From contig JAFZQX010000043.1 in NCBI GenBank assembly GCA_017620205.1, positions 1 through 56,058 on the forward strand: a DNA stretch of 56,058 nucleotides, read 5' to 3'. The position numbers and the translations under genes were made by a program. Positions within the stretch are counted from its first letter, which is position 1, and each line of letters opens with the position of its first letter. Below are positions 1 to 56,058 of this stretch, one piece after another. The DNA comes from Clostridia bacterium (GTDB lineage Bacteria; Bacillota; Clostridia; UMGS1883; UMGS1540). The notes beneath the pieces were generated by a model that had not been told where the DNA came from, searched no databases, and was given only the letters and a program-made list of their open reading frames with translations.

Positions 1-2
1 AA

Positions 3-195
3 TGCGCAGACCGCATAAAGCAAATACAGAGTTATATTTAGAGTCTTTATAGCTGTTCGTTAATTACTTAAAGAAAGCTTCGCAAAAAATGCGAAGCTTT
101 TTATTTTGTTGCTTTATGCCATGAACAAATGTCACCTCTCGACGTACCTTTGTACTTCTTCGGGTTCCATTTGTCCATTCTGCACTATTTTCTCT
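3..195 (+). repeat. Structured dispersed repeat, copy 1
   Basis: First of five copies of an intergenic element. A left arm (GCATAAAGCAA, 13-23) pairs with a right arm (109-119) and encloses a terminator-like hairpin (74-100) followed by a T-rich run. The conserved right part (123-190) has a second stem, GAACAAATG (123-131) with CATTTGTCC (168-176), and an inner hairpin around GTAC-CTTT-GTAC. The other copies have the same layout with different stem bases. The left border cannot be seen because the window begins here. Function unknown: it could be a 3'-UTR RNA structure or a small mobile repeat. Confidence 0.75.
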
Positions 196-230
196 TTGCC
201 TTTCTTTCGGCTTGATAAAACATATTTTAA

Positions 231-276
231 GAGCGTGTCTCAATAAGTGATTTTATCACAGAATCGAGACACGCCC
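231..276 (-). terminator. Long stem-loop, probable terminator of the 373-1122 gene
   Basis: GCGTGTCTC (233-241) pairs with GAGACACGC (266-274) around an inner TGAT/ATCA stem. On the minus strand the stem is followed by a T/A-rich stretch, as expected for termination of the stalk-domain gene. It could act in both directions. Confidence 0.5.
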
Positions 277-372
277 TTATTTGATTTACAAAAGCATCTT
301 ATACTTAAATTCAAGTTGTCAAAATAACCGTCCACACATCATGCCGGCTTTGCTGCAGCCGGAAGGCAAGTG

Positions 373-1122
373 CTATTCCATGGGAGCAGCGCCTACAATA
401 TCAACAGTGTTGTCTGCATAAAAAACAAAAATACTGAATCCGTGAAAAGCATCGTCACTCCAAAGGAAATGCTCAAAACCGTATTCATTTTCACGATATG
501 AATCACTTTGGTCAATCCAGCCGTATTGTGCAGCATAATTGATATATTTATTTACATCATCAACGCCGTTGAATTTGTAAATGTAATATCCTTTGAATTC
601 TTCAACCTTTTCAATAAACTGCGCACCCGTTACCGAGTCATAAGTAGGAATGGTTGTGTCGGGATAAAACGCCCCTGACGTATTTCCGGCAGTTGTATTG
701 TCATTAACATAAACCGAACGGGTTCCCCCATCCCAGCTTACCGAACATCCGTATGCCTCGCTTATAGCGCGAACGGGAACGAGCGTTCTGTTGCTGATAA
801 TCTGCGCCGGAACATCAAGGTATTTTTCAACACCGTTAACGTTCATTACAGAATTTCCTATTTGGATCGACATATATGTTCCGCCTCTTGACGATGTAAC
901 CGTGCTTGTAGCGCCGTCCCAATTAACTTCTGCGCCCAAAGCCTCAAATATCGCACGCAGCGGAACAAGCGTTCTGCCGTCAGAAATTATCGGCGGCTGG
1001 TCAAAAAACACTTGTGAACCGTTTACAAATACAGATATATCGTCTGCGCTTACAGAAACCGCAAACACGCCAAAAATCATAACAACAGAAACAATAAGTG
1101 CAAAAACTTTTTTCATTTTCAT
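373..1122 (-). CDS. Exported copper-amine-oxidase N-terminal (stalk) domain protein
   Basis: This 249-residue protein begins with a signal peptide: a basic start, a hydrophobic core at residues 6-22 and an Ala-x-Ala-type end near residue 26. Residues 28-140 form the 'copper amine oxidase N-terminal' fold common in Clostridia, with two similar halves that each carry a TLVPxRAI motif followed by a VxWD motif. No catalytic oxidase domain follows, so this is a wall- or surface-exposed structural domain and not an enzyme. The last 100 residues, rich in aromatic and acidic residues, are not recognised. A ribosome site AAGGAG lies five bases before the ATG, and a promoter is visible at 1210-1238. 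It faces away from efp and is a single-gene unit. Family assignment is firm; its biological role is unknown. Confidence 0.85.
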   Translation of the reverse strand: MKMKKVFALIVSVVMIFGVFAVSVSADDISVFVNGSQVFFDQPPIISDGRTLVPLRAIFEALGAEVNWDGATSTVTSSRGGTYMSIQIGNSVMNVNGVEKYLDVPAQIISNRTLVPVRAISEAYGCSVSWDGGTRSVYVNDNTTAGNTSGAFYPDTTIPTYDSVTGAQFIEKVEEFKGYYIYKFNGVDDVNKYINYAAQYGWIDQSDSYRENEYGFEHFLWSDDAFHGFSIFVFYADNTVDIVGAAPME

Positions 1123-1209
1123 AAAAACTCCTTCTTTCTTTTATTCATTACATGTAAGCGGACGGAATATAAGACACACAATGATGACGTAAATTACCAA
1201 CTTATAAAT

Positions 1210-1238
1210 ATTTTATCATACAGCAGCTGAAATGTAAA
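1210..1238 (-). promoter_or_regulatory. SigA-type promoter for the stalk-domain gene
   Basis: On the minus strand a TTTACA -35 box (1233-1238), a 17-base spacer and a TAAAAT -10 box (1210-1215) lie about 90 bases before the start codon. Confidence 0.6.
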
Positions 1239-1358
1239 TATCATTTTTTGGGGCAAGGAGACGCGTTACCATGTCACGCTTTGCTCTTCTTTGCGATTCT
1301 ATAAAATGCATGGTACAGCCTTTTTTTTGCATATATCGCATATATTTTTAAAAAAGGC

Positions 1359-1387
1359 TTGAAAAATATTCATTTTTGGTGTAAAAT
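1359..1387 (+). promoter_or_regulatory. SigA-type promoter for efp
   Basis: TTGAAA (1359-1364), a 17-base spacer and TAAAAT (1382-1387) lie 34 bases before the efp ATG. Confidence 0.7.
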
Positions 1388-1421
1388 AGTTTAGAATAAA
1401 TAGGTTTTGGAGGTTATGCAT

Positions 1422-1979
1422 ATGATAAGTGCAGGTGAATTCAGAAACGGTATTACTTTTGAATACGAAGGAAACGTATATCAGGTTGTTGAATTTCAGC
1501 ATGTTAAACCCGGCAAGGGTGCGGCATTTGTTAGAACTAAGCTTAAAAATGTTATAAACGGCGGTGTTGTTGAGAAAACTTTCCGCCCGACAGATAAGAT
1601 GCCGAAGGCTCATATCGAAAGAAAAGATATGGAATATCTTTATCAGGACGGCGATCTTTTCTACTTCATGGATCAGGAAACATACGAACAGACTCCGCTT
1701 AACACTTCCCAGCTTGGTGACGCTTTAAAATTCGTTAAGGAAAACATGATTGTTAAAATCCTTTCCTACAAAGGCAACGTGTTCGGTGTTGAACCCCCGA
1801 ACTTCGTTGAACTTCAGGTAACCGCTACGGAGCCCGGCTTCAAAGGCGATACTTCAACAGGCGCAACAAAGCCCGCAACTCTTGAAACAGGTGCAGAGAT
1901 TGCTGTTCCTCTCTTTATCGACAACGGCGATATGATCAGAGTTGATACAAGAACAGGCGAATATATGGAACGCGCATAA
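1422..1979 (+). CDS. efp: Translation elongation factor P
   Basis: EF-P binds beside the P-site tRNA and relieves ribosomes stalled on polyproline stretches. The 185-residue protein matches the family length and begins [10 protein letters not shown]. It has the KOW-like N-terminal domain, the loop [14 protein letters not shown] that carries the modifiable lysine, and the conserved C-terminal motif around [12 protein letters not shown]. An upstream in-frame TTG at 1407 is rejected because GGAGG (1409-1413) lies eight bases before the ATG at 1422. It is followed 23 bases later by the CD1247-type gene, so the two are probably co-transcribed from the promoter at 1359-1387 to the terminator at 2463-2496. 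Confidence 0.97.
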
Positions 1980-2002
1980 TAATTTTAAGGAGGTTATTAC
2001 CT

Positions 2003-2440
2003 ATGATTTCTGAAAAAATTGCTTATTTAAAAGGTCTTTGTGAAGGCATGAAGATTGATGAAAGCACAAATGAAGGTAAACTTTTCGGTGCAATTATTGA
2101 TGCTCTTGATGAGTTTGTAAACGAAATTTATACCTTGGAAGATACTCAGGACGAGCTTCAGGCTCAGATAGACGAAATTGACGATGACCTCGCTTTCGTT
2201 GAAGATTATCTCTTTGACGATATGGACGATGACGAATGCTTTGATTTCGACGTTGAAGATATCGAATGCCCCTATTGCGGCGAACCGATTGCTATTGACG
2301 CCGATATTTTGGACAGCGAAGACGACTGCATCACATGCCCCGCCTGCGGAAAGGAATTCGAGCTTGAATTCGAAAGCTGCGGATGCGGATGCGACGACTG
2401 CTGTGATTGCGGAGACGAAGGCGAAAACGAAGATAAATAA
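2003..2440 (+). CDS. CD1247-family acidic zinc-ribbon protein
   Basis: This 145-residue protein has an N-terminal helical part (residues 1-75; MISEKIAYLKGLCEGM, then a heptad-like acidic coiled coil). A zinc ribbon follows, with CPYCG near residue 90 and CPACG near residue 112. The tail is unusually rich in Cys, Asp and Gly (CGCGCDDCCDCGDEGE). The N-terminal part matches the 'CD1247 N-terminal domain' family of Clostridia, commonly found next to efp. Function is unknown; the two CxxC pairs suggest structural zinc. A GGAGG ribosome site precedes the ATG. The Cys-rich tail resembles that of metal-binding proteins, which is only an inference. Confidence 0.85.
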   Translation: MISEKIAYLKGLCEGMKIDESTNEGKLFGAIIDALDEFVNEIYTLEDTQDELQAQIDEIDDDLAFVEDYLFDDMDDDECFDFDVEDIECPYCGEPIAIDADILDSEDDCITCPACGKEFELEFESCGCGCDDCCDCGDEGENEDK

Positions 2441-2462
2441 TAAAGCAAAATTCATAATGCAC

Positions 2463-2496
2463 AAAAGCGGCGGATGAAAAAACATCTGCCGCTTTT
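2463..2496 (+). terminator. Terminator of the efp operon
   Basis: An AAAAGCGGC-type arm pairs with GCCGCTTTT around a CATC/GATG stem, followed by T-rich sequence. Its 3' end overlaps the -35 box of the mgtC promoter. Confidence 0.8.
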
Positions 2497-2523
2497 GACA
2501 TTTTGTTTGTTTTGTGATAATAT
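2495..2523 (+). promoter_or_regulatory. SigA-type promoter for the mgtC-like gene
   Basis: TTGACA (2495-2500) is a perfect -35 box, followed by a 17-base spacer and TAATAT (2518-2523). It starts within the last bases of the preceding terminator. Confidence 0.75.
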
Positions 2524-2553
2524 ATAAAAAAAGACAACAAAGGAGGCAGTGAA

Positions 2554-3219
2554 ATGACAGAACTTGAATATTTTTTACGTGTTGTAATTGCCGGCGCGTG
2601 CGGCATTTTAATAGGCTATGAAAGAAAGAACCGCGCGAAAGAAGCGGGAATCAGAACGCACTGCATCGTAGCATGCGCGGCGGCGCTTATGATGATTGTT
2701 TCAAAATACGGCTTTGCGGATCTGGCAGGAGACGCTATGGGCACAAAGGGCGTTGACCCCGCGAGAATCGCGGCGCAGGTTGTAAGCGGCGTCGGCTTTT
2801 TAGGCGCCGGTATGATCTTCGTTCAGAAGCAGTCTATAAAAGGCCTTACCACTGCGGCGGGAATGTGGGCAACGGCAGGTATCGGCATGGCAATAGGTGC
2901 GGGAATGTACATAATAGGCATTGCTGTTGCGCTTTTTATTCTTGTTATTCAGACCGTGCTTCACAAAAATATGCGCTTTCTTAAAAACCCACATCTTAAG
3001 AGAATCGTTATTAAAAACATAAACAAAAAGGATTTTCAGAAAGAACTATCCGAAAAGCTTGCGGCTCTTGACATAACAATGGAAGAAGTAAACGTTTCCT
3101 ATGACAAAGAAAAGGGCACGTGCAATTACAGCTTCACAATAGAGCTTGCGCCCGATGTTATGGAAGATACGCTTATAAGTCTTTTCCCGTATGATACGGA
3201 AATAGTAACGCTGAGATAA
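2554..3219 (+). CDS. MgtC/SapB-family membrane protein
   Basis: The 221-residue protein has four hydrophobic segments in residues 1-145 and a soluble ACT-like tail (about 150-221). The signature GILIGYERKNRAKEAGIRTH, followed by the GVGFLGAGMIF and GLTTAAGMWATAGIGMA segments, is diagnostic of the MgtC/SapB family. Relatives are linked to magnesium stress, membrane potential and intracellular survival in pathogens; in gut or soil Clostridia the role is unknown. It has its own promoter and a GGAGG ribosome site. A copy of the structured repeat starts five bases after its stop codon. Confidence 0.92.
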   Translation: MTELEYFLRVVIAGACGILIGYERKNRAKEAGIRTHCIVACAAALMMIVSKYGFADLAGDAMGTKGVDPARIAAQVVSGVGFLGAGMIFVQKQSIKGLTTAAGMWATAGIGMAIGAGMYIIGIAVALFILVIQTVLHKNMRFLKNPHLKRIVIKNINKKDFQKELSEKLAALDITMEEVNVSYDKEKGTCNYSFTIELAPDVMEDTLISLFPYDTEIVTLR

Positions 3220-3224
3220 CAAAA

Positions 3225-3454
3225 GGGGCTGTCTCACTATGCACAGACCGCAAAAAGCAGAACAAAACGGATAAAAACCTGATAGTTTGGCGGTTTTACC
3301 GATTGTAATTCTTTTAAAACTTGATGTTAAAATTCGTTTTGACGAATTTTTAATAAATTAATGCTTTTTGCTACGAACAAACTTCACCTCTCGACGTACC
3401 CTCGTACTCCTTCGGGTTCAGTTTGTCCGTTCTGCACTATTTTCTCTTCGCCCC
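3225..3454 (+). repeat. Structured dispersed repeat, copy 2
   Basis: Starts five bases after the mgtC stop, in the same direction. GGGGC (3225-3229) and GCCCC (3450-3454) form the ends. The main stem is GCAAAAAGCA (3250-3259) with TGCTTTTTGC (3362-3371) and encloses a hairpin at 3329-3350. The conserved core (3375-3450) has the stem AAACT/AGTTT where copy 1 has AAATG/CATTT, so the pairing is kept while the bases differ. Confidence 0.8.
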
Positions 3455-3456
3455 AA

Positions 3457-3510
3457 CGGGGCTGTAGCAAAACAATTTTGTTTTGCTACAGCCCCGTTAT
3501 TTCATTTTTA
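3457..3510 (+). terminator. Strong stem-loop between mgtC and the barstar genes
   Basis: A near-perfect 17-base stem (3457-3473 with 3480-3496; CGGGGCTG/CAGCCCCG) is followed by a T-rich tail. It can terminate mgtC transcription on the plus strand and, less well, the barstar operon on the minus strand. Confidence 0.75.
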
Positions 3511-3517
3511 TCACCTT

Positions 3518-3847
3518 TTATGATATTAATTCAAAGGATAAATTAGGTGTTCTCTTGTGTACATCATTAAATATTTCAAGTATTTTAGTGCAGTAATCGT
3601 TCATCTCATCAGGCAGCGAACAAATACCGTAAATCTTTACAACGTAATCGCCCTCATGATAAAACAAACCATCTAAACAGTCCCAAAGCGCGCTTAAGTT
3701 CTCTCCGTAATACTCGGGAAAGCCGAACTTCTCTTTTAAAATCGCGTGTATTTCGCCCAAATATTTACAACCTGTAAAATCGAGTATTATAGGATTTTCT
3801 TTTATAGGTTTAAATGCATAGTATTCCATTTCATCTTCGTTTTTCAT
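3518..3847 (-). CDS. Barstar-family RNase inhibitor (second copy)
   Basis: This 109-residue protein belongs to the barstar family (intracellular inhibitors of barnase). It has the typical FTGCKYLGEIHAILKEKF helix followed by the FPEYYGENLSALWDCLDG motif, which supplies the acidic and aromatic residues that cover the barnase active site. It shares an identical stretch of about 50 residues (AFKPIKENP through WDCLDGLF) with the upstream copy, so the pair arose by recent duplication. The two differ mainly at the N-terminus and in residues 63-105. It ends the three-gene operon toxin - inhibitor - inhibitor, 13 bases after its twin. It presumably protects the cell from the adjacent RNase; why there are two copies is not known. 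Confidence 0.92.
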   Translation of the reverse strand: MKNEDEMEYYAFKPIKENPIILDFTGCKYLGEIHAILKEKFGFPEYYGENLSALWDCLDGLFYHEGDYVVKIYGICSLPDEMNDYCTKILEIFNDVHKRTPNLSFELIS

Positions 3848-3860
3848 TTTTAACTACCTT

Positions 3861-4190
3861 TTATGATATAAGCTCAAATGTTACATTCGGCGTTTCGTTG
3901 TGTACGTCACTGAATATTTCAAGTATTTTCGTGCAGTAGTCATTCATTTCATCGGGAAGAGAAAAAAAACCATATATTTTCACAACAAAATCGCCCCTAT
4001 CCAAAAACAAACCATCTAAACAGTCCCAAAGCGCGCTTAAATTTTCTCCGTAGTATTCGGGAAAACCAAATTTTTCTTTTAAAATCGCATGAATTTCACC
4101 CAAATATTTACAGCCTGTAAAATCAAGTATTATAGGATTTTCTTTTATAGGTTTAAAAGCTTTATAGCTTATCTCATCATAGCAATCCAT
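3861..4190 (-). CDS. Barstar-family RNase inhibitor (first copy)
   Basis: A 109-residue barstar-family protein with the same core as the downstream copy, including the YYGENLSALWDCLDG motif. It begins 12 bases after the stop of the barnase-like gene with a clear AGGAGG ribosome site, so it is the primary cognate inhibitor by position. The N-terminus (MDCYDEISYKAFKP) differs from that of the second copy. Identity of the two cores suggests both still bind the same RNase; divergence outside the core may allow inhibition of a second RNase, which is inference. Confidence 0.92.
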   Translation of the reverse strand: MDCYDEISYKAFKPIKENPIILDFTGCKYLGEIHAILKEKFGFPEYYGENLSALWDCLDGLFLDRGDFVVKIYGFFSLPDEMNDYCTKILEIFSDVHNETPNVTFELIS

Positions 4191-4202
4191 TATATAAACC
4201 TC

Positions 4203-4712
4203 CTATTTTATTTCATAAAAAGTATAAAAATGGTCATATGTAACAAATATCAGTCCATCATTTGAAAACACTATTCTTTCTGTTCCTCTATAACCCCATT
4301 CATAGTTGATATCAGCTTCATACCATACTCTACCGCTTTTTTCTGGTAAGTGCCCGTTTAGGTTCTTATATTTTCCTTTAAAAAGCATCTTGCCTGGTGC
4401 AACTAAAAACAGATTTCCGAGATAAGATTTATAACCAATCTTTTCAGCATAATCTTTTGTAATGTAATACTCCGGCAAAATACCGTATTCTTTTAAATAC
4501 CAATCAGCGCCATTTAATCCTTGATTTGTTGCAGCACCGGCAAATATGGCTTTTAGCTTTTCTATCACACATCTGCAATGGGGATGAATAGGCGGTTTCG
4601 GGTGTACATTCTCATTTATTTTATATATTTTACCATGATTTCCTCTGCATGTAAAGCATGTTTTAAAGTCCAATTTAGCTGTCCATGTTTTCCATTTATC
4701 ACTGTACATCAT
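4203..4712 (-). CDS. Barnase-like ribonuclease toxin with a MuF-type cysteine/histidine head
   Basis: Residues 66-169 are a complete barnase/microbial RNase domain. The expected catalytic glutamate (E132 in YEADINY), arginine (R146 in GTERIVFS) and histidine (H161 in TYDHFYTF) are all present, as are the AxxYLxxxxxLPxxYITK and GNLxxVAPGK landmarks. There is no signal peptide. Instead, residues 10-50 hold a CFTCRGNHGKIY...HPHCRC segment, like the C-terminal zinc-like motif of Mu gpF/SPP1 gp7 minor head proteins that precedes toxin domains in phage 'MuF' polymorphic toxins. Here the rest of that head protein is missing. Two barstar genes follow directly. A TATAAT-like -10 box and AAAAGGAG lie upstream. 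The module sits between two inverted copies of the structured repeat. Confidence 0.9.
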   Translation of the reverse strand: MMYSDKWKTWTAKLDFKTCFTCRGNHGKIYKINENVHPKPPIHPHCRCVIEKLKAIFAGAATNQGLNGADWYLKEYGILPEYYITKDYAEKIGYKSYLGNLFLVAPGKMLFKGKYKNLNGHLPEKSGRVWYEADINYEWGYRGTERIVFSNDGLIFVTYDHFYTFYEIK

Positions 4713-4757
4713 TTTTAACTCCTTTTAATTATATCTGACTGTTTTCGCAAACTTCAC

Positions 4758-4948
4758 GGGTTGGCTCAATATAGTGCAGAATGGACAAACGGAATCCCGA
4801 AGCTGTATATAGATACTGCGAGAGGTGACGTTTGTTCATAGCAAAAAAGCTAATATAAAAAGGATACGCGATTTTGCGTATCCCAAAGTTTAATTAAGCC
4901 TTAAAACACCATGTGCTTTTTTGCGGTCTGTGCATAGTGAGCCAACCC
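4758..4948 (-). repeat. Structured dispersed repeat, copy 3
   Basis: A 191-bp copy with perfect 11-base ends: GGGTTGGCTCA (4758-4768) and its complement TGAGCCAACCC (4938-4948). The main stem is GCAAAAAAGC (4841-4850) with GCTTTTTTGC (4915-4924), enclosing a hairpin (4862-4883). Core stem: GGACAAACG (4783-4791) with CGTTTGTTC (4829-4837); inner hairpin 4802-4819. Its end touches the stop codon of the spore peptidase gene and it reads in the same direction as that gene. Confidence 0.82.
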
Positions 4949-6222
4949 TACAGCGACAATGCGTATGCCATAACACCTACATTATCATTATATATTTCGT
5001 TTAGCTGCGATATAGGCAGCGGGTTTGCGCCGGCGCCTGCTTCTATTGTATAGGACGGCACGTTAAAGTCCTCAATCACCCAATCTTTATAGCCTGCATA
5101 AGAAGAATTTGGAGGCACTGTTGCGAGACGGTAGCCGCTTAGTCTTTCAAACTCCGCGCCGATTTGGAGTCCCTTCGGCGGCACCTTGCCCTGAAATTCA
5201 TAGTAAATCTCCTTGCCCTGCGTATGATACGAAATTGTTATGTCAAACATCTTTGTGTTTGTAAAGTCGTACACGGCTCTTGTCTCTTTCGCCGCAAGCG
5301 GCGCCGCGCCGACAAAGTCGCGCGGGGCGGGGCGGTCAAACCCCTGCGCATATTTTACTTCTTTTGCGCGCTCCCACAAAGCGGGGTAGTTAAGGTTTAA
5401 ATCCTCGCCCAAAATATTTGCTTTCCAGCCCGACGGAAACGGAATATTCGGGAAAGATAATGCAATTTCTTTTGCGCCTTCATAAAACTGTCCCGAAACC
5501 GCGCCGTTTACAAGATCAACGCCGTCCGGGTTTACAAGCGGCATAAGATACAGGCGCGAATTTCTGAAAAGCTCCGCCGCGGAAAACGAAGAAATCCTGT
5601 CGTTGTTGCTATAAGAAGATGCGTAGTTTTCCAAAAACTTTAACGTAAGCGGCGTTGTTATCCATTCGTTTGCATGGTGCGAAGCGTTTATAAAAACCTC
5701 GTTTTGACCCGTGCCGAGGGAAAGCAGTAACAAGTCACGGTTCATAACGCTTTTGCCCACTGAGCTTAAATTTATAAAAGGATAGCGCGCCGCGATACCT
5801 TCCGATATAAGGCGCACAAGCTCATATGTATATTTTATGTTTTCCGCCACAACGGGAAAACCAAACGGCACTTTGATTCTTAAACCCACAAGAAGATTAT
5901 CGGGATTTAAAGCGGGGTTTGCCGTTTCTATTGCGCGCACAGTAGTGCCGTTTTCTTTTGCCAAATTATAAAGCGTATCGCCGCGCTTTATTGTATATTC
6001 AAAATATCCTCTTATAAAGCTTTGAAGCTTTCCCCAGGTTAAAGCGCCGACAATGCCGTCGCTTAAAAGCCCCATAGACGTCTGATAGGCACGCACTGCG
6101 TTTTCCGTTTTAACGCCGAATTTGCCGTCTATGTCACTCTCCCTTAAATAACCGCTTCTAAATAGTGCGAGCTGCAGCATTTCAACATACGCACCGCTGT
6201 CTCCCCTTCTTAATGTTTTCAA
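4948..6222 (-). CDS. M14 zinc carboxypeptidase with PG-binding and LysM domains (gamma-D-glutamyl-diamino acid endopeptidase I type)
   Basis: The 424-residue protein has three parts: a peptidoglycan-binding helical domain (residues 1-70), a LysM domain (about 75-120; YTIKRGDTLYNLAKENG) and an M14 metallopeptidase domain (about 130-424). Zinc ligands are seen in HHANEW (HxxE) and in SYHTQG, and the catalytic glutamate in YTIEAGAG. This layout matches endopeptidase I of sporulating bacilli, which cuts gamma-D-Glu-diaminopimelate bonds in cortex or forespore wall peptides. There is no signal peptide, as in that enzyme. It lies downstream of yunB in the same direction, separated by an inverted-repeat element. 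A spore-wall role is inferred from the family and from that neighbour. Confidence 0.9.
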   Translation of the reverse strand: MKTLRRGDSGAYVEMLQLALFRSGYLRESDIDGKFGVKTENAVRAYQTSMGLLSDGIVGALTWGKLQSFIRGYFEYTIKRGDTLYNLAKENGTTVRAIETANPALNPDNLLVGLRIKVPFGFPVVAENIKYTYELVRLISEGIAARYPFINLSSVGKSVMNRDLLLLSLGTGQNEVFINASHHANEWITTPLTLKFLENYASSYSNNDRISSFSAAELFRNSRLYLMPLVNPDGVDLVNGAVSGQFYEGAKEIALSFPNIPFPSGWKANILGEDLNLNYPALWERAKEVKYAQGFDRPAPRDFVGAAPLAAKETRAVYDFTNTKMFDITISYHTQGKEIYYEFQGKVPPKGLQIGAEFERLSGYRLATVPPNSSYAGYKDWVIEDFNVPSYTIEAGAGANPLPISQLNEIYNDNVGVMAYALSL

Positions 6223-6236
6223 AAAACCACTCCTTT

Positions 6237-6509
6237 AAGCATAATAGAGCCAAACTCTGTATGCTCTTATTTGTTAAAATCCCGCAAGAAAAACTTATCG
6301 AATTTGATGGGCGTCAGCCCATCTGCATTCTCTGCATTTCCCTTGCAATTATTTTTCCGGCATAAGAGTTCTGCGAAGTTTTAAAGTGCAGATTTTTTCT
6401 GAGATAAGGAAGATTACGAAGTGAATACTTTCGTATTTACAAGGAATTTGACACAATATCAGGAAAAATCTGCCTTTAAAACCATACAGCGTTTGACTCT
6501 CTTATGCTT
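6237..6509. repeat. Nested inverted-repeat element (MITE-like)
   Basis: The outer arms 6237-6263 and 6483-6509 are complementary over 27 bases with four mismatches (AAGCATAA...CTGTATG). A third version of the arm (GCATAAGAG, from 6363) lies inside, so 6363-6507 alone folds as a long imperfect hairpin, with TTTTAAAG/CTTTAAAA and GCAGATTTTT-type arms (6388-6405 with 6457-6476). A separate hairpin, GATGGGC/GCCCATC, lies at 6307-6324. There is no open reading frame of note. The element starts directly after the yunB stop codon. Confidence 0.7.
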
Positions 6510-6510
6510 T

Positions 6511-7188
6511 TTAATTTAAAGTATTAAGTACCGCGTCTGAGGGGTCTTCCTGCCCCGTAACATGCGTATAATTATCCGGTACGATCCCGACTATTATAGT
6601 CTCCGCCATCGGCACCTGCGTAGTAACCGTAGTGCTTTTTGACGTCATCGGCAGCAAAACGGACACGGTGCACGAAACTTCAAGATAAATCTCGTGCCGC
6701 GTTTGGTTTATACCCGCCGCCGAAAACTCGTTTTTTATATCAATGCCGGCAAAGCCTACGGGTATCATTTTTATTTTTATTTTAGGGCCGAGTCCCGAAA
6801 AAGCACTTTGACCGAGCAAATTTCCAAGCGGCACTGCAGCCGTCATACTGTCCGCATCACTTATCCTTTTTTCTATCTCGCCCGTAAGCGTTGCTTTAAG
6901 CTTATTAATTTCAACTACGTTTGATGTAACGGCCGTTATATTTCCGCTTTCATTTTTCTGAAACGAAATAAGATCTTCATACGAAACATTCATGTCCGCC
7001 ATCGTTTCGTTTACAACGTCCGCTATAACGCGCGTCGCAACGCCTTTTGCGCGAGATACGGCAACTTCGTTTATAATCGGTCTTATACGCATTTCAAACA
7101 TAAATACGGAGTAGATAAGAAAAAGGCACACGGCAGCTATAAAAATATACCCACTCTTTTTTCCGTGGTGAAAGTTTCGCTTTCTCAT
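6511..7188 (-). CDS. yunB: Sporulation protein YunB
   Basis: This 225-residue protein has one N-terminal membrane segment (residues 12-30) followed by an extracytoplasmic domain. The IRPIINEVAVSRAKGVATRVIADVVNE stretch and the central VPLGNLLGQSAFSGLGPKIKIKMIPVG motif identify it as YunB, a conserved endospore-former protein expressed in the mother cell in Bacillus. The C-terminal half carries the expected sequence around HEIYLEVSCTVSVLLP. It starts 45 bases after the phage-type endolysin gene and has no obvious ribosome site, so its own promoter is unclear. The spore peptidase is the next gene downstream. Confidence 0.93.
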   Translation of the reverse strand: MRKRNFHHGKKSGYIFIAAVCLFLIYSVFMFEMRIRPIINEVAVSRAKGVATRVIADVVNETMADMNVSYEDLISFQKNESGNITAVTSNVVEINKLKATLTGEIEKRISDADSMTAAVPLGNLLGQSAFSGLGPKIKIKMIPVGFAGIDIKNEFSAAGINQTRHEIYLEVSCTVSVLLPMTSKSTTVTTQVPMAETIIVGIVPDNYTHVTGQEDPSDAVLNTLN

Positions 7189-7232
7189 ACTAATATCTTT
7201 ATGATGCCATGTGCCTTTTTTGAACTAAAATT

Positions 7233-7970
7233 TTATTTCTTTTCGAGAGCCCTTGCGAGAACGCATAATATTCTCACGGCGCTTTCTGTAAGATTCAGCT
7301 TTTCGCCGTCGCCGCGAAGCGCGCCCATGTTATAAAGCTTCAAAATATCCTCTCTTGCCCATGCGGGCATCTCGGGAACATAATTATACTTTTTGTTTTC
7401 TTTTTCAAGCGCTTTTAATCTTTCATCAAGCTCTTTTACTGTCTCCATTTCCTCTATCTCCTTTAAATCAAGTCTGCCGTAGCCGAGTATCCGGCTGTAG
7501 TTTTTACTGTACGATTTCTTTGCAACAGCACCGCCGTTTGGTATAACGCCCGCTGTGGACGAAGTATTGCCCTCAACGGTATAGACATGTTCGCCGCTTA
7601 CGCCGTATACATATCCTACGTGGCAGGCAATCCCGCTTGCATCTTTAAAAAAGATTATATCGCCTTCTTTTGGATTTTGCGTTATCCATTTGCCCGCCTT
7701 CTTAAAATATGTAACGCCGTCCGGGCAGTACGCAAAATGCGGCATGATTTTCTCCTGGATTTCGCGCCCCACCGCGCGTTTAACACACTCTGTCACAAAC
7801 ATCGCACACCATGGCTGGCCCTGAAAATTTATGCCGTAATCTTCCTTGTACCATTTGGCGAAAATTGTATAGTTTTTGTCGCCGGCGTTTGCGGTAAAAC
7901 TTAAAAGGTCTTTATCGCTCCTCTTTTCAAGATAGCCTACCCACGACAAAAATTCATCTGTTATTTTCAT
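7233..7970 (-). CDS. Phage endolysin: CHAP-type cysteine amidase with C-terminal SLH-like segment
   Basis: The 245-residue protein has a CHAP/NlpC-like peptidase domain in residues 5-165: catalytic Cys in QPWCAMFV and His in ACHVGYVYG, followed by the VYTVEGNTS motif. A short charged coiled coil (about 175-195) and a segment MPAWAREDILKLYNMGALRGDG (about 200-240) that resembles one S-layer-homology repeat complete it. It would cut peptidoglycan at the end of the lytic cycle. ATG at 7970 is chosen over an in-frame TTG at 7982 because GGAGG sits just upstream of 7970. It overlaps the holin gene by 17 bases, the usual holin-lysin pairing. An SLH-like wall-binding part on a phage lysin is uncommon. 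Confidence 0.88.
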   Translation of the reverse strand: MKITDEFLSWVGYLEKRSDKDLLSFTANAGDKNYTIFAKWYKEDYGINFQGQPWCAMFVTECVKRAVGREIQEKIMPHFAYCPDGVTYFKKAGKWITQNPKEGDIIFFKDASGIACHVGYVYGVSGEHVYTVEGNTSSTAGVIPNGGAVAKKSYSKNYSRILGYGRLDLKEIEEMETVKELDERLKALEKENKKYNYVPEMPAWAREDILKLYNMGALRGDGEKLNLTESAVRILCVLARALEKK

Positions 7971-8388
7971 TTTTGCCTCCAACCTGTTTTTTAAGAATGT
8001 CTATGGCTTCAACTATCGCGGGCGATGTGATACCCATAAGCCCCGCGTTTTCTGTTATGCTTATAAGCTCATTTATAATAAAGCCGATGATCACAGCGTC
8101 TTTTATAAACGCGCATCCGAGATATATGTCAAGCCTTTGTGCTATGACTACAAACATAAGCTCGGCTATCTTTTTTATAATTCCTTTAAATGCCGCAGAG
8201 GAGCTGAGTGTTCCCGTTTCCGTTTTGGAGGACCTATGGAATATGAGCGCCAGAGCCAACCCCATTAAAAAGTCTATTACCATAAACAGAATAAGCGTAA
8301 CAAGATCCGCCGTAAAGCCGCCCAAAAGATACGAAATATATCCGCCGATTGCGGCGCATATACCGCAAATTATATTTTTTACAGTCAT
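7954..8388 (-). CDS. Phage holin (TcdE/Cp-1 family)
   Basis: The 144-residue membrane protein has three to four hydrophobic segments (residues 4-38, 75-90, 95-115). The pattern TLILFMVIDFLMGLALALI, then SSAAFKGIIKKIAELMFVVIA, then a short conserved helix, matches the toxin-secretion/phage lysis holin family (Cp-1/TcdE). It would form membrane lesions that release the downstream endolysin. GGGAGAGGA precedes the ATG. Its start lies 20 bases after a terminator-like hairpin (8407-8439), so the lysis pair may be partly insulated from the virion genes. Confidence 0.88.
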   Translation of the reverse strand: MTVKNIICGICAAIGGYISYLLGGFTADLVTLILFMVIDFLMGLALALIFHRSSKTETGTLSSSAAFKGIIKKIAELMFVVIAQRLDIYLGCAFIKDAVIIGFIINELISITENAGLMGITSPAIVEAIDILKKQVGGKNENNR

Positions 8389-8406
8389 TTTTTATAATCC
8401 TCTCCC

Positions 8407-8439
8407 AAAAAGCCGCCGCTTTTAATATAAGCGGCGGCT
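8407..8439 (-). terminator. Hairpin terminator ahead of the holin gene
   Basis: AGCCGCCGCT (8411-8420) pairs with AGCGGCGGCT (8430-8439). On the minus strand the stem ends in a short T run (8407-8410). It lies between the 47-residue gene and the holin gene. Confidence 0.6.
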
Positions 8440-8446
8440 TCTGTAA

Positions 8447-8590
8447 TTACACCTCTTCGGTTTCATACCAATTATCTTCATTGTCTATGGGAGATATATA
8501 AACTTTCTTGCCGTAAACCTCGCCGTTTGTTATAAGAAAGCCGGGCTCTGCTTCGAGTATTACTATATCCCCCGAATTACTTTTTATCAT
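8447..8590 (-). CDS. Small phage protein, 47 residues
   Basis: A short gene with a good ribosome site (GAGGTG) encoding MIKSNSGDIVILEAEPG...DNWYETEEV. It is rich in acidic and aromatic residues, with no membrane segment and no recognised domain. It starts 11 bases after the preceding 92-residue gene, is co-directional with the late genes and ends just before the hairpin at 8407-8439. Similar very small proteins (XkdX-like) often lie between fibre genes and holin genes in Firmicutes phages; membership of that group is only a guess from size and position. Confidence 0.6.
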   Translation of the reverse strand: MIKSNSGDIVILEAEPGFLITNGEVYGKKVYISPIDNEDNWYETEEV

Positions 8591-8600
8591 TTTAAACACC

Positions 8601-8879
8601 TCAGATTATAATACTCCAGTTTTTCTCCGCCGCCGAAATAATTGCATCCTCGGATAAATCCTGCGGCGCGCCGTTTATGATAAATGACGCCGGCGTATCA
8701 AGGTGCGGCAAAGCCTCTAAAAGCCGCGCCGCATCGTCTGTGCTCCAAAGATACGGCTCACGTGCCTCAACACTTCCTCCGTTTGCCAAAAGCTCAAACA
8801 CCTTGCCGTCCGCGCTCAGGCGCATTATGTATTCTCCGTCTTCTCTTTTCAGTATTTCGTCAAATCTAAATTCTTTCAT
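8601..8879 (-). CDS. Hypothetical phage protein, 92 residues
   Basis: The start at 8879 (MKEFRFDEILKREDGEY) is preferred to an ATG at 8939, because the latter overlaps the upstream gene by 56 bases and gives an arginine-rich nonsense-like extension. The protein is mixed alpha/beta without membrane segments. It contains YIMRLSADGKVFELLANGG, which looks like part of a beta-sheet domain, and STDDAARLLEALPHLD. No family is recognised. Its place between a coiled-coil virion protein and the lysis genes suggests a minor virion or assembly role. Confidence 0.6.
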   Translation of the reverse strand: MKEFRFDEILKREDGEYIMRLSADGKVFELLANGGSVEAREPYLWSTDDAARLLEALPHLDTPASFIINGAPQDLSEDAIISAAEKNWSIII

Positions 8880-8883
8880 AATC

Positions 8884-10020
8884 TTATTTGCCGTATAGTG
8901 CCTTAAAATATGAAGTTGCCTGCGCCTTAGAAATGTCAAGATCGTTTTGGAGCCTTGCTATCTCTTTTTTTGCTTCCGCTTCAAGCCTTATTTTTTCTTT
9001 ATCCTGTTCAAAACTGCGTTCTGATTTTGCCGCGTCTATTTCGCCTTTTGTTAAGGCCATTTGCATATCGTGTTCGTTCTGAAGTTTCAGCTTTTCAAGC
9101 TCTTGTGCGCGGCTCTCTATTTTTTCTCTGGCGCTCTCCGTAAGCGTTCCGGGCGGAACGCCGAGTATTTCCGCGTCACGTCCGTTTACGGTGCCGAATG
9201 CTTTGGCTCTTTTAACAGCCATATTAACATCGTCCGCAATTTCCTTCAGCATATTATTCTCACGCTTTGCCTCAAGCTCCGCCGCTTTATAATCGCTTTC
9301 TTCTCTTGTTTTAAAAGCGTTTCTCTCGTTTTCGTCAAGATTTTTCATAGCGTAAAGCGTTGTGCGCAGTTTCTCGTTTTCATCTTTATACTTCTCGTAA
9401 TCCGCCTTCCTGAATTCAGGCATAAGCTTTGCCGCCCCTTCCGAGGCGTAATGCGAAATAAGAGAGTCGGACGTTATCCCGCGCGAACCCATATCCGCTT
9501 TCGCGTTTCTTACATAATCGGCATACGCTTTTTGGTAGTCCTCGTCTTTTTCGGGATCGTAGCCTTCATATTTATTATTCATAAGCTCCTTTAAAACTTT
9601 GCGTTCAAGGTCTTCATAGGGGTTTTTATACCGTTCTTTTTTAAGGGAATCCACATAATCGCTTTTGCCGTAAATAATGCCGCCGATATTAGCTAAATTT
9701 TCGTCGTCAACATTATATGTTTTTCCGTTTACGGCAAGCTGGCCCGTTTTGGAATTATAACCGACGCTCTCCGTCGGCGAGAGCGTGTTTCTTACAGCGC
9801 TCCAGCCTTCGCCCGCGGCAAGTCCGTTTTTTGAAAGCAAAGAATATATATCTTTCGTGCTGCCGGCGTAGTATCTGTTGTCATCGCCGAGTGTAAACCC
9901 CTCCGATCCGATATTTACCGTCTTGCCGTTTTTGCCTTTTACCGTTACGCCGCCCGTTTTACCGTCATACCCAACGGCAAAACCCAACCGTTCCAAAGTA
10001 TCTCTGACCGATACAGCCAT
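8884..10020 (-). CDS. Virion-associated protein: stalk-like repeats plus long coiled coil
   Basis: The 378-residue protein begins with two beta-rich repeats that each contain VGYxxKTGxxxVxGK (about residues 16-40 and 85-105), resembling the copper-amine-oxidase N-terminal stalk fold. The rest (about 130-378) is nearly all charged helix with heptads (EKIESRAQELEKLKLQNEHD; KEKIRLEAEAKKEIARLQND). Its position after the fibre-like gene and before the lysis genes, and its helical nature, would fit an ejection/internal virion or tail-tip protein of a short-tailed phage. No catalytic motif is seen. The function is an inference; the stalk-like repeats are seen directly. Confidence 0.65.
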   Translation of the reverse strand: MAVSVRDTLERLGFAVGYDGKTGGVTVKGKNGKTVNIGSEGFTLGDDNRYYAGSTKDIYSLLSKNGLAAGEGWSAVRNTLSPTESVGYNSKTGQLAVNGKTYNVDDENLANIGGIIYGKSDYVDSLKKERYKNPYEDLERKVLKELMNNKYEGYDPEKDEDYQKAYADYVRNAKADMGSRGITSDSLISHYASEGAAKLMPEFRKADYEKYKDENEKLRTTLYAMKNLDENERNAFKTREESDYKAAELEAKRENNMLKEIADDVNMAVKRAKAFGTVNGRDAEILGVPPGTLTESAREKIESRAQELEKLKLQNEHDMQMALTKGEIDAAKSERSFEQDKEKIRLEAEAKKEIARLQNDLDISKAQATSYFKALYGK

Positions 10021-10087
10021 GTTTTCACAACCTTTCTGCCCGCAATAATTTTACCGTTTTATCTGCGGGCCGATAAAACTTATGATC

Positions 10088-10720
10088 TTATCTGTAATGC
10101 ACCGGATAGTTTATCCCGTTTATTGTTACATACGCGTTTCCGTCCGCCGCTACCGCGAACGGATAACCTTCGGTGCTTATAACGCCGTCAAGCGTGCTGA
10201 AGCAAACCTTTTCTGCGATAATACGAAGCGTCACCTTGCCCTGTGCATCTTTCAGCGCTTCAATACGCACTTTTTTCGCATCATCATACTCGTCGTCGTA
10301 AAACTGGATTTTCTTTATTCCTTCGCCGTTTTCATCCCTGCCTATATACAGGTTGTCACCTACAGACGCATCCCTCGCGGTTTCTATGTCGCCGCTGAAC
10401 ACGGCGTCGCCGGTTGAGGACAACTCTATTGATTTGCGCCCCGATGCGTTATTTAAAGTAAAATTGAAATTCCCCTCACCGTCCGATCCCAATTCAAGCC
10501 GTATATTATCGTCTCTGTCACGCATAATAAGCTTGGCGCCGTCTATTTCGGTATAACCGTCAGAGGACGCTATTTTCGTCTTGTCCGTCTGAAGGGATTT
10601 TACGTTTTGCGAATTTAGGGACGAAAACATAACGTCAAGTGTTTTATAAAGTCTTATCAGAGCCGTTTCAACGTCTCCGCCGGTAACGCCCTGCATACTG
10701 TCAGCCGTAAAGTCTGCCAT
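10088..10720 (-). CDS. Fibre/receptor-binding-like phage protein
   Basis: A 210-residue protein. The N-terminal part (1-50) is helical. Then come DGYTEIDGAKLIMRDRDDNIRLELG and SGRKSIELSSTGDAVFSGDIETARDASVGDNLYIG, the repeating beta pattern found in trimeric phage fibres and tail proteins, where 'G-D-A-x-F-S-G-x-I' marks a beta-helix or shaft turn. The C-terminus is beta-rich and small. A clear AGAGGTGAAG ribosome site lies before the ATG. It lies 12 bases after the hub-like gene. A role as short tail fibre or as an attachment point for one is inferred; it is too short to be a full tailspike enzyme. Confidence 0.65.
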   Translation of the reverse strand: MADFTADSMQGVTGGDVETALIRLYKTLDVMFSSLNSQNVKSLQTDKTKIASSDGYTEIDGAKLIMRDRDDNIRLELGSDGEGNFNFTLNNASGRKSIELSSTGDAVFSGDIETARDASVGDNLYIGRDENGEGIKKIQFYDDEYDDAKKVRIEALKDAQGKVTLRIIAEKVCFSTLDGVISTEGYPFAVAADGNAYVTINGINYPVHYR

Positions 10721-10732
10721 ATCTTCACCTCT

Positions 10733-12118
10733 TTAATAAGTTTTATTCTTTGCACGCATATAAACAGACACATCGTATATAGCGGCATTCCCCGTGCCGC
10801 TTAAAGAAATTTGAAACGTGTCGCTTTGCGAGAAAAGCTTTGGGTGCAGATTTACCGAGAATATTTTTCTTCCCGACAAACCGCTTCTGCCGAGTACGGA
10901 ATACTCTGCTTCACTCTCCTCGTTTTCATCGTTTTTTATTTTTATATTTAAGCTGCCCGTTATATCTCCCAAAACATTAATTCTGCGAAGCGACAGCTTT
11001 TTCGCCGCGTCAATTTTAAAAACTTTACTGCTCCAGCTCCACGAAATCTCTTCATTTGAGTTTTCATCCCAAAGCTTATATATTTTGCCGTTTGCCGCGG
11101 CACCGTACAGATTGTCACCCAAAACTGCGAAAAATTTAAACTGCGTATTATCCTCAACATACCACTGCCCCGTTTTAAGGGAAAGCGTGCAGTTTATATA
11201 CGAGCCGCCCTTTTGCGGCAGGCAGATTATATATCTTTCACCGTCAGTACCTGCCGCCGCAAGAGTCACGCGCGACATATCAATATTTTTTATATACTTT
11301 TCTATAGGCGCGCTTATTGTTTTCGGCAGCGCTCCGCCCGAATACGAGCATACGCCTTCGGACGAGAGAAACAAAAGGTTTCCGCAGTCAACAACCGTAT
11401 TATACGCTATACAGCCTATACTCTCCGAGCCCGATATCATCTTATAACTGTCCGGCGTGTTGCCGTAAAGCTCCGAGTATGAATGCGGTTTAAAATAAAT
11501 AAGATGACCCGCAAAAACCTTAATGGCGCTCCCGTTTTCTCCGTTTTGCGTTATGACGGTTTGGGTGAGTCCGTCGTCTATATCAAACCACACCGTCCTG
11601 TCCATAATGCCGCCGAGATCAAGCTCAGCGTTTTCCGAAAAAGCGGCGCAAATTCTGCCGTTTACTGTCTCGAGCATATCACATTGCGGCATACAAATTT
11701 CACTGCCGCTTACCGCACTTCCGTTTTCAAATTTAACGTAATACGAATGCGTTTTATCTATGCCGTCCCGGGTTACCTTATCGCCGCAGCAGAGTATGCT
11801 CCTGTCCAGAAAATATATCATATCGTATCTGCCCGTGGGGCTTTCGGCAACCACCATGATATCTTTCCATTCATTGTCAAAATATCTCCATTTGCAGACG
11901 CCGCCTGTCTTCTCAACACAGCATAAATACTTACCCTCCAAAACGCTCATATATAATATCTCGCCCTGAAGGGACGTATACTCTGTTCTGCCCTCTCTTG
12001 TTTTAAGCGAGGGATATGAAACCGCTGATATGTTTTTCATTTCCGGAGAGTTTTTCGGATTGCAGCAAATTGGCGCCGCTTCCGTAAAGACGCCGAGAAA
12101 TTCTGATATAAGAGGCAC
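10733..12118 (-). CDS. Beta-propeller tail hub / DNA-stabilisation-like protein (P22 gp10 type by analogy)
   Basis: The 461-residue protein is almost wholly beta, with repeating segments that end in Y or W ([59 protein letters not shown]), as in a beta-propeller. Its length and place after portal, coat and terminase match P22 gp10, the tail hub that plugs the portal in short-tailed phages, although detailed homology cannot be proven by eye. The GTG at 12118 has only a weak ribosome site. The frame stays open upstream to an ATA codon at 12152-12154 placed six bases after a strong GGGAGGGG, so translation may begin there, adding 12 residues. Confidence 0.68.
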
Positions 12119-12169
12119 TGTTTTTTTTCCGGGGTTTTTTATATACGGTTTTATAGTTATCCCCTCCCT

Positions 12170-12418
12170 TTATTTATAAAGCCCACGCTTCGCGTATTCG
12201 CGAAGCGTAGTATCCATCACGCCGTGATAGCCGCAGTAAGGACAGCGCCCTATCTTTTTTTCAGCGTAACCCATGTCGCGCAGCGCCACTCTTTCACAGC
12301 GCGGACACACGGGATTGTCGCCCATTTTTTCAATATCGAGTCCTTTATAATACTCATGGCGCAAAACTCTTTGGTATACGCTTTTCGGAAGATAAATAGG
12401 TTTATTTATCCGATTCAT
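12170..12418 (-). CDS. Small zinc-ribbon protein between terminase and hub genes
   Basis: An 82-residue basic protein with CPRCERVALRDMGYAEKKIGRCPYCG (two CxxC pairs 20 residues apart), a typical zinc ribbon. The N-terminal half (KPIYLPKSVYQRVLRHEYYKGLD) is helical. It begins four bases after the large terminase gene with an AGAGAGGTT ribosome site, so it belongs to the same operon. Small zinc proteins at this place occur in several Firmicutes phages, with no proven role; a part in packaging is possible but not shown by the sequence. Confidence 0.7.
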   Translation of the reverse strand: MNRINKPIYLPKSVYQRVLRHEYYKGLDIEKMGDNPVCPRCERVALRDMGYAEKKIGRCPYCGYHGVMDTTLREYAKRGLYK

Positions 12419-12422
12419 ATTA

Positions 12423-13754
12423 TTAACCTCTCTTCTTTATCCGGTTTTCTTGTTTTTTCATATCTTCTAATTCCGTTTTTGTGTAAAAGCCGCGCAGTTT
12501 TTCTTTTTTATCTGCGCTTTGCGGTCTTGACATTATTCCGTAGCGGAGGCTCTCGGGCGCGTGCGTTATCTCATGCGGCATATCCGAAGCGTCTCCGTTT
12601 CCGCTTTTGTCAAACGTAAGTGCCGGGAGAGTGCGGCATAAATTGCGGCAGGTTGAGAATATCCTTATCTTCCGTCCTCCGCTTCCGCGAAGGTATTCGC
12701 GCAGAACGCGCCAGCCGGGTATTCTGCGGTTGTCGGCGCGGGCAAGGCCCGAAAGCCCCGCCCGCGCCATAATCTCAATACCCGAAAAGCCCGTGTCCTG
12801 CCGCCTGTTCCATAAATCGGGCGATGCGGCTATATAAGAAATATTCTCGTTTTCGCACATCTCTTTTATCTTTGCCGCCGCTTCTGAAAGGGTCAAACCC
12901 GTTTCGTAAAGCTCGCGGTAAACGAAAACCTCACCGAGATCCGATACGGCGTATAAAAGGCACGCCGTCATGTCAAGACCGTAGTCAAGAGACGCAAAAC
13001 GCTTGTAGTATTTCGGCAAAGGGAAAGGCGAAACTACGTGCTCATCCCTTGAAAACTCGGGGAAGAACTGTCCCTCGAATATGTCCCAGTCTCCGTATAA
13101 AAGAGCTTTTTTCTCATTTTCGGGCAAAGCTTCAAGTCTTTTCATATACTCCGGATCACTTTCCATTAAAAAACCGTTATCCGTAAGCTTTGCCGGTATG
13201 AACACCCTTGTTCTTCCTCCTATTTTAACCGGTTCGCCGGGAGGCGCAATATCGATAAACCTCTCCTTCACCCAGGCATGTCCCACGCTGCCGGGGTTTG
13301 TTGAGCTTTTTATCTGTTTCGGAAAATTATTTACGCCCCTTATTCTGCTTTGCATATACATATACTGATACTCGGAAAAATGCGTAAGCTCATCAAAGCG
13401 GATTATGTCATATTCAGCTGACTGATACTGCGTTACGGCGCTGTCGTTTGAAAGGTAACCGAATTCAATTACAGAGCCGTTTTTAAATGTCATACGGTGT
13501 TTTGCGGCGTTATAGCTGCAGAGCGTTTTGGGGATTATTTCCTGCGCGGTAAGTATAAGGGAGCGTTCCAGCTCGGGGAAGGAAGTTCTTAGTATGAGCT
13601 GTTTAATCCCCTCATATTTAAGCGCACATAAAAACGCGTCCACAATCTGCCCGAAGCTTTTGCCGCCGCCTGCGGCGCCGCCGTATAAAACCTCGTCACA
13701 ATCAGCGTCAATAAACTGCTTTTGCTTTTTTGTGAGCTTTATGTCAACTTGCAA
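12423..13754 (-). CDS. terL: Phage terminase large subunit
   Basis: This 443-residue packaging motor has an N-terminal ATPase with a Walker A motif GGAAGGGKS (25-33) and a Walker B strand YDIIRFDE (115-122), then the coupling motif SSTNPGS (150-156). The C-terminal nuclease has the first acidic centre in SLDYGLD (255-261), a second in SPDLW and a third in the DMPHEITHAPESLRYGI segment. All key residues are present, so it appears functional. Start TTG at 13754. It lies downstream of the coat gene, whereas in most tailed phages it precedes the portal gene next to the small subunit. Confidence 0.95.
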   Translation of the reverse strand: MQVDIKLTKKQKQFIDADCDEVLYGGAAGGGKSFGQIVDAFLCALKYEGIKQLILRTSFPELERSLILTAQEIIPKTLCSYNAAKHRMTFKNGSVIEFGYLSNDSAVTQYQSAEYDIIRFDELTHFSEYQYMYMQSRIRGVNNFPKQIKSSTNPGSVGHAWVKERFIDIAPPGEPVKIGGRTRVFIPAKLTDNGFLMESDPEYMKRLEALPENEKKALLYGDWDIFEGQFFPEFSRDEHVVSPFPLPKYYKRFASLDYGLDMTACLLYAVSDLGEVFVYRELYETGLTLSEAAAKIKEMCENENISYIAASPDLWNRRQDTGFSGIEIMARAGLSGLARADNRRIPGWRVLREYLRGSGGRKIRIFSTCRNLCRTLPALTFDKSGNGDASDMPHEITHAPESLRYGIMSRPQSADKKEKLRGFYTKTELEDMKKQENRIKKRG

Positions 13755-13778
13755 TTAAATCACGCCTTTAAAGATGCG

Positions 13779-14699
13779 CTACTCTTCCGCGCCCGTAGAG
13801 CCGACAAGACCTCTCCAATCAACATAGCCGCAGTCAAAACGGCAGTAGCCGTAAAATCTGTAATCCATTTTATTATCGATTTTCTCGCTGTCAAAAATGG
13901 GTTTTTCACGCCAGAGGAACATGAGGTTGTCCATAGAACCGTCCTGAACGTACCAGATTTTATTGCCCGACGTATCGTCTGCAAGGTAGTCCCAAACAAG
14001 TATTTCCATATTCGGAACTGTGTTTACGTCATTATTGTTCGTGCCCGCCTGAAGCGTTGAGCCTATAAGTGCGCGTGCGGTAAACTCCCAGTCGGGGTGA
14101 ACAACAAGTCTGTTTGCGTGCGCCGCCACAAGTACGCCCGCCTCATCCTGCTGCAGACGCATTTTAGTTAGTGCCGCCTTTAAGTTTTCATCGGTTAAGC
14201 CGCCTTCAATTATGTTGTCGCCCGTGTCCGAAGAATTTATAAGCGGATGCGAATCGGAAAAAAGCGGAACGCCGTCATAACCGTTTTGCGAAAAGCCGTT
14301 TATCAAAACGTCTGCGGCGTTACTCTCCTCCGTTGCCGCAAGACCGCGCGCCAGCTTCTGCGCGCTGCCGCCTTTGCCCGCACCTTTAAATACGTTATAC
14401 TGGTCGTCCTGAACAAGCTCCCATGTAACCTCATACGCCTTGTCAAAACGTCTCGCGGTAAACGTTGCCGTATCGCCTTCGGCAATATCGGATAAATTAA
14501 AGTCGGAACCTTCTGTGTTTGAATCCCACTGACCAAACGCGCCGAGATGCGGATATGTAGCCTGCTTCGCTTCCATAGTGTCAATCTTGAAAGTTTTGTC
14601 GTACTGCTTCTTTTTCTCGTCATAGCTTTCAAAGAATATTTTCTTATGGACAGGTGTTAAAAGCTCGCCAAAACTTGATCTCGTCATTTTATTTGCCAT
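13779..14699 (-). CDS. Phage major capsid (coat) protein
   Basis: The 306-residue protein has the N-terminal MTRSSFGELLTPVHKKIFFESY, a central GDTATFTARRFDKAYEVTWELVQDD and the PLFSDSHPL motif seen in the Mu gpT-like / HK97-fold capsid group. It ends with the DYRFYGYCRFDCGYVDWRGLVG segment. It follows the scaffold gene with a TAATG stop-start overlap, as expected for translational coupling. Family placement rests on motif memory and on the scaffold-coat order; that it is the major capsid protein is well supported. Confidence 0.88.
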   Translation of the reverse strand: MANKMTRSSFGELLTPVHKKIFFESYDEKKKQYDKTFKIDTMEAKQATYPHLGAFGQWDSNTEGSDFNLSDIAEGDTATFTARRFDKAYEVTWELVQDDQYNVFKGAGKGGSAQKLARGLAATEESNAADVLINGFSQNGYDGVPLFSDSHPLINSSDTGDNIIEGGLTDENLKAALTKMRLQQDEAGVLVAAHANRLVVHPDWEFTARALIGSTLQAGTNNNDVNTVPNMEILVWDYLADDTSGNKIWYVQDGSMDNLMFLWREKPIFDSEKIDNKMDYRFYGYCRFDCGYVDWRGLVGSTGAEE

Positions 14700-15148
14700 T
14701 ATTCATTACCTCTTTTCTTATATTTAAGATAATCCGCTATCGTCATACCGGCTTTTTTCGCAGCCCATATCTCGTCCGGTGACAAAACACCGCCCTCTTC
14801 CGGCTCCGCGCTGTTGCCGCCTTGCGATAAAGCTGAAATTTTAGCTTTGTTTTTCTGCTCTTTTGCCATAAGATCTCTTGCCTTTTCCTCCGCGAAAAGA
14901 GCTCGGTATGCTTCTTTTGCGCTGACGCCGTGACGGCGCGCATAATCGAGAACCTCGGAAAGCTTATCTTCTATATCTCCGTAATACGGATCGTCGCGGA
15001 GTGAAAGCGCCTCGCGCCTTTCCGTATCGTCCTGTTCATACTGAGAAAGCTTTCTTTTTAGACTTTCAATCTGTTCACGGTAACGCTTTATAAGTTCTAT
15101 TATCTGAGCGTTATCGCCTCCTTCATGCATTCTAGCATCTTCGTTCAT
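14699..15148 (-). CDS. Phage scaffolding protein
   Basis: A 149-residue, highly charged and helical protein with an N-terminal coiled coil (residues 15-50, IIELIKRYREQIESLKRKLSQYEQ), a middle helical part and a basic C-terminus (YLKYKKRGNE). Such a layout, immediately before the coat gene, is typical of internal scaffolds that bind the coat protein by a basic C-terminal tail. AAGGAGG precedes the ATG. The promoter found at 15398-15428 could drive this gene and the coat gene separately from the portal gene. Confidence 0.78.
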   Translation of the reverse strand: MNEDARMHEGGDNAQIIELIKRYREQIESLKRKLSQYEQDDTERREALSLRDDPYYGDIEDKLSEVLDYARRHGVSAKEAYRALFAEEKARDLMAKEQKNKAKISALSQGGNSAEPEEGGVLSPDEIWAAKKAGMTIADYLKYKKRGNE

Positions 15149-15200
15149 TTTAAAACCTCCTTATAAATATGATACTGACTGTGAGAGCTGAAAAGCAGCG

Positions 15201-15370
15201 TAGATTGTTCAAACTGAACCCGAAGCTGTATACAGATACTGCGAGAGGTGAAGTTTGTTCAAAACGCGGAGCTTCTTTCTTGCGGGATTTGCAAAATGCA
15301 AATCCCTTCAAAAAGCTTTTAATATTTATTGCGCTATAAAATAATGTTTATTTTTGCTCCGCGCGGTATA
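15201..15370 (-). repeat. Structured dispersed repeat, copy 5, inside the phage operon
   Basis: On the minus strand, CGCGGAGC (15265-15272) and GCTCCGCG (15356-15363) form the main stem and enclose a hairpin (15284-15306). The core has the inner hairpin 15225-15242 and the conserved 3' part is degenerate (15201-15222). It lies between the portal and scaffold genes, co-directional with them. The stem sequence is wholly different from that of the other copies but sits at the same place in the architecture. Confidence 0.68.
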
Positions 15371-15397
15371 CGCGCTTTTATGTCTCTCCCTGCCGCA

Positions 15398-15440
15398 ATT
15401 ATATAGTATTACTATCTGATGCTGACAAACAATGGTCAAA
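15398..15440 (-). promoter_or_regulatory. Phage late-type promoter with CCATTGTTTGTCA box
   Basis: On the minus strand TTGTCA (15423-15428), a 17-base spacer and TATATA (15400-15405; an overlapping TATAAT lies at 15398-15403) form a promoter upstream of the scaffold and coat genes. The -35 box lies within CCATTGTTTGTCA, part of a 20-base stretch (15421-15440) that recurs exactly, in the other orientation, at 48949-48968. The portal stop codon lies within it. Confidence 0.65.
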
Positions 15441-17034
15441 CATTTTGATTTATGTTTTTGCTGAGTTTTGACCCTTCAATATCGTTTGCAGGTATGGTTT
15501 TTATGCTTGCTCCCTCCTGCGTTTCATCTTCCGGCATTTCGGGTGTTATGGGCAAGCCGAACCGGTCGGCAAGATACTTTCTAGCTTCGGCCTTTGTTAT
15601 AATACCTCCGCTGCAAAGCTCCGTCATAAGCTGATAAATAAAAGCATTGTTTTTCGGCATACCCGCGCCAACGGTAACTGAAATATCAAACTGCGCACTT
15701 TTTGCTTTGCCGTTTTTATCGATTATTTCCCCGAGAGATGACGGTGTGAAATACAAAAACTTATCTTTTTTGTCCGTAATACGAAACGCCATTTCCTCCG
15801 TCCAGAACTGTTCGCAAAGCATAAGGCAATATGAAAAAACTTCCGACAGCGTTTCCTGCAAAATAAGCTTTTTGTGAACGAGAGCAATATTTCCCGCCTG
15901 CTGAATTGCAAGCGCTTCCGTGGCGGTTGAAACGCCCGCCTGTTTGCCGCCGCCGGACATCTGATCCGAAAATCTTATAACCTTCTGGCTTTCATATTGC
16001 AGAGCCGCGTTTCGTCTGTTTTCTATATACGGCGGCAGGGGCGGCGCGTCAAGATTTTTAACCGAGTTTACGTGGTTTACGGGAATATTTAAGCCCGCCT
16101 CGTTTGTAAGCGCGTCAAGATCTATCCCGCTGCCCGTTTCAATAAGCCTTTGCGGATTGCCCGTCAGGCGCGCGTTTATTCTTATCTGATCGTCCAGATC
16201 GTTTATAAGATCCTGAAGCGGCTTTAAAAGCTCAACGTCGCCCTTGCCCCAAATGCTGTTTTCGCGGTAATAAAGCGGCGTGAAAAAATAAGGATAGCGG
16301 CTTGTTTTGTAAAAGCCTTCGCCGCTGTCGGACAGTATTATGCCGCAGCCTGTCATCTCAACAAGGCGCAGGGAACCGCCGCTGTTTGTCCAGACTAAAA
16401 GATGCACATACCAATCGTTATCGCCCTCTGCGTCGAAGTCTTCATCGGGTGCGTCATACGCAGGGTCAAAATTTGGCTTTATCATATCCGCAACCTCATT
16501 GCCGTAATGTTCCCTTGCCCAATAAATTGACTTTTTGATACGCTCTATCACAAACTCCGCTTCATTTATTCTGTAAGGGTCTGTTATGCACGGGTCTACA
16601 TACACGGCGGTGTTTGAAACGCAGTCGATCCTCGGGATGCCCTGTCCGTCCAGAGCCTCCGGATCAAACGTCACGCGCAAAACGCCGGTACCGAATTTTT
16701 CGCGGCGGCGCTCGTGAATATCAAGTGTTCTGACCATTTTGTTTTTGTTTAAAATAAATTCAAGTATAACTCTGACCGTTTCCGAAAACGGAACATCGTC
16801 GGGCGTCACGGGCACGGCCGACACGGCTATGTTTTGCTCTATCAGCTGCGACACCTGACCTTCAACATTTGCATGAATAATATTTGTGTTGGAGGCGGGG
16901 TCGTTTTCGCTCTTTTTGCGGTTTACGTCGCCCTCCCAATACCTGTCATACTCCTTGAATTTGTCCGCCAGATTGCCGCGGCTTCTCGAAGCGTTTATAT
17001 AGTACGAAATATATTTTTCCGATAAGTTTTCCAT
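15436..17034 (-). CDS. Phage portal protein
   Basis: A 532-residue protein of the size of podovirus-type portals. Features include the N-terminal YISYYINASRSRGNLADKFKEYDRYWEGD, an IHANVEGQVSQLIEQNIAVSAVPV segment, a central WGKGDVELLKPLQDLINDLDDQIRINARLTGNPQRLI segment (the clip and stem region is rich in aspartate and asparagine) and a QMSGGGKQAGVSTATEALAIQQAG segment, as in P22-like and related portals. It forms the dodecameric ring through which DNA is packaged. A GGGAGGAGATG ribosome site precedes the ATG. Position between the adaptor and scaffold genes supports the call. Confidence 0.9.
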   Translation of the reverse strand: MENLSEKYISYYINASRSRGNLADKFKEYDRYWEGDVNRKKSENDPASNTNIIHANVEGQVSQLIEQNIAVSAVPVTPDDVPFSETVRVILEFILNKNKMVRTLDIHERRREKFGTGVLRVTFDPEALDGQGIPRIDCVSNTAVYVDPCITDPYRINEAEFVIERIKKSIYWAREHYGNEVADMIKPNFDPAYDAPDEDFDAEGDNDWYVHLLVWTNSGGSLRLVEMTGCGIILSDSGEGFYKTSRYPYFFTPLYYRENSIWGKGDVELLKPLQDLINDLDDQIRINARLTGNPQRLIETGSGIDLDALTNEAGLNIPVNHVNSVKNLDAPPLPPYIENRRNAALQYESQKVIRFSDQMSGGGKQAGVSTATEALAIQQAGNIALVHKKLILQETLSEVFSYCLMLCEQFWTEEMAFRITDKKDKFLYFTPSSLGEIIDKNGKAKSAQFDISVTVGAGMPKNNAFIYQLMTELCSGGIITKAEARKYLADRFGLPITPEMPEDETQEGASIKTIPANDIEGSKLSKNINQNV

Positions 17035-17050
17035 GGCTCATCTCCTCCCT

Positions 17051-17188
17051 TCAATCTCTTTTAACAGGCTCATATAATCCGTTGGTCCTTTTATAAACAT
17101 CGTATGAGCTTTTCTCTTTCTGCTCCAGACCAAAAAAATATCCGCTGGCGAAAAACGCCGCGAACATAATCAAAACTATTATATACAT
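17051..17188 (-). CDS. Small membrane protein, 45 residues, between adaptor and portal genes
   Basis: A short gene with a strong GGGAGGC ribosome site five bases before the ATG at 17188. The product has one membrane segment (residues 2-20, rich in Ile, Phe and Ala) followed by a charged tail (LEQKEKSSYDVYKRTNG). It fits exactly between the adaptor and portal genes on the same strand, so it is probably translated. Function unknown: it might anchor assembly to the membrane or affect host or superinfection, neither of which is shown by sequence. Confidence 0.6.
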   Translation of the reverse strand: MYIIVLIMFAAFFASGYFFGLEQKEKSSYDVYKRTNGLYEPVKRD

Positions 17189-17201
17189 GTAAAGCCTCCC
17201 G

Positions 17202-17789
17202 TCACATGACTATTTTTGTTTTGGGATATTTTCCGCGCTTTTTGTATTTCCCCTGCATGGCCTCTGCTTTAAGCGCGTTAAATTCCGACCTTAAGTTGTT
17301 GCTCATCTCGGCGTCCTCCGTTGCAAGCGCAATGTCCGCCATGGCTCCGTACAAAAGGAGAAAGCGCTGTTCCTCGTCTACTAAAGTCTCCTGGTTTAAA
17401 AAGTCTGTTTCGCTTTCGAAAGCGTCCGACGTTTTAAAAAGCTTTGAGGCATAGCATGTAATTTCTATCTTATCGCCCACCTTCGGCGCGGGCTCAAACG
17501 TGATAAAGCCCGTCGGGAGAAGGTAATAAAAATCACACCCTTCATCGGAAATATTTTCCGCCTCCATCTCGCGCCCGTTTACGCTTACAAATAAAATATC
17601 CTCTGCCGCAATCTCCTCCGGCAGAGGATAAAGATTTAACGCATTTGCGTCAAAAACATAAGTTTCAAGCTTTCCCGCAAACCTTTTTATCTCTCTTATC
17701 GTCTTGTTTAAAAATACTGTCTTTTCGTCCGCCGAGTATGGGTTTGGCAGCATTAAATCAAGCTCGTTCAAAATCTCGCCAAGCAGCAT
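17202..17789 (-). CDS. Head-tail adaptor protein (P22 gp4-like by position)
   Basis: The 195-residue protein begins with MLLGEILNELDLMLPNPYSADEKTVFLNKTIREIKRF, the helical start typical of adaptor proteins that bind the portal. A beta-rich middle (LYPLPEEIAAEDILFVSVNGREME) follows, then a conserved helical pair (QRFLLLYGAMADIALATEDAEMSNNLRSEFNALKAEAMQ). This pattern is common in phage 'DUF'-type head-tail connectors placed beside portal genes. It lies 18 bases after the small terminase gene. Identity as adaptor is likely; exact family not certain. Confidence 0.75.
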   Translation of the reverse strand: MLLGEILNELDLMLPNPYSADEKTVFLNKTIREIKRFAGKLETYVFDANALNLYPLPEEIAAEDILFVSVNGREMEAENISDEGCDFYYLLPTGFITFEPAPKVGDKIEITCYASKLFKTSDAFESETDFLNQETLVDEEQRFLLLYGAMADIALATEDAEMSNNLRSEFNALKAEAMQGKYKKRGKYPKTKIVM

Positions 17790-17807
17790 ATAATCACCCC
17801 TTTTAAA

Positions 17808-18170
17808 TTAAACAACCGTAATGTTTACAGAAATATTATCGTCACCTGTCTCTTCCTCCAATTTATCGCTCCAGCCGTAGTTTGATTTGAGATAAAACAT
17901 AAGCGCCGTATGCCCTTTATCCTTTGTAAACAAAAGACTCTCCGCGTATTCCTCAAATTTCATATCGGCCATTTTAAAGATTTTTGAAAAGCTTTTGCCG
18001 CGCATATCGTAATCGCCGCGGCGGTACGCGAGAAGTTCTTCTTTTGTCAGAGAAAGGAAAACGGCAAGCCCTATCATAGTTTGGGGTTTGCCGCTTTCAA
18101 TGCATTCTGAAAAATACTTGTCTATTAAGTTTTTAAGTTCCTTTTCGGTTTTCCATTTTGCTTTTCCCAA
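17808..18170 (-). CDS. terS: Phage terminase small subunit
   Basis: A 120-residue protein with an N-terminal helical DNA-binding part (KTEKELKNLIDKYFSECIESGKPQTMIGLAVFLSLTKEELLAYRRGDYD) and the C-terminal MFYLKSNYGWSDK motif, which matches small terminase / DNA-packaging protein gp3-type subunits. It recognises the packaging site and delivers DNA to the large subunit, here encoded 4.4 kb away. TTG at 18170 is used, with AAGGAG eight bases before it. It is the first gene of the late operon, with a promoter at 18201-18233. Confidence 0.85.
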   Translation of the reverse strand: MGKAKWKTEKELKNLIDKYFSECIESGKPQTMIGLAVFLSLTKEELLAYRRGDYDMRGKSFSKIFKMADMKFEEYAESLLFTKDKGHTALMFYLKSNYGWSDKLEEETGDDNISVNITVV

Positions 18171-18200
18171 AGTATCGCTCCTTCACCTTCCCCGATTGTA

Positions 18201-18233
18201 ATGATATCACGGGGGATAGGTGACAAACAATGG
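18201..18233 (-). promoter_or_regulatory. Promoter of the late operon with CCATTGTTTGTCA box
   Basis: The 13-base box CCATTGTTTGTCA (minus strand, 18221-18233) gives a -35 TTGTTT (18225-18230), with TATCAT (18201-18206) 18 bases further as -10. The same box is found at the -35 position of two other promoters in this window (15421 and 48949 regions), so a shared regulator is likely. The -10 box is imperfect, which fits an activated promoter. Confidence 0.55.
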
Positions 18234-18236
18234 CTT

Positions 18237-18656
18237 TTACGCTCTTATTTTCAAAAGCTCTGCGGGCAGGTTTACTGAAAAAGCAATTTCTTCCGCGGAA
18301 AGACCTGGATATTCGCTGAATCTGCTTGTCGGAAAAAGCAAGAACGATGCGAAAAGGTTTGCCTGCTTTTCGTATTTTTCCAAAACCATAAAAGTATTTT
18401 TAGTCATAAACGAGGCGTCGAGGTCCGGGTGCAAAACGCTGTGCCCCAGTTCATGGGCGCATGTGATAATTTGATTTTCTTTTGAAAGATTTTTATTGAT
18501 ATGTATGCTCTTTACGCCGAAAACGCTGAGGTAATATCCGTGAAGCGTTCCCAAATCTTCAAAACTCACGTAAATTCCCGTTTTATCAGCAATTGTAAAC
18601 GGATCTCTTGTGTTATACTTTGCTGCCACTTCATTTACGGTTTTCTCAATATCCAA
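18237..18656 (-). CDS. ImmA/IrrE-type metallopeptidase
   Basis: A 139-residue protein with the gluzincin motif HELGH (residues 68-72), the zinc-binding core of the ImmA/IrrE family, and downstream FASFLLFP. In ICEBs1 and many phages, ImmA cleaves the adjacent repressor and induces the element. A TTG at 18656 is the best start, with GGGGGTGG six bases upstream; an earlier TTG (18686) would nearly touch the repressor gene and has no ribosome site. It follows the repressor gene at a 36-base distance. It probably controls the phage block by cutting that repressor, by analogy to known pairs. Confidence 0.88.
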   Translation of the reverse strand: MDIEKTVNEVAAKYNTRDPFTIADKTGIYVSFEDLGTLHGYYLSVFGVKSIHINKNLSKENQIITCAHELGHSVLHPDLDASFMTKNTFMVLEKYEKQANLFASFLLFPTSRFSEYPGLSAEEIAFSVNLPAELLKIRA

Positions 18657-18692
18657 TATGCCACCCCCAAAACGACTGAATCTCAAATTTAC

Positions 18693-19064
18693 TCATCTTG
18701 CCCGTTTTTTAGATATAAGCTTTGCCATCTCCATACTGTTTTTTAAGCTGTCCAAAAGCAGTTTTCTGGACTTATCGTCAAGCGCTTCCCCACCGAACAT
18801 AACGGCAGCGTCTGTTTTGGAAAGCTGTCCCAAAACGTTTTCGAGCATAACCGAAATGTCCTGCATATCATCGGGTGTAATTTCCGTTTCCGTGAGGCTT
18901 GCGCCGAGCGCCTGTTCCATTTTCTTTATTGCGTCCACCGGAATTTTCTTTGTCGTTCCCGTTTCGTAGCGCTGGAGAGTTGATTTTGATATTCCCGTTG
19001 CGTCTGAAAGTCCTTGAAGACTTAAACCCAACTGATCTCTCAGCTCTTTAATTTTACGGTACAT
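18693..19064 (-). CDS. XRE-family phage repressor
   Basis: The 123-residue protein has an N-terminal helix-turn-helix (residues 4-58; IKELRDQLGLSLQGLSDATG...STLQRYETG) and a short helical C-terminal part. The second half does not look like a LexA-type protease, so it is not self-cleaving; inactivation would instead need the ImmA-like peptidase encoded next. It is divergent from the 19286 gene. The region between them carries two promoters and paired half-sites (see 19138-19227). It is likely the master repressor that keeps the early (+) genes off. Confidence 0.9.
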   Translation of the reverse strand: MYRKIKELRDQLGLSLQGLSDATGISKSTLQRYETGTTKKIPVDAIKKMEQALGASLTETEITPDDMQDISVMLENVLGQLSKTDAAVMFGGEALDDKSRKLLLDSLKNSMEMAKLISKKRAR

Positions 19065-19087
19065 ATTCTACATCTCCTTTATCTTTG

Positions 19088-19114
19088 GGAAGCTGTCTTA
19101 AAACTCACAGCTCC
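19088..19114 (-). other. Hairpin in the repressor leader
   Basis: GGAAGCTGT pairs with ACAGCTCC around a short loop in the roughly 70-base leader upstream of the repressor ATG. It could affect expression; no U-run follows, so it is not an obvious terminator. Confidence 0.4.
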
Positions 19115-19137
19115 AAGGCAAAGTGGCTCCTAAGCAT

Positions 19138-19227
19138 AGTGTAACACATCTGTTTCATTTTTGCAACAGTTTTTTGAAAAAAAGTTTCAAAAATGGGTTG
19201 ACAAAATTATTATACATGTGTTATTAT
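19138..19227. promoter_or_regulatory. Divergent promoters and operator half-sites of the phage switch
   Basis: Minus strand: TTGCAA (19161-19166), a 17-base spacer and TACACT (19138-19143) drive the repressor gene. Plus strand: TTGACA (19198-19203), an 18-base spacer and TATTAT (19222-19227) drive the two early genes. GTAACACAT (19141-19149) and its near-complement ATGTGTTAT (19216-19224) overlap or touch the two -10 boxes, so a dimeric repressor bound there could block both. Further A/T-rich symmetric sequence (TGAAAAAAAGTTTCA) lies between. Confidence 0.65.
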
Positions 19228-19285
19228 GAGCTTGTCCCATTTTGTCCCACGTAAATGTCCCAAATTTAAGACGAGGGGGTATTGT

Positions 19286-19501
19286 GTGAATTTTGAATTT
19301 AATACGGAAGCAGATGAGATTTATTTCTTAGATACGCTTTTTGATTATTTATCGTTTTCGGGGAATACGGAAAAGCTGAAAAGAAGAGTTGGCCCGGCGC
19401 GCGCCGCCTGTCTGCGCGATTTTTTGGTGTCTTTTGCCGAAAACCGCGAAAACGAAATTATAGCCTTCGCCAAAGACTATTTTAAAGCCGAATTTTATTA
19501 A
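19286..19501 (+). CDS. Small phage early protein, 71 residues
   Basis: The start is GTG at 19286 with GAGGGGG seven bases before. An ATG at 19226 is rejected because it lies inside the -10 box. The product begins MNFEFNTEADEIYFLDTLFDYLSFSG and has a central basic part (KLKRRVGPARAACLRDFLVS). It is helical, without membrane segments. No family is recognised. It is the first gene under the divergent early promoter, where many phages encode Cro-like or anti-repressor functions, but no helix-turn-helix is evident. The leader carries three TGTCCCA repeats (19233, 19243, 19256). Confidence 0.65.
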   Translation: MNFEFNTEADEIYFLDTLFDYLSFSGNTEKLKRRVGPARAACLRDFLVSFAENRENEIIAFAKDYFKAEFY

Positions 19502-19576
19502 AACTCTTATCAAATACATCCGCGGATAAGAGAGAAAAACGCCGTGCGGAACGGGATTGGAGATTATAAAAAAGCT

Positions 19577-19993
19577 ATGACAGCGAAGGAGTTTTTTGAA
19601 AGGGGCAAGCTTTTATCTGAGGAGATACGCGCGCTGACAGAGGCTATGAGTATAGCATACGCGGAAGCGACAAAAACGGTGTCCGCGCCGACATCCGCTG
19701 CGGTAAAATCATCTTCCCTTCAAAACAAAAGAGAAAACGCAGCTATTAAGTATATGGAGCTTAAAGCCGTTATAACGGCGCGGCTTGCGGAGCTTTTCAA
19801 GATAAAAAAAGAGATATTTGATTTTATAGAAAAGATAGATGACGCGAAATGCAGAACGGTTTTAATTAACCGCTACATAAACGGATATACGTTTGAAAAA
19901 ATCGCGGAAACCATGTATATGAACGAAAGGTGGGTTTACAGAATACATAAGAAAGCGCTTGAAATTTGCGACGAAAAACTAAAAGAGCGCTGA
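19577..19993 (+). CDS. Sigma-region-4-like phage transcription factor (DUF1492/ArpU-like)
   Basis: The 139-residue protein begins MTAKEFFERGKLLSEEIRALTEAM, the typical start of DUF1492-type phage regulators. A helical middle follows, and a C-terminal sigma-70 region-4-like helix-turn-helix (RTVLINRYINGYTFEKIAETMYMNERWVYRIHKKALEIC). A GTG 33 bases upstream is in frame but lacks the family start. Members of this group activate late (terminase) operons in Firmicutes phages. It is the natural candidate to act at the box CCATTGTTTGTCA found before terS and scaffold, which is inference. Confidence 0.85.
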   Translation: MTAKEFFERGKLLSEEIRALTEAMSIAYAEATKTVSAPTSAAVKSSSLQNKRENAAIKYMELKAVITARLAELFKIKKEIFDFIEKIDDAKCRTVLINRYINGYTFEKIAETMYMNERWVYRIHKKALEICDEKLKER

Positions 19994-19997
19994 TTAA

Positions 19998-20180
19998 AGC
20001 TTTGTTTGCATGCAAACAAAATATCGCGCTGCACAAAGTGCAGCATATCACTTTTATGCCGCAGGCATAAATATAACTTTGCGCGCAGCGCGAAATAACT
20101 TATTCGGTGTTATTGCTTCGCAGTGGTATTCGCCTGCGGCGATTGTTATTACTATGTAGTGTTATTTGCCTTAGGCAAGT
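19998..20180. repeat. Array of short palindromes with A/T linkers
   Basis: At least seven small hairpins follow one another: GTTTGCATGCAAAC, GCTGCACAAAGTGCAGC, ATGCCGCAGGCAT, GCGCGCAGCGCG, a degenerate one, TCGCCTGCGGCGA and TTGCCTTAGGCAA. They are separated by linkers such as ATATC, ATAACT and TGTTATT. No gene is visible. It lies just after the phage early gene and before the terminator of the phosphatase gene, so it may mark the boundary of the element. Confidence 0.7.
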
Positions 20181-20183
20181 TAT

Positions 20184-20223
20184 AAAAAAGAGAGCGTCTC
20201 AATTAATCGCTTAATTGAGACGC
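20184..20223 (-). terminator. Terminator of the trmK/phosphatase operon
   Basis: GCGTCTCAATTAA (20194-20206) pairs with TTAATTGAGACGC (20211-20223). On the minus strand the stem is followed by CTCTCTTTTTT, a good intrinsic terminator. It may work in both directions. Confidence 0.8.
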
Positions 20224-20229
20224 TTATTT

Positions 20230-20871
20230 TTATATGGTCTTCGGTATTACGGTTTTAAAGCCCGCAAGGTGTTTGTCGTAACCAACCTTGCCAAGTGTCC
20301 ATTTTCCGTTTTCGTATATAGCTTCCGTGACGGACGCGTTTGATACCCAAGGTATGTTTTTCATTTCGGAAAGCGGCAAATTTTCCATTTCGCACTGCAT
20401 AGCGCGGATTGGTATCGCGTGTGTTGCAACCGCCACCGTTTTACCTTCATTATCTTTCGCAATTTCACAAAGCGCGCCGAGTATGCGCGCGGAAAGCTCT
20501 TTTACGCTTTCGCCGCCCGTACAAGCGGCATGGCCTATATCGGAAATCCACTTTTCATAATCTTCGGGAAAGCGTCTTTCTATCTCGCTAAATGTTATGC
20601 CCTGCCAATCCCCCGCGTAAATCTCACGCAGGTTTTTGCAGGGTATAAGCGGCGCACCGGAGGCTTTTGCTATTATCTTTCCCGTTTTTAAAGCGCGGCT
20701 GAGATCGCTTGCATAAACCTTTGATATTTTGTAGTTTTCCGCTATGTATTTTGCTGTAATTTCCGCCTGCTTTTCGCCCATAGGCAAAAGACGCGCGTCC
20801 GACTGACCGCCGAAAGCCTTGTCACGGTTTGCTTCGCTTTCGCCATGTCTTATAAGTAAAAGAGTTGTCAT
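20230..20871 (-). CDS. Histidine-phosphatase superfamily (phosphoglycerate mutase-like) protein
   Basis: A 213-residue cytosolic phosphatase with the RHG motif (LLIRHGESEAN, residues 6-16) that carries the phospho-accepting histidine, the second conserved arginine (SDLSRALKT), the glutamate in REIYAGDWQG and the second histidine in VAVATHAIPIRAM. This is the branch-1 acid-phosphatase/PhoE/CobC-like group; the substrate cannot be told. It lies 13 bases after trmK and is the last gene of the dnaG-rpoD-trmK cluster, with a terminator beyond it. Confidence 0.9.
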   Translation of the reverse strand: MTTLLLIRHGESEANRDKAFGGQSDARLLPMGEKQAEITAKYIAENYKISKVYASDLSRALKTGKIIAKASGAPLIPCKNLREIYAGDWQGITFSEIERRFPEDYEKWISDIGHAACTGGESVKELSARILGALCEIAKDNEGKTVAVATHAIPIRAMQCEMENLPLSEMKNIPWVSNASVTEAIYENGKWTLGKVGYDKHLAGFKTVIPKTI

Positions 20872-20884
20872 TTTTTTGCCTTCT

Positions 20885-21562
20885 TTAATAGTTTGCGATT
20901 TGCTCCGAAAGAGCAGAAAAGTATTTTAATAAACCGGTATCGGGATTTAAAGATTTTAAAATCCCGTCCGTTTTCTTTTTTATTTTCTTTAAAAGATGCT
21001 TTTTGTATTCTTCAAAAAGAGGATCTTCCTTTAAACAATCATTTAAATACAAATCAATGGGCTTAAACGGTTTTTTCTCTCCGTCGCATACGGAAATGAT
21101 ATTATAAAACTTATTTCCTTCTTTCGCGAGCGTTTCGTTTTCAATTCTAAAACCGTTTAAAAATAAAAACTCATGCAGATCGGGGCTTGACTTCATAGGC
21201 TGCAGAATATATCTTTTGCCGCGCGGCGCTCTCTTTAAAATTTCCGAAATCAAAAGCCCGCCCATGCCGGCTACTACGCCCGTATCGAAAGAGTTTTCAT
21301 CAACAGACAAAAAACCGTTTGATAAAACGGTTTTGATTTTTTCCTGCAGTCCGAAATCACGGATATTTTCTTCCGCGCGCAAAAGCGGTCCGCGGTTTAT
21401 ATCCGCCGCAACTGCAGATTTTATTATTCCGTTTTGCGCCAGATATATAGGCAGATACGCATGGTCCGTGCCTATATCCGCCAAAGAAGCACCGCGCCCT
21501 ATCCCGGATGCGAGTGCATAAAGGCGCGGTGTCATAAATTTTTCTATTTGGTTTTTCATCAT
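20885..21562 (-). CDS. trmK: tRNA (adenine(22)-N(1))-methyltransferase
   Basis: A 225-residue SAM-dependent methyltransferase with the motif [18 protein letters not shown] (binding loop, about residues 28-46), followed by [16 protein letters not shown], then [19 protein letters not shown], which is the typical TrmK signature. The C-terminal helical part (about 165-225) is present. TrmK methylates A22 of tRNA. Its ATG overlaps the rpoD stop (ATGA), and rpoD-trmK is a common gene pair in Firmicutes. Confidence 0.93.
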
Positions 21563-22635
21563 TCCAAAAAGTCCTTTAATTTTTTGCTGCGGCTGGGATG
21601 ACGAAGCTTGCGGAGCGCTTTTGCTTCAATCTGTCTGATACGTTCACGCGTAACGTCAAACACCTTGCCGACTTCTTCAAGAGTTCTCGGTCTGCCGTCG
21701 TCAAGACCGAAGCGGAGACGCAGAACCTTTTCTTCTCTTGATGACAGAGAATCAAGAACATCCATAAGCTGTTCTTTCAAAAGCATAAAGGACGCAAGCT
21801 CGCTCGGCGCGGGCGCGTCATCGTCCGGAATAAAGTCTCCGAGATGGCTGTCCTCTTCTTCGCCTATAGGCGTTTCGAGAGATACAGGCTCCTGCGCTAT
21901 CTTCATAATTTCACGTACTTTGTCTATAGACATTCCCATTTCTTTTGCTATTTCATCGGGCTGGGGATCGCGGCCGAGCTCCTGCAAAAGCTGTCTTGAA
22001 ACTCGGATAAGCTTATTTATCGTTTCAACCATGTGAACGGGAATACGTATAGTTCTCGCCTGATCCGCAATGGCGCGCGTTATAGCCTGGCGAATCCACC
22101 ATGTTGCGTAAGTACTGAACTTATAGCCCTTTACATAGTCAAACTTTTCAACGGCCTTTATAAGACCCAAGTTGCCTTCCTGTATAAGGTCCAAAAAGAG
22201 CATGCCGCGGCCTACGTATCTTTTTGCTATACTTACAACGAGACGGAGGTTTGCTTCCGTCAGGCGCTTTTTAGCCTCTTCATCGCCTTCCGCCATACGC
22301 TTTGCAAGCTCAATTTCCTCTTCACTCGTCAGAAGCGGAACTTTGCCTATTTCCTTTAAATACATTCTTACATGGTCGTCAACACTTATGCTGTCAGGCA
22401 CGGAAATATCAATTTCTTCTTCGTTTGCGGCAATTTCTTTAAGGTCCTCGTCAATATCGCCGACAACCTCAATGCCCTGCTGTTCCGCAGTCTCGTAAAA
22501 TTTTTCTATTTGTTCGGGATCTAAGTCAAGCTCGTTTAAAGCCTCTATGATTTCCTTATAGGAAAGCATGCCTTTCTTTTTGCCGTATTCCAAAAGCTCT
22601 TTTATTACTGCTTTTTTGTTGGCTATATCTGCCAT
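21559..22635 (-). CDS. rpoD: RNA polymerase primary sigma factor
   Basis: The 358-residue primary sigma factor has a short region 1.1, region 1.2/2 ([37 protein letters not shown], -10 binding), region 3 ([19 protein letters not shown]) and region 4 ([48 protein letters not shown], -35 binding). All key residues are present. The length is that of Firmicutes SigA. It follows dnaG by 41 bases, the classic macromolecular-synthesis order, and its SigA-type boxes fit the promoters noted in this window. Confidence 0.98.
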
Positions 22636-22676
22636 CTTAGCTCCCTCCTCTCTTTAGCTTTTAGTATATATATAAA

Positions 22677-24407
22677 TTATAAATTGTTTTTTTCTTTTAT
22701 AAGACGGTTCAGTGTTTCAAGGTCTCCGTCCTTCATGGATTTTTCTATAAGTTCATTTATCTTTTCTTTTTTAATAACCGCCGCAATCTCTCTGGCCGCC
22801 GCGCTGTTATCTTCATAATTTACGGGTTGTGATAAAGCCGCCGCCGCTTCCGCAACGTCATCTCCCGAAAACTCCGTCATAAAAACCGCAGGATCGTTAA
22901 CTTCGCCTTCCGAAATCCTTTTTACAAGCTTTTTATGCACATCGCTTTCAAAAAGACTTTCATACTGCGGGATTTCGGCCATTGTTTTTTTATCAAACGC
23001 AAAGAGCGAAATAAGCTTGCGCCTTGCCGAAAGCAGTTTTGAAGGTCCCTTTTTGCGGACGTTTAGCGTAACAGATTCGCGGATAATCTCTCTTTTTTCG
23101 CGTTTTTCGTTTCTGCCGCTGTTTTTCCTGACCTGTGTTTCAACCGCCGAAGACGAGATCCCCGTTTTTTCGGCTATTACTTTTGAGTATAAATCGCGCT
23201 CAACGTCACTTTTCGACTGCGCTATTATTTTAGAAGCTTCCGAGGCAAACTCCGCTTTCTGCGTATTGTCCGAAAGGTTAAATTTCTTCTCTAAAACATA
23301 AAGCTTATATTCTATTACGGACTTTGCTTTTTTAGTAAGCTCACGGAAAGCTTCCGCGCCGTTGCGCTTTACGAACTCATCGGGGTCCTTGCCGTCCGGA
23401 AGATTAAGTATTTTAATGTTTACACCGCTGCCGCGGAATACTTCAATAGCCCTGTTTGTGGCGCGAACGCCGGCCTCATCCGTATCGTAGCACAAAATTG
23501 CTTCTTTTACGTATCTTGATATAAGCCGCGCCTGCTCTTCGGTAAAAGCCGTTCCGAGCGACGCCACGGCGTTTTGAATGCCGTATTGATAAAGCATCAA
23601 TACGTCCATATACCCTTCAACTATGATAAGGTTTTCCGGCGATGATTTTCTTGCCAGATTTAACCCGAAAAGGTTTTGACGTTTGTTAAAAACGAGCGTC
23701 TCGTTTGTATTATAATATTTAATTGCGCCTTTGTCTTCAAATATTCTTCCGCCGAAGGCTATAACGTTTCCGCGAACGTCAATGATCGGAAACATAAACC
23801 TGTCACGGAAAACATCGTAAACTCTGCCGCTTTTGCTCTTTCCGCATACGCCCGCAAGCACCATATCTTCTTTTTTATAGCCGAGCGACGATAAGTGCTT
23901 CGTGAGACTGTCCCATGAATCGGGCGCGTAGCCGAGTCCGAAAACATTGACCATTTTTTCGGAAATAGCGCGTTTTTTTATATAATCCAAAGCCTTCTTA
24001 CTTTTGCCGGATATAAGCTGCGCTCTGAAAAACTTTGCGGCGTCCGTATTAATGTTAATTAAGGTTTGTTTTTTTTCGTGTCTTTCTCTGTCCTGCGCCG
24101 CGAATCCCGTTTCCGGAATAGTAATATTTGCGCGCTGCGCAAGATATTTTACGGCGTCTATAAAATCAAGATTTTCAGCGGCTTCTATAAAGCTTATTAT
24201 GTTGCCGCCCGCCCCGCAGCCGAAGCAATAGTAAAGCTGCATATCGGGAGAAATGTGAAAAGAGGGCGTCTTTTCGTTATGAAACGGGCACAGACCTACA
24301 AGCGAGCCGCCGCTTCTTTTAAGCTCGGTATACTTTGCGGCAATCTCGGTTAAATCATTTGCGGAAATAATTTCCGAAATAATACTCTCCGGTATATGCT
24401 CTGCCAT
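22677..24407 (-). CDS. dnaG: DNA primase
   Basis: The 576-residue primase has a CHC2 zinc-binding domain near the N-terminus (CPFHNEKTPSFHISPDMQLYYCFGC), the central catalytic RNA-polymerase part, and a Toprim segment around EGYMDVLMLYQYGIQNAVASLG with the acidic residues that bind metal. The C-terminal helicase-binding domain is divergent and shorter than in E. coli. ATG at 24407 is used: GGAGAGGAG lies just before it, whereas an in-frame TTG at 24422 would lie within that ribosome site. It is upstream of rpoD. Confidence 0.97.
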   Translation of the reverse strand: MAEHIPESIISEIISANDLTEIAAKYTELKRSGGSLVGLCPFHNEKTPSFHISPDMQLYYCFGCGAGGNIISFIEAAENLDFIDAVKYLAQRANITIPETGFAAQDRERHEKKQTLININTDAAKFFRAQLISGKSKKALDYIKKRAISEKMVNVFGLGYAPDSWDSLTKHLSSLGYKKEDMVLAGVCGKSKSGRVYDVFRDRFMFPIIDVRGNVIAFGGRIFEDKGAIKYYNTNETLVFNKRQNLFGLNLARKSSPENLIIVEGYMDVLMLYQYGIQNAVASLGTAFTEEQARLISRYVKEAILCYDTDEAGVRATNRAIEVFRGSGVNIKILNLPDGKDPDEFVKRNGAEAFRELTKKAKSVIEYKLYVLEKKFNLSDNTQKAEFASEASKIIAQSKSDVERDLYSKVIAEKTGISSSAVETQVRKNSGRNEKREKREIIRESVTLNVRKKGPSKLLSARRKLISLFAFDKKTMAEIPQYESLFESDVHKKLVKRISEGEVNDPAVFMTEFSGDDVAEAAAALSQPVNYEDNSAAAREIAAVIKKEKINELIEKSMKDGDLETLNRLIKEKNNL

Positions 24408-24422
24408 TTTCTCCTCTCCCAA

Positions 24423-24687
24423 TACAAATAATCTACATGTTAATTTTTCGACAGAATAAGTATAATTCCTTCTTTTTTCTTAAAATTTCCGCAGTTTTAA
24501 GCAGTTTTGCCGTCTTTTAAATTCTGTCCCAAATTTACAAAAATATACAATTTAAAACATCGGTACAAAACCGCAAGTTTTTGTGGTCTATCCGTTTCAA
24601 CCGAACGGCAAAGCGGATTTTAACCGCCGCGTGTTCTAAAAAGCAGGAATCCGCCGCTTTAAGAAGCGTGGGGCATCACAAGTGAGG
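24423..24687. other. Intergenic region between dgt and dnaG
   Basis: A 265-base stretch without a gene. It must hold the dnaG-rpoD promoter: a TTATACT-like -10 candidate lies about 60 bases before dnaG, but no clear -35 was found. The part near dgt holds stem-forming sequence (for example AAAGCGGCGGATT pairing with AATCCGCTTT on the minus strand) without a good U tract. A TGTCCCA copy also occurs here. Confidence 0.4.
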
Positions 24688-25692
24688 TTACATCTTATCA
24701 ATGCTTTTAGGTATAAATATTTTTGTATAAACGTAAATAGCGTACTGATCCGTCATTCCGGCTATGTAATCCGTAACCATTTCTTCAACCGTAAATCCCT
24801 TATCTTTAAGCTCTTTATAAAACGGCACTTCTTCGGGGTATTCCGTAAAATACTCAAAAAGCGATTTAATTATACGTTTTGCTTTCCATTCCTCCGTTGA
24901 CCGTTGATCGCCGACGATATATACGTTATCAAACATATATTTACGGAGGTTGTCCATTGCTTTCTGCACGTTTTCGCTCATTTTTATTTCGGGCTTTTCC
25001 GTGCTTGTCCTTATTATATCTTTTATCATTGTGTCAATACGCTTTGCGTGCGTATCGCCCAAAACGTCTATACAGTCTTTGGGTAAATCTGTTGTTTTTA
25101 TAATTTTCGCGCGGAGCGCATCGTCAATATCGTGGTTTATATAGGCTATTCTGTCCGCGTAGCGGAGTATCTGCCCCTCAAGCGTCTCAGGCATTTCACT
25201 GCCCGTGTGGTGCGCTATGCCGTCAAGCACTTCAAAAGTTAAGTTCAGCCCTTTTCCGTCCTCCAGGAGCTCACATACGCGAACGCTCTGCTCATTGTGC
25301 TTAAAGCCGCCCGCACACAAGTCATTTAGCATTCTCTCGCCCGAGTGACCGAAGGGCGTATGACCCAAATCGTGGCCGAGCGCCATCGCCTCCGTTAAAT
25401 CCTCATTTAACATAAGAGAGCGTGCAATAGTTCTGGCTATCTGCGCAACCTCTAAGGTATGAGTAAGTCTTGTTCTGAAATGGTCGCCGTCCGGAGCTAT
25501 GAAAACCTGCGTTTTGTGCTTTAAACGGCGAAACGCTTTTGAATGAATTATTTTGTCTCTGTCGCGCTGATATTCCGTTCTTATCTCACATTTTTCCGAA
25601 GGAAATTTGCGTCCTTTTGTGTTTGCGGCAAGGGTGGCGAACGGTGACAAAAGCTTTTTTTCGTTTTCTTCAAGTCTTTCGCGGATATTCAT
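24688..25692 (-). CDS. dgt: Deoxyguanosinetriphosphate triphosphohydrolase-like HD protein
   Basis: The 334-residue HD-domain protein has the N-terminal EIRTEYQRDRDKIIHSKAFRRLKHKTQVF signature, the metal-binding histidines in RTRLTHTLEVAQIART and the HD motif in MALGHDLGHTPFGHSGERML. These are diagnostic of the dGTPase family (type 2/Firmicutes length). It hydrolyses dNTPs to nucleosides and tripolyphosphate. It lies 32 bases after ispA on the same strand. Substrate specificity for dGTP cannot be proven from sequence. Confidence 0.92.
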   Translation of the reverse strand: MNIRERLEENEKKLLSPFATLAANTKGRKFPSEKCEIRTEYQRDRDKIIHSKAFRRLKHKTQVFIAPDGDHFRTRLTHTLEVAQIARTIARSLMLNEDLTEAMALGHDLGHTPFGHSGERMLNDLCAGGFKHNEQSVRVCELLEDGKGLNLTFEVLDGIAHHTGSEMPETLEGQILRYADRIAYINHDIDDALRAKIIKTTDLPKDCIDVLGDTHAKRIDTMIKDIIRTSTEKPEIKMSENVQKAMDNLRKYMFDNVYIVGDQRSTEEWKAKRIIKSLFEYFTEYPEEVPFYKELKDKGFTVEEMVTDYIAGMTDQYAIYVYTKIFIPKSIDKM

Positions 25693-25724
25693 AGAAACAC
25701 TCTCCTTTAAGCAGTTGCTTAAGA

Positions 25725-26573
25725 TTAGTATTTTCTGTCAATCAGAATTTTGGCAAGGGTACGAAGATCGTCCGCCTTGTCTCCCAAAAATTCAAGAGAT
25801 TTTTCGGCGCGCTCCGTAAGCTGCGTTATCATATTCTCCGCCTTTTCTATGCTCATATATTTAAGTATTGTCGATTTCTCGTTCTTCTCATCGCTGCCTA
25901 TTGGTTTGCCGAGCGTCGCCTCGTCCGACGTGATATCCAGTATATCGTCGCGTATCTGAAATGCAACGCCTACGCATCTTGCGTATTCGTCAAACTCATC
26001 TCCCGCGCCGCCCGCCGCAGCCGCGCCGAGAGCCGCCGCCGCGCGGAGCATATCGCTTGTCTTTCTCTCGTACATATTTATAACTTTTACAACGTTGTCG
26101 GGCTTTTCCATATCAAGCGCCTGGCCCAAAACCATGCCGTGCGCGCCCGCCATATATGACAAAATGCCCGTCGCAAGGCTCTTGCTCTCTGCTGGAAGAC
26201 GCGCGGAGCTTATCGCATAAAACGCTTCGGTTAAAAGCCCATCGCCCGCGAGTATTGCCATAGCCTCACCGAAAACCTTGTGGTTTGTCGGTTTGCCGCG
26301 GCGAAGATCGTCATTGTCCATAGCGGGCAAATCGTCATGAATCAAAGAATATGTATGCACCATCTCAACCGCCGCCGCAAAATGCAAAGCGTCCTTTGCT
26401 TCGCCGCCGAGCGCTTCGCAGCATAGTATCGCGATAAGCGGACGTATTCTCTTTCCGCCGCAGGATATGCTGTAATTCATAGCTTTAAAAACGGGGTTTT
26501 TTTCGTCCTTTTTAAAATAATCTAAAATAAAATCGTCCGCGAGTTTTATTCTCTCTTTTAATCTGTCTGTCAA
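25725..26573 (-). CDS. ispA: Polyprenyl (farnesyl/geranylgeranyl) diphosphate synthase
   Basis: The 282-residue protein has both aspartate-rich motifs: first DDLPAMDNDDLRRGKPTNHKVFG (metal and allyl site), second FQIRDDILDITSDEATLGKP. Family length and the residues before the first motif fit a farnesyl-type synthase that supplies undecaprenyl and quinone precursors. It overlaps xseB by four bases. The neighbouring dxr and uppS belong to the same isoprenoid route, so their clustering on this strand is functional. Confidence 0.94.
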   Translation of the reverse strand: MTDRLKERIKLADDFILDYFKKDEKNPVFKAMNYSISCGGKRIRPLIAILCCEALGGEAKDALHFAAAVEMVHTYSLIHDDLPAMDNDDLRRGKPTNHKVFGEAMAILAGDGLLTEAFYAISSARLPAESKSLATGILSYMAGAHGMVLGQALDMEKPDNVVKVINMYERKTSDMLRAAAALGAAAAGGAGDEFDEYARCVGVAFQIRDDILDITSDEATLGKPIGSDEKNEKSTILKYMSIEKAENMITQLTERAEKSLEFLGDKADDLRTLAKILIDRKY

Positions 26574-26788
26574 GATTTATCACCCTCAAAATCAGTTTCT
26601 TCCGTTTCGGTTATCTTTGTTATGCGCTGCCGCGCCTTTAAAAGAGACAAGCGGCACTCCTTTATAAGCGCCATGCCCTCTTCGAATTTGTCTATCGATT
26701 TATCAAGCCCCAGGCTGTCGCCTTCAAGCTCTGCTATTATCTTTTCAAGCTTTTCCATAGAAGCTTCAAATGTTTTTTCAACTGCCAT
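26570..26788 (-). CDS. xseB: Exodeoxyribonuclease VII small subunit
   Basis: A 72-residue helical protein with the family pattern FEASMEKLEKIIAELEGDSLGLDKSIDKFEEGMALIKECRLSL. It forms the multi-copy partner of XseA in exonuclease VII. ATG directly follows the xseA stop (TAAATG) and its end overlaps ispA, so the three genes are translated together. Confidence 0.95.
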   Translation of the reverse strand: MAVEKTFEASMEKLEKIIAELEGDSLGLDKSIDKFEEGMALIKECRLSLLKARQRITKITETEETDFEGDKS

Positions 26789-27982
26789 TTATTCCACCTC
26801 CAAGACTTCGCACTTAAGTTTGCCGTCCGCAAGTCTTACATCTATTCTATCGTCTTTTTTGACTTGTTTTTTCGTTTTTATTATTCCGCCGTCCGCATCT
26901 GTAACCGCGGCATATCCTCTTCCCAAAATCTTTAAAGGGCTTAAAGCGTCAAGCTTTGCACCGCACTCCGAAAGACGCATATCGCCTTCCATAAGACTTT
27001 TTTCGGCTTTGTGCGTTAAATCCGACATTATCATATCAAGACGCTGTTCGTTTTCATCAAGTCTGTGCATTATTGTTTTTGCCGAAACGGTTTTTTCCGC
27101 AGTTTCAAGCTGTGCTTCAGACAATTTGTATTTGCCGTCCATAACGGTTTTTATATGGTTTGCCGCGCCCGAAAGCGAAGCTAAAACCTCACTCAAATCA
27201 GGCACCGCGAGCTCCGCCGCCGCAGAGGGCGTCGGCGCTCTTAAATCCGCCGCGAAGTCGCATATTGTAAAATCGGTCTCGTGACCGACCGCAGAAATTA
27301 CGGGAATCTCACTTGCGGCTACAGCGCGCGCCGTTACCTCCTCGTTAAACGCCCAAAGGTCCTCAATAGAGCCGCCGCCGCGGCCCACTATAAGCACATC
27401 CGCGCTCTTTGTATCGTTAAAATATTTTATAGCCGCGGCTATCTCATCCGCCGCGCCCGCACCCTGTACCAAAACAGGGAATATGCGTATATCGCACACA
27501 AAGCGGCGCGACAAAACGTTTATAATATCTCTTACAGCCGCACCCGTCGCGCTTGTTATAACGCCTACCGTAGACGGATACTGCGGTAAAGGCTTTTTGC
27601 GGCTATCTTCAAAAAGGCCTTCTTTTTTGAGCTTTTCGCGAAGCTGTTCAAAAGCGAGATATAAATCCCCCACGCCTTCGGGGCGCATTTCGTTTATATA
27701 AAGCTGATACTGACCGTCGCGCTCGTAAACCGATACTTTTCCGCGCGCCAGAACACTCATGCCGTCCTCCGGCTTAAAGCGCAGCGACATATTGGCGCCT
27801 TTAAACATAACCGCGCGTATGGCGCCGCCGGCGTCTTTAAGGCTCATATACATGTGTCCCGAATAGTGATGCTTAAAGTTTGATATTTCGCCTTTTATCC
27901 AAATATCCGAAAGGATTTCATCGCAGTCCATCCGCGATTTTATATACGCGTTTATCTGCGAAACGGTTGCAACTTTTTCCAT
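26789..27982 (-). CDS. xseA: Exodeoxyribonuclease VII large subunit
   Basis: The 397-residue protein has an N-terminal OB fold (VSQINAYIKSRMDCDEILSDIWIKGEISNFKHHYSGHMYMSLKD) and the catalytic region with TSATGAAVRDIINVLSRR, VGRGGGSIEDLWAFNEE, ISAVGHETDFTICDFAADLRAPTPSAAAE. It degrades single-stranded DNA with XseB. ATG at 27982 is preferred to an in-frame TTG at 27994; it begins one base after the nusB stop. The ribosome site is weak, suggesting coupling to nusB. Confidence 0.95.
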   Translation of the reverse strand: MEKVATVSQINAYIKSRMDCDEILSDIWIKGEISNFKHHYSGHMYMSLKDAGGAIRAVMFKGANMSLRFKPEDGMSVLARGKVSVYERDGQYQLYINEMRPEGVGDLYLAFEQLREKLKKEGLFEDSRKKPLPQYPSTVGVITSATGAAVRDIINVLSRRFVCDIRIFPVLVQGAGAADEIAAAIKYFNDTKSADVLIVGRGGGSIEDLWAFNEEVTARAVAASEIPVISAVGHETDFTICDFAADLRAPTPSAAAELAVPDLSEVLASLSGAANHIKTVMDGKYKLSEAQLETAEKTVSAKTIMHRLDENEQRLDMIMSDLTHKAEKSLMEGDMRLSECGAKLDALSPLKILGRGYAAVTDADGGIIKTKKQVKKDDRIDVRLADGKLKCEVLEVE

Positions 27983-27983
27983 A

Positions 27984-28427
27984 CTACTTACCAAGCTTCT
28001 CTATGGCAGAGCCCAGCGCGCCGTTTACAAAAGACGCGCACTCCTGCCCTTCATAGCGTTTTGCAAGCTCTACCGCTTCGTTTGCGGCAACGCCCGTGGG
28101 GATATCGTCCATATACATTATCTCAAAAAGCGCGAGGCGCAAAGCGGCTAAAGAAACCTTTGAAATACGCGAAACGTCCCAGTCCTTAAGGTTTTCTTTT
28201 ATAATGCCGTCAAGCTCCTCCTGTTTGCCCAAAACGCCGTCTACAACCTTTTTGACATATTCATTATCCTTACCCGTAGGCTCATTTAAAAAGGCTTTTT
28301 CTTCCTCAATTACAGGCTTTTTAACCTCTTCAAAGTATCTTAAAAGATACTCTTCGGGCTCCATTTTATTTATAAGCGATTCGAAAATTATTCTGAAAGT
28401 ATCTTCTCTTGCGTTTTTTCTGCTCAT
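27984..28427 (-). CDS. nusB: Transcription antitermination factor NusB
   Basis: A 147-residue helical RNA-binding protein that helps rRNA transcription through boxA. It starts MSRKNAREDTFRIIFESL and has the core YVKKVVDGVLGKQEELDGIIKENLKDWDVSRISKVSLAALRLALFEIMYMDDIPTGVAANEAVELAKRYE, which is diagnostic. The ATG at 28427 is chosen over a GTG at 28445 because GGAAAGG sits just before it. It is followed by xseA. Confidence 0.95.
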   Translation of the reverse strand: MSRKNAREDTFRIIFESLINKMEPEEYLLRYFEEVKKPVIEEEKAFLNEPTGKDNEYVKKVVDGVLGKQEELDGIIKENLKDWDVSRISKVSLAALRLALFEIMYMDDIPTGVAANEAVELAKRYEGQECASFVNGALGSAIEKLGK

Positions 28428-28452
28428 ATGCGTCCGCCTTTCCACTCATATC

Positions 28453-29454
28453 TTAAAACAGTTTCGTTATATCGGAATATGTTATAAATAACATCAGCGC
28501 TATTAAAAGCATAAAGCCTATCATGTGGACATATCCTTCAACTTCGGGTTTTAGCTGTTTGCCGCCGCGCAGAATCTCTATAAGCACAAATATAACTCTT
28601 CCTCCGTCAAGCGCGGGAAAGGGCAGCATGTTCATAACGCCGAGGTTTACGGCGATTAAAGCGGCAAGACTCAAAACATCCAAAATACCGTATTTTGCCG
28701 CCTTGCTTATTTCTCCGACTATTCCAACGGGGCCCGACATCTCGTTTACCGGTACTCTTCCGAAAATAAGCTCTTTCAAAGATACATACACCGCTTTAAC
28801 AATAAATATTGTATTATAAAACGCGCTGTGTAAAACTATTCCCGGCGCAGGCTTTTCAAGTTCGGGTTTAAAGCCCAAAATATACCGTCCGTCATCATTT
28901 TTCGGCGTTATATTAAAAGTTTTTATTTCGCCGCCGCGGGAAACGGTAATGTCAATCGGATTTCCGCCGTTTAAATAAAGGTCAAGCGATATATCGCTGT
29001 AAATATTGACCTTTGAGCCGCCGACGCGGACTATCCTGTCGCCCGGCATGATTCCCGCCTCTGCGGCAGGTGAGTTTTCACTTACACTTTTTACAACGGG
29101 CGTTGCTATACCGGAGGCAAAACTGAAAATAAAAATGTATATAATAAAGCCTAAAAGTATATTCATTGCCGCGCCCGCGACAAGAACAATTATTCTTTTC
29201 CACGCTTTAGCGTTGCAAAACGCGCGCGGACTGTCAGAGCTGCCGTCTTCTCCTTCAAGCTTTACAAAGCCGCCTATGGGAAACGCGCGCAGACTATACT
29301 GCGTTTCGCCCTTTTTCTTTTTAAAAATCGCGGGGCCCATACCTATTGAGAACTCATGCACAAGTATATTAAAAGATTTTGCCGCCGTGAAATGACCGAA
29401 CTCATGTATAAAAATCAAAAGCCCGAATATAAGAATCGCATATACTGCGGTCAT
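28453..29454 (-). CDS. rseP: RIP zinc metalloprotease RseP (site-2 protease)
   Basis: The 333-residue membrane protease carries the HEFGH zinc motif in the first membrane segment (H17-H21), a single PDZ domain (about residues 110-190; ENSPAAEAGIMPGDRIVRVGG) and the LDGG motif in the third membrane segment (PFPALDGGRVIF). It cuts membrane-bound anti-sigma factors and signal peptides. It overlaps dxr by four bases, as in many bacteria where rseP follows dxr and cdsA. Confidence 0.95.
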   Translation of the reverse strand: MTAVYAILIFGLLIFIHEFGHFTAAKSFNILVHEFSIGMGPAIFKKKKGETQYSLRAFPIGGFVKLEGEDGSSDSPRAFCNAKAWKRIIVLVAGAAMNILLGFIIYIFIFSFASGIATPVVKSVSENSPAAEAGIMPGDRIVRVGGSKVNIYSDISLDLYLNGGNPIDITVSRGGEIKTFNITPKNDDGRYILGFKPELEKPAPGIVLHSAFYNTIFIVKAVYVSLKELIFGRVPVNEMSGPVGIVGEISKAAKYGILDVLSLAALIAVNLGVMNMLPFPALDGGRVIFVLIEILRGGKQLKPEVEGYVHMIGFMLLIALMLFITYSDITKLF

Positions 29455-30593
29455 ACTGTTTTACCTCTTTCCAAAACGCACCTGCGTGCCGCCAAATCGC
29501 TTTCTATTATAGTTTCAAGCGAAGGGTTTTTTACCGTTTTATACTTTGACATAGCGTATTCTACAAGGCGCGCTATATCTCCGAAAGTACATTTGCCCGA
29601 CAAAAACTCCGATACCGACGCTTCATTTGCGCCGTTAAATACTGCGGGCATTGTGCCGCCTTCGCCTATTGCGTCAAACGCAAGCGCGAGACCGCGGAAA
29701 GTTTCCGTATCAGGCTTTGCGAAGGTCAGCGGAGGAATTGAAAGAAAGTCTAAAGCGCTTGCGGGGTTTTCAAGTCTTTCGGGATAGTTTAACGCGTACG
29801 CTATAGGTATTCTCATATCGGTTGTGCCAAGCTGTGCCAAAACGGAATTATCCGTAAATTCCACCATTGAATGCACTATGCTCTGGCGGTGAATGAGCAC
29901 CTGGATCTGAGAAGGTTTTACACCGAAAAGGCGCACCGCTTCTATAACCTCAAGGCCTTTGTTTATAAGCGTTGCGCTGTCAATAGTTATTTTTGAGCCC
30001 ATGCTCCAGTTTGGGTGATTTAAAGCGTCTTCTACGGTCGCGTTTTCAATTTCGGCTGCAGTTTTGCCGAAAAACGGACCGCCGGACGCCGTAAGTAAAA
30101 TCTTTCTTACCGATTTGCCCTCATCACGGATACATTGAAAAATAGCTCCGTGTTCGCTGTCAACCGGTAATATTTTTATATTATGCTCCGCAGCTTCGCG
30201 ATTTATTATATCGCCTGCGCAGACCATTGTTTCCTTATTTGCGAGAGCAATGTCGCATCCTGCGCGGATTGCTCTTATAGTAGGTTTTATTCCTATGCTT
30301 CCGGAGAGCGCCGTAAGCGTTATATCGCCTTCTTCCGCGACTTCGCAAACGCCTTCTTCGCCCGAGAGCACCTTTGTGTCCGTATCTGCAACGGCAATTT
30401 TAAGTTCTTTTGCTTTGTCCTCCGAAAAAAGCGCTGCCTTTTGAGGTTTTAAGCGCCTTATCTGCTCTTCTATAAGCTTTACATTGGAATTTGCCGCAAG
30501 CGCGGAAACGCAAAGCGTTCCGGAATTTTCTATTACATTGAGCGCCTGGGTGCCTATAGACCCCGTGCTGCCCAAAATGCTTACTCTTTTCAT
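29451..30593 (-). CDS. dxr: 1-deoxy-D-xylulose 5-phosphate reductoisomerase
   Basis: The 380-residue enzyme makes MEP, the first dedicated isoprenoid intermediate. It has the NADPH-binding GSTGSIGTQALNVIE, the LANKETMVCAG motif, PVDSEHGAIFQC (metal site) and a SGGPF segment, followed by the MGSKITIDSATLINKGLEVIEA motif. All parts are present. It lies between cdsA and rseP in the classic uppS-cdsA-dxr-rseP order. Confidence 0.96.
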   Translation of the reverse strand: MKRVSILGSTGSIGTQALNVIENSGTLCVSALAANSNVKLIEEQIRRLKPQKAALFSEDKAKELKIAVADTDTKVLSGEEGVCEVAEEGDITLTALSGSIGIKPTIRAIRAGCDIALANKETMVCAGDIINREAAEHNIKILPVDSEHGAIFQCIRDEGKSVRKILLTASGGPFFGKTAAEIENATVEDALNHPNWSMGSKITIDSATLINKGLEVIEAVRLFGVKPSQIQVLIHRQSIVHSMVEFTDNSVLAQLGTTDMRIPIAYALNYPERLENPASALDFLSIPPLTFAKPDTETFRGLALAFDAIGEGGTMPAVFNGANEASVSEFLSGKCTFGDIARLVEYAMSKYKTVKNPSLETIIESDLAARRCVLERGKTV

Positions 30594-30611
30594 AAGTAGT
30601 TATCCTCGCGT

Positions 30612-31409
30612 TTAATTAAAGATGGGGAAAAACATCACAAAATAATATACAAGCGGCGCAGTAAACAAAATGCTGTCAAATCTGTCTAAGAATCCGCCGT
30701 GGCCGGGCAAAACATTTCCAAAATCTTTTATACTGCACTCGCGCTTGATAATAGACGCGGACAAATCGCCTATCTGTGCCGCAACAGACGACAAGACTCC
30801 GAGCACAACAAGCGGGATAATATTAATCTGCATTCCGAAATACTTGCCGAGAATAAAGCCGTATATCAAAAATCCCAAAACGGCGCCGAGCATACCGCCC
30901 ACAGAGCCTTCTATGGTCTTTTTGGGACTTATCTCGGGCGCAAGTTTGTGTTTTCCCAAAAATCTTCCCGTAAAATACGCGCACGTATCGCTCATACACG
31001 CGCCCACAAACACAGCCCATATAAGATACTTGCCTTTTTCGTCAACGGAGCGCAAAAGCGCTATGTGCCACAGAAAAACAGTTATAAAAATACTCAGGAA
31101 AAATACCGTCGCAACATCTGTAAACTTAATGCTTTTATGAAACGCAAGCAGAGCCGCGAAAAGCACAAAGATGTAAACGCAAAGCGAAAGCGGAATATTT
31201 ATCATTCCGACAAAAAACACAAAGAAGGGCGGTATTAAACCGAGCACAAATAAAACCTTCTTTTTCGTTATGCCGAGAGCGCGAAAAAGCTCGTATAAAA
31301 GTACAATCATGCTGATAAATACAGCAAAGTCAAGCGCCGCTTTGTCCGAAAGCAGAACGGTAACAAGCAAGGCAAGCGCTATGAGTGCTGTAATAATTCT
31401 GTTTAGCAA
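30612..31409 (-). CDS. cdsA: Phosphatidate cytidylyltransferase
   Basis: A 265-residue membrane protein with about seven hydrophobic segments and the C-terminal CDP-diglyceride synthase signature SDTCAYFTGRFLGKHKLAPEISPKKTIEGSVGG, then KDFGNVLPGHGGFLDRFDSILF. It makes CDP-diacylglycerol for phospholipid synthesis. Lies between uppS and dxr on the same strand. Confidence 0.95.
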   Translation of the reverse strand: MLNRIITALIALALLVTVLLSDKAALDFAVFISMIVLLYELFRALGITKKKVLFVLGLIPPFFVFFVGMINIPLSLCVYIFVLFAALLAFHKSIKFTDVATVFFLSIFITVFLWHIALLRSVDEKGKYLIWAVFVGACMSDTCAYFTGRFLGKHKLAPEISPKKTIEGSVGGMLGAVLGFLIYGFILGKYFGMQINIIPLVVLGVLSSVAAQIGDLSASIIKRECSIKDFGNVLPGHGGFLDRFDSILFTAPLVYYFVMFFPIFN

Positions 31410-31472
31410 ATAATAACATTCCTTTCAACGGAAGGATTTTAATCACGCGCAAAGGTGCGTAATTCAGCTTTT

Positions 31473-32210
31473 TTAAAGCGCGCCGAAACGCCTTTGTCTT
31501 TTTTGGTATTCATGTATTGCCTCTAATAAATCATTCTTGGTAAACGCGGGCCACATAACGTTTGAAAACCAATACTCCGAATAAGCAGACTGCCAAACCA
31601 TAAAATTACTGCTCCGCTTCTCGCCACTCGGACGTATAATAAGATCCGGGTCCGGCTGACCTGCGGTATACATAAGAGACGACATTGTGTCTTCCGTAAT
31701 ATCCTCCGGGTTTATCTCTCCGTTTTTTGCTTTTTCAGCCAGCGTTTTCGCAGCGTTTACAATTTCCTGTCTGCCGCCGTAGCTTACCGCAAGATTTAAC
31801 GTAAGCTCTTTTTTATGCGCAGTATGCTTTTCAAGCGCCTCTATTTTTTGAAGAAGACTGTCGCTGAGCATATGGCGCTCGCCTATAACGCGCACCTTTA
31901 CGTCTTTTCCGCGAAGCTCGTCATACGCGCGTTCAAGATATTCGTCCAAAAGGCGCATTAAGGCGTCCACTTCCGCTTTCGGTCTGTTCCAGTTCTCTGT
32001 TGAGAACGCATAGACCGTTACATACGATATACCTATATCGCCGCAGAATGTAGTGATTTCTTTGAACTTTTCCGCGCCGCGGGCATGACCGGCGCTTCTC
32101 GGCAGGCCGCGCCTTTTTGCCCATCTGCCGTTGCCGTCCATAATAATACCGATGTGTTTTGGCAGATGGTCAAAATCAACCTCTGTTTTTTTTCTATGAA
32201 AAAAGCTCAT
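31473..32210 (-). CDS. uppS: Undecaprenyl diphosphate synthase
   Basis: The 245-residue cis-prenyltransferase has the substrate loop IGIIMDGNGRWAKRRGLPRSAGHARGAEKF (catalytic D25) and the C-terminal PDLIIRPSGEKRSSNFMVWQSAYSEYWFSNVMWP. It produces the lipid carrier for cell-wall and surface-polymer synthesis. Its ATG overlaps the frr stop (ATGA). Confidence 0.96.
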   Translation of the reverse strand: MSFFHRKKTEVDFDHLPKHIGIIMDGNGRWAKRRGLPRSAGHARGAEKFKEITTFCGDIGISYVTVYAFSTENWNRPKAEVDALMRLLDEYLERAYDELRGKDVKVRVIGERHMLSDSLLQKIEALEKHTAHKKELTLNLAVSYGGRQEIVNAAKTLAEKAKNGEINPEDITEDTMSSLMYTAGQPDPDLIIRPSGEKRSSNFMVWQSAYSEYWFSNVMWPAFTKNDLLEAIHEYQKRQRRFGAL

Positions 32211-32761
32211 ATTGATAAAATCTCTTTCTCTTTCTTTTTGAACTCATCGTCAATATTTTTAATATATTTATCGGTAAGCTCCTGTATGTCTTTTTCTGCG
32301 ATTTTAAGGTCGTCCTCTGTCATTTCGCCGTTTTTCTCCTGCTTTTTGAGATGCTCTATAGCGTCGCGGCGGATACTGCGGATAGCAACCTTAGCTTCTT
32401 CCGTCTTTTTGGAAGCGAGTTTTACAAACTCTTTTCTGCGCTCTTCCGTAAGGGACGGAAACGCGAGACGGATAACCTTGCCGTCATTTGCGGGCGTTAT
32501 ACCGAGTTCGCTTTTAAGAATTGCTTTTTCAATATCTTTTACCATATTTGCGTCCCACGGCTGAATAACGAGCATGTGCGGCTCGGGTATGCTTATTGAG
32601 CCAACCTGCTGAATGGGCGTGGGCGTTCCGTAATAATCAACCGTGATCTTGTCAAGAACGGCTGCGTTTGCACGTCCTGCACGTATTGTTGCAAGTTCTT
32701 CGTGCATATACTCAAGAGATTTCTGCATTTTGTTTTCAAATTCGGGATAAGAGTTTTTCAT
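32207..32761 (-). CDS. frr: Ribosome recycling factor
   Basis: A 184-residue factor that splits post-termination ribosomes with EF-G. Signature: MQKSLEYMHEELATIRAGRANAAVLDKITVDYYGTPTPIQQVGSISIPEPHMLVIQPWD and the C-terminal helical part. ATG at 32761 (AAAGGAATGG upstream) is preferred to an ATG 42 bases earlier, because the extension does not belong to the family. It lies between pyrH and uppS. Confidence 0.96.
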   Translation of the reverse strand: MKNSYPEFENKMQKSLEYMHEELATIRAGRANAAVLDKITVDYYGTPTPIQQVGSISIPEPHMLVIQPWDANMVKDIEKAILKSELGITPANDGKVIRLAFPSLTEERRKEFVKLASKKTEEAKVAIRSIRRDAIEHLKKQEKNGEMTEDDLKIAEKDIQELTDKYIKNIDDEFKKKEKEILSI

Positions 32762-32789
32762 ATCGTTTCCATTCCTTTCTTTCAAAAAA

Positions 32790-33491
32790 TCATTTATGTA
32801 CAATTGTTCCTATTTTTTCTCCGTTTATAGCAAGCCAGATATTCTCGGGATTGTCAAGACCGAAAACTTTGATCGGGATATCGTTGTCCATACAGAGCGA
32901 TGTGGCTGTTGAATCCATAACGCCGAGGCCTCTCTGCAATACTTCCATAAACGTAAGCTCGTCAAACTTTTTTGCGTCGGGATAAACGTTCGGGTCTTTG
33001 TCATAAACCGCGTCAACCTTTTTGGCAAGAAGAATAATCTCCGCGCCGATTTCCGCAGCTCTTAAAGCCGCCGCCGTATCTGTTGAGAAGTACGGATTGC
33101 CCGTGCCGCAGGCAAAAATAACAACTCTGCCCTTTTGAAGATGACGCACAGCCTTGCCTCTTATGTAAGGCTCCGCAACGGCGCGCATTTCAAAGCCCGT
33201 CTGAACTCTTGTTTCAATGCCTTCGCCTTCGAGCGCGTCACACATAGCGAGAGCGTTTATGGCCGTTGCGAGCATTCCCATATGGTCTGCGCGGGTTCTG
33301 TCCATATTGCCGCCGCTTCTGCCGCGCCAGAAATTGCCGCCGCCTACAACGAGCGCAACCTCCGCGCCGTTTTTTGCGCACTTTGCAATAACTTTCGCTA
33401 TCTCTCCTATAGTATCAAAGTCAAGGCCGAAGCCCTGCTTTCCTGCCATAGCTTCACCGCTTACTTTTATTAAAACTCTTTTGTATTTCAT
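32790..33491 (-). CDS. pyrH: UMP kinase
   Basis: The 233-residue amino-acid-kinase-fold enzyme phosphorylates UMP. It shows [28 protein letters not shown], the [20 protein letters not shown] motif and the ATP-site [22 protein letters not shown]. The ATG at 33491 has AGAGGTG six bases upstream, while an in-frame GTG at 33500 lies within that ribosome site. It is first in the pyrH-frr-uppS-cdsA-dxr-rseP run. Confidence 0.96.
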
Positions 33492-33552
33492 AGGACACAC
33501 CTCTTTCTGAATATTATTTCGACATTATATATGCAAAATCCTTTAAAATAGC

Positions 33553-33590
33553 ATAAAAAAAGAGGACTGCGACTTCTTGTCACAGTCCCC
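33553..33590 (-). terminator. Terminator of the upp-uraA operon
   Basis: On the minus strand GGACTGTGAC pairs with GTCGCAGTCC and is followed by TTTTTTT (33554-33560). It ends uracil-permease transcription ahead of pyrH. Confidence 0.85.
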
Positions 33591-33607
33591 AAACTTAAAT
33601 ATTAAAA

Positions 33608-34981
33608 TCAGTTTTTGATATGAGCCGCATTCTCTTCGGAGAATACATAGTCTTTTCCGGGGAGAATTGCATTCAAAACGATACCTGCGATAGCCGCAAT
33701 TGCGAGAGCCGTAAGAGTTATGGGCGTGCCCGCTATGGTAAATGTAATACCGTTTGTAAAGCCCAAAGCGCAAACGAAGATAACGCCTGCAATTATGAGG
33801 TTGCGCGACTTTGTAAGGTCAACCTTGTTTTCAACAACGTTGCGGACACCGATAGCGGAAATCATACCGTAGAGCATAAATGATACGCCGCCGATAATTG
33901 ACGCGGGCATTGTTGAAATAACGCTTGAGAATTTCGGAATAAACGAAAGGATAATAGCAAATACTGCCGCTATTCTTATTACTCTCGGGTCATAAACTTT
34001 TGAAAGCTCCAAAACGCCTGTGTTTTCGCCGTATGTTGTATTTGCGGGACCGCCTATAAGACCTGCCAAAGATGTTGCCAGACCGTCGCCCATAAGCGTT
34101 CTGTGAAGGCCGGGTTCAGCTAAGAAGTTTTTGCCTGTTGTAGCCGAAATAGCAGAAATATCGCCGATATGTTCCATCATTGTAGCAAGAGCGATGGGCG
34201 CCATAACGAGAATTGACGTTATGTCAAACTTGCAGAGCTTGAAGGGCGGAAGACCAACCCAGCTTGCTTCTTTTACAGCGGCAAAGCTGAAAATAGCGCT
34301 GCCGTCGGGGTTTGTTGCGCCGCAAGCGTTTAAGATAAGAGCTACGATATATGCAACCAAAACACCCATGAGTATCGGGATTATACGGAACATTCCCTTG
34401 CCCCAGATATTAAATATTACTATTGTCGCAAGAGCTATAAGAGCCAAAATCCAGTTTGTTGAAGCGTTGCCGATAGCCGATGCCGCAAGCGAAAGACCTA
34501 TACAGATAATGATAGGACCTGTTACAACAGGGGGAAGATAACGCATAACGCGTTTTACGCCGATAAGCTTTATAAGCGCCGCAAGTATGAGGTACAAAAG
34601 ACCTGCGATAACTATACCGCCGCAAGCGTATGCAGCCTTATCGTTTACCGCCATGCCTGCATAAATGCCGTCGCTTAAATTTGCAACAGTTGCAAATCCT
34701 CCGAGAAACGCGAAGGAAGAGCCTAAAAATGCGGGAACTTTAAACTTTGAGCAAAGGTGGAAGAAAAGCGTTCCGAAGCCTGCGCAGAAAAGCGTTACCG
34801 CAACCGTCAAGCCTCTCGTGATTTCTTCGCCGCAAGCTTCTTTGAAGTAACCCATAACGAGAATGGGAACAAGGATTGTCGCGCCGAACATAGCGAACAT
34901 ATGCTGTAAACCTAAAATGAGCATTTTGCCTTTTCCGAGCTCTTTTGCGTCGTAAATTCCTGTTTCGGGTGTGTTTTTCAT
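33608..34981 (-). CDS. uraA: Uracil permease (NCS2 family)
   Basis: The 457-residue membrane transporter has about 14 hydrophobic segments. Signature parts: LGLQHMFAMFGATILVPILVM (N-terminal), PPVVTGPIIICIGLSLA, TMMEHIGDISAIS (substrate/proton-site glutamate) and GGPANTTYGENTGVLELSKVYDPRVIR. It takes up uracil, which Upp, encoded just upstream, converts to UMP. GAGAGGAG precedes the ATG. It ends at a strong terminator. Confidence 0.95.
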   Translation of the reverse strand: MKNTPETGIYDAKELGKGKMLILGLQHMFAMFGATILVPILVMGYFKEACGEEITRGLTVAVTLFCAGFGTLFFHLCSKFKVPAFLGSSFAFLGGFATVANLSDGIYAGMAVNDKAAYACGGIVIAGLLYLILAALIKLIGVKRVMRYLPPVVTGPIIICIGLSLAASAIGNASTNWILALIALATIVIFNIWGKGMFRIIPILMGVLVAYIVALILNACGATNPDGSAIFSFAAVKEASWVGLPPFKLCKFDITSILVMAPIALATMMEHIGDISAISATTGKNFLAEPGLHRTLMGDGLATSLAGLIGGPANTTYGENTGVLELSKVYDPRVIRIAAVFAIILSFIPKFSSVISTMPASIIGGVSFMLYGMISAIGVRNVVENKVDLTKSRNLIIAGVIFVCALGFTNGITFTIAGTPITLTALAIAAIAGIVLNAILPGKDYVFSEENAAHIKN

Positions 34982-35020
34982 GGAAATTTCTCCTCTCAGT
35001 TTTATTCTTTTTATATTTAA

Positions 35021-35659
35021 TTATTTAGTACCGAAAATTCTGTCGCCCGCGTCGCCGAGACCGGGAACTATGTATCCGTTTTCATTGAGTTTTTCATCAA
35101 CCGTGCCAACGTAAACCTTTACGTCGGGATGTGCTTCACAAAGCGCTTTAATACCTTCGGGAGCCGCGATGATGCACATGAATTTTATGTCTGTTACGCC
35201 GCGCTGTTTAAGGCTGTCAATAGCGTCGACCGCGGAGCCGCCCGTTGCAAGCATCGGGTCTACAACTATAACCTGACGGTTTACGATTTCCGGCGGAACC
35301 TTGAAATAATATTCAACCGGTTTTAACGTTTCATGATCTCTGTAAAGACCTATGTGGCCTACTTTTGCGGAAGGCACAAGCGATAAAACGCCGTCAACCA
35401 TACCGAGCCCGGCACGCAGAATAGGCACAACGGTAAGCTTTTTGCCGCCTATTATCTTAGCTTTTGTTTTGCAGATAGGCGTTTCAACCTCCGTATCCGT
35501 AAGCGGAAGGTCGCGCGTTGCTTCAAATGCAATTAAAATCGCAATTTCTTCAACCAATTCACGGAACTGTTTACAACCCGTTGTCTTATTGCGCAAAATT
35601 GAGATTTTGTGCTGAATAAGAGGATGAGTCATAACCGTTAAATTACTGTAATTTTCCAA
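35021..35659 (-). CDS. upp: Uracil phosphoribosyltransferase
   Basis: The 212-residue enzyme joins uracil and PRPP to UMP. Features: [28 protein letters not shown], the PRPP loop [19 protein letters not shown] and the C-terminal [17 protein letters not shown] at 35659 is the most likely start, since GGGAGGGG lies five bases before it; the TTG at 35674 lies inside that region. The promoter at 35720-35748 drives upp-uraA. Confidence 0.95.
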
Positions 35660-35719
35660 AATAACCCCTCCCAAATCTCTATGTTTCAGAATTTAAATTT
35701 ATAAATTCATATTTTTAAT

Positions 35720-35748
35720 ATTATATCACCCGCGCTTATATTTGTCCA
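35720..35748 (-). promoter_or_regulatory. SigA-type promoter of upp-uraA
   Basis: Minus strand: TGGACA (35743-35748), a 17-base spacer and TATAAT (35720-35725). It lies about 60 bases before the upp start, with no obvious PyrR-type leader or terminator structure between. Confidence 0.8.
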
Positions 35749-35811
35749 GTATAATTTTAGTTTTTTTTGTCATATTTTAAAAGAATTTCAACCTTTATAT
35801 AACAAAAACTC

Positions 35812-35840
35812 TTGAAAGTTTTTTCTTATTGTTATATAAT
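35812..35840 (+). promoter_or_regulatory. SigA-type promoter of the activase operon
   Basis: TTGAAA (35812-35817), a 17-base spacer and TATAAT (35835-35840) lie 34 bases before the ATG of the 975-residue gene. It is divergent from the upp promoter. Confidence 0.8.
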
Positions 35841-35874
35841 TAAATGATAGTTTATAAATACAAAGGAAAATGAC

Positions 35875-38802
35875 ATGGAAAAACGCTATTCTCTCGGTAT
35901 AGATATAGGCTCTACAACGATAAAGCTTATAGTTACCGAAAACGGAAATGTTATATATGAAAAATATGTGCGCCACATGTCGCGCGCGAGACAGATGGCG
36001 GCAAAGATTTTGGGCGAGGCTTCGCACCTTTTAAAGGACGCGGAGTTTACCGCCGCTATCTCGGGTTCGGGCGGCATGGGTTTAGCCGAAGCCGCCGGCA
36101 TTCCCTTTGTTCAGGAAGTTTATGCCACGGGCGAATTTATTTCGCGCACTGCTCCCGATACAAAAGTTGTAATAGAGCTCGGCGGCGAGGATGCAAAAGT
36201 TATCTTTTTTGACGGCGGTATTGACGAGCGCATGAACGGCACCTGCGCAGGCGGCACGGGCGCGTTTATAGACCAGATGGCTGTGCTTCTTAACATGTCC
36301 GCTGACGAAATGGACAAGGAAAGCCTTAAAGCGAAAGAGATTTATCCCATAGCTTCGCGCTGCGGCGTTTTCGCAAAGACGGATATCCAGCCGCTTTTAA
36401 ATCAAGGCGCGGCCAAAAGCGATGTCGCAATGAGCATTTATAACGCCGTTGTAAACCAGACCGTGGCCGGTCTTATACAGGGCAGAAAAATAAACGGAAA
36501 AGTTATGTTTTTAGGCGGTCCGCTTCACTACTGCATGGGCCTTCGCAAATGCTTTATAAACACTTTGGGCCTTGACCAAAACACGGCCATCTTCCCCGAA
36601 TACGACAGGTTTGCCGTAGCGATCGGCGCTTCAATTTTTGCCGAAGGCGGAAAAAAATACACTTACGATGAGTTTCTCTTAAAGCTTGTAAACGCTTCGG
36701 GCCGCGAGGGCGAAACGCATTTAAGGCTGAAGCCTCTTTTTGAAAGCGAAGAAGAATATAATGAGTTTAAGGCGCGTCACGCGAGGGCGCATATTGAAAC
36801 AAAAGATATAAATTCATACAGTGGACGCGCATACGTCGGCATAGACTGCGGCAGTACAACCACAAAGCTTGTTCTTATTTCGGAAGACAAAGAAATTCTT
36901 TACTCATTTTACAGCTCGAATCAAGGCAACCCCGCCGATATAGTAAAAGAAGAGCTTATCAACATACGCAGGCTTTGCGGAGACAGAATAAAAATATGCG
37001 GCAGCGCCACAACGGGTTACGGCGAAGAGCTGATCTTAAACGGTTTTCACGTAGATTTCGGCGTTGTTGAAACGATAGCGCATTTGACCGCCGCGAAGCA
37101 TTTCAGACCGGACGTTGACTTTATCATTGACATCGGCGGTCAGGATATTAAGTGCTTTAAAATAAAAGACGGCGCGGTTGACAGCATAATGCTAAACGAG
37201 GCATGCTCCTCGGGCTGCGGCTCTTTTATAGAAACTTTTGCAAAGTCCATGGGGCATACTGCGGAGGAATTTGCAAAGCTCGGCATATACGCCAAAAGTC
37301 CCGTCGACTTAGGCTCAAGATGCACGGTATTTATGAATTCATCGGTTAAGCAGGCGCAAAAAGACGGCGCGACGGTCTCCGATATTTCGGCCGGTTTATC
37401 CGTAAGCGTTGTCAAAAACGCTTTGTATAAAGTAATACGCGCAGCCACTCCCGATGATCTCGGCAAACACATTGTCGTTCAGGGCGGCACGTTTTATAAC
37501 GACGCCGTACTGCGCGCTTTTGAAAGAGAGACAGGTGCGGACGCCGTAAGGCCCGATATAGCAGGTCTTATGGGCGCATACGGCGCGGCGCTTTACAGTA
37601 TGAAGAAAAAGGGCGAAAGCACACTTTTGTCTCACGAACAGCTTCAGTGCTTCAGCCACACATCGTCCGTCACGGTATGCGGCGGCTGTCAGAACCACTG
37701 CCATATTACAATAAACCGCTTCAGCGACGGAACAAAATATATAACGGGCAACCGCTGCAGCCGCGGCGAAGGCAAGAGCGCCGCAGAGGAAAACCCGAAT
37801 ATGTTCGAATGGAAACGCGCATATTTTGAAAAGTTAAAACCAAAAGCCGGAAAACGCGGAAAAATAGGTCTGCCTTTGGCGCTCTCAACGTATGAACTCG
37901 CACCGCTTTGGCACGCGCTCTTTACATCGCTCGGATTTGAAACGGAATTTTCGCCGTTCGGCAGCCGCGCAATTTACGAAAAAGGTCAGCTGACAATTCC
38001 GTCGGATACCGTTTGCTATCCAGCCAAAATCATGCACGGTCACGTGACGGAGCTTATTGATCGCGGTTTGGATAAAATTTTCTATCCCGCCGCAACTTAC
38101 AATGTTGACGAGCACGAAAGCGAAAACCACTATAACTGCCCCGTTGTTGCATATTACGGCGAGGTTTTGGGCGGCAATATGGAAGCGCTTTCGAAAATTG
38201 GTTTATTAAATCCGTATATAAGCCTCGACAGCCCCAAAAAGCTTTCGGAAACGCTTTATCCATGTCTCTCGGAGATTGATAAAACAATTACAAAACAGCA
38301 AGTTTTTGCCGCGGCAAAGGAGGGCTTTAAAGCGTATGAAGATTACAGGTCGGCCGTCCAAAAAGAGGGCGAAAGGGTAATAAAATTTGCAAGAGAAAAC
38401 GGCAAAAGGATTATGATACTCTCCGGCAGACCTTACCATATAGACCCCGAAATAAGCCACGGCATAGATAAGCTTTCTGCAAGCCTCGGTTTCTGCATAG
38501 TCACGGAGGACGCCGTATCGCACCTGTCTGACTACCAAAACGTAAACGTCTTAAACCAATGGACCTTCCACGCAAGGCTTTACCGCGCGGCGGATTACGC
38601 CGTGCATCATGATGATACAGAGCTTGTTCAGCTTGTATCGTTCGGGTGCGGTGTTGACGCTATTACAACAGACGAAGTGCGCGCAATTTTAGAGCGCGGC
38701 GGAAAGCACTATACGCAGCTCAAAATTGACGAAATTACAAATCTCGGAGCAGTCAAGGTTCGTCTGCGCAGCCTGCTCGGCGCGCTTGAAGAAGAGGCTT
38801 GA
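35875..38802 (+). CDS. 2-hydroxyacyl-CoA dehydratase activase: double BadF/HgdC ATPase plus DUF2229 domain
   Basis: The 975-residue protein has two ASKHA ATPase domains (about residues 5-255 and 320-570), each starting GIDIGSTTIKLI / GIDCGSTTTKLV. Each has two conserved cysteine sites for a shared [4Fe-4S] cluster: NGTCAGGTGAFID with ASRCGVFAK, and NEACSSGCGSFIE with GSRCTVFMN. Next comes a Cys-rich segment, CGGCQNHCHIT...GNRCSRGEG, then a DUF2229 domain (from about residue 660). Such proteins are thought to give low-potential electrons to dehydratase-like partners; the substrate is unknown. In many Clostridia this polypeptide continues into the component encoded next, giving about 1400 residues; here it stops at 38802. 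A structured-repeat copy follows. Confidence 0.9.
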   Translation: MEKRYSLGIDIGSTTIKLIVTENGNVIYEKYVRHMSRARQMAAKILGEASHLLKDAEFTAAISGSGGMGLAEAAGIPFVQEVYATGEFISRTAPDTKVVIELGGEDAKVIFFDGGIDERMNGTCAGGTGAFIDQMAVLLNMSADEMDKESLKAKEIYPIASRCGVFAKTDIQPLLNQGAAKSDVAMSIYNAVVNQTVAGLIQGRKINGKVMFLGGPLHYCMGLRKCFINTLGLDQNTAIFPEYDRFAVAIGASIFAEGGKKYTYDEFLLKLVNASGREGETHLRLKPLFESEEEYNEFKARHARAHIETKDINSYSGRAYVGIDCGSTTTKLVLISEDKEILYSFYSSNQGNPADIVKEELINIRRLCGDRIKICGSATTGYGEELILNGFHVDFGVVETIAHLTAAKHFRPDVDFIIDIGGQDIKCFKIKDGAVDSIMLNEACSSGCGSFIETFAKSMGHTAEEFAKLGIYAKSPVDLGSRCTVFMNSSVKQAQKDGATVSDISAGLSVSVVKNALYKVIRAATPDDLGKHIVVQGGTFYNDAVLRAFERETGADAVRPDIAGLMGAYGAALYSMKKKGESTLLSHEQLQCFSHTSSVTVCGGCQNHCHITINRFSDGTKYITGNRCSRGEGKSAAEENPNMFEWKRAYFEKLKPKAGKRGKIGLPLALSTYELAPLWHALFTSLGFETEFSPFGSRAIYEKGQLTIPSDTVCYPAKIMHGHVTELIDRGLDKIFYPAATYNVDEHESENHYNCPVVAYYGEVLGGNMEALSKIGLLNPYISLDSPKKLSETLYPCLSEIDKTITKQQVFAAAKEGFKAYEDYRSAVQKEGERVIKFARENGKRIMILSGRPYHIDPEISHGIDKLSASLGFCIVTEDAVSHLSDYQNVNVLNQWTFHARLYRAADYAVHHDDTELVQLVSFGCGVDAITTDEVRAILERGGKHYTQLKIDEITNLGAVKVRLRSLLGALEEEA

Positions 38803-38808
38803 AAAAAA

Positions 38809-38897
38809 TGCGCAGAACGCATAAATCTCACCTCACGACGCACCTATGTACGCCTTCGGATTCCGTTTGTCCGTTCTGCACTATTTTTTCTGCGCCT
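38809..38897 (+). repeat. Structured dispersed repeat, copy 4 (deleted form)
   Basis: Begins six bases after the activase stop codon, in the same direction. It has the left motif TGCGCAGAACGCATAAA (38809-38825), then directly the conserved core (CACCTC...CTTCGGATTCC...TTTGTCCGTTCTGCACTA). The internal stem and terminator hairpin of copies 1-3 and 5 are missing, so it is a deletion derivative. Confidence 0.72.
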
Positions 38898-38952
38898 CCC
38901 GGAAAGCGGTTTTCATAAAAACAAACAAAATTCTACCAAAGGATTTTCAGCT

Positions 38953-40260
38953 ATGAAAAAGAAAAACTTTGTCCCCTTTTTAAAGGACATGAAAAAAGAT
39001 TATACAATACTTGTCCCCAACATGCTGCCCGTGCATTTTAAGCTTATGATAAGCGTTTTAAAAACGTACGGCTACAACATGGAGCTGCTGGAGACCGAAG
39101 GACCCGAAATTGCGGAAACGGGACTAAAGTATACGCATAACGACGCCTGCTATCCGGCGATACTTGTTGTGGGTCAGTTTATTCACGCGCTTCAGTCGGG
39201 CAAATACGATCCTAAAAAAACGGCGCTGATTATGGCGCAGACCGGCGGCGGATGCCGTGCGTCAAACTATATTTCGCTTATACGCAAGGCACTTTCCCGC
39301 GCAGGATACGGGCACGTCCCCGTTATATCATTAAGCCTTACGGGGCTTGAAAAGCATCCGGGCTTTAAGCTTACCGTTCCCATGATTTTTTCATTGGTTT
39401 ACGCGGTTTTGTACGGCGACGTTTTGATGTCTCTTTCAAACCAAGTAAAGCCTTACGAGAAAAAAGAGGGCAGCGCGGACGCGCTCACCGGGAAATGGAC
39501 AGAGCACCTCGGCCGCGAGATGGGCGCGGGCGGCAAGCTGAGTTACAGTCAGGTTTTAAAGAACTGCCGCAGTATAGTTTCGGATTTTGAAAAGATAGAA
39601 ACCGAAGCGCGCGATGCGGTTAAGGTCGGCATTGTAGGCGAAATATTCGTTAAATACTCGCCGCTTGCAAACAACAGCCTTGAAAAGTTTCTTATAAGCG
39701 AAGGTGCGGAGCCTGTTGTTCCGGGACTTCTTGATTTCTGCATCTACTGCGTTTATAACAGAAACACGTCCTGTAAGCTTTACAAAACGCAGAAACTGCG
39801 TTACCCCATATATAAACTCGCGTATAAGCTCGTTACAAAAAAGAAAGACGAGATAAGCGATATTATATCGGCATCGGGCAAGTTCCGCGGCTGGACTACG
39901 TTTGATAAAATAGCTTCCCTTGCCGACGGCTACATAAACCACGCCGTTGTTATGGGCGAGGGTTGGCTCTTAACGGCGGAGATGCTTGAGCTTTCGGAAA
40001 GCGGCTGCAAAAACATTGTCTGCGCACAGCCTTTCGGATGTCTGCCGAATCATATCTGCGGCAAAGGCGTTATGAAGCATATCAAGGAGAAAAACCCCGA
40101 TGTAAACATTCTGGCGCTTGACTATGACCCCGGCGCAAGCCGCGTAAATCAGGAAAACAGGCTGAAGCTAATGCTCTTTAACGCGCGCAAAAATGCACAA
40201 AAATCGGACAAAATCTCCAAGGAAGCCGACAATCAGCCGAAAATTGTCCACTTTACTTGA
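38953..40260 (+). CDS. 2-hydroxyglutaryl-CoA dehydratase D-component-like protein
   Basis: The 435-residue protein matches the HgdB/D-component superfamily (DUF2229-linked). It has HNDACYPAILVVGQFIHALQSG, a conserved MAQTGGGCRASNY and the C-terminal QPFGCLPNHICGKG motif, whose cysteines could bind a [4Fe-4S] cluster. It ends with a basic tail. It probably works with the activase encoded just upstream. In some relatives both are one polypeptide, so the gene border may mark a gene split. It ends at 40260, and its stop overlaps the -35 box of the his promoter. Confidence 0.88.
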   Translation: MKKKNFVPFLKDMKKDYTILVPNMLPVHFKLMISVLKTYGYNMELLETEGPEIAETGLKYTHNDACYPAILVVGQFIHALQSGKYDPKKTALIMAQTGGGCRASNYISLIRKALSRAGYGHVPVISLSLTGLEKHPGFKLTVPMIFSLVYAVLYGDVLMSLSNQVKPYEKKEGSADALTGKWTEHLGREMGAGGKLSYSQVLKNCRSIVSDFEKIETEARDAVKVGIVGEIFVKYSPLANNSLEKFLISEGAEPVVPGLLDFCIYCVYNRNTSCKLYKTQKLRYPIYKLAYKLVTKKKDEISDIISASGKFRGWTTFDKIASLADGYINHAVVMGEGWLLTAEMLELSESGCKNIVCAQPFGCLPNHICGKGVMKHIKEKNPDVNILALDYDPGASRVNQENRLKLMLFNARKNAQKSDKISKEADNQPKIVHFT

Positions 40261-40285
40261 CTAAACAGCAGAAGTATTGTATAAT
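40257..40285 (+). promoter_or_regulatory. SigA-type promoter of the his operon
   Basis: TTGACT (40257-40262), a 17-base spacer and TATAAT (40280-40285). The -35 box covers the stop codon of the preceding gene. The leader is about 50 bases long with one small hairpin (GGCAAAG 40305-40311 with CTTTGCC 40317-40323); no T-box or attenuator is visible. Confidence 0.8.
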
Positions 40286-40343
40286 AAAATTTAAGACACT
40301 TTAAGGCAAAGAAACGCTTTGCCCGGAAGGATTGTGATACCCT

Positions 40344-41462
40344 ATGAAAAAAGATTATTCAGACATCTTTTTCGGTACAGGCGAAAAAGCGATACTGGAT
40401 ATGCGCTCCCTGTACGAAAGCTACGGATACAAAAAGTATAAGATGCGCAAATTCGAAGAATATGATTTATATCTTGAAAACAAAAGCTTTTTGGCAGGTG
40501 AAAGCATCATAACGTTTACCGACTTAAACGGTAAGCTTTTGGCTTTAAAGCCCGATGTTACGCTCTCTATAGCTAAAAACGCAAAGCTTAAAGGGCACGA
40601 TGCGCAAAAGCTTTACTATACCGAAAACGTATACCGCGAATCCCGCGCGGGAAACGAATATAAAGAGATTATGCAGGTGGGTCTTGAATATATAGGCAAA
40701 ATTGATTTATGCGTTTTGTGCGAGGTTATCTCCCTTGCCGCAAAGAGCCTGCACACGATAAGCGCAAACTATGTAATGGATATATCGCATCTCGGTTTTG
40801 CCTCGGGTCTGCTTGATGAAACGGAACTTAAACAAAGCGCAAAAACAGAAGTACTTAAAATGCTTTCGCAAAAGGACGCGCATTCAATCGCGGCGCTTTG
40901 CGAAAGGGAAAACGTAAAAGCGGAGCTTTCAGAAAAGCTCATAGCTCTCCCATCCGTTTACGGCAACTTTAAAGAAACGCTCAGAAAAGCGGAAAAGCTT
41001 GTTGTAAACGATAAAATGCGCGAGGCGCTCTCGGAGCTTTACGGCATTTACGGCGTTTTGAAAAACGAAAAGCCGGCAAAAAATCTCCGTCTTGATTTTT
41101 CTATCACTAACGACTTAAGCTACTATAACGGCATAATATTCCAGGGCTTTGTAGACGGCGTCCCCTGCGATATACTCTCGGGCGGCAGATACGATAACTT
41201 AATGCAAAAGCTCGGCACGCCCGCAGAAGCCATAGGCTTTGCAGTATATATTGACCTTTTGGAGCGTTACTTTAAAGATTCTGCCGAAACGGATGTAGAC
41301 GTTTTGCTTACATATTCGGACAAAGACGACACAGCCGCCGTTTTAAAAGAGGCCGACAAAATCCGTAAAAGCGGCAAGAGCGTAAGAGTTCAGAAAAGCG
41401 GCGATACGAAGATAAAATACGGTGAGAAAATCACATTTGAAGGAGGCGCAGAAAATGCTTAA
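40344..41462 (+). CDS. hisZ: ATP phosphoribosyltransferase regulatory subunit
   Basis: The 372-residue protein resembles class II histidyl-tRNA synthetase catalytic cores: ALKPDVTLSIAKNAK (motif 2 region), KLYYTENVYRES and YYNGIIFQGFVDG...LSGGRYDNLMQKLG (motif 3 region). It lacks the anticodon domain of HisS, which identifies HisZ, the regulatory partner of short HisG. Together they form a hetero-octamer that carries out the first step of histidine synthesis and responds to histidine. It is the first gene of the operon. Confidence 0.93.
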   Translation: MKKDYSDIFFGTGEKAILDMRSLYESYGYKKYKMRKFEEYDLYLENKSFLAGESIITFTDLNGKLLALKPDVTLSIAKNAKLKGHDAQKLYYTENVYRESRAGNEYKEIMQVGLEYIGKIDLCVLCEVISLAAKSLHTISANYVMDISHLGFASGLLDETELKQSAKTEVLKMLSQKDAHSIAALCERENVKAELSEKLIALPSVYGNFKETLRKAEKLVVNDKMREALSELYGIYGVLKNEKPAKNLRLDFSITNDLSYYNGIIFQGFVDGVPCDILSGGRYDNLMQKLGTPAEAIGFAVYIDLLERYFKDSAETDVDVLLTYSDKDDTAAVLKEADKIRKSGKSVRVQKSGDTKIKYGEKITFEGGAENA

Positions 41463-42087
41463 TATAGCGCTTCCGAAAGGAAGACTCGGAAACAAGGTTT
41501 ACGAAATATTTGAAAAAATAGGCTATGAATGTCCCGAAATAAACGAAAAAAGCAGAAAACTCATATTTGAAAACGAAAAAACGGGCGTACGCTATTTTTG
41601 GGTTAAGCCCTCGGACGTAGCTATATATGTTGAGCACGGCGCAGCCGATATAGGTGTTGCGGGTAAAGATATTTTGCTTGAATACACACCGGACGTTTAT
41701 GAGCTTTTGGACCTCGGAATAGGCAAATGCCGCATGGCTGTCGCGGGCAAAAAGGATACGCGCGACAAGATAGGCAAAACCTTAACCGTTGCGACAAAGT
41801 TCCCGAACATTGCAAGGGATTATTACAGTTCCATAGGCAGAGCCATAGATATAATAGAGCTTCACGGCTCAATAGAGCTTGCTCCCATACTCGGCATGAG
41901 CGATGTTATAGTAGATATAGTTGAAACAGGCACAACGCTCCGCGAAAATAACCTGGAAGTCAAGACAGAGATAGTTGATATAAGCGCGCGTTTTATAGCA
42001 AACAAATCAAGCTTTAAATTTAAAACCGCCGAGATAGAAGCGCTTACCGAAAAAATAGCGGAGTATTTAAAGAGAGAAGGCAAATAA
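41455..42087 (+). CDS. hisG: ATP phosphoribosyltransferase, short form
   Basis: The 210-residue catalytic subunit of the first histidine step has MLNIALPKGRLGNKVYEIFEKIGYE, DIGVAGKDILLEY and the PRPP-binding segment IVDIVETGTTLRENNL. The C-terminal regulatory domain of long HisG is absent, as expected when HisZ is present. ATG at 41455 has GGAGG upstream and overlaps hisZ by eight bases. Confidence 0.96.
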   Translation: MLNIALPKGRLGNKVYEIFEKIGYECPEINEKSRKLIFENEKTGVRYFWVKPSDVAIYVEHGAADIGVAGKDILLEYTPDVYELLDLGIGKCRMAVAGKKDTRDKIGKTLTVATKFPNIARDYYSSIGRAIDIIELHGSIELAPILGMSDVIVDIVETGTTLRENNLEVKTEIVDISARFIANKSSFKFKTAEIEALTEKIAEYLKREGK

Positions 42088-43352
42088 TGATTAAAATTTA
42101 TGAAAACTGTCCCGTGACGGAGATTTTTGACCGTTCGGAGCAGAAAACGGATATTTGTGATATTGTTTCGGATATTATAAAAAACGTCCGGGCAAACGGC
42201 GACAGTGCGCTTTTTGACTACTGCGAGAAGTTTGACAAGGCGCACCTTTCATCTCTTGAAGTTTCGGACGCAGAGAAAAAAGAAGCCCTCTCTGAAACAG
42301 GGGAAGACTTTTTATCTGTTTTGCGCGAAGCGGCGGAAAATATCCGCAAATTCCATATAAACCAGAAGCGCAGCGGCTTTGTATGCGGCGAAGGCGGCGC
42401 GGTGCTGGGTCAAAAGGTTATACCGCTTAAAAGGGTTGGTCTTTACGTGCCGGGCGGCACGGCTTCATACCCTTCAACCGTTTTGATGAACGCCATACCC
42501 GCGAAAATCGCAGGCGTTGACGAGATAGTTATAACAACGCCCCCTTCTGCCGAAGGCAAAATAAACCCTGCTGTTTTGGCGGCGGCTGAAATTGCGGGCG
42601 TTTCAAAAATATATAAGGTCGGCGGCGCGCAGGCCATAGCGGCGCTTTGCTACGGCACGGAAACGATTAAAAAAGTTGATAAAATTGTGGGCCCCGGAAA
42701 CGCTTTTGTCGCGGAAGCGAAAAAGCAGGTTTACCCCACTTGCGATATAGATATGATAGCGGGTCCGAGCGAGATTATGATTATTGCGGACAGCACGTGC
42801 AACCCGCGCTTTGTAGCAGCCGATATGCTCTCCCAGGCGGAGCATGACAAGATGGCAACGGCTGTTCTTGCGACAAACTCAAAAGAGCTTGCAGAAGCAG
42901 TAGCACGTGAACTCGAAGTTCAGATACCGCAGCTTGAACGCGCGGAAATTGCGCGCGTTTCAATTGACACAAACGGCAAAATAATAGTTGTAAATTCCAT
43001 TGAGGAAGCTATAGATACTGCAAACGAAATAGCACCCGAGCACCTTGAGGTTTGCGTAGATAATCCCTTTGAATATTTAAACGGCATAAGAAACGCGGGC
43101 TCTGTTTTCCTCGGCAAATACTGCCCCGAAGCTTTGGGCGATTATTTCGCGGGCACAAACCATACGCTCCCCACAAGCGGCACGGCGCGTTTTTCAAGCC
43201 CGCTTTCGGTTGACGATTTTGTAAAGAAATATTCTTTTACATATTATTCAAAAGAAGCGCTTGAAAAGGTCAATAAGAAAATTGATATGTTTGCGCGCAA
43301 GGAAGGACTTACCGCGCACGCAAAATCAGCTACCATACGTTTTGAGGCTTGA
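42087..43352 (+). CDS. hisD: Histidinol dehydrogenase
   Basis: The 421-residue zinc enzyme oxidises histidinol to histidine. Seen are GLYVPGGTASYPSTVLMNAIPAKIAGV, the KVGGAQAIAALCYGTETI motif, the IAGPSEIMIIAD motif, the metal- and base-bearing SQAEHDKMATAVL and the C-terminal NHTLPTSGTARFSSPLSV. Start overlaps the hisG stop (TAATG). A fragment of the structured repeat's right end follows the stop. Confidence 0.97.
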   Translation: MIKIYENCPVTEIFDRSEQKTDICDIVSDIIKNVRANGDSALFDYCEKFDKAHLSSLEVSDAEKKEALSETGEDFLSVLREAAENIRKFHINQKRSGFVCGEGGAVLGQKVIPLKRVGLYVPGGTASYPSTVLMNAIPAKIAGVDEIVITTPPSAEGKINPAVLAAAEIAGVSKIYKVGGAQAIAALCYGTETIKKVDKIVGPGNAFVAEAKKQVYPTCDIDMIAGPSEIMIIADSTCNPRFVAADMLSQAEHDKMATAVLATNSKELAEAVARELEVQIPQLERAEIARVSIDTNGKIIVVNSIEEAIDTANEIAPEHLEVCVDNPFEYLNGIRNAGSVFLGKYCPEALGDYFAGTNHTLPTSGTARFSSPLSVDDFVKKYSFTYYSKEALEKVNKKIDMFARKEGLTAHAKSATIRFEA

Positions 43353-43357
43353 TAAAA

Positions 43358-43391
43358 CTGCACTTTTCTCTGCGCCTTGTTTCGCGGCGCA
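43358..43391 (+). repeat. Fragment of the structured repeat (right end) after hisD
   Basis: CTGCACTTTTCTCTGCGCC (43358-43376) matches the right-end motif of the repeat copies (CTGCACTATTTTCTC...GCC), above all copy 4. A short hairpin TGCGCC/GGCGCA (43371-43391) follows. The rest of the element is missing. It lies directly after the hisD stop codon. Confidence 0.5.
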
Positions 43392-43422
43392 AACATATAG
43401 TTTAAATTGGAGAACATAAATC

Positions 43423-44484
43423 ATGAGCAAATTCTTAATAGACAGGCTCTCCTCTCTTGAGGAATACGTCCCCGGAGAGCAGCCTCAGGATAAAAAATAT
43501 ATAAAACTAAACACTAACGAGTCACCGTATCCGCCGTCGGAAGCTGTTTTGGAGATAATAAATTCAGATGAGGCTTCGCGCCTTAATCTCTATCCCGACC
43601 CCGCGTGCCGCGAGCTTACCCAGGCTTTCGCAAACCTGTACGGCGTATCGCCCGAAACGGTTGTTTTCGGCAACGGCTCGGACGAGATTCTGTCTTTTAT
43701 CTTCCAAGCGTTTTGCGATAAAAACCGGCCCGCGGTTTTCCCCGATATTTCATACGGCTTCTACCCCGTTTTTGCTGATCTTTACGGAGTGCCTTATGAA
43801 GAAATACCTCTGACTGAAGATTTTAAAGTAGATTATCATGACTACTTAAACAAAAAAGCGACAATAATTATCGCAAACCCCAACGCGCCGACGGGCATTT
43901 TTATGCCGCTTCCGGAGATTGAGGAAATTCTTAAATCCAACCCCAATAACCTCGTTGTGATAGACGAAGCATATATAGATTTCGGCGGAGAATCGGCAGT
44001 AAATCTTTTGCCGAAATACGACAATTTGATAGTTGTGGGAACATACTCAAAATCACGCTCCATGGCAGGCGCGAGACTCGGCTTTGCGATAACTTCAAAA
44101 GAAATTGCGGCGGATTTAAACAAGATTCGCTTTTCAACAAATCCGTATAACATAAACAGGCTTACACTGCTTGCGGGCAAATGCGCCGTAGACGACGATT
44201 TATATTATAAAGAAAACTGCTGCAAGATTATAGAAGACCGCGAATATCTGACAGAAGAACTGATAAAACGCGGTTTTAAGGTTTTGCCGTCAAAGGCAAA
44301 CTTTATATTCGCGTCATCGCCCAAGATAAGCGGCAAAGATTATTATCTCGCTTTAAAAGAGCGCGGCATCCTGGTGCGCTACTTTGACAAAGAAAGACTT
44401 TATCCCTTTGTAAGAATTACAGTCGGCACGCACGGTGAGTGCTCAAAGCTTATTGAAGCGACAGACGATTTAGGAAAGGAATGA
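43423..44484 (+). CDS. hisC: Histidinol-phosphate aminotransferase
   Basis: The 353-residue class I/II PLP enzyme shows KLNTNESPYPPS, NLYPDPACRELTQA, VVFGNGSDEILS, NPNAPTG, the PLP lysine in VGTYSKSRSMAGARLGFAI and a C-terminal FVRITVGT motif. It converts imidazole-acetol phosphate to histidinol phosphate. It lies 70 bases after hisD and four bases before hisB. Confidence 0.96.
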   Translation: MSKFLIDRLSSLEEYVPGEQPQDKKYIKLNTNESPYPPSEAVLEIINSDEASRLNLYPDPACRELTQAFANLYGVSPETVVFGNGSDEILSFIFQAFCDKNRPAVFPDISYGFYPVFADLYGVPYEEIPLTEDFKVDYHDYLNKKATIIIANPNAPTGIFMPLPEIEEILKSNPNNLVVIDEAYIDFGGESAVNLLPKYDNLIVVGTYSKSRSMAGARLGFAITSKEIAADLNKIRFSTNPYNINRLTLLAGKCAVDDDLYYKENCCKIIEDREYLTEELIKRGFKVLPSKANFIFASSPKISGKDYYLALKERGILVRYFDKERLYPFVRITVGTHGECSKLIEATDDLGKE

Positions 44485-44488
44485 TTTT

Positions 44489-45076
44489 ATGCGAAAATCC
44501 GAAATCAACAGAAAAACCGCGGAAACAGATATAAAGCTTTCGCTTGATTTAGACGGCACGGGCGTTGGCAATATAAGCACGGGCTGCGGCTTTCTCGACC
44601 ATATGCTTACGCTTTTCTCAAAGCACGGCAGATTTGATTTAGCCGTTTACTGCGAGGGCGACGTAAACGTGGATTACCACCACAGCGCGGAAGACATAGG
44701 CATTTGCCTCGGAACGGCTTTTTCCGAAGCGCTCGGAGACATGCGCGGCATAACGCGCTTTGCCGATGTTACTCTCCCCATGGACGAAACGCTCATACTT
44801 TGCGCCGTTGATATTTCCGGACGTGCTCATCTGTCGTTTTCCGCAAAATACGCCGCAGAAAAAGTAGGCGATTTTGACGCGGAGCTTTGCGAAGAATTCT
44901 GGAGAGCATTTGTTCGCACCGCAGGAATTACAATGCACATAAAAATGCTTGACGGCACAAACACGCATCACATAATAGAAGGAATATTCAAAGCCGCGGC
45001 AAGAACACTCAGATTTGCCGTTGCAAAAGACAGCGCAATAGGCGATGAAATTCCCTCAACAAAAGGTACACTTTAA
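44489..45076 (+). CDS. hisB: Imidazoleglycerol-phosphate dehydratase
   Basis: The 195-residue monofunctional dehydratase has the two metal-binding halves: CGFLDHMLTLFSKHGRFD with DYHHSAEDIGICLGTAF, and the second HIKMLDGTNTHHIIEGIFKAAA. The N-terminal histidinol phosphatase of enteric HisB is absent, so that phosphatase must be encoded elsewhere. Confidence 0.96.
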   Translation: MRKSEINRKTAETDIKLSLDLDGTGVGNISTGCGFLDHMLTLFSKHGRFDLAVYCEGDVNVDYHHSAEDIGICLGTAFSEALGDMRGITRFADVTLPMDETLILCAVDISGRAHLSFSAKYAAEKVGDFDAELCEEFWRAFVRTAGITMHIKMLDGTNTHHIIEGIFKAAARTLRFAVAKDSAIGDEIPSTKGTL

Positions 45077-45090
45077 TTTAGGAGAAAAAT

Positions 45091-45708
45091 ATGCTTGCAA
45101 TAATAGATTACGGAGTGGGAAACATCTTTTCCCTCTCCGCTTCTCTTAAAACTTTAGGCCAGGACGCAGTTTTGACGTCCGACATAAAAACAATAGAACA
45201 AAGCGACAGGATAATTCTGCCGGGCGTTGGCGCTTTCCGTGACGCGGCCGAGAAGCTGCGCGAAACGGGCATGTGGGACGTTGTGCTTTCCGAAGCCGCA
45301 AAAGGAAAACCCATACTCGGCATTTGTCTCGGTATGCAGATGCTTTTTGACAAAAGCTATGAATACGGCGAATATGAAGGTTTGGGACTAATTTCGGGTG
45401 ACGTTGTTCCGATATCGTCCGTCACTGACGCGGATCTTAAAATCCCGCACATGGGCTGGAACTCTCTTTCCTTCCCCGAAGGCAAAGAAAAAAGCCGCCT
45501 TTATAAATACACAAACGAAGGCGACTATGTTTATTTTGTTCACTCATACTGCGCCGCAAACTGCGAAAGCGCGGTAAGCGCCAAAACGCATTACGGTGCG
45601 GATTTGACGGCTTCCGCGGAAAACGGAAATGTTTACGGAACGCAGTTTCACCCCGAAAAAAGCGGCAATATAGGCCTTAAAATTTTAAAGGCATTTTGCG
45701 AGATATAA
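45091..45708 (+). CDS. hisH: Imidazole glycerol phosphate synthase, glutamine amidotransferase subunit
   Basis: The 205-residue class I amidotransferase has the nucleophile Cys in LGICLGMQMLFD, the His/Glu pair in GTQFHPEKSG and the family motif VGNIFSLSASLK. It feeds ammonia to HisF. Confidence 0.96.
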   Translation: MLAIIDYGVGNIFSLSASLKTLGQDAVLTSDIKTIEQSDRIILPGVGAFRDAAEKLRETGMWDVVLSEAAKGKPILGICLGMQMLFDKSYEYGEYEGLGLISGDVVPISSVTDADLKIPHMGWNSLSFPEGKEKSRLYKYTNEGDYVYFVHSYCAANCESAVSAKTHYGADLTASAENGNVYGTQFHPEKSGNIGLKILKAFCEI

Positions 45709-45720
45709 GGAGTAAAAACT

Positions 45721-46446
45721 ATGATAATTTTACCCGCTATTGATATAATAGACGGAAACGTTGTAAGACTTCTGCGCGGCGACTATGACAAGATGACTGT
45801 TTACGGAAACAGTCCCATAGAGCGCGCCAAAGCGTTTTATGCAGAGGGCGCGAAGGATTTGCACGTTGTAGATCTTGACGGCGCCAAGGACGGCAGCGCA
45901 AGAAACTACGGCGTTATAGAAGATATTGCTAAATTTGGCGGTCTTTCTATAGAAGTCGGCGGCGGCATACGCGACAGGGAAACGGTTGAAAACTACATAA
46001 ACGCAGGCGTATCGCGCGTAATCCTCGGCACGGCGGCTATTGAAAACCCCGATTTTGCCGCGGAAATGATATCTGCTTTTAAAGAAAAAATCGCAGTAGG
46101 CGTTGACATAAAAGACGGCTTTGCCGCGACAAAGGGATGGACGGAGCTTTCCGATAAATCCTGCCTTGATTTGTGCCTTGAGTTTCAGTCTATGGGCGCG
46201 GAAACCGTTATATGCACCGATATTTCAAAAGACGGCGCGCAAAGCGGCACTAACCTCGAGCTTTACCGCGAGCTTCAAAAAACGCTTAATATGAATATAA
46301 TAGCGTCGGGCGGTGTTACAACGCTTGCCGATATAAAAGCGCTTTCAGAGATAGGCGTTTGGGGCGCGATAGTCGGAAAAGCTTTATATACGGGCAGTAT
46401 AAAGCTTTCGGAAGCTATAGCGGAAGGCGGTGGAAGCGATTGCTGA
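45721..46446 (+). CDS. hisA: 1-(5-phosphoribosyl)-5-amino-methylideneamino imidazole carboxamide isomerase
   Basis: The 241-residue beta/alpha-barrel isomerase has the catalytic Asp in ILPAIDIIDGNVVRLLRG, the second Asp in ICTDISKDGAQSGTN and both phosphate-binding loops (VGGGIRDRETVE; IIASGGVTTLADIKAL). It overlaps hisF by seven bases. Confidence 0.96.
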   Translation: MIILPAIDIIDGNVVRLLRGDYDKMTVYGNSPIERAKAFYAEGAKDLHVVDLDGAKDGSARNYGVIEDIAKFGGLSIEVGGGIRDRETVENYINAGVSRVILGTAAIENPDFAAEMISAFKEKIAVGVDIKDGFAATKGWTELSDKSCLDLCLEFQSMGAETVICTDISKDGAQSGTNLELYRELQKTLNMNIIASGGVTTLADIKALSEIGVWGAIVGKALYTGSIKLSEAIAEGGGSDC

Positions 46447-47204
46447 CAAAAAGAATTATCCCCTGCCTTGACGTTCGCGACGGCGAAGTTGTAAAGGGCG
46501 TAAATTTTAAAGGTCTCTCTCGCGTATCCTCACCGGTTGACCTTGCAAAGCACTACAGCGAATGCGGCGCGGACGAGCTTGTTTTTTACGACATAACGGC
46601 ATCTTTTGAAGGCAGACGGCTGTTTACCGATATTTTAAAAGAAGTTGCGTCAACTATTTTTATACCGCTGACGGTAGGCGGCGGCATAAACACCCCCGCT
46701 GATTTTGACAGGGTTTTAAAATGCGGCGCTGATAAAGTAAGCGTAAATTCGGGCGCTATCAAAAACCCCGGCCTTATACGCGAAGCCGCCGAAATCTACG
46801 GCTCGCAGTGCGTTGTGCTCTCGGTTGACGTAAAACGTGTAAACGGCAAATTCACCGTCTTTGCAAAAGGCGGCAGAGAGAATACCGGCATTGACGCCAT
46901 TGAATGGATAAAGCGCGGAGAGGACGCGGGCGCGGGCGAAATCGTACTAAACAGCATTGATACGGACGGCGTAAAAAAAGGATTTGATTTAGAGATGCTC
47001 CGCGCGGTAACGGAGGTTACCTCTTTGCCCGTTATAGCTTCGGGCGGCGCGGGCTGCATAGACGATTTTATAACGCTTTTTAAAGATAACGACAAGGTTG
47101 ACGCGGGACTTGCCGCTTCAATTTTCCATTTCGGAGAAGTAGAAATAAAGGATTTAAAAAACACTCTCGCTGACAACGGTATCAGCGTAAGAAAGGTATG
47201 GTAA
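46440..47204 (+). CDS. hisF: Imidazole glycerol phosphate synthase, cyclase subunit
   Basis: The 254-residue beta/alpha barrel has its catalytic Asp in [19 protein letters not shown] and [16 protein letters not shown] at 46440 is the start: it places the family's first strand at once and a GG-rich ribosome site lies just before it. An ATG far upstream at 46359 would overlap hisA by 88 bases and adds a non-homologous leader. Confidence 0.96.
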
Positions 47205-47206
47205 AA

Positions 47207-47857
47207 ATGGATATAAACAGTCTGAAATTTGACGAAAACGGTCTTATCCCCGTTGTAGTTACGGATTTTTACACGAAAGAGGTTTTAACTCTCGCGTATG
47301 CAAACCGCGAAAGCCTTGAAATCACAATGAAGGAAGGCATAAGCTGCTTCTATTCAAGAAGCCGCCAAAAGCTCTGGAGAAAGGGCGAAACAAGCGGAAA
47401 CGTTCAGCACATAGTTTCTATTACTGCCGACTGCGACGGCGACGCTTTAAACTACATAGTTATAAAAGACGGTCCTGCCTGCCATACGGGAAACGAATCG
47501 TGCTTCTTTAACGAAATCTTTAAAGCGGGCAACGGCAACTTCTCAATAGAAGATTTAATGCAGCTTATAAAGGGAAGAAAGACGGAGAAAAAAGAAGGCT
47601 CTTATACAACATACCTTTTTGACAAAGGCCTTGACAAAATACTTAAAAAAGTCGGCGAAGAGTGCACGGAAGTAATTATAGCCGCAAAGGACCAAAACAA
47701 GGGCGAAACGGTATACGAAATAGCAGACCTTGTATACCACGTTTTAGTTTTGATGGTTGAAGCCGGCATTGACACGAAAGACATTATAAAAGAGCTCGCT
47801 TCGCGCCACGTAATAGATCACAAAGTTAAGCAGGAAAAAGCTTCTGCTGCAGAATAA
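47207..47857 (+). CDS. hisI: Bifunctional phosphoribosyl-AMP cyclohydrolase / phosphoribosyl-ATP pyrophosphatase
   Basis: The 216-residue fusion has the cyclohydrolase part (about 1-105) with [21 protein letters not shown] and the zinc Cys set, and the HisE-type pyrophosphatase (about 125-216) with [40 protein letters not shown]. The ATG at 47207 is preferred to one nine bases upstream because the latter would sit on the ribosome site AGAAAGG. It is the last his gene; no HisK-type phosphatase follows. Confidence 0.95.
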
Positions 47858-47882
47858 TCAAAAATATAAGGAGGAATTTAAG

Positions 47883-48863
47883 ATGGATAACAACAAACGT
47901 CCCGAAAACATGGAACGCATAACGACACCCGCGCTTGCGAAAGCGTTTATAGACGAACAGATAGCCGAAATCAAAAAACAGGTAGGAGACAAGAAGGTGC
48001 TTTTAGCGCTTTCGGGCGGCGTTGATTCGTCCGTTGTTGCGGCGCTTTTAATTAAAGCTATCGGACAAAACCTCGTTTGCGTACACGTAAACCACGGACT
48101 GCTCCGAAAAGGCGAACCCGAACAGGTTATAAAAGTTTTCCGCGATGAAATGAACGCAAACCTCATATATGTTGACGCTGTCGACCGTTTTCTTGACAAG
48201 CTCGCAGGCGTTGCGGAACCCGAGAGGAAGCGCAAGATAATAGGCGCTGAGTTTATCCGCGTTTTTGAAGAAGAAGCCAGAAAGCAGGAAGGCATAGACT
48301 TTTTGGCGCAGGGCACAATTTATCCCGATATCCTCGAAAGCGGCCCCGTTAAGGCACACCATAACGTTGGCGGTCTTCCGGAAGATCTTCAGTTTGAGCT
48401 TGTTGAGCCTTTGAAATTCTTATTTAAAGACGAAGTAAGATGCGTAGGATCAGAGCTCGGTCTGCCCGACAATATGGTATACCGTCAGCCGTTCCCCGGC
48501 CCCGGCCTCGGCGTTCGCTGCCTCGGCGCTATTACGCGCGACAGACTTGAAGCTCTGCGCGAATCGGACGCTATACTTCGTGAAGAGTTTGCGAAAAACG
48601 GCCTTGAAGGCAAGGTTTGGCAGTACTTTACCGTTGTGCCCGATTTTAAATCGGTAGGCGTAAAAGACGGAATGCGCACATTCGCATACCCCGCAATAAT
48701 CCGCGCCGTAAACACAAAGGACGCTATGACGGCAACTGTTGAAAACGTGCCGTTTGAGCTTTTGCAGCACATAACAGCGCGCATAACTTCTGAAGTTGAA
48801 GGCATAAACCGCGTACTTTACGATTTAACACCCAAGCCTTCTGCCACAATCGAGTGGGAATAA
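47883..48863 (+). CDS. guaA: GMP synthase, stand-alone ATP-pyrophosphatase/dimerisation part
   Basis: This 326-residue protein is the synthetase half of GMP synthase. It has the P-loop [13 protein letters not shown], then [13 protein letters not shown], the substrate segment [15 protein letters not shown], and the C-terminal dimerisation domain ending PSATIEWE. The glutamine amidotransferase domain that normally makes up the first 190 or so residues is absent: a good AAGGAGG lies before its own ATG and no remnant lies upstream. It therefore resembles the archaeal-type split enzyme, whose amidotransferase is a separate protein, not seen in this window. Its 3' end is the attachment site of the adjacent island. 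Confidence 0.93.
48848..48863. repeat. Direct repeat attL at the guaA 3' end
   Basis: AATCGAGTGGGAATAA encodes the last residues and stop of guaA. It recurs at 51720-51735 with one mismatch. The pair brackets the island. Confidence 0.8.
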
Positions 48864-48896
48864 TCCGGCAACGATTTTGAAGATGTAAGTATTTTT

Positions 48897-48940
48897 TAAA
48901 AGACCTTACCGATGGCAATATCGGCAAGGTCTTTTTTTCG
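48897..48940 (+). terminator. Terminator after guaA, inside the island
   Basis: AGACCTTACCGAT pairs with ATCGGCAAGGTCT and is followed by TTTTTTTCG. It lies inside the island boundaries, so it was brought in or replaced the original guaA terminator, which may now be at 51755-51790. Confidence 0.88.
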
Positions 48941-48948
48941 TGATGTTT

Positions 48949-48989
48949 TTTGACCATTGTTTGTCAGCCCGAAAATGATGCATTATATA
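48949..48989 (+). promoter_or_regulatory. Island promoter with the phage-type CCATTGTTTGTCA box
   Basis: TTGTCA (48961-48966), a 17-base spacer and TATATA (48984-48989). The -35 box ends the box CCATTGTTTGTCA, and 20 bases (48949-48968) are identical to the phage promoter at 15421-15440 (opposite strand). It lies about 60 bases before the DUF4417 gene. Confidence 0.65.
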
Positions 48990-49050
48990 TTTAAGAAAAG
49001 GCGTTGAATTTTTCTGAAATATATAATATAATCGAAAGGAAATCTATGAT

Positions 49051-49713
49051 ATGAAAGACGGACAATTTAATAATTATGATGTATTCCATGAATTTTTAGT
49101 GCAAGGCGCCGACTATGACGGTTATTTTGAAATGCCCAAAATAAGAACAAGCGATAAACTGCCGTGCAAAGTCGTAACATTTTCAAAGGCAATGTCAAAA
49201 GCGTTCAGCGACTTTGACTGTTGGGTGGTATTTTACGAACATGACAAATATTTTGAAAGACTATGGAATAACCCCAAACAGTATTTAAATAAGCTGAAAA
49301 AATTTAGCGGTATCATTTCTCCGGATTTCAGTTTATACAGAAACATGCCGCTTCCCATGCAGATATGGAATACATACAAAGGCAGGGCATTAGCCGTTTG
49401 GCTTCAGCGCAGCGGCATAGAGATTATTCCAAATATAAGATTTGGAGATGAACGAACATTCTCTTTCTGTTTTGATGCAGTTGAAGAGAATAAAACTGTT
49501 GCAGTTGGAACACATGGTTGTATTAAACGGATAGAAGACAAGGTGTTTTTCAAAGTAGGTCTTGCGCGTTTGGTGCAAAGACTGTCTCCTAAAACTATTA
49601 TAGTTTATGGCAGCGCACCCGATAGTATTTTTAAACCATATAAGGATATGGGTATTAAAATAGTGGCATTTGAAAGTGAATTTTCAAAGACCAGAAAGCA
49701 GGTGTCTGCTTAA
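49051..49713 (+). CDS. DUF4417-family protein
   Basis: A 220-residue protein with the DUF4417 pattern: VVFYEHDKYFERLWNNPKQYLNKLKKFSGIISPDFSLYRNMPLPMQIWNTYKGRALAVWLQRSGIEIIPNIRFGD, then AVGTHGCIKRIEDKVFFKVGLARLVQRLSPKTIIVYGSAPDS. Members are common in phages, integrated elements and Clostridia; the biochemical role is unknown. Here it is first in an operon with the toxin and immunity genes, starting next to a promoter. Its stop overlaps the toxin start (TAATG). Confidence 0.8.
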   Translation: MKDGQFNNYDVFHEFLVQGADYDGYFEMPKIRTSDKLPCKVVTFSKAMSKAFSDFDCWVVFYEHDKYFERLWNNPKQYLNKLKKFSGIISPDFSLYRNMPLPMQIWNTYKGRALAVWLQRSGIEIIPNIRFGDERTFSFCFDAVEENKTVAVGTHGCIKRIEDKVFFKVGLARLVQRLSPKTIIVYGSAPDSIFKPYKDMGIKIVAFESEFSKTRKQVSA

Positions 49714-50273
49714 TGGGTGCAGGAAAAATGGGAGATTTCGGAAATACTAAAGGCAGTTCTTTAGATGCGTTGAGCGATCTTCTGACAGCAGCATCCTTAA
49801 TTCCAGGACTTGATACCTTTACCGATTTGGCTTCAATACCTGTTGATTTGGCTCGCGGCGATTGGTTGTCAACTGTTCTTGATACTGTGGGTGTAATCCC
49901 ATTTATAGGAGAAGTTGCAGATACAGCTAAACTTGCAAAGATGGCTGATAAGGCAGTGGATGCGGCGAAGGTTGCAACCAGAAGTCCCAAAGGCACAAAA
50001 CTATTAAACAAGGTGTCCAATCCCAAACTAAAGAACACAATAAAAGAAATATATCGCCCTGGTGCAAAAGTGGGAGACGGCGGCTTAGCAGATGCCATAC
50101 GGCACGAAATAAAAACAGGTAAACTTGTTGGTGGTAAATCCCACATTCAAAAAGGAACAGAGCGTTTAAAGAACCTTGAAAGAATTTCCAAGCGAGAAAC
50201 TCTTACCAAACAGGAACGAAAAATAGCCGAAGATTTAATCAAAGAATTAAATCGTGCTTTAGGAGGGAAATAA
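49713..50273 (+). CDS. Orphan polymorphic-toxin C-terminal module (pre-toxin plus toxin domain)
   Basis: This 186-residue protein has a pre-toxin-like hydrophobic segment (residues 19-75; LTAASLIPGLDTFTDLASIP...DTVGVIPFIGEVADTAKLA) as found at the junction to toxin domains in Rhs/WXG/CDI proteins. The putative toxin domain follows (about residues 110-186), with DGGLADAIRHEIKTG, VGGKSHIQKGTERLKNLERI and EDLIKELNRALGG. The His and the conserved charged residues fit a small nuclease (BECR-type RNases are one option), not assigned with certainty. The long N-terminal delivery part is lacking, so it is either a cassette remnant or a self-contained toxin. It overlaps its presumed immunity gene. Confidence 0.72.
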   Translation: MGAGKMGDFGNTKGSSLDALSDLLTAASLIPGLDTFTDLASIPVDLARGDWLSTVLDTVGVIPFIGEVADTAKLAKMADKAVDAAKVATRSPKGTKLLNKVSNPKLKNTIKEIYRPGAKVGDGGLADAIRHEIKTGKLVGGKSHIQKGTERLKNLERISKRETLTKQERKIAEDLIKELNRALGGK

Positions 50274-50638
50274 TGACAAGCACAAAACTTAATTTGAAAT
50301 TAATAGAATGTTTTCCTGAAATCAAAGATGTTTATTATGACGAAACATCTTGGCAGGACGGAGATGAAACCGGATCCCACGTTGTATATGCAGATATATT
50401 TGTGCCTTTTATCAAGGAACAAATTACAAGCAAAAACGAACAAAAGTTAAGTAAAGTATTTAATTATATCGAAAGGTTACTTGAATTAAAAGATGACTAC
50501 GCCAATGAGGTAGTGACTTTAAGCGTTCTTGAATCATTGCTTTTTGATGAAGATGTAGATAATTCATACTTTATGAAATTTGCCAAATTAAATACCTTGA
50601 AATCAATCGCAGAAATCATACAAAATTTAGAAGAATAA
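50273..50638 (+). CDS. Putative immunity protein (DUF7674-like)
   Basis: The 121-residue acidic, helical protein starts with TAATG overlap to the toxin gene and has a strong AGGAGGG site. It contains SWQDGDETGSHVVYADIFVPFIKEQI and ELKDDYANEVVTLSVLESLLFDE, the pattern of small immunity-type proteins often found after polymorphic toxins (DUF7674-like, by memory). Position immediately after the toxin gene is the strongest evidence. Confidence 0.7.
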   Translation: MTSTKLNLKLIECFPEIKDVYYDETSWQDGDETGSHVVYADIFVPFIKEQITSKNEQKLSKVFNYIERLLELKDDYANEVVTLSVLESLLFDEDVDNSYFMKFAKLNTLKSIAEIIQNLEE

Positions 50639-50760
50639 AATATAATTACGAAGTATGAAAACGAGACATTATTGTAGCTCTGTTGCACTTAACGCATAAT
50701 GGGCGGATAAAACTAGCAGATTCTTTTACACTCAATTTAATTAACAGAAAGGGCTTCACC

Positions 50761-51435
50761 ATGATATATATAACAGGTGATACGCACATACCAGTCGATA
50801 TTCAGAAATTTTCTTCAAAGCGTTTTCCGCAGCAAAAAGAAATGACCAAAAGCGATTATGTAATAATTTGCGGCGATTTTGGCGGTGTTTGGGACGGCAG
50901 TAATGAAGAAAAGTACTGGATAGATTGGCTTAAAAGCAAGAGCTTTACAACTTTGTTTATAGACGGCAATCACGAAAATTTTGAAAAGCTGAATAGCCTT
51001 CCGGAAGCAGAATTTGGCGGCGGTATTGTGCATAAAGTTGATGACGGCATTTATCATTTGATTCGAGGCGAAGTATATATAATTGACGACAAGAAGTTCT
51101 TTGTGTTTGGCGGAGCAAGCTCACATGACAAAGAAAACCGCACAGAGGGTAAAAACTGGTGGAAAGAAGAAATGCCGAACGTTCAGGAATACAACCATGC
51201 CGAGAATAATATCAAAAAGAATAATTTTCATTTTGATTATGTGATAACCCATTCTGCTCCAACATCCATTCAAGCGGAAATTGCTCCCACATACGAAATA
51301 AACGGGCTTACAGAATTCCTTGAAAAGATTAAAACCGGCATCAGCTATAAAAAATGGTTTTTCGGACATTATCACAAAGATCTTGAATTAGGCGAAAAGT
51401 TTATTGCAGTATTTGACAGCATTATAAAGCTTTGA
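50761..51435 (+). CDS. Calcineurin-like metallophosphoesterase
   Basis: The 224-residue enzyme has all metal-binding motifs: GDTHIP, CGDFGGVWD, DGNHENFEKLN, ITHSAPT and FGHYHKD. Such proteins cleave phosphomonoester or diester bonds; substrates cannot be told. ATG at 50761 is chosen with AGAAAGG upstream; an ATG at 50683 adds 26 residues that do not fit the family. It is the last intact gene of the island, on the same strand as the toxin pair but 122 bases away. Confidence 0.88.
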   Translation: MIYITGDTHIPVDIQKFSSKRFPQQKEMTKSDYVIICGDFGGVWDGSNEEKYWIDWLKSKSFTTLFIDGNHENFEKLNSLPEAEFGGGIVHKVDDGIYHLIRGEVYIIDDKKFFVFGGASSHDKENRTEGKNWWKEEMPNVQEYNHAENNIKKNNFHFDYVITHSAPTSIQAEIAPTYEINGLTEFLEKIKTGISYKKWFFGHYHKDLELGEKFIAVFDSIIKL

Positions 51436-51440
51436 TTTAA

Positions 51441-51605
51441 ATTCTTTTACAGCCGTCGCAAAATCACATAGGCAATTTCCGTGTGGAAGATTACAGGCTT
51501 CTCGCTGAAATAAAAGCAATTCTGATATTAAACACCAAACGCAGGCGCGATGTCTATGAAAAAAATACACAGCATAGAAATGATAAAACTATAAAACGCT
51601 TGTGA
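51441..51605 (+). pseudogene. Remnant of a RelE/ParE-type toxin gene
   Basis: A 54-codon open frame (ATT 51441 to TGA 51605) without a start codon encodes HIGNFRVEDYRLLAEIKAIL and LNTKRRRDVYEK, which match the last part of the RelE/ParE fold (GxFRV..YRLLxEI, then RRRDVYEK). The first half and the antitoxin gene are missing, so it is a decayed gene. Confidence 0.6.
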
Positions 51606-51719
51606 GTACACTTTGAGTACAAAAGCTTGCTAAAATCAAATCACAAGATAAAAAACGGTTAAATTTGCGAAATAATATCACAGAAAAGCACCATAAAACA
51701 CCTTGATTAAACCTTCGTG
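51606..51719. other. Non-coding end of the guaA island
   Basis: A/T-rich DNA without an open frame between the RelE remnant and attR. The direct repeat GAGTACA (51603-51625 region) and adjacent sequence might be recombinase-arm sites, but this cannot be told. No integrase gene or remnant is seen. Confidence 0.4.
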
Positions 51720-51735
51720 AATCGAGTGGGAGTAA
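51720..51735. repeat. Direct repeat attR of the guaA island
   Basis: AATCGAGTGGGAGTAA repeats the guaA end (48848-48863) with 15 of 16 bases, including the codons for IEWE and the stop codon. Confidence 0.8.
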
Positions 51736-51754
51736 AATTTTAATAAATACAAAG

Positions 51755-51790
51755 AAAAAGAGCCGGTTGTTTAAACAACCGGCTCTTTTT
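51755..51790. terminator. Bidirectional terminator between the guaA island and the envelope operon
   Basis: AAAAAGAGCCGGTTG pairs with CAACCGGCTCTTTTT in a near-perfect stem with A and T runs on the two sides. It ends the membrane-protein operon on the minus strand and probably was the original guaA terminator on the plus strand. Confidence 0.9.
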
Positions 51791-52697
51791 CTTTTTCATC
51801 TTTATTTCTTTCTTTTAGTCCTTCCAAAAAGCCGTTCATAAACGGCTTTGTCAGGTCATCGATATTAAGAGAGTACTTGTCTGCGATAAATTCCAATATA
51901 TCATACGGAATTTGAATACGGTTTTTTTCGCCTTTCCCGCCTATCATAACACCGAGTTTGTATATCCCCGCGGTAATTTCACCCGGAGCTGCATCCGATC
52001 TTAAAAGCGCGAGCATCTTATTCCTGCGGATATTTGTCAGGCGGTTTGAAATTATTCTTATTAAATAGCTTAAGAAAAGCCCCAATATAAACAGTATAGG
52101 TATTGCCACCCAATAAGGAAGAACTTCATTTATATGATAAATATCGGGCCAGCCGCCGTTTGTTTCGCCTATCAGTATAACTTCAATAAAATAAGCGATT
52201 ATATATAAGCACAGCGGTATCATTCCGAGCATCTGGTTTTTCAGTGTGTATATGTATCCGTTTTCGGTCTGAAAAAACGAAATCAGAATAAGTACGGGGC
52301 AAAAGATATGTGTAATCAAATTGGCGCCTCCGAAGGCGTCTTTTGGAGACACCCTGCTTATAAAGCATACAACGCAAAAAAACATGACGGTAACGGAAAC
52401 CGCGGCGGTAAAGTGCATAAGCGATATCCAGCGCGGAAGCGTAAAACGCTTTTTCCGTATGCCTTCAACGGCGAAAGGAATTGTAAAAGCCGCCGAGAGC
52501 ATTGCTATTGTGTTTGAAATCATAGTAAAGTAGATAAACGAGAGAAAACCGTTTTTTCCCATTTCAACATTTGTTTTATTAACGCCCGCTATTATCCCGC
52601 AAAAGGCAAGCGCAACCGTCAGACATCCGGCGCAAAGCGCAACTATACTCCGGCGTTTCATAAGCCTTATAAGATAATCATTTTTTCTTATTGCCAT
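51771..52697 (-). CDS. Pr6Pr-family membrane protein
   Basis: The 308-residue protein has about seven hydrophobic segments (near residues 18, 45, 85, 120, 150, 185 in the membrane part) and a C-terminal soluble tail. FLSFIYFTMISNTIAMLSA is typical of the Pr6Pr/FAR-17a-like group. The function is unknown. ATG at 52697 is preferred (AGGGG upstream) over an ATG at 52778, which would overlap the glycosyltransferase by 100 bases. The tail ends in a charged KERNKDEKEKE stretch. Confidence 0.75.
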   Translation of the reverse strand: MAIRKNDYLIRLMKRRSIVALCAGCLTVALAFCGIIAGVNKTNVEMGKNGFLSFIYFTMISNTIAMLSAAFTIPFAVEGIRKKRFTLPRWISLMHFTAAVSVTVMFFCVVCFISRVSPKDAFGGANLITHIFCPVLILISFFQTENGYIYTLKNQMLGMIPLCLYIIAYFIEVILIGETNGGWPDIYHINEVLPYWVAIPILFILGLFLSYLIRIISNRLTNIRRNKMLALLRSDAAPGEITAGIYKLGVMIGGKGEKNRIQIPYDILEFIADKYSLNIDDLTKPFMNGFLEGLKERNKDEKEKEPVV

Positions 52698-53880
52698 AAA
52701 TAACCCCTTTACCGGAGAATTCGCTTTTCCCGTTTTCTGTAATTGCCTCTTTATATAACTGCAAAACAGAGTCTGCAAACGCGTCGCTCGAAAAATCCTT
52801 TGCCTTTTTAAGTGAATTTTGTTTCATGTTTTCCCTGAGACTGTCGTCGCAGAGCATCCTTTGGGCAAACTCTGCAAACTCCTCACGCGAATGATATATC
52901 ATACCGTTATAACCATGCTCCAAAACGCCTGTCAGCGCGTCATCGGCGCGGCACAGCATGGGAAGCCCCTGCGACAACGCTTCAAGATAACTCATACTGT
53001 GGACTTCAAATGTCGATGCCGACACAAATACATCGCCTAAATTATAATAACGCCAAACATCTTCCGCGGGAACGCGGCCCGTAAATATTATATTATCTTT
53101 AAGATTCAGTTTTTCCGTTTGTTTTTCAAGATAGCTTCTGTCGGGACCGTCGCCCACAAGAAGAAGCTTCACATCAGGCATCTTATTGATGAGTGACGGA
53201 AGAAATGCAATAAGTTCACGTATATTCTTTTCCTTGCTCAGCCTGCAAACAGATACAAGCACTTTCGTATTGTCGTCTATCCCGAGAGATTTGCGCAATG
53301 CGCCCCTTTCCGATGCGGACATGGTTTTCTGATATTTTTCGAGTTCCATGCCGTTTGGTATAACAGCCATGCGTTCCTGCATGGAATGTAAAAACGCAAA
53401 ATCACTTGCCTTTTGAGACGGAGCGATAACTTTGTCCGCATTGTGGTATAAGATTTTTCCCGTGCCGCACATAATTGCTTTAACGGGAGGAAAACCCTTA
53501 AGCCGCCCAAATACAAAGTGCGCGTAATCAGTATGGCAAGTCATAATAAGCGGGGCGCCGCAGCGTTTCATGATCCTTTTTGCCATAATATACGCCGAGC
53601 CCTCCGTCTGGGCATGGATAATATCAGGATGCCACGCTTCAAGCTCCTTCAGCAGAGGATCGTTTATTGACAAGGCAATACGCATATCCGGGTAATAAAA
53701 CGCCGGGACGGATTTAATAAAATAATCATCTCCGTCCCGAAAAGACTTGAGGCAGTTTGAGGGTGACAGTATTTTTACTTCGTGTCCCTTACGGCGCAGC
53801 CCCGAACACAACGCGAGTATTGATGCGGTAACGCCGCCGGTATTATATTTATAACCGTCCGTTGCAATCAGAATTTTCAT
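52678..53880 (-). CDS. Glycosyltransferase family 4 protein
   Basis: The 400-residue GT-B enzyme has an N-terminal acceptor domain (TDGYKYNTGGVTASILALCSGL...GHEVKILSPS), the linker, and a C-terminal nucleotide-sugar domain with LLLVGDGPDRSYLE and the E-x7-E-type segment STFEVHSMSYLEALSQGLPMLC. It resembles sterol/diacylglycerol glucosyltransferase-type GT4 enzymes. It starts with ATGA overlap at the SLH gene stop, so it is in one operon with it and acts on an envelope glycolipid or polymer (inference). Confidence 0.9.
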   Translation of the reverse strand: MKILIATDGYKYNTGGVTASILALCSGLRRKGHEVKILSPSNCLKSFRDGDDYFIKSVPAFYYPDMRIALSINDPLLKELEAWHPDIIHAQTEGSAYIMAKRIMKRCGAPLIMTCHTDYAHFVFGRLKGFPPVKAIMCGTGKILYHNADKVIAPSQKASDFAFLHSMQERMAVIPNGMELEKYQKTMSASERGALRKSLGIDDNTKVLVSVCRLSKEKNIRELIAFLPSLINKMPDVKLLLVGDGPDRSYLEKQTEKLNLKDNIIFTGRVPAEDVWRYYNLGDVFVSASTFEVHSMSYLEALSQGLPMLCRADDALTGVLEHGYNGMIYHSREEFAEFAQRMLCDDSLRENMKQNSLKKAKDFSSDAFADSVLQLYKEAITENGKSEFSGKGVIYGNKKK

Positions 53881-55802
53881 TGTTTAACAAATGTGCTTCC
53901 TTCTTCATTGCCGTCAATATTCCAAATAAGCTTGCCTTCATTATCAAGCGATAAAACGCCGCCTTCGTCTGTAACTTCGGAAACTACAGTGCCGTTGCCG
54001 TTTTCATCATATTCCGTTACAATGTGCCTGCAGGTGTTATAAACAAGCTTGCCGTCATCTGTGAGATTTGCCGTAATGCTCCACGTGCTTACCTCAAACG
54101 CACTTCCGGGCCATCTTGCTTCTATATCAACTTTTGCAAGACCGACGCTCTTTGTAACAGTCATCACGCCGCGTCCCGCGATTTCCTCGCTCCACTGACC
54201 GAGAAACGGGTCAAGCTCTTTGTAATCCTCTTTTTTGCCGGACAACTCTGCAATTGCAAGATACCAGCTCTCCATAGCCTCCGTATTTGTAACAGTGCCT
54301 TCAAAAACACGTTTATACACTGTTTCGTAACCGTCCCTTACTTCGCGGACAAGATTTCTGTCTGCGGTAAAGAAATCATAACGGACTCCCTCATCGGGGA
54401 AATTGAGAACAACATACTCGCCGTCGGGCGCTTCCGTATTTTCCGCCTCTTCAAAGTTTCCGCCGAGCAGATACTCCGCATATTTCGTGCCGTCAAATTC
54501 TCCGGGCTCAAGCGGCCCGTACTGCGTTGAGCTTAAAGTGTATTTAACGTCTTTTGCATAAGCAATGCGCGCAAGGTACATGTCAAGCATTGTGTTTGTA
54601 TAGCTTACCGGTGTCAAATCGCTGTTGTTATTAAGTATCTCATCAATTAAACCGCCGCGCACCCATTCGTTTAGCTCTGTCCACGCGTCAATATCTTCGT
54701 TCATTTTCTCGTTGGTTTCACGGACATATCGCACATCCGTCGGTGTACAGAACAGATAATATTTGCCGTCTTTATCCTTTGCAAAAGGCTCTATTCCCGA
54801 CATGTCGCCGCAAAGAAGTTCATGCAGTCTTTCCTCATTAACTCTGATAATTCTGAAAAGCTCACCTATTTCTTCGGTAACCTCTTCGCCCATGGCTTCA
54901 GCCGCATCAATCGACGCTCCTTCCGATACAACGAGCAGAAGTTCATCGCCCGTTTCCTCATCTTCGACGCCGTAATAAGCGTAATAAAGGCGGTCAAAGT
55001 ATTCCTGCGGAATGGGAATAGAATATTCGCCGAAATATATTTCCGCGGGAGCTTTTTTCATATCATCTATAAGCTTTGTCTGATAAAGGAAGGAAATCAT
55101 CTCTCCTCTAATGCAAGGATCGTTTGAGCGAAACAGCGTGTTTTCCTCCGTGATACCCGAATTTTCTTTTGTTATAATACCGTTAAGCAATCCCCAGAAC
55201 ACGGGAAACTCATAGTAAGATTCTTCGGGAACATCGGCAAACATTCCCGCCTCGCGGATTCCTTTTACCATGCCCTGTACAAAAACAACACCCAAATCAT
55301 CTGCCGTTGAATTTTCGTCCAACGTTATATCGGCAGTAAGGTCAATGCCGTCAAGCGGGCAATCCATAAATCTGTACAGAAAAGTAATACACATTGCTCT
55401 GTCGCAGACAGCGTCGGGACCGAACACCTTGTGGGGGCCTTCGATATATCCCTCGGCAATGCCGCTTGCGGCTGCCCAAAGAACCGCCTTTGTATACCAC
55501 TGTTCGCTTTCGGTAAATACATCAAAGAACGGGCTTGGACCGTCAACCTCCGGCTGACCTGCCATACGCCACAGGAATGTAACTAATTGCGCGCGTGTAA
55601 CAGCGCCTTCGGGATCAAAAAGATTGCCTCCAACGCCCTCTGTTATTCCTTCTTCTACGCCCCACTGCACAGCGTCATAAAAATAATCCGTTTCCGCAAC
55701 ATCCGTAAACACCGCCGTTTGTGCCGATGCGGTTATTGCAAGCATACTCATGCAAACGGCAAAAGTAAGTAAAACCGCAAACATTTTTGAAATCTTTTTC
55801 AT
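53877..55802 (-). CDS. Exported S-layer-homology protein
   Basis: The 641-residue protein begins with a signal peptide (MKKISKMFAVLLTFAVCMSMLAITASAQ). It has three SLH repeats (about residues 30-88, 92-150, 165-240; each with a YxxAVxWGVxxGI or AVLWAAASGI core and a TRAQLVTFLW-type end). The rest (about 250-641) is mixed and not recognised. SLH repeats bind pyruvylated wall polymers. ATG at 55802 (GGGG upstream) is chosen because it starts the signal peptide; an ATG at 55886 adds a non-matching lead. A promoter is found at 55840-55868. Confidence 0.9.
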   Translation of the reverse strand: MKKISKMFAVLLTFAVCMSMLAITASAQTAVFTDVAETDYFYDAVQWGVEEGITEGVGGNLFDPEGAVTRAQLVTFLWRMAGQPEVDGPSPFFDVFTESEQWYTKAVLWAAASGIAEGYIEGPHKVFGPDAVCDRAMCITFLYRFMDCPLDGIDLTADITLDENSTADDLGVVFVQGMVKGIREAGMFADVPEESYYEFPVFWGLLNGIITKENSGITEENTLFRSNDPCIRGEMISFLYQTKLIDDMKKAPAEIYFGEYSIPIPQEYFDRLYYAYYGVEDEETGDELLLVVSEGASIDAAEAMGEEVTEEIGELFRIIRVNEERLHELLCGDMSGIEPFAKDKDGKYYLFCTPTDVRYVRETNEKMNEDIDAWTELNEWVRGGLIDEILNNNSDLTPVSYTNTMLDMYLARIAYAKDVKYTLSSTQYGPLEPGEFDGTKYAEYLLGGNFEEAENTEAPDGEYVVLNFPDEGVRYDFFTADRNLVREVRDGYETVYKRVFEGTVTNTEAMESWYLAIAELSGKKEDYKELDPFLGQWSEEIAGRGVMTVTKSVGLAKVDIEARWPGSAFEVSTWSITANLTDDGKLVYNTCRHIVTEYDENGNGTVVSEVTDEGGVLSLDNEGKLIWNIDGNEEGSTFVKQ

Positions 55803-55839
55803 TTTCCCATATTCCCCTTTCGAGTTTTTTGTTATATTT

Positions 55840-55868
55840 ATTATAACATAAACGAAGCTCAGGAACAA
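55840..55868 (-). promoter_or_regulatory. SigA-type promoter of the SLH operon
   Basis: Minus strand TTGTTC (55863-55868), a 17-base spacer and TATAAT (55840-55845), about 40 bases before the SLH gene. Confidence 0.75.
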
Positions 55869-55951
55869 TAGTTTTCGTAAAAACAATTTTTAATTTTTGC
55901 CGTTTATCTTATGCCGCTTTGTAGGTTTGTCAATGATGTGTTACAAAATTT
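55869..55951. other. Region between the SLH promoter and the IS element
   Basis: A/T-rich DNA with no gene. It likely includes the terminal repeat of the partial IS; no further signal is seen. Confidence 0.4.
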
Positions 55952-56058
55952 CTAAAACACTTCGCCATTATCAAGGAAAGCTTTTATGTAATCGGCAGGA
56001 GCTTTCCAGTTGAGAGGACGCATAGGAAACTTGTTATAGTTATAGTTGTGTACCTTTA
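55952..56058 (-). mobile_element. C-terminal end of a DDE transposase (partial IS element)
   Basis: The minus strand from the window edge reads VHNYNYNKFPMRPLNWKAP...FLDNGEVF and stops at 55952-55954. It matches the C-terminal 'NYxRPxxxLNWKAP' end of rve-type (IS3/IS481-like) transposases. The rest lies beyond the window. The sequence from 55925 to 55951 (TTTGTCAATGATGTGTTACA) likely holds the IS end. Confidence 0.7.

Follow-up and report, generated by a model that had tools for sequence, protein, structure and literature searches.

What is the row of short palindromes that stands between a block of phage-like genes and a histidine phosphatase gene in this Clostridia genome? The original prediction for the window (the whole stretch of 56,058 nt that was analyzed) was that at least seven different short palindromes with recurring linkers lie exactly at the edge of the phage block, and that they might represent a structure related to replication or recombination, or an arrayed repeat type found in Clostridia. 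The descriptive part of this prediction was borne out. Eight hairpins, each with its own sequence, occupy positions 20001–20178 (read from the sequence, with the three longest script-listed; Table 1), the linkers recur, and the array begins 7 bases past the stop codon of the last phage-like gene, with portal, adaptor and packaging protein genes to its left.

The array in the window and its surroundings

The linkers of the left half, from ATATC to ATAAC, are the reverse complements of the word type found in the right half, from GTGTTATT to GTTATT, a mutual inversion that goes beyond the predicted recurrence. Thus, the array consists of two mutually inverted blocks and has its centre at 20095–20114. 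We denote a block in which a hairpin is followed by AATATCAC as u' and a block in which GTGATATT is followed by a hairpin as u; by eye, the block order in the window is u'-u. The linkers of the right half belong to the class GTKDTATT, and those of the left half are of the ATATC/ATAAC type. The segment 20107–20130 matches the pattern GTKDTATT-hairpin-GTKDTATT exactly, and this linker class is common to the canonical arrays of other Clostridia. Five perfect hairpins (stem of at least 5, loop of 2 to 4) were counted in 20001–20184, compared with a mean of 0.92 and a maximum of 4 in 1,000 dinucleotide shuffles. Among 1,215 segments of the same size along the 56 kb (step 46), one contained five perfect hairpins, at 35559, where the sequence is, by eye, plain AT-rich. 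The RNA folding z-scores for 19994–20240, a span that includes the terminator, were −5.3 and −6.0 on the two strands. Elsewhere in the window, at 3455–3498 and 51751–51794, there are very long perfect hairpins with 21-bp stems, probably terminators.

Table 1. Components of the hairpin array and adjoining features, in window coordinates.
Feature	Position	Strand	Sequence or description	Basis or remark
Left neighbor	19544–19993	+	phage-like DUF1492/Sigma70_r4 protein	last gene of the phage block; outside the array
Hairpin 1	20001–20020		TTTGTTTGC-AT-GCAAACAAA	script-listed; conserved first hairpin in three arrays of the same genome
Linker	20021–20025	−	ATATC, reverse complement GATAT	read from sequence
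Hairpin 2	20028–20044		GCTGCAC-AAA-GTGCAGC	script-listed
Linker	20045–20052	−	ATATCACT	read from sequence
Hairpin 3	20053–20071		TTTATGCC-GCA-GGCATAAA	script-listed
Linker	20072–20077	−	TATAAC	read from sequence
Hairpin 4	20078–20094		TTTGCGC-GCA-GCGCGAA, one T-G pair	read from sequence
Array centre	20095–20114		linker ATAAC (20095–20099), 7-base spacer, inverted linker GTGTTATT (20107–20114)	
Hairpin 5	20115–20121		GC-TTC-GC	canonical arrays of other Clostridia have the same hairpin and linker class
Linker	20122–20130	+	AGTGGTATT	read from sequence
Hairpin 6	20131–20141		CGCC-TGC-GGCG	read from sequence
Linker	20143–20150	+	TTGTTATT	read from sequence
Hairpin 7, weak	20151–20160		ACTA-TG-TAGT	read from sequence
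Linker	20161–20166	+	GTTATT	read from sequence
Hairpin 8, then GTTATA	20166–20178		TTGCC-TTA-GGCAA	read from sequence
Gut-1 (RF01706) match	20121–20190	+		33.4 bits, E 5.5e-5; gathering score 50
Terminator-like hairpin	20193–20224		14-bp stem	adjoins the array; 3' end of the minus-strand gene
Right neighbor	20230–20871	−	histidine phosphatase gene	convergent; outside the array

Two known types of element were considered and rejected. A CRISPR array does not fit because the hairpins all differ, only the linkers of 5–9 bases recur, and there are no identical direct repeats. A 23S rRNA intervening sequence does not fit because the array lies between two protein genes and Rfam reports no rRNA in the window.

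A genome-wide search revealed arrays in a handful of places in 2.34 Mb, rather than at random in all intergenic regions. The four relatives found by similarity are C33:81533, C33:83185, C36:47254 (71–76% identity), and C43:17704, the last of which corresponds to a part of the right half (44 bases at 84%). Further single unit pairs matching the linker pattern are located at C12:39105 and C33:66238; the linker-pattern search gave 18 places, compared with 5 for the reversed control. All five arrays of this genome are intergenic, either between convergent genes or past a stop codon, and three adjoin terminator hairpins. The nearest neighbors of the other four encode a LysM protein, a 488-residue protein without Pfam match, DNA polymerase III alpha, a protein with copper-amine-oxidase-N and PdaC domains, SpoIIR, and phosphoglucomutase and SIS/amidotransferase domain proteins (GlmM- and GlmS-like). 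The array on contig C36 has the order u'-u, as in the window. On contig C37 of the same genome, a Y1-transposase gene is flanked by repeat copies of the GTACGTCCCCTTTTGTCC type.

A link to the phage block was not supported. Only for the window array is the nearest neighbor recognizably phage-like; thus, judged by nearest neighbors, the phage edge is one case in five. No DNA similar to the window array was detected among 50,697 phage records or 72,556 plasmid records, and a phage or plasmid origin of the array was rejected on these grounds. The 24-base unit pattern described below occurs in two stretches of a viral contig collection. An unannotated faecal phage record (MT835815.1) contains, by eye, a tRNA, a terminator, a canonical array and a PF05635 gene in consecutive order, which counts against dismissing a phage-encoded structure.

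Related arrays in Clostridia and compensatory change

The unit pattern, GTKDTATTGCTTCGCAGTKDTATT, is present in at least 116 stretches of genome contigs. Among the 80 matches listed, the titles name Clostridia, Oscillospiraceae, Clostridiales or Bacillota, and most name animal-gut samples, so that the suggestion of an arrayed repeat type found in Clostridia was right. With up to two mismatches, the pattern occurs at 4 places in the genome of the window. It is present in 8 of 28 genomes of the order, and five other genomes, picked because they were already known to contain loci, have 17, 13, 11, 22, and 1 places; the reversed-pattern control gave 0 throughout. As for the window array itself, its u block is similar to DNA in two genomes of the same order, and at the chosen E-values no match to the array was found in 20 of the 22 further genomes of the order or in 5 further genomes of the family. 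An exact search of genome contigs with the first hairpin of the arrays of this genome, in which the records nearest to this genome were perhaps excluded, gave none.

In the relatives, the canonical plan extends over about 200 bp and consists of a terminator-like hairpin called hp0, four linker-plus-hairpin units, a centre resembling GGCGAATAAAATATCACT, and three inverted units, with u usually preceding u'. Scanning the linker order across the collected loci gave 75 u-u' arrays, 51 one-sided arrays and 2 u'-u arrays. Both u'-u counts represent the single array on contig C36, seen in two overlapping loci, and the window array was missed by the scan because its linkers are more varied, its order being read by eye. 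Thus, the reversed order is known only from the genome of the window. The window array is also not canonical in that it has no hp0 in the canonical place, no pairing centre and no canonical right end. At one locus, the array is expanded and has over four u units ahead of the centre.

The hairpins have undergone compensatory evolution. From 124 pattern places, 61 passed the canonical-array filter and 53 were aligned, eight having been left out by hand for long inserts, other lengths or a tandem copy. Across the 53 arrays, 97.5% of 1,743 cells are paired, compared with a shuffled mean of 71.9%, and two-sided changes number 404, compared with a shuffled mean of 108.4; sliding the pairing partners abolishes the signal. 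Base pairing also joins the array centre to the first linker and hairpin arm, and one position there is U-A in 23 arrays, A-U in 17 and C-G in 11. Wobble-type cells are rare, with 11 G-T and 20 A-C cells among the 1,743; 12 of the A-C cells fall at one centre-helix pair, and 8 remain without it. In 40 tRNAs from the relatives' loci, G-T accounts for 59 of 859 pairs; because the tRNA finder itself demands pairing, only this G-T share is a fair yardstick. Given the few G-T pairs, we read the arrays as palindromes at the DNA level; the near symmetry of G-T and A-C suggests selection on DNA palindromes, and the wobble profile, as far as sequence comparison goes, argues against an RNA function.

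One half of such an array corresponds to an entry in Rfam, the Gut-1 RNA (RF01706), hence the name Gut-1 arrays. The Rfam model has three hairpins joined by GUGAAAU-like linkers, an arrangement also found inside related Clostridia arrays; the arrays differ from it in being an inverted pair of such blocks, sometimes beside a protein gene, and apparently act at the DNA level. The alignment in the window spans the full length of the model, with the hairpins separated by the repeated short linker, at a score below the gathering score. On the u block, the model reached the gathering score in 4 of 11 loci, as it did in 4 of 20 PF05635 loci; in a second set of 20 loci, with GCTAAA and GTKDTATT loci included, it was above the cut-off in none. 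Thus, the Rfam model covers only part of the family. The units, the linker class and hairpin 5 of the window array are those of the family, so we take it as a Gut-1-type array, an assignment that is very probably correct. The original description of Gut-1 rated it "Y" as a biological RNA, in human gut only (PMC2864571). In open-access PubMed Central, searches for "Gut-1 RNA" and "Gut-1 motif" returned nothing, and RF01706 was found only in its original description.

A protein family linked to the arrays

A gene of the family TIGR02436/PF05635 lies directly to the right of the canonical array at 4 of the 124 pattern places, and the remaining places have other or no reading frames there. Thus, most arrays of the GTKDTATT class stand without the gene. 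The family is present in 13 of 28 genomes of the order (32 matches) and in 39 of 118 sampled genomes of the class. The genome of the window contains one PF05635 gene, on another contig, directly after the tmRNA and with a GCTAAA-type array; a PF05635 gene of the GTKDTATT class was found neither beside the window array nor elsewhere in this genome.

We retained 57 of 63 PF05635 hits, dropping those at contig ends and duplicates. Inverted repeated 6-mers with a score of at least 5 were present upstream of 27 of these 57 genes, compared with 30 of 1,140 shuffles and 8 of 69 other genes. The upstream arrays follow a like plan with various linker words, namely GCTAAA, TGAAAT, CGATATG, ATGATATG, ATGAATTG, GTGAAGTT and others. 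These words agree with the protein clades: on a tree of 55 of the 57 proteins, 12 label classes (11 linker words plus "none", assigned by eye) require 12 changes, with a minimum of 11 and a shuffled mean of 34; the GTGATATT and ATGAATTG classes each require two. Four genomes have several PF05635 genes and several linker classes. A separate clade of 12 proteins is devoid of arrays, and seven further array-less genes lie elsewhere on the tree (six in one branch, plus one); some array-less genes have low-complexity direct repeats instead. The agreement between linker and protein could result from co-inheritance as one unit, without binding.

The array-bearing genes are enriched behind tRNA and tmRNA genes. 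A tRNA or tmRNA gene is present within 700 bp upstream on the same strand of 14 of 36 array-bearing PF05635 genes, and within 700 bp upstream of 0 of 21 array-less ones and 0 of 104 other genes. For the GTKDTATT class, all seven genes show the same arrangement: the last linker leads into a −35-like box, a −10-like box follows at 17 bp, and a ribosome-binding site comes next. Thus, an array of this class lies between a terminator-like hairpin and a promoter. At three loci, including L166, the gene is located between the two blocks rather than after them. Ten downstream genes were examined; five had no Pfam match, and the other five matched DUF4357 with a weak GIY-YIG, a weak pyrophosphatase, DUF4288, a WapI-like domain and GNAT, so that no recurrent second gene was found among the ten.

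Some loci have other repeat forms upstream of the gene. One has a long tandem repeat with a unit like GTATAGAATTAGGTCTAGTCCGGAG and no hairpin array. Eight others, L062, L163 and L179 among them, have short AT-rich tandem words (AATGAATAATG, GTAATAAGTAATAG) without hairpins, inverted on the two sides of a terminator-arm copy; this may represent the plan in a simpler form. In locus L148 (3697–5089), a TGAAAT and a GTKDTATT element lie close together; in the first element another gene follows the PF05635 gene, and the hp0 of the second element lies shortly past this additional gene.

The PF05635 protein of this genome is predicted to form four helices (mean pLDDT 95.4). Its fold matches 2rld, an entry with five chains, at Z 21.8 with 51% identity, and 2gsc at Z 17.7. 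The match to Avd of diversity-generating retroelements (4dwl, 8ub8) gave Z 14.5–15.3, rmsd 1.8–1.9 and 11% identity, only slightly above unrelated helical bundles (Z 13.4 and lower). Avd forms a nucleic-acid-binding ring. We know of no catalytic site in PF05635. The protein encoded beside the gene-bearing arrays is a full-length member of the family, which is known as the 23S rRNA intervening-sequence protein; in contrast to such intervening sequences, its gene is intergenic here, beside hairpin arrays and outside the 23S rRNA gene. A resemblance of PF05635 to Avd is also described in PMC10053308. Among titles and abstract starts in open-access PubMed Central, no paper was found that joins the arrays to the PF05635/TIGR02436 protein.

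The arrays are dispersed. At the 79 of 124 places with enough flank, compared all against all, the left ends of the repeats cluster at the first linker and also, for more similar pairs, at hp0, and the flanks are unrelated. In the most similar pairs, the repeat extends over about 330–370 bp. Loci L120 and L134 have the array in common, and only L134 has the PF05635 gene; at its right end, the L134 element looks, by eye, like the right end of gene-less copies of the L080 group. Miniature inverted-repeat elements (MITEs) likewise have gene-less copies that share parts with gene-bearing ones, but the copies described here begin with a hairpin array, and no known transposase was matched. Five genomes of one genus were matched at the murF-ddl site. 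At this orthologous site, L216 has a u block, the protein gene and a u' block, L218, from a second species, has an array without the gene, and L217, from a third, has no such array; a fourth locus, L219, corresponds to L166 and has the array together with the gene. Downstream of the protein gene, or of the gene behind it, hp0 occurs again in 4 of 34 loci (L062, L163, L179 and L180); a companion test covered the 22 of 31 loci in which a hairpin of at least 9 pairs was present. In L179, the repeat is identical at 38 of 40 bases. In L163, it is part of a larger tandem duplication, in which tRNA-Leu and its flanks stand on both sides of the array and the PF05635 gene, with direct repeats of 169 and 213 bp. 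In another locus, two gene-less elements stand in tandem, 336 bp apart and 91.6% identical over 356 columns. A link to DNA mobility is therefore plausible, given the dispersed copies, some of them beside one protein family and near tRNA genes.

Possible nature of the arrays

On balance, we favor the reading that the arrays are the recognition DNA of a mobile element in which PF05635 is the sole recurrent gene, and that the array in the window is an orphan remnant. A gene-bearing element would comprise hp0, four units, the centre, three inverted units, a promoter, the PF05635 gene and, optionally, a variable small gene. The PF05635 protein, with its Avd fold, would bind the hairpin-plus-linker units as DNA; this binding would mark the element, and probably mobilize it to the 3' ends of transcription units, the necessary nuclease or polymerase coming from the host or from a different element. 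In addition, the protein may act as a switch for its own promoter, which lies immediately next to the array. The copy in the window would have lost, or never had, the gene. Because it lacks hp0 in place, the pairing centre, the right end and a gene of the same class, and has its two blocks in reversed order, we regard it as an orphan, permuted remnant. It is probably an inert spacer between convergent genes now, and the reversed order might, as a guess, have arisen when the 3' block from one copy became joined to the 5' block from a second.

A structured non-coding RNA (Gut-1), or an mRNA leader for control by the four-helix-bundle protein or another factor, would account for the cataloguing of the half-array as a Gut-1 sRNA in Rfam, for the strong folding and for the covarying base pairs. 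We nevertheless consider an RNA unlikely, because wobble pairs are about as rare as A-C mismatches, unlike in the tRNAs of the relatives' loci, and because an array of the GTKDTATT class, placed between a terminator-like hairpin and promoter-like boxes, should hardly be transcribed. In locus L171, moreover, Gut-1 matches one array half on one strand and the other half on the opposite strand, an arrangement more in keeping with inverted DNA units than with a single RNA. The position of the copies in this genome, between convergent genes or after stop codons and in three cases beside terminator hairpins, would also suit host-serving 3'-end structures, such as bidirectional terminators or gyrase-type sites. 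However, the array is absent from the same site in a neighboring species, the number of pattern places per genome ranges from 0 to 22 with differing surrounding genes, and the fixed 4+3 plan is more than termination needs, so that such a host function also appears improbable.

Among known repeats, the closest in appearance are the REP/BIME sequences spread by RAYT (Y1) transposases, which, like the arrays, are inverted, palindromic, intergenic, multicopy units with a short word beside the hairpin; if the arrays were of this kind, the link to PF05635 would be secondary. Although the genome of the window has two Y1_Tnp genes, by eye no such hairpins lie within 1.5 kb of either, and a RAYT origin was rejected for this reason. 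The linker words follow the PF05635 clade and differ from the REP tetranucleotides (GTAG/GGAC), and the arrays have a non-Y1 protein and a fixed 4+3 plan; a REP-like system of this type thus seems very unlikely.

Returning to a mobile element with PF05635, we tentatively put forward a broader version, which may well prove too inclusive. The arrays would be the cis-acting DNA of an undescribed class of mobile, cargo-carrying elements with clade-specific linker words. Their sole dedicated protein, an Avd-like four-helix bundle, would recognize the hairpin together with the linker, and the elements, having no transposase themselves, would insert downstream of terminators and tRNA genes. The 23S intervening sequences, the Gut-1 "RNA" and many short inverted repeats of gut bacteria would be branches of this class, and the array in the window an inside-out relic.

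The orphan "RNA" Gut-1 and the large orphan family PF05635 seem to be the two components of a single system. If this is true, a source of repeated DNA in gut Clostridia would be explained, a mobile element would exist in which the sole recurrent protein has the Avd fold and no known catalytic activity, and the functions of both Gut-1 and PF05635 would become testable by a simple binding experiment.
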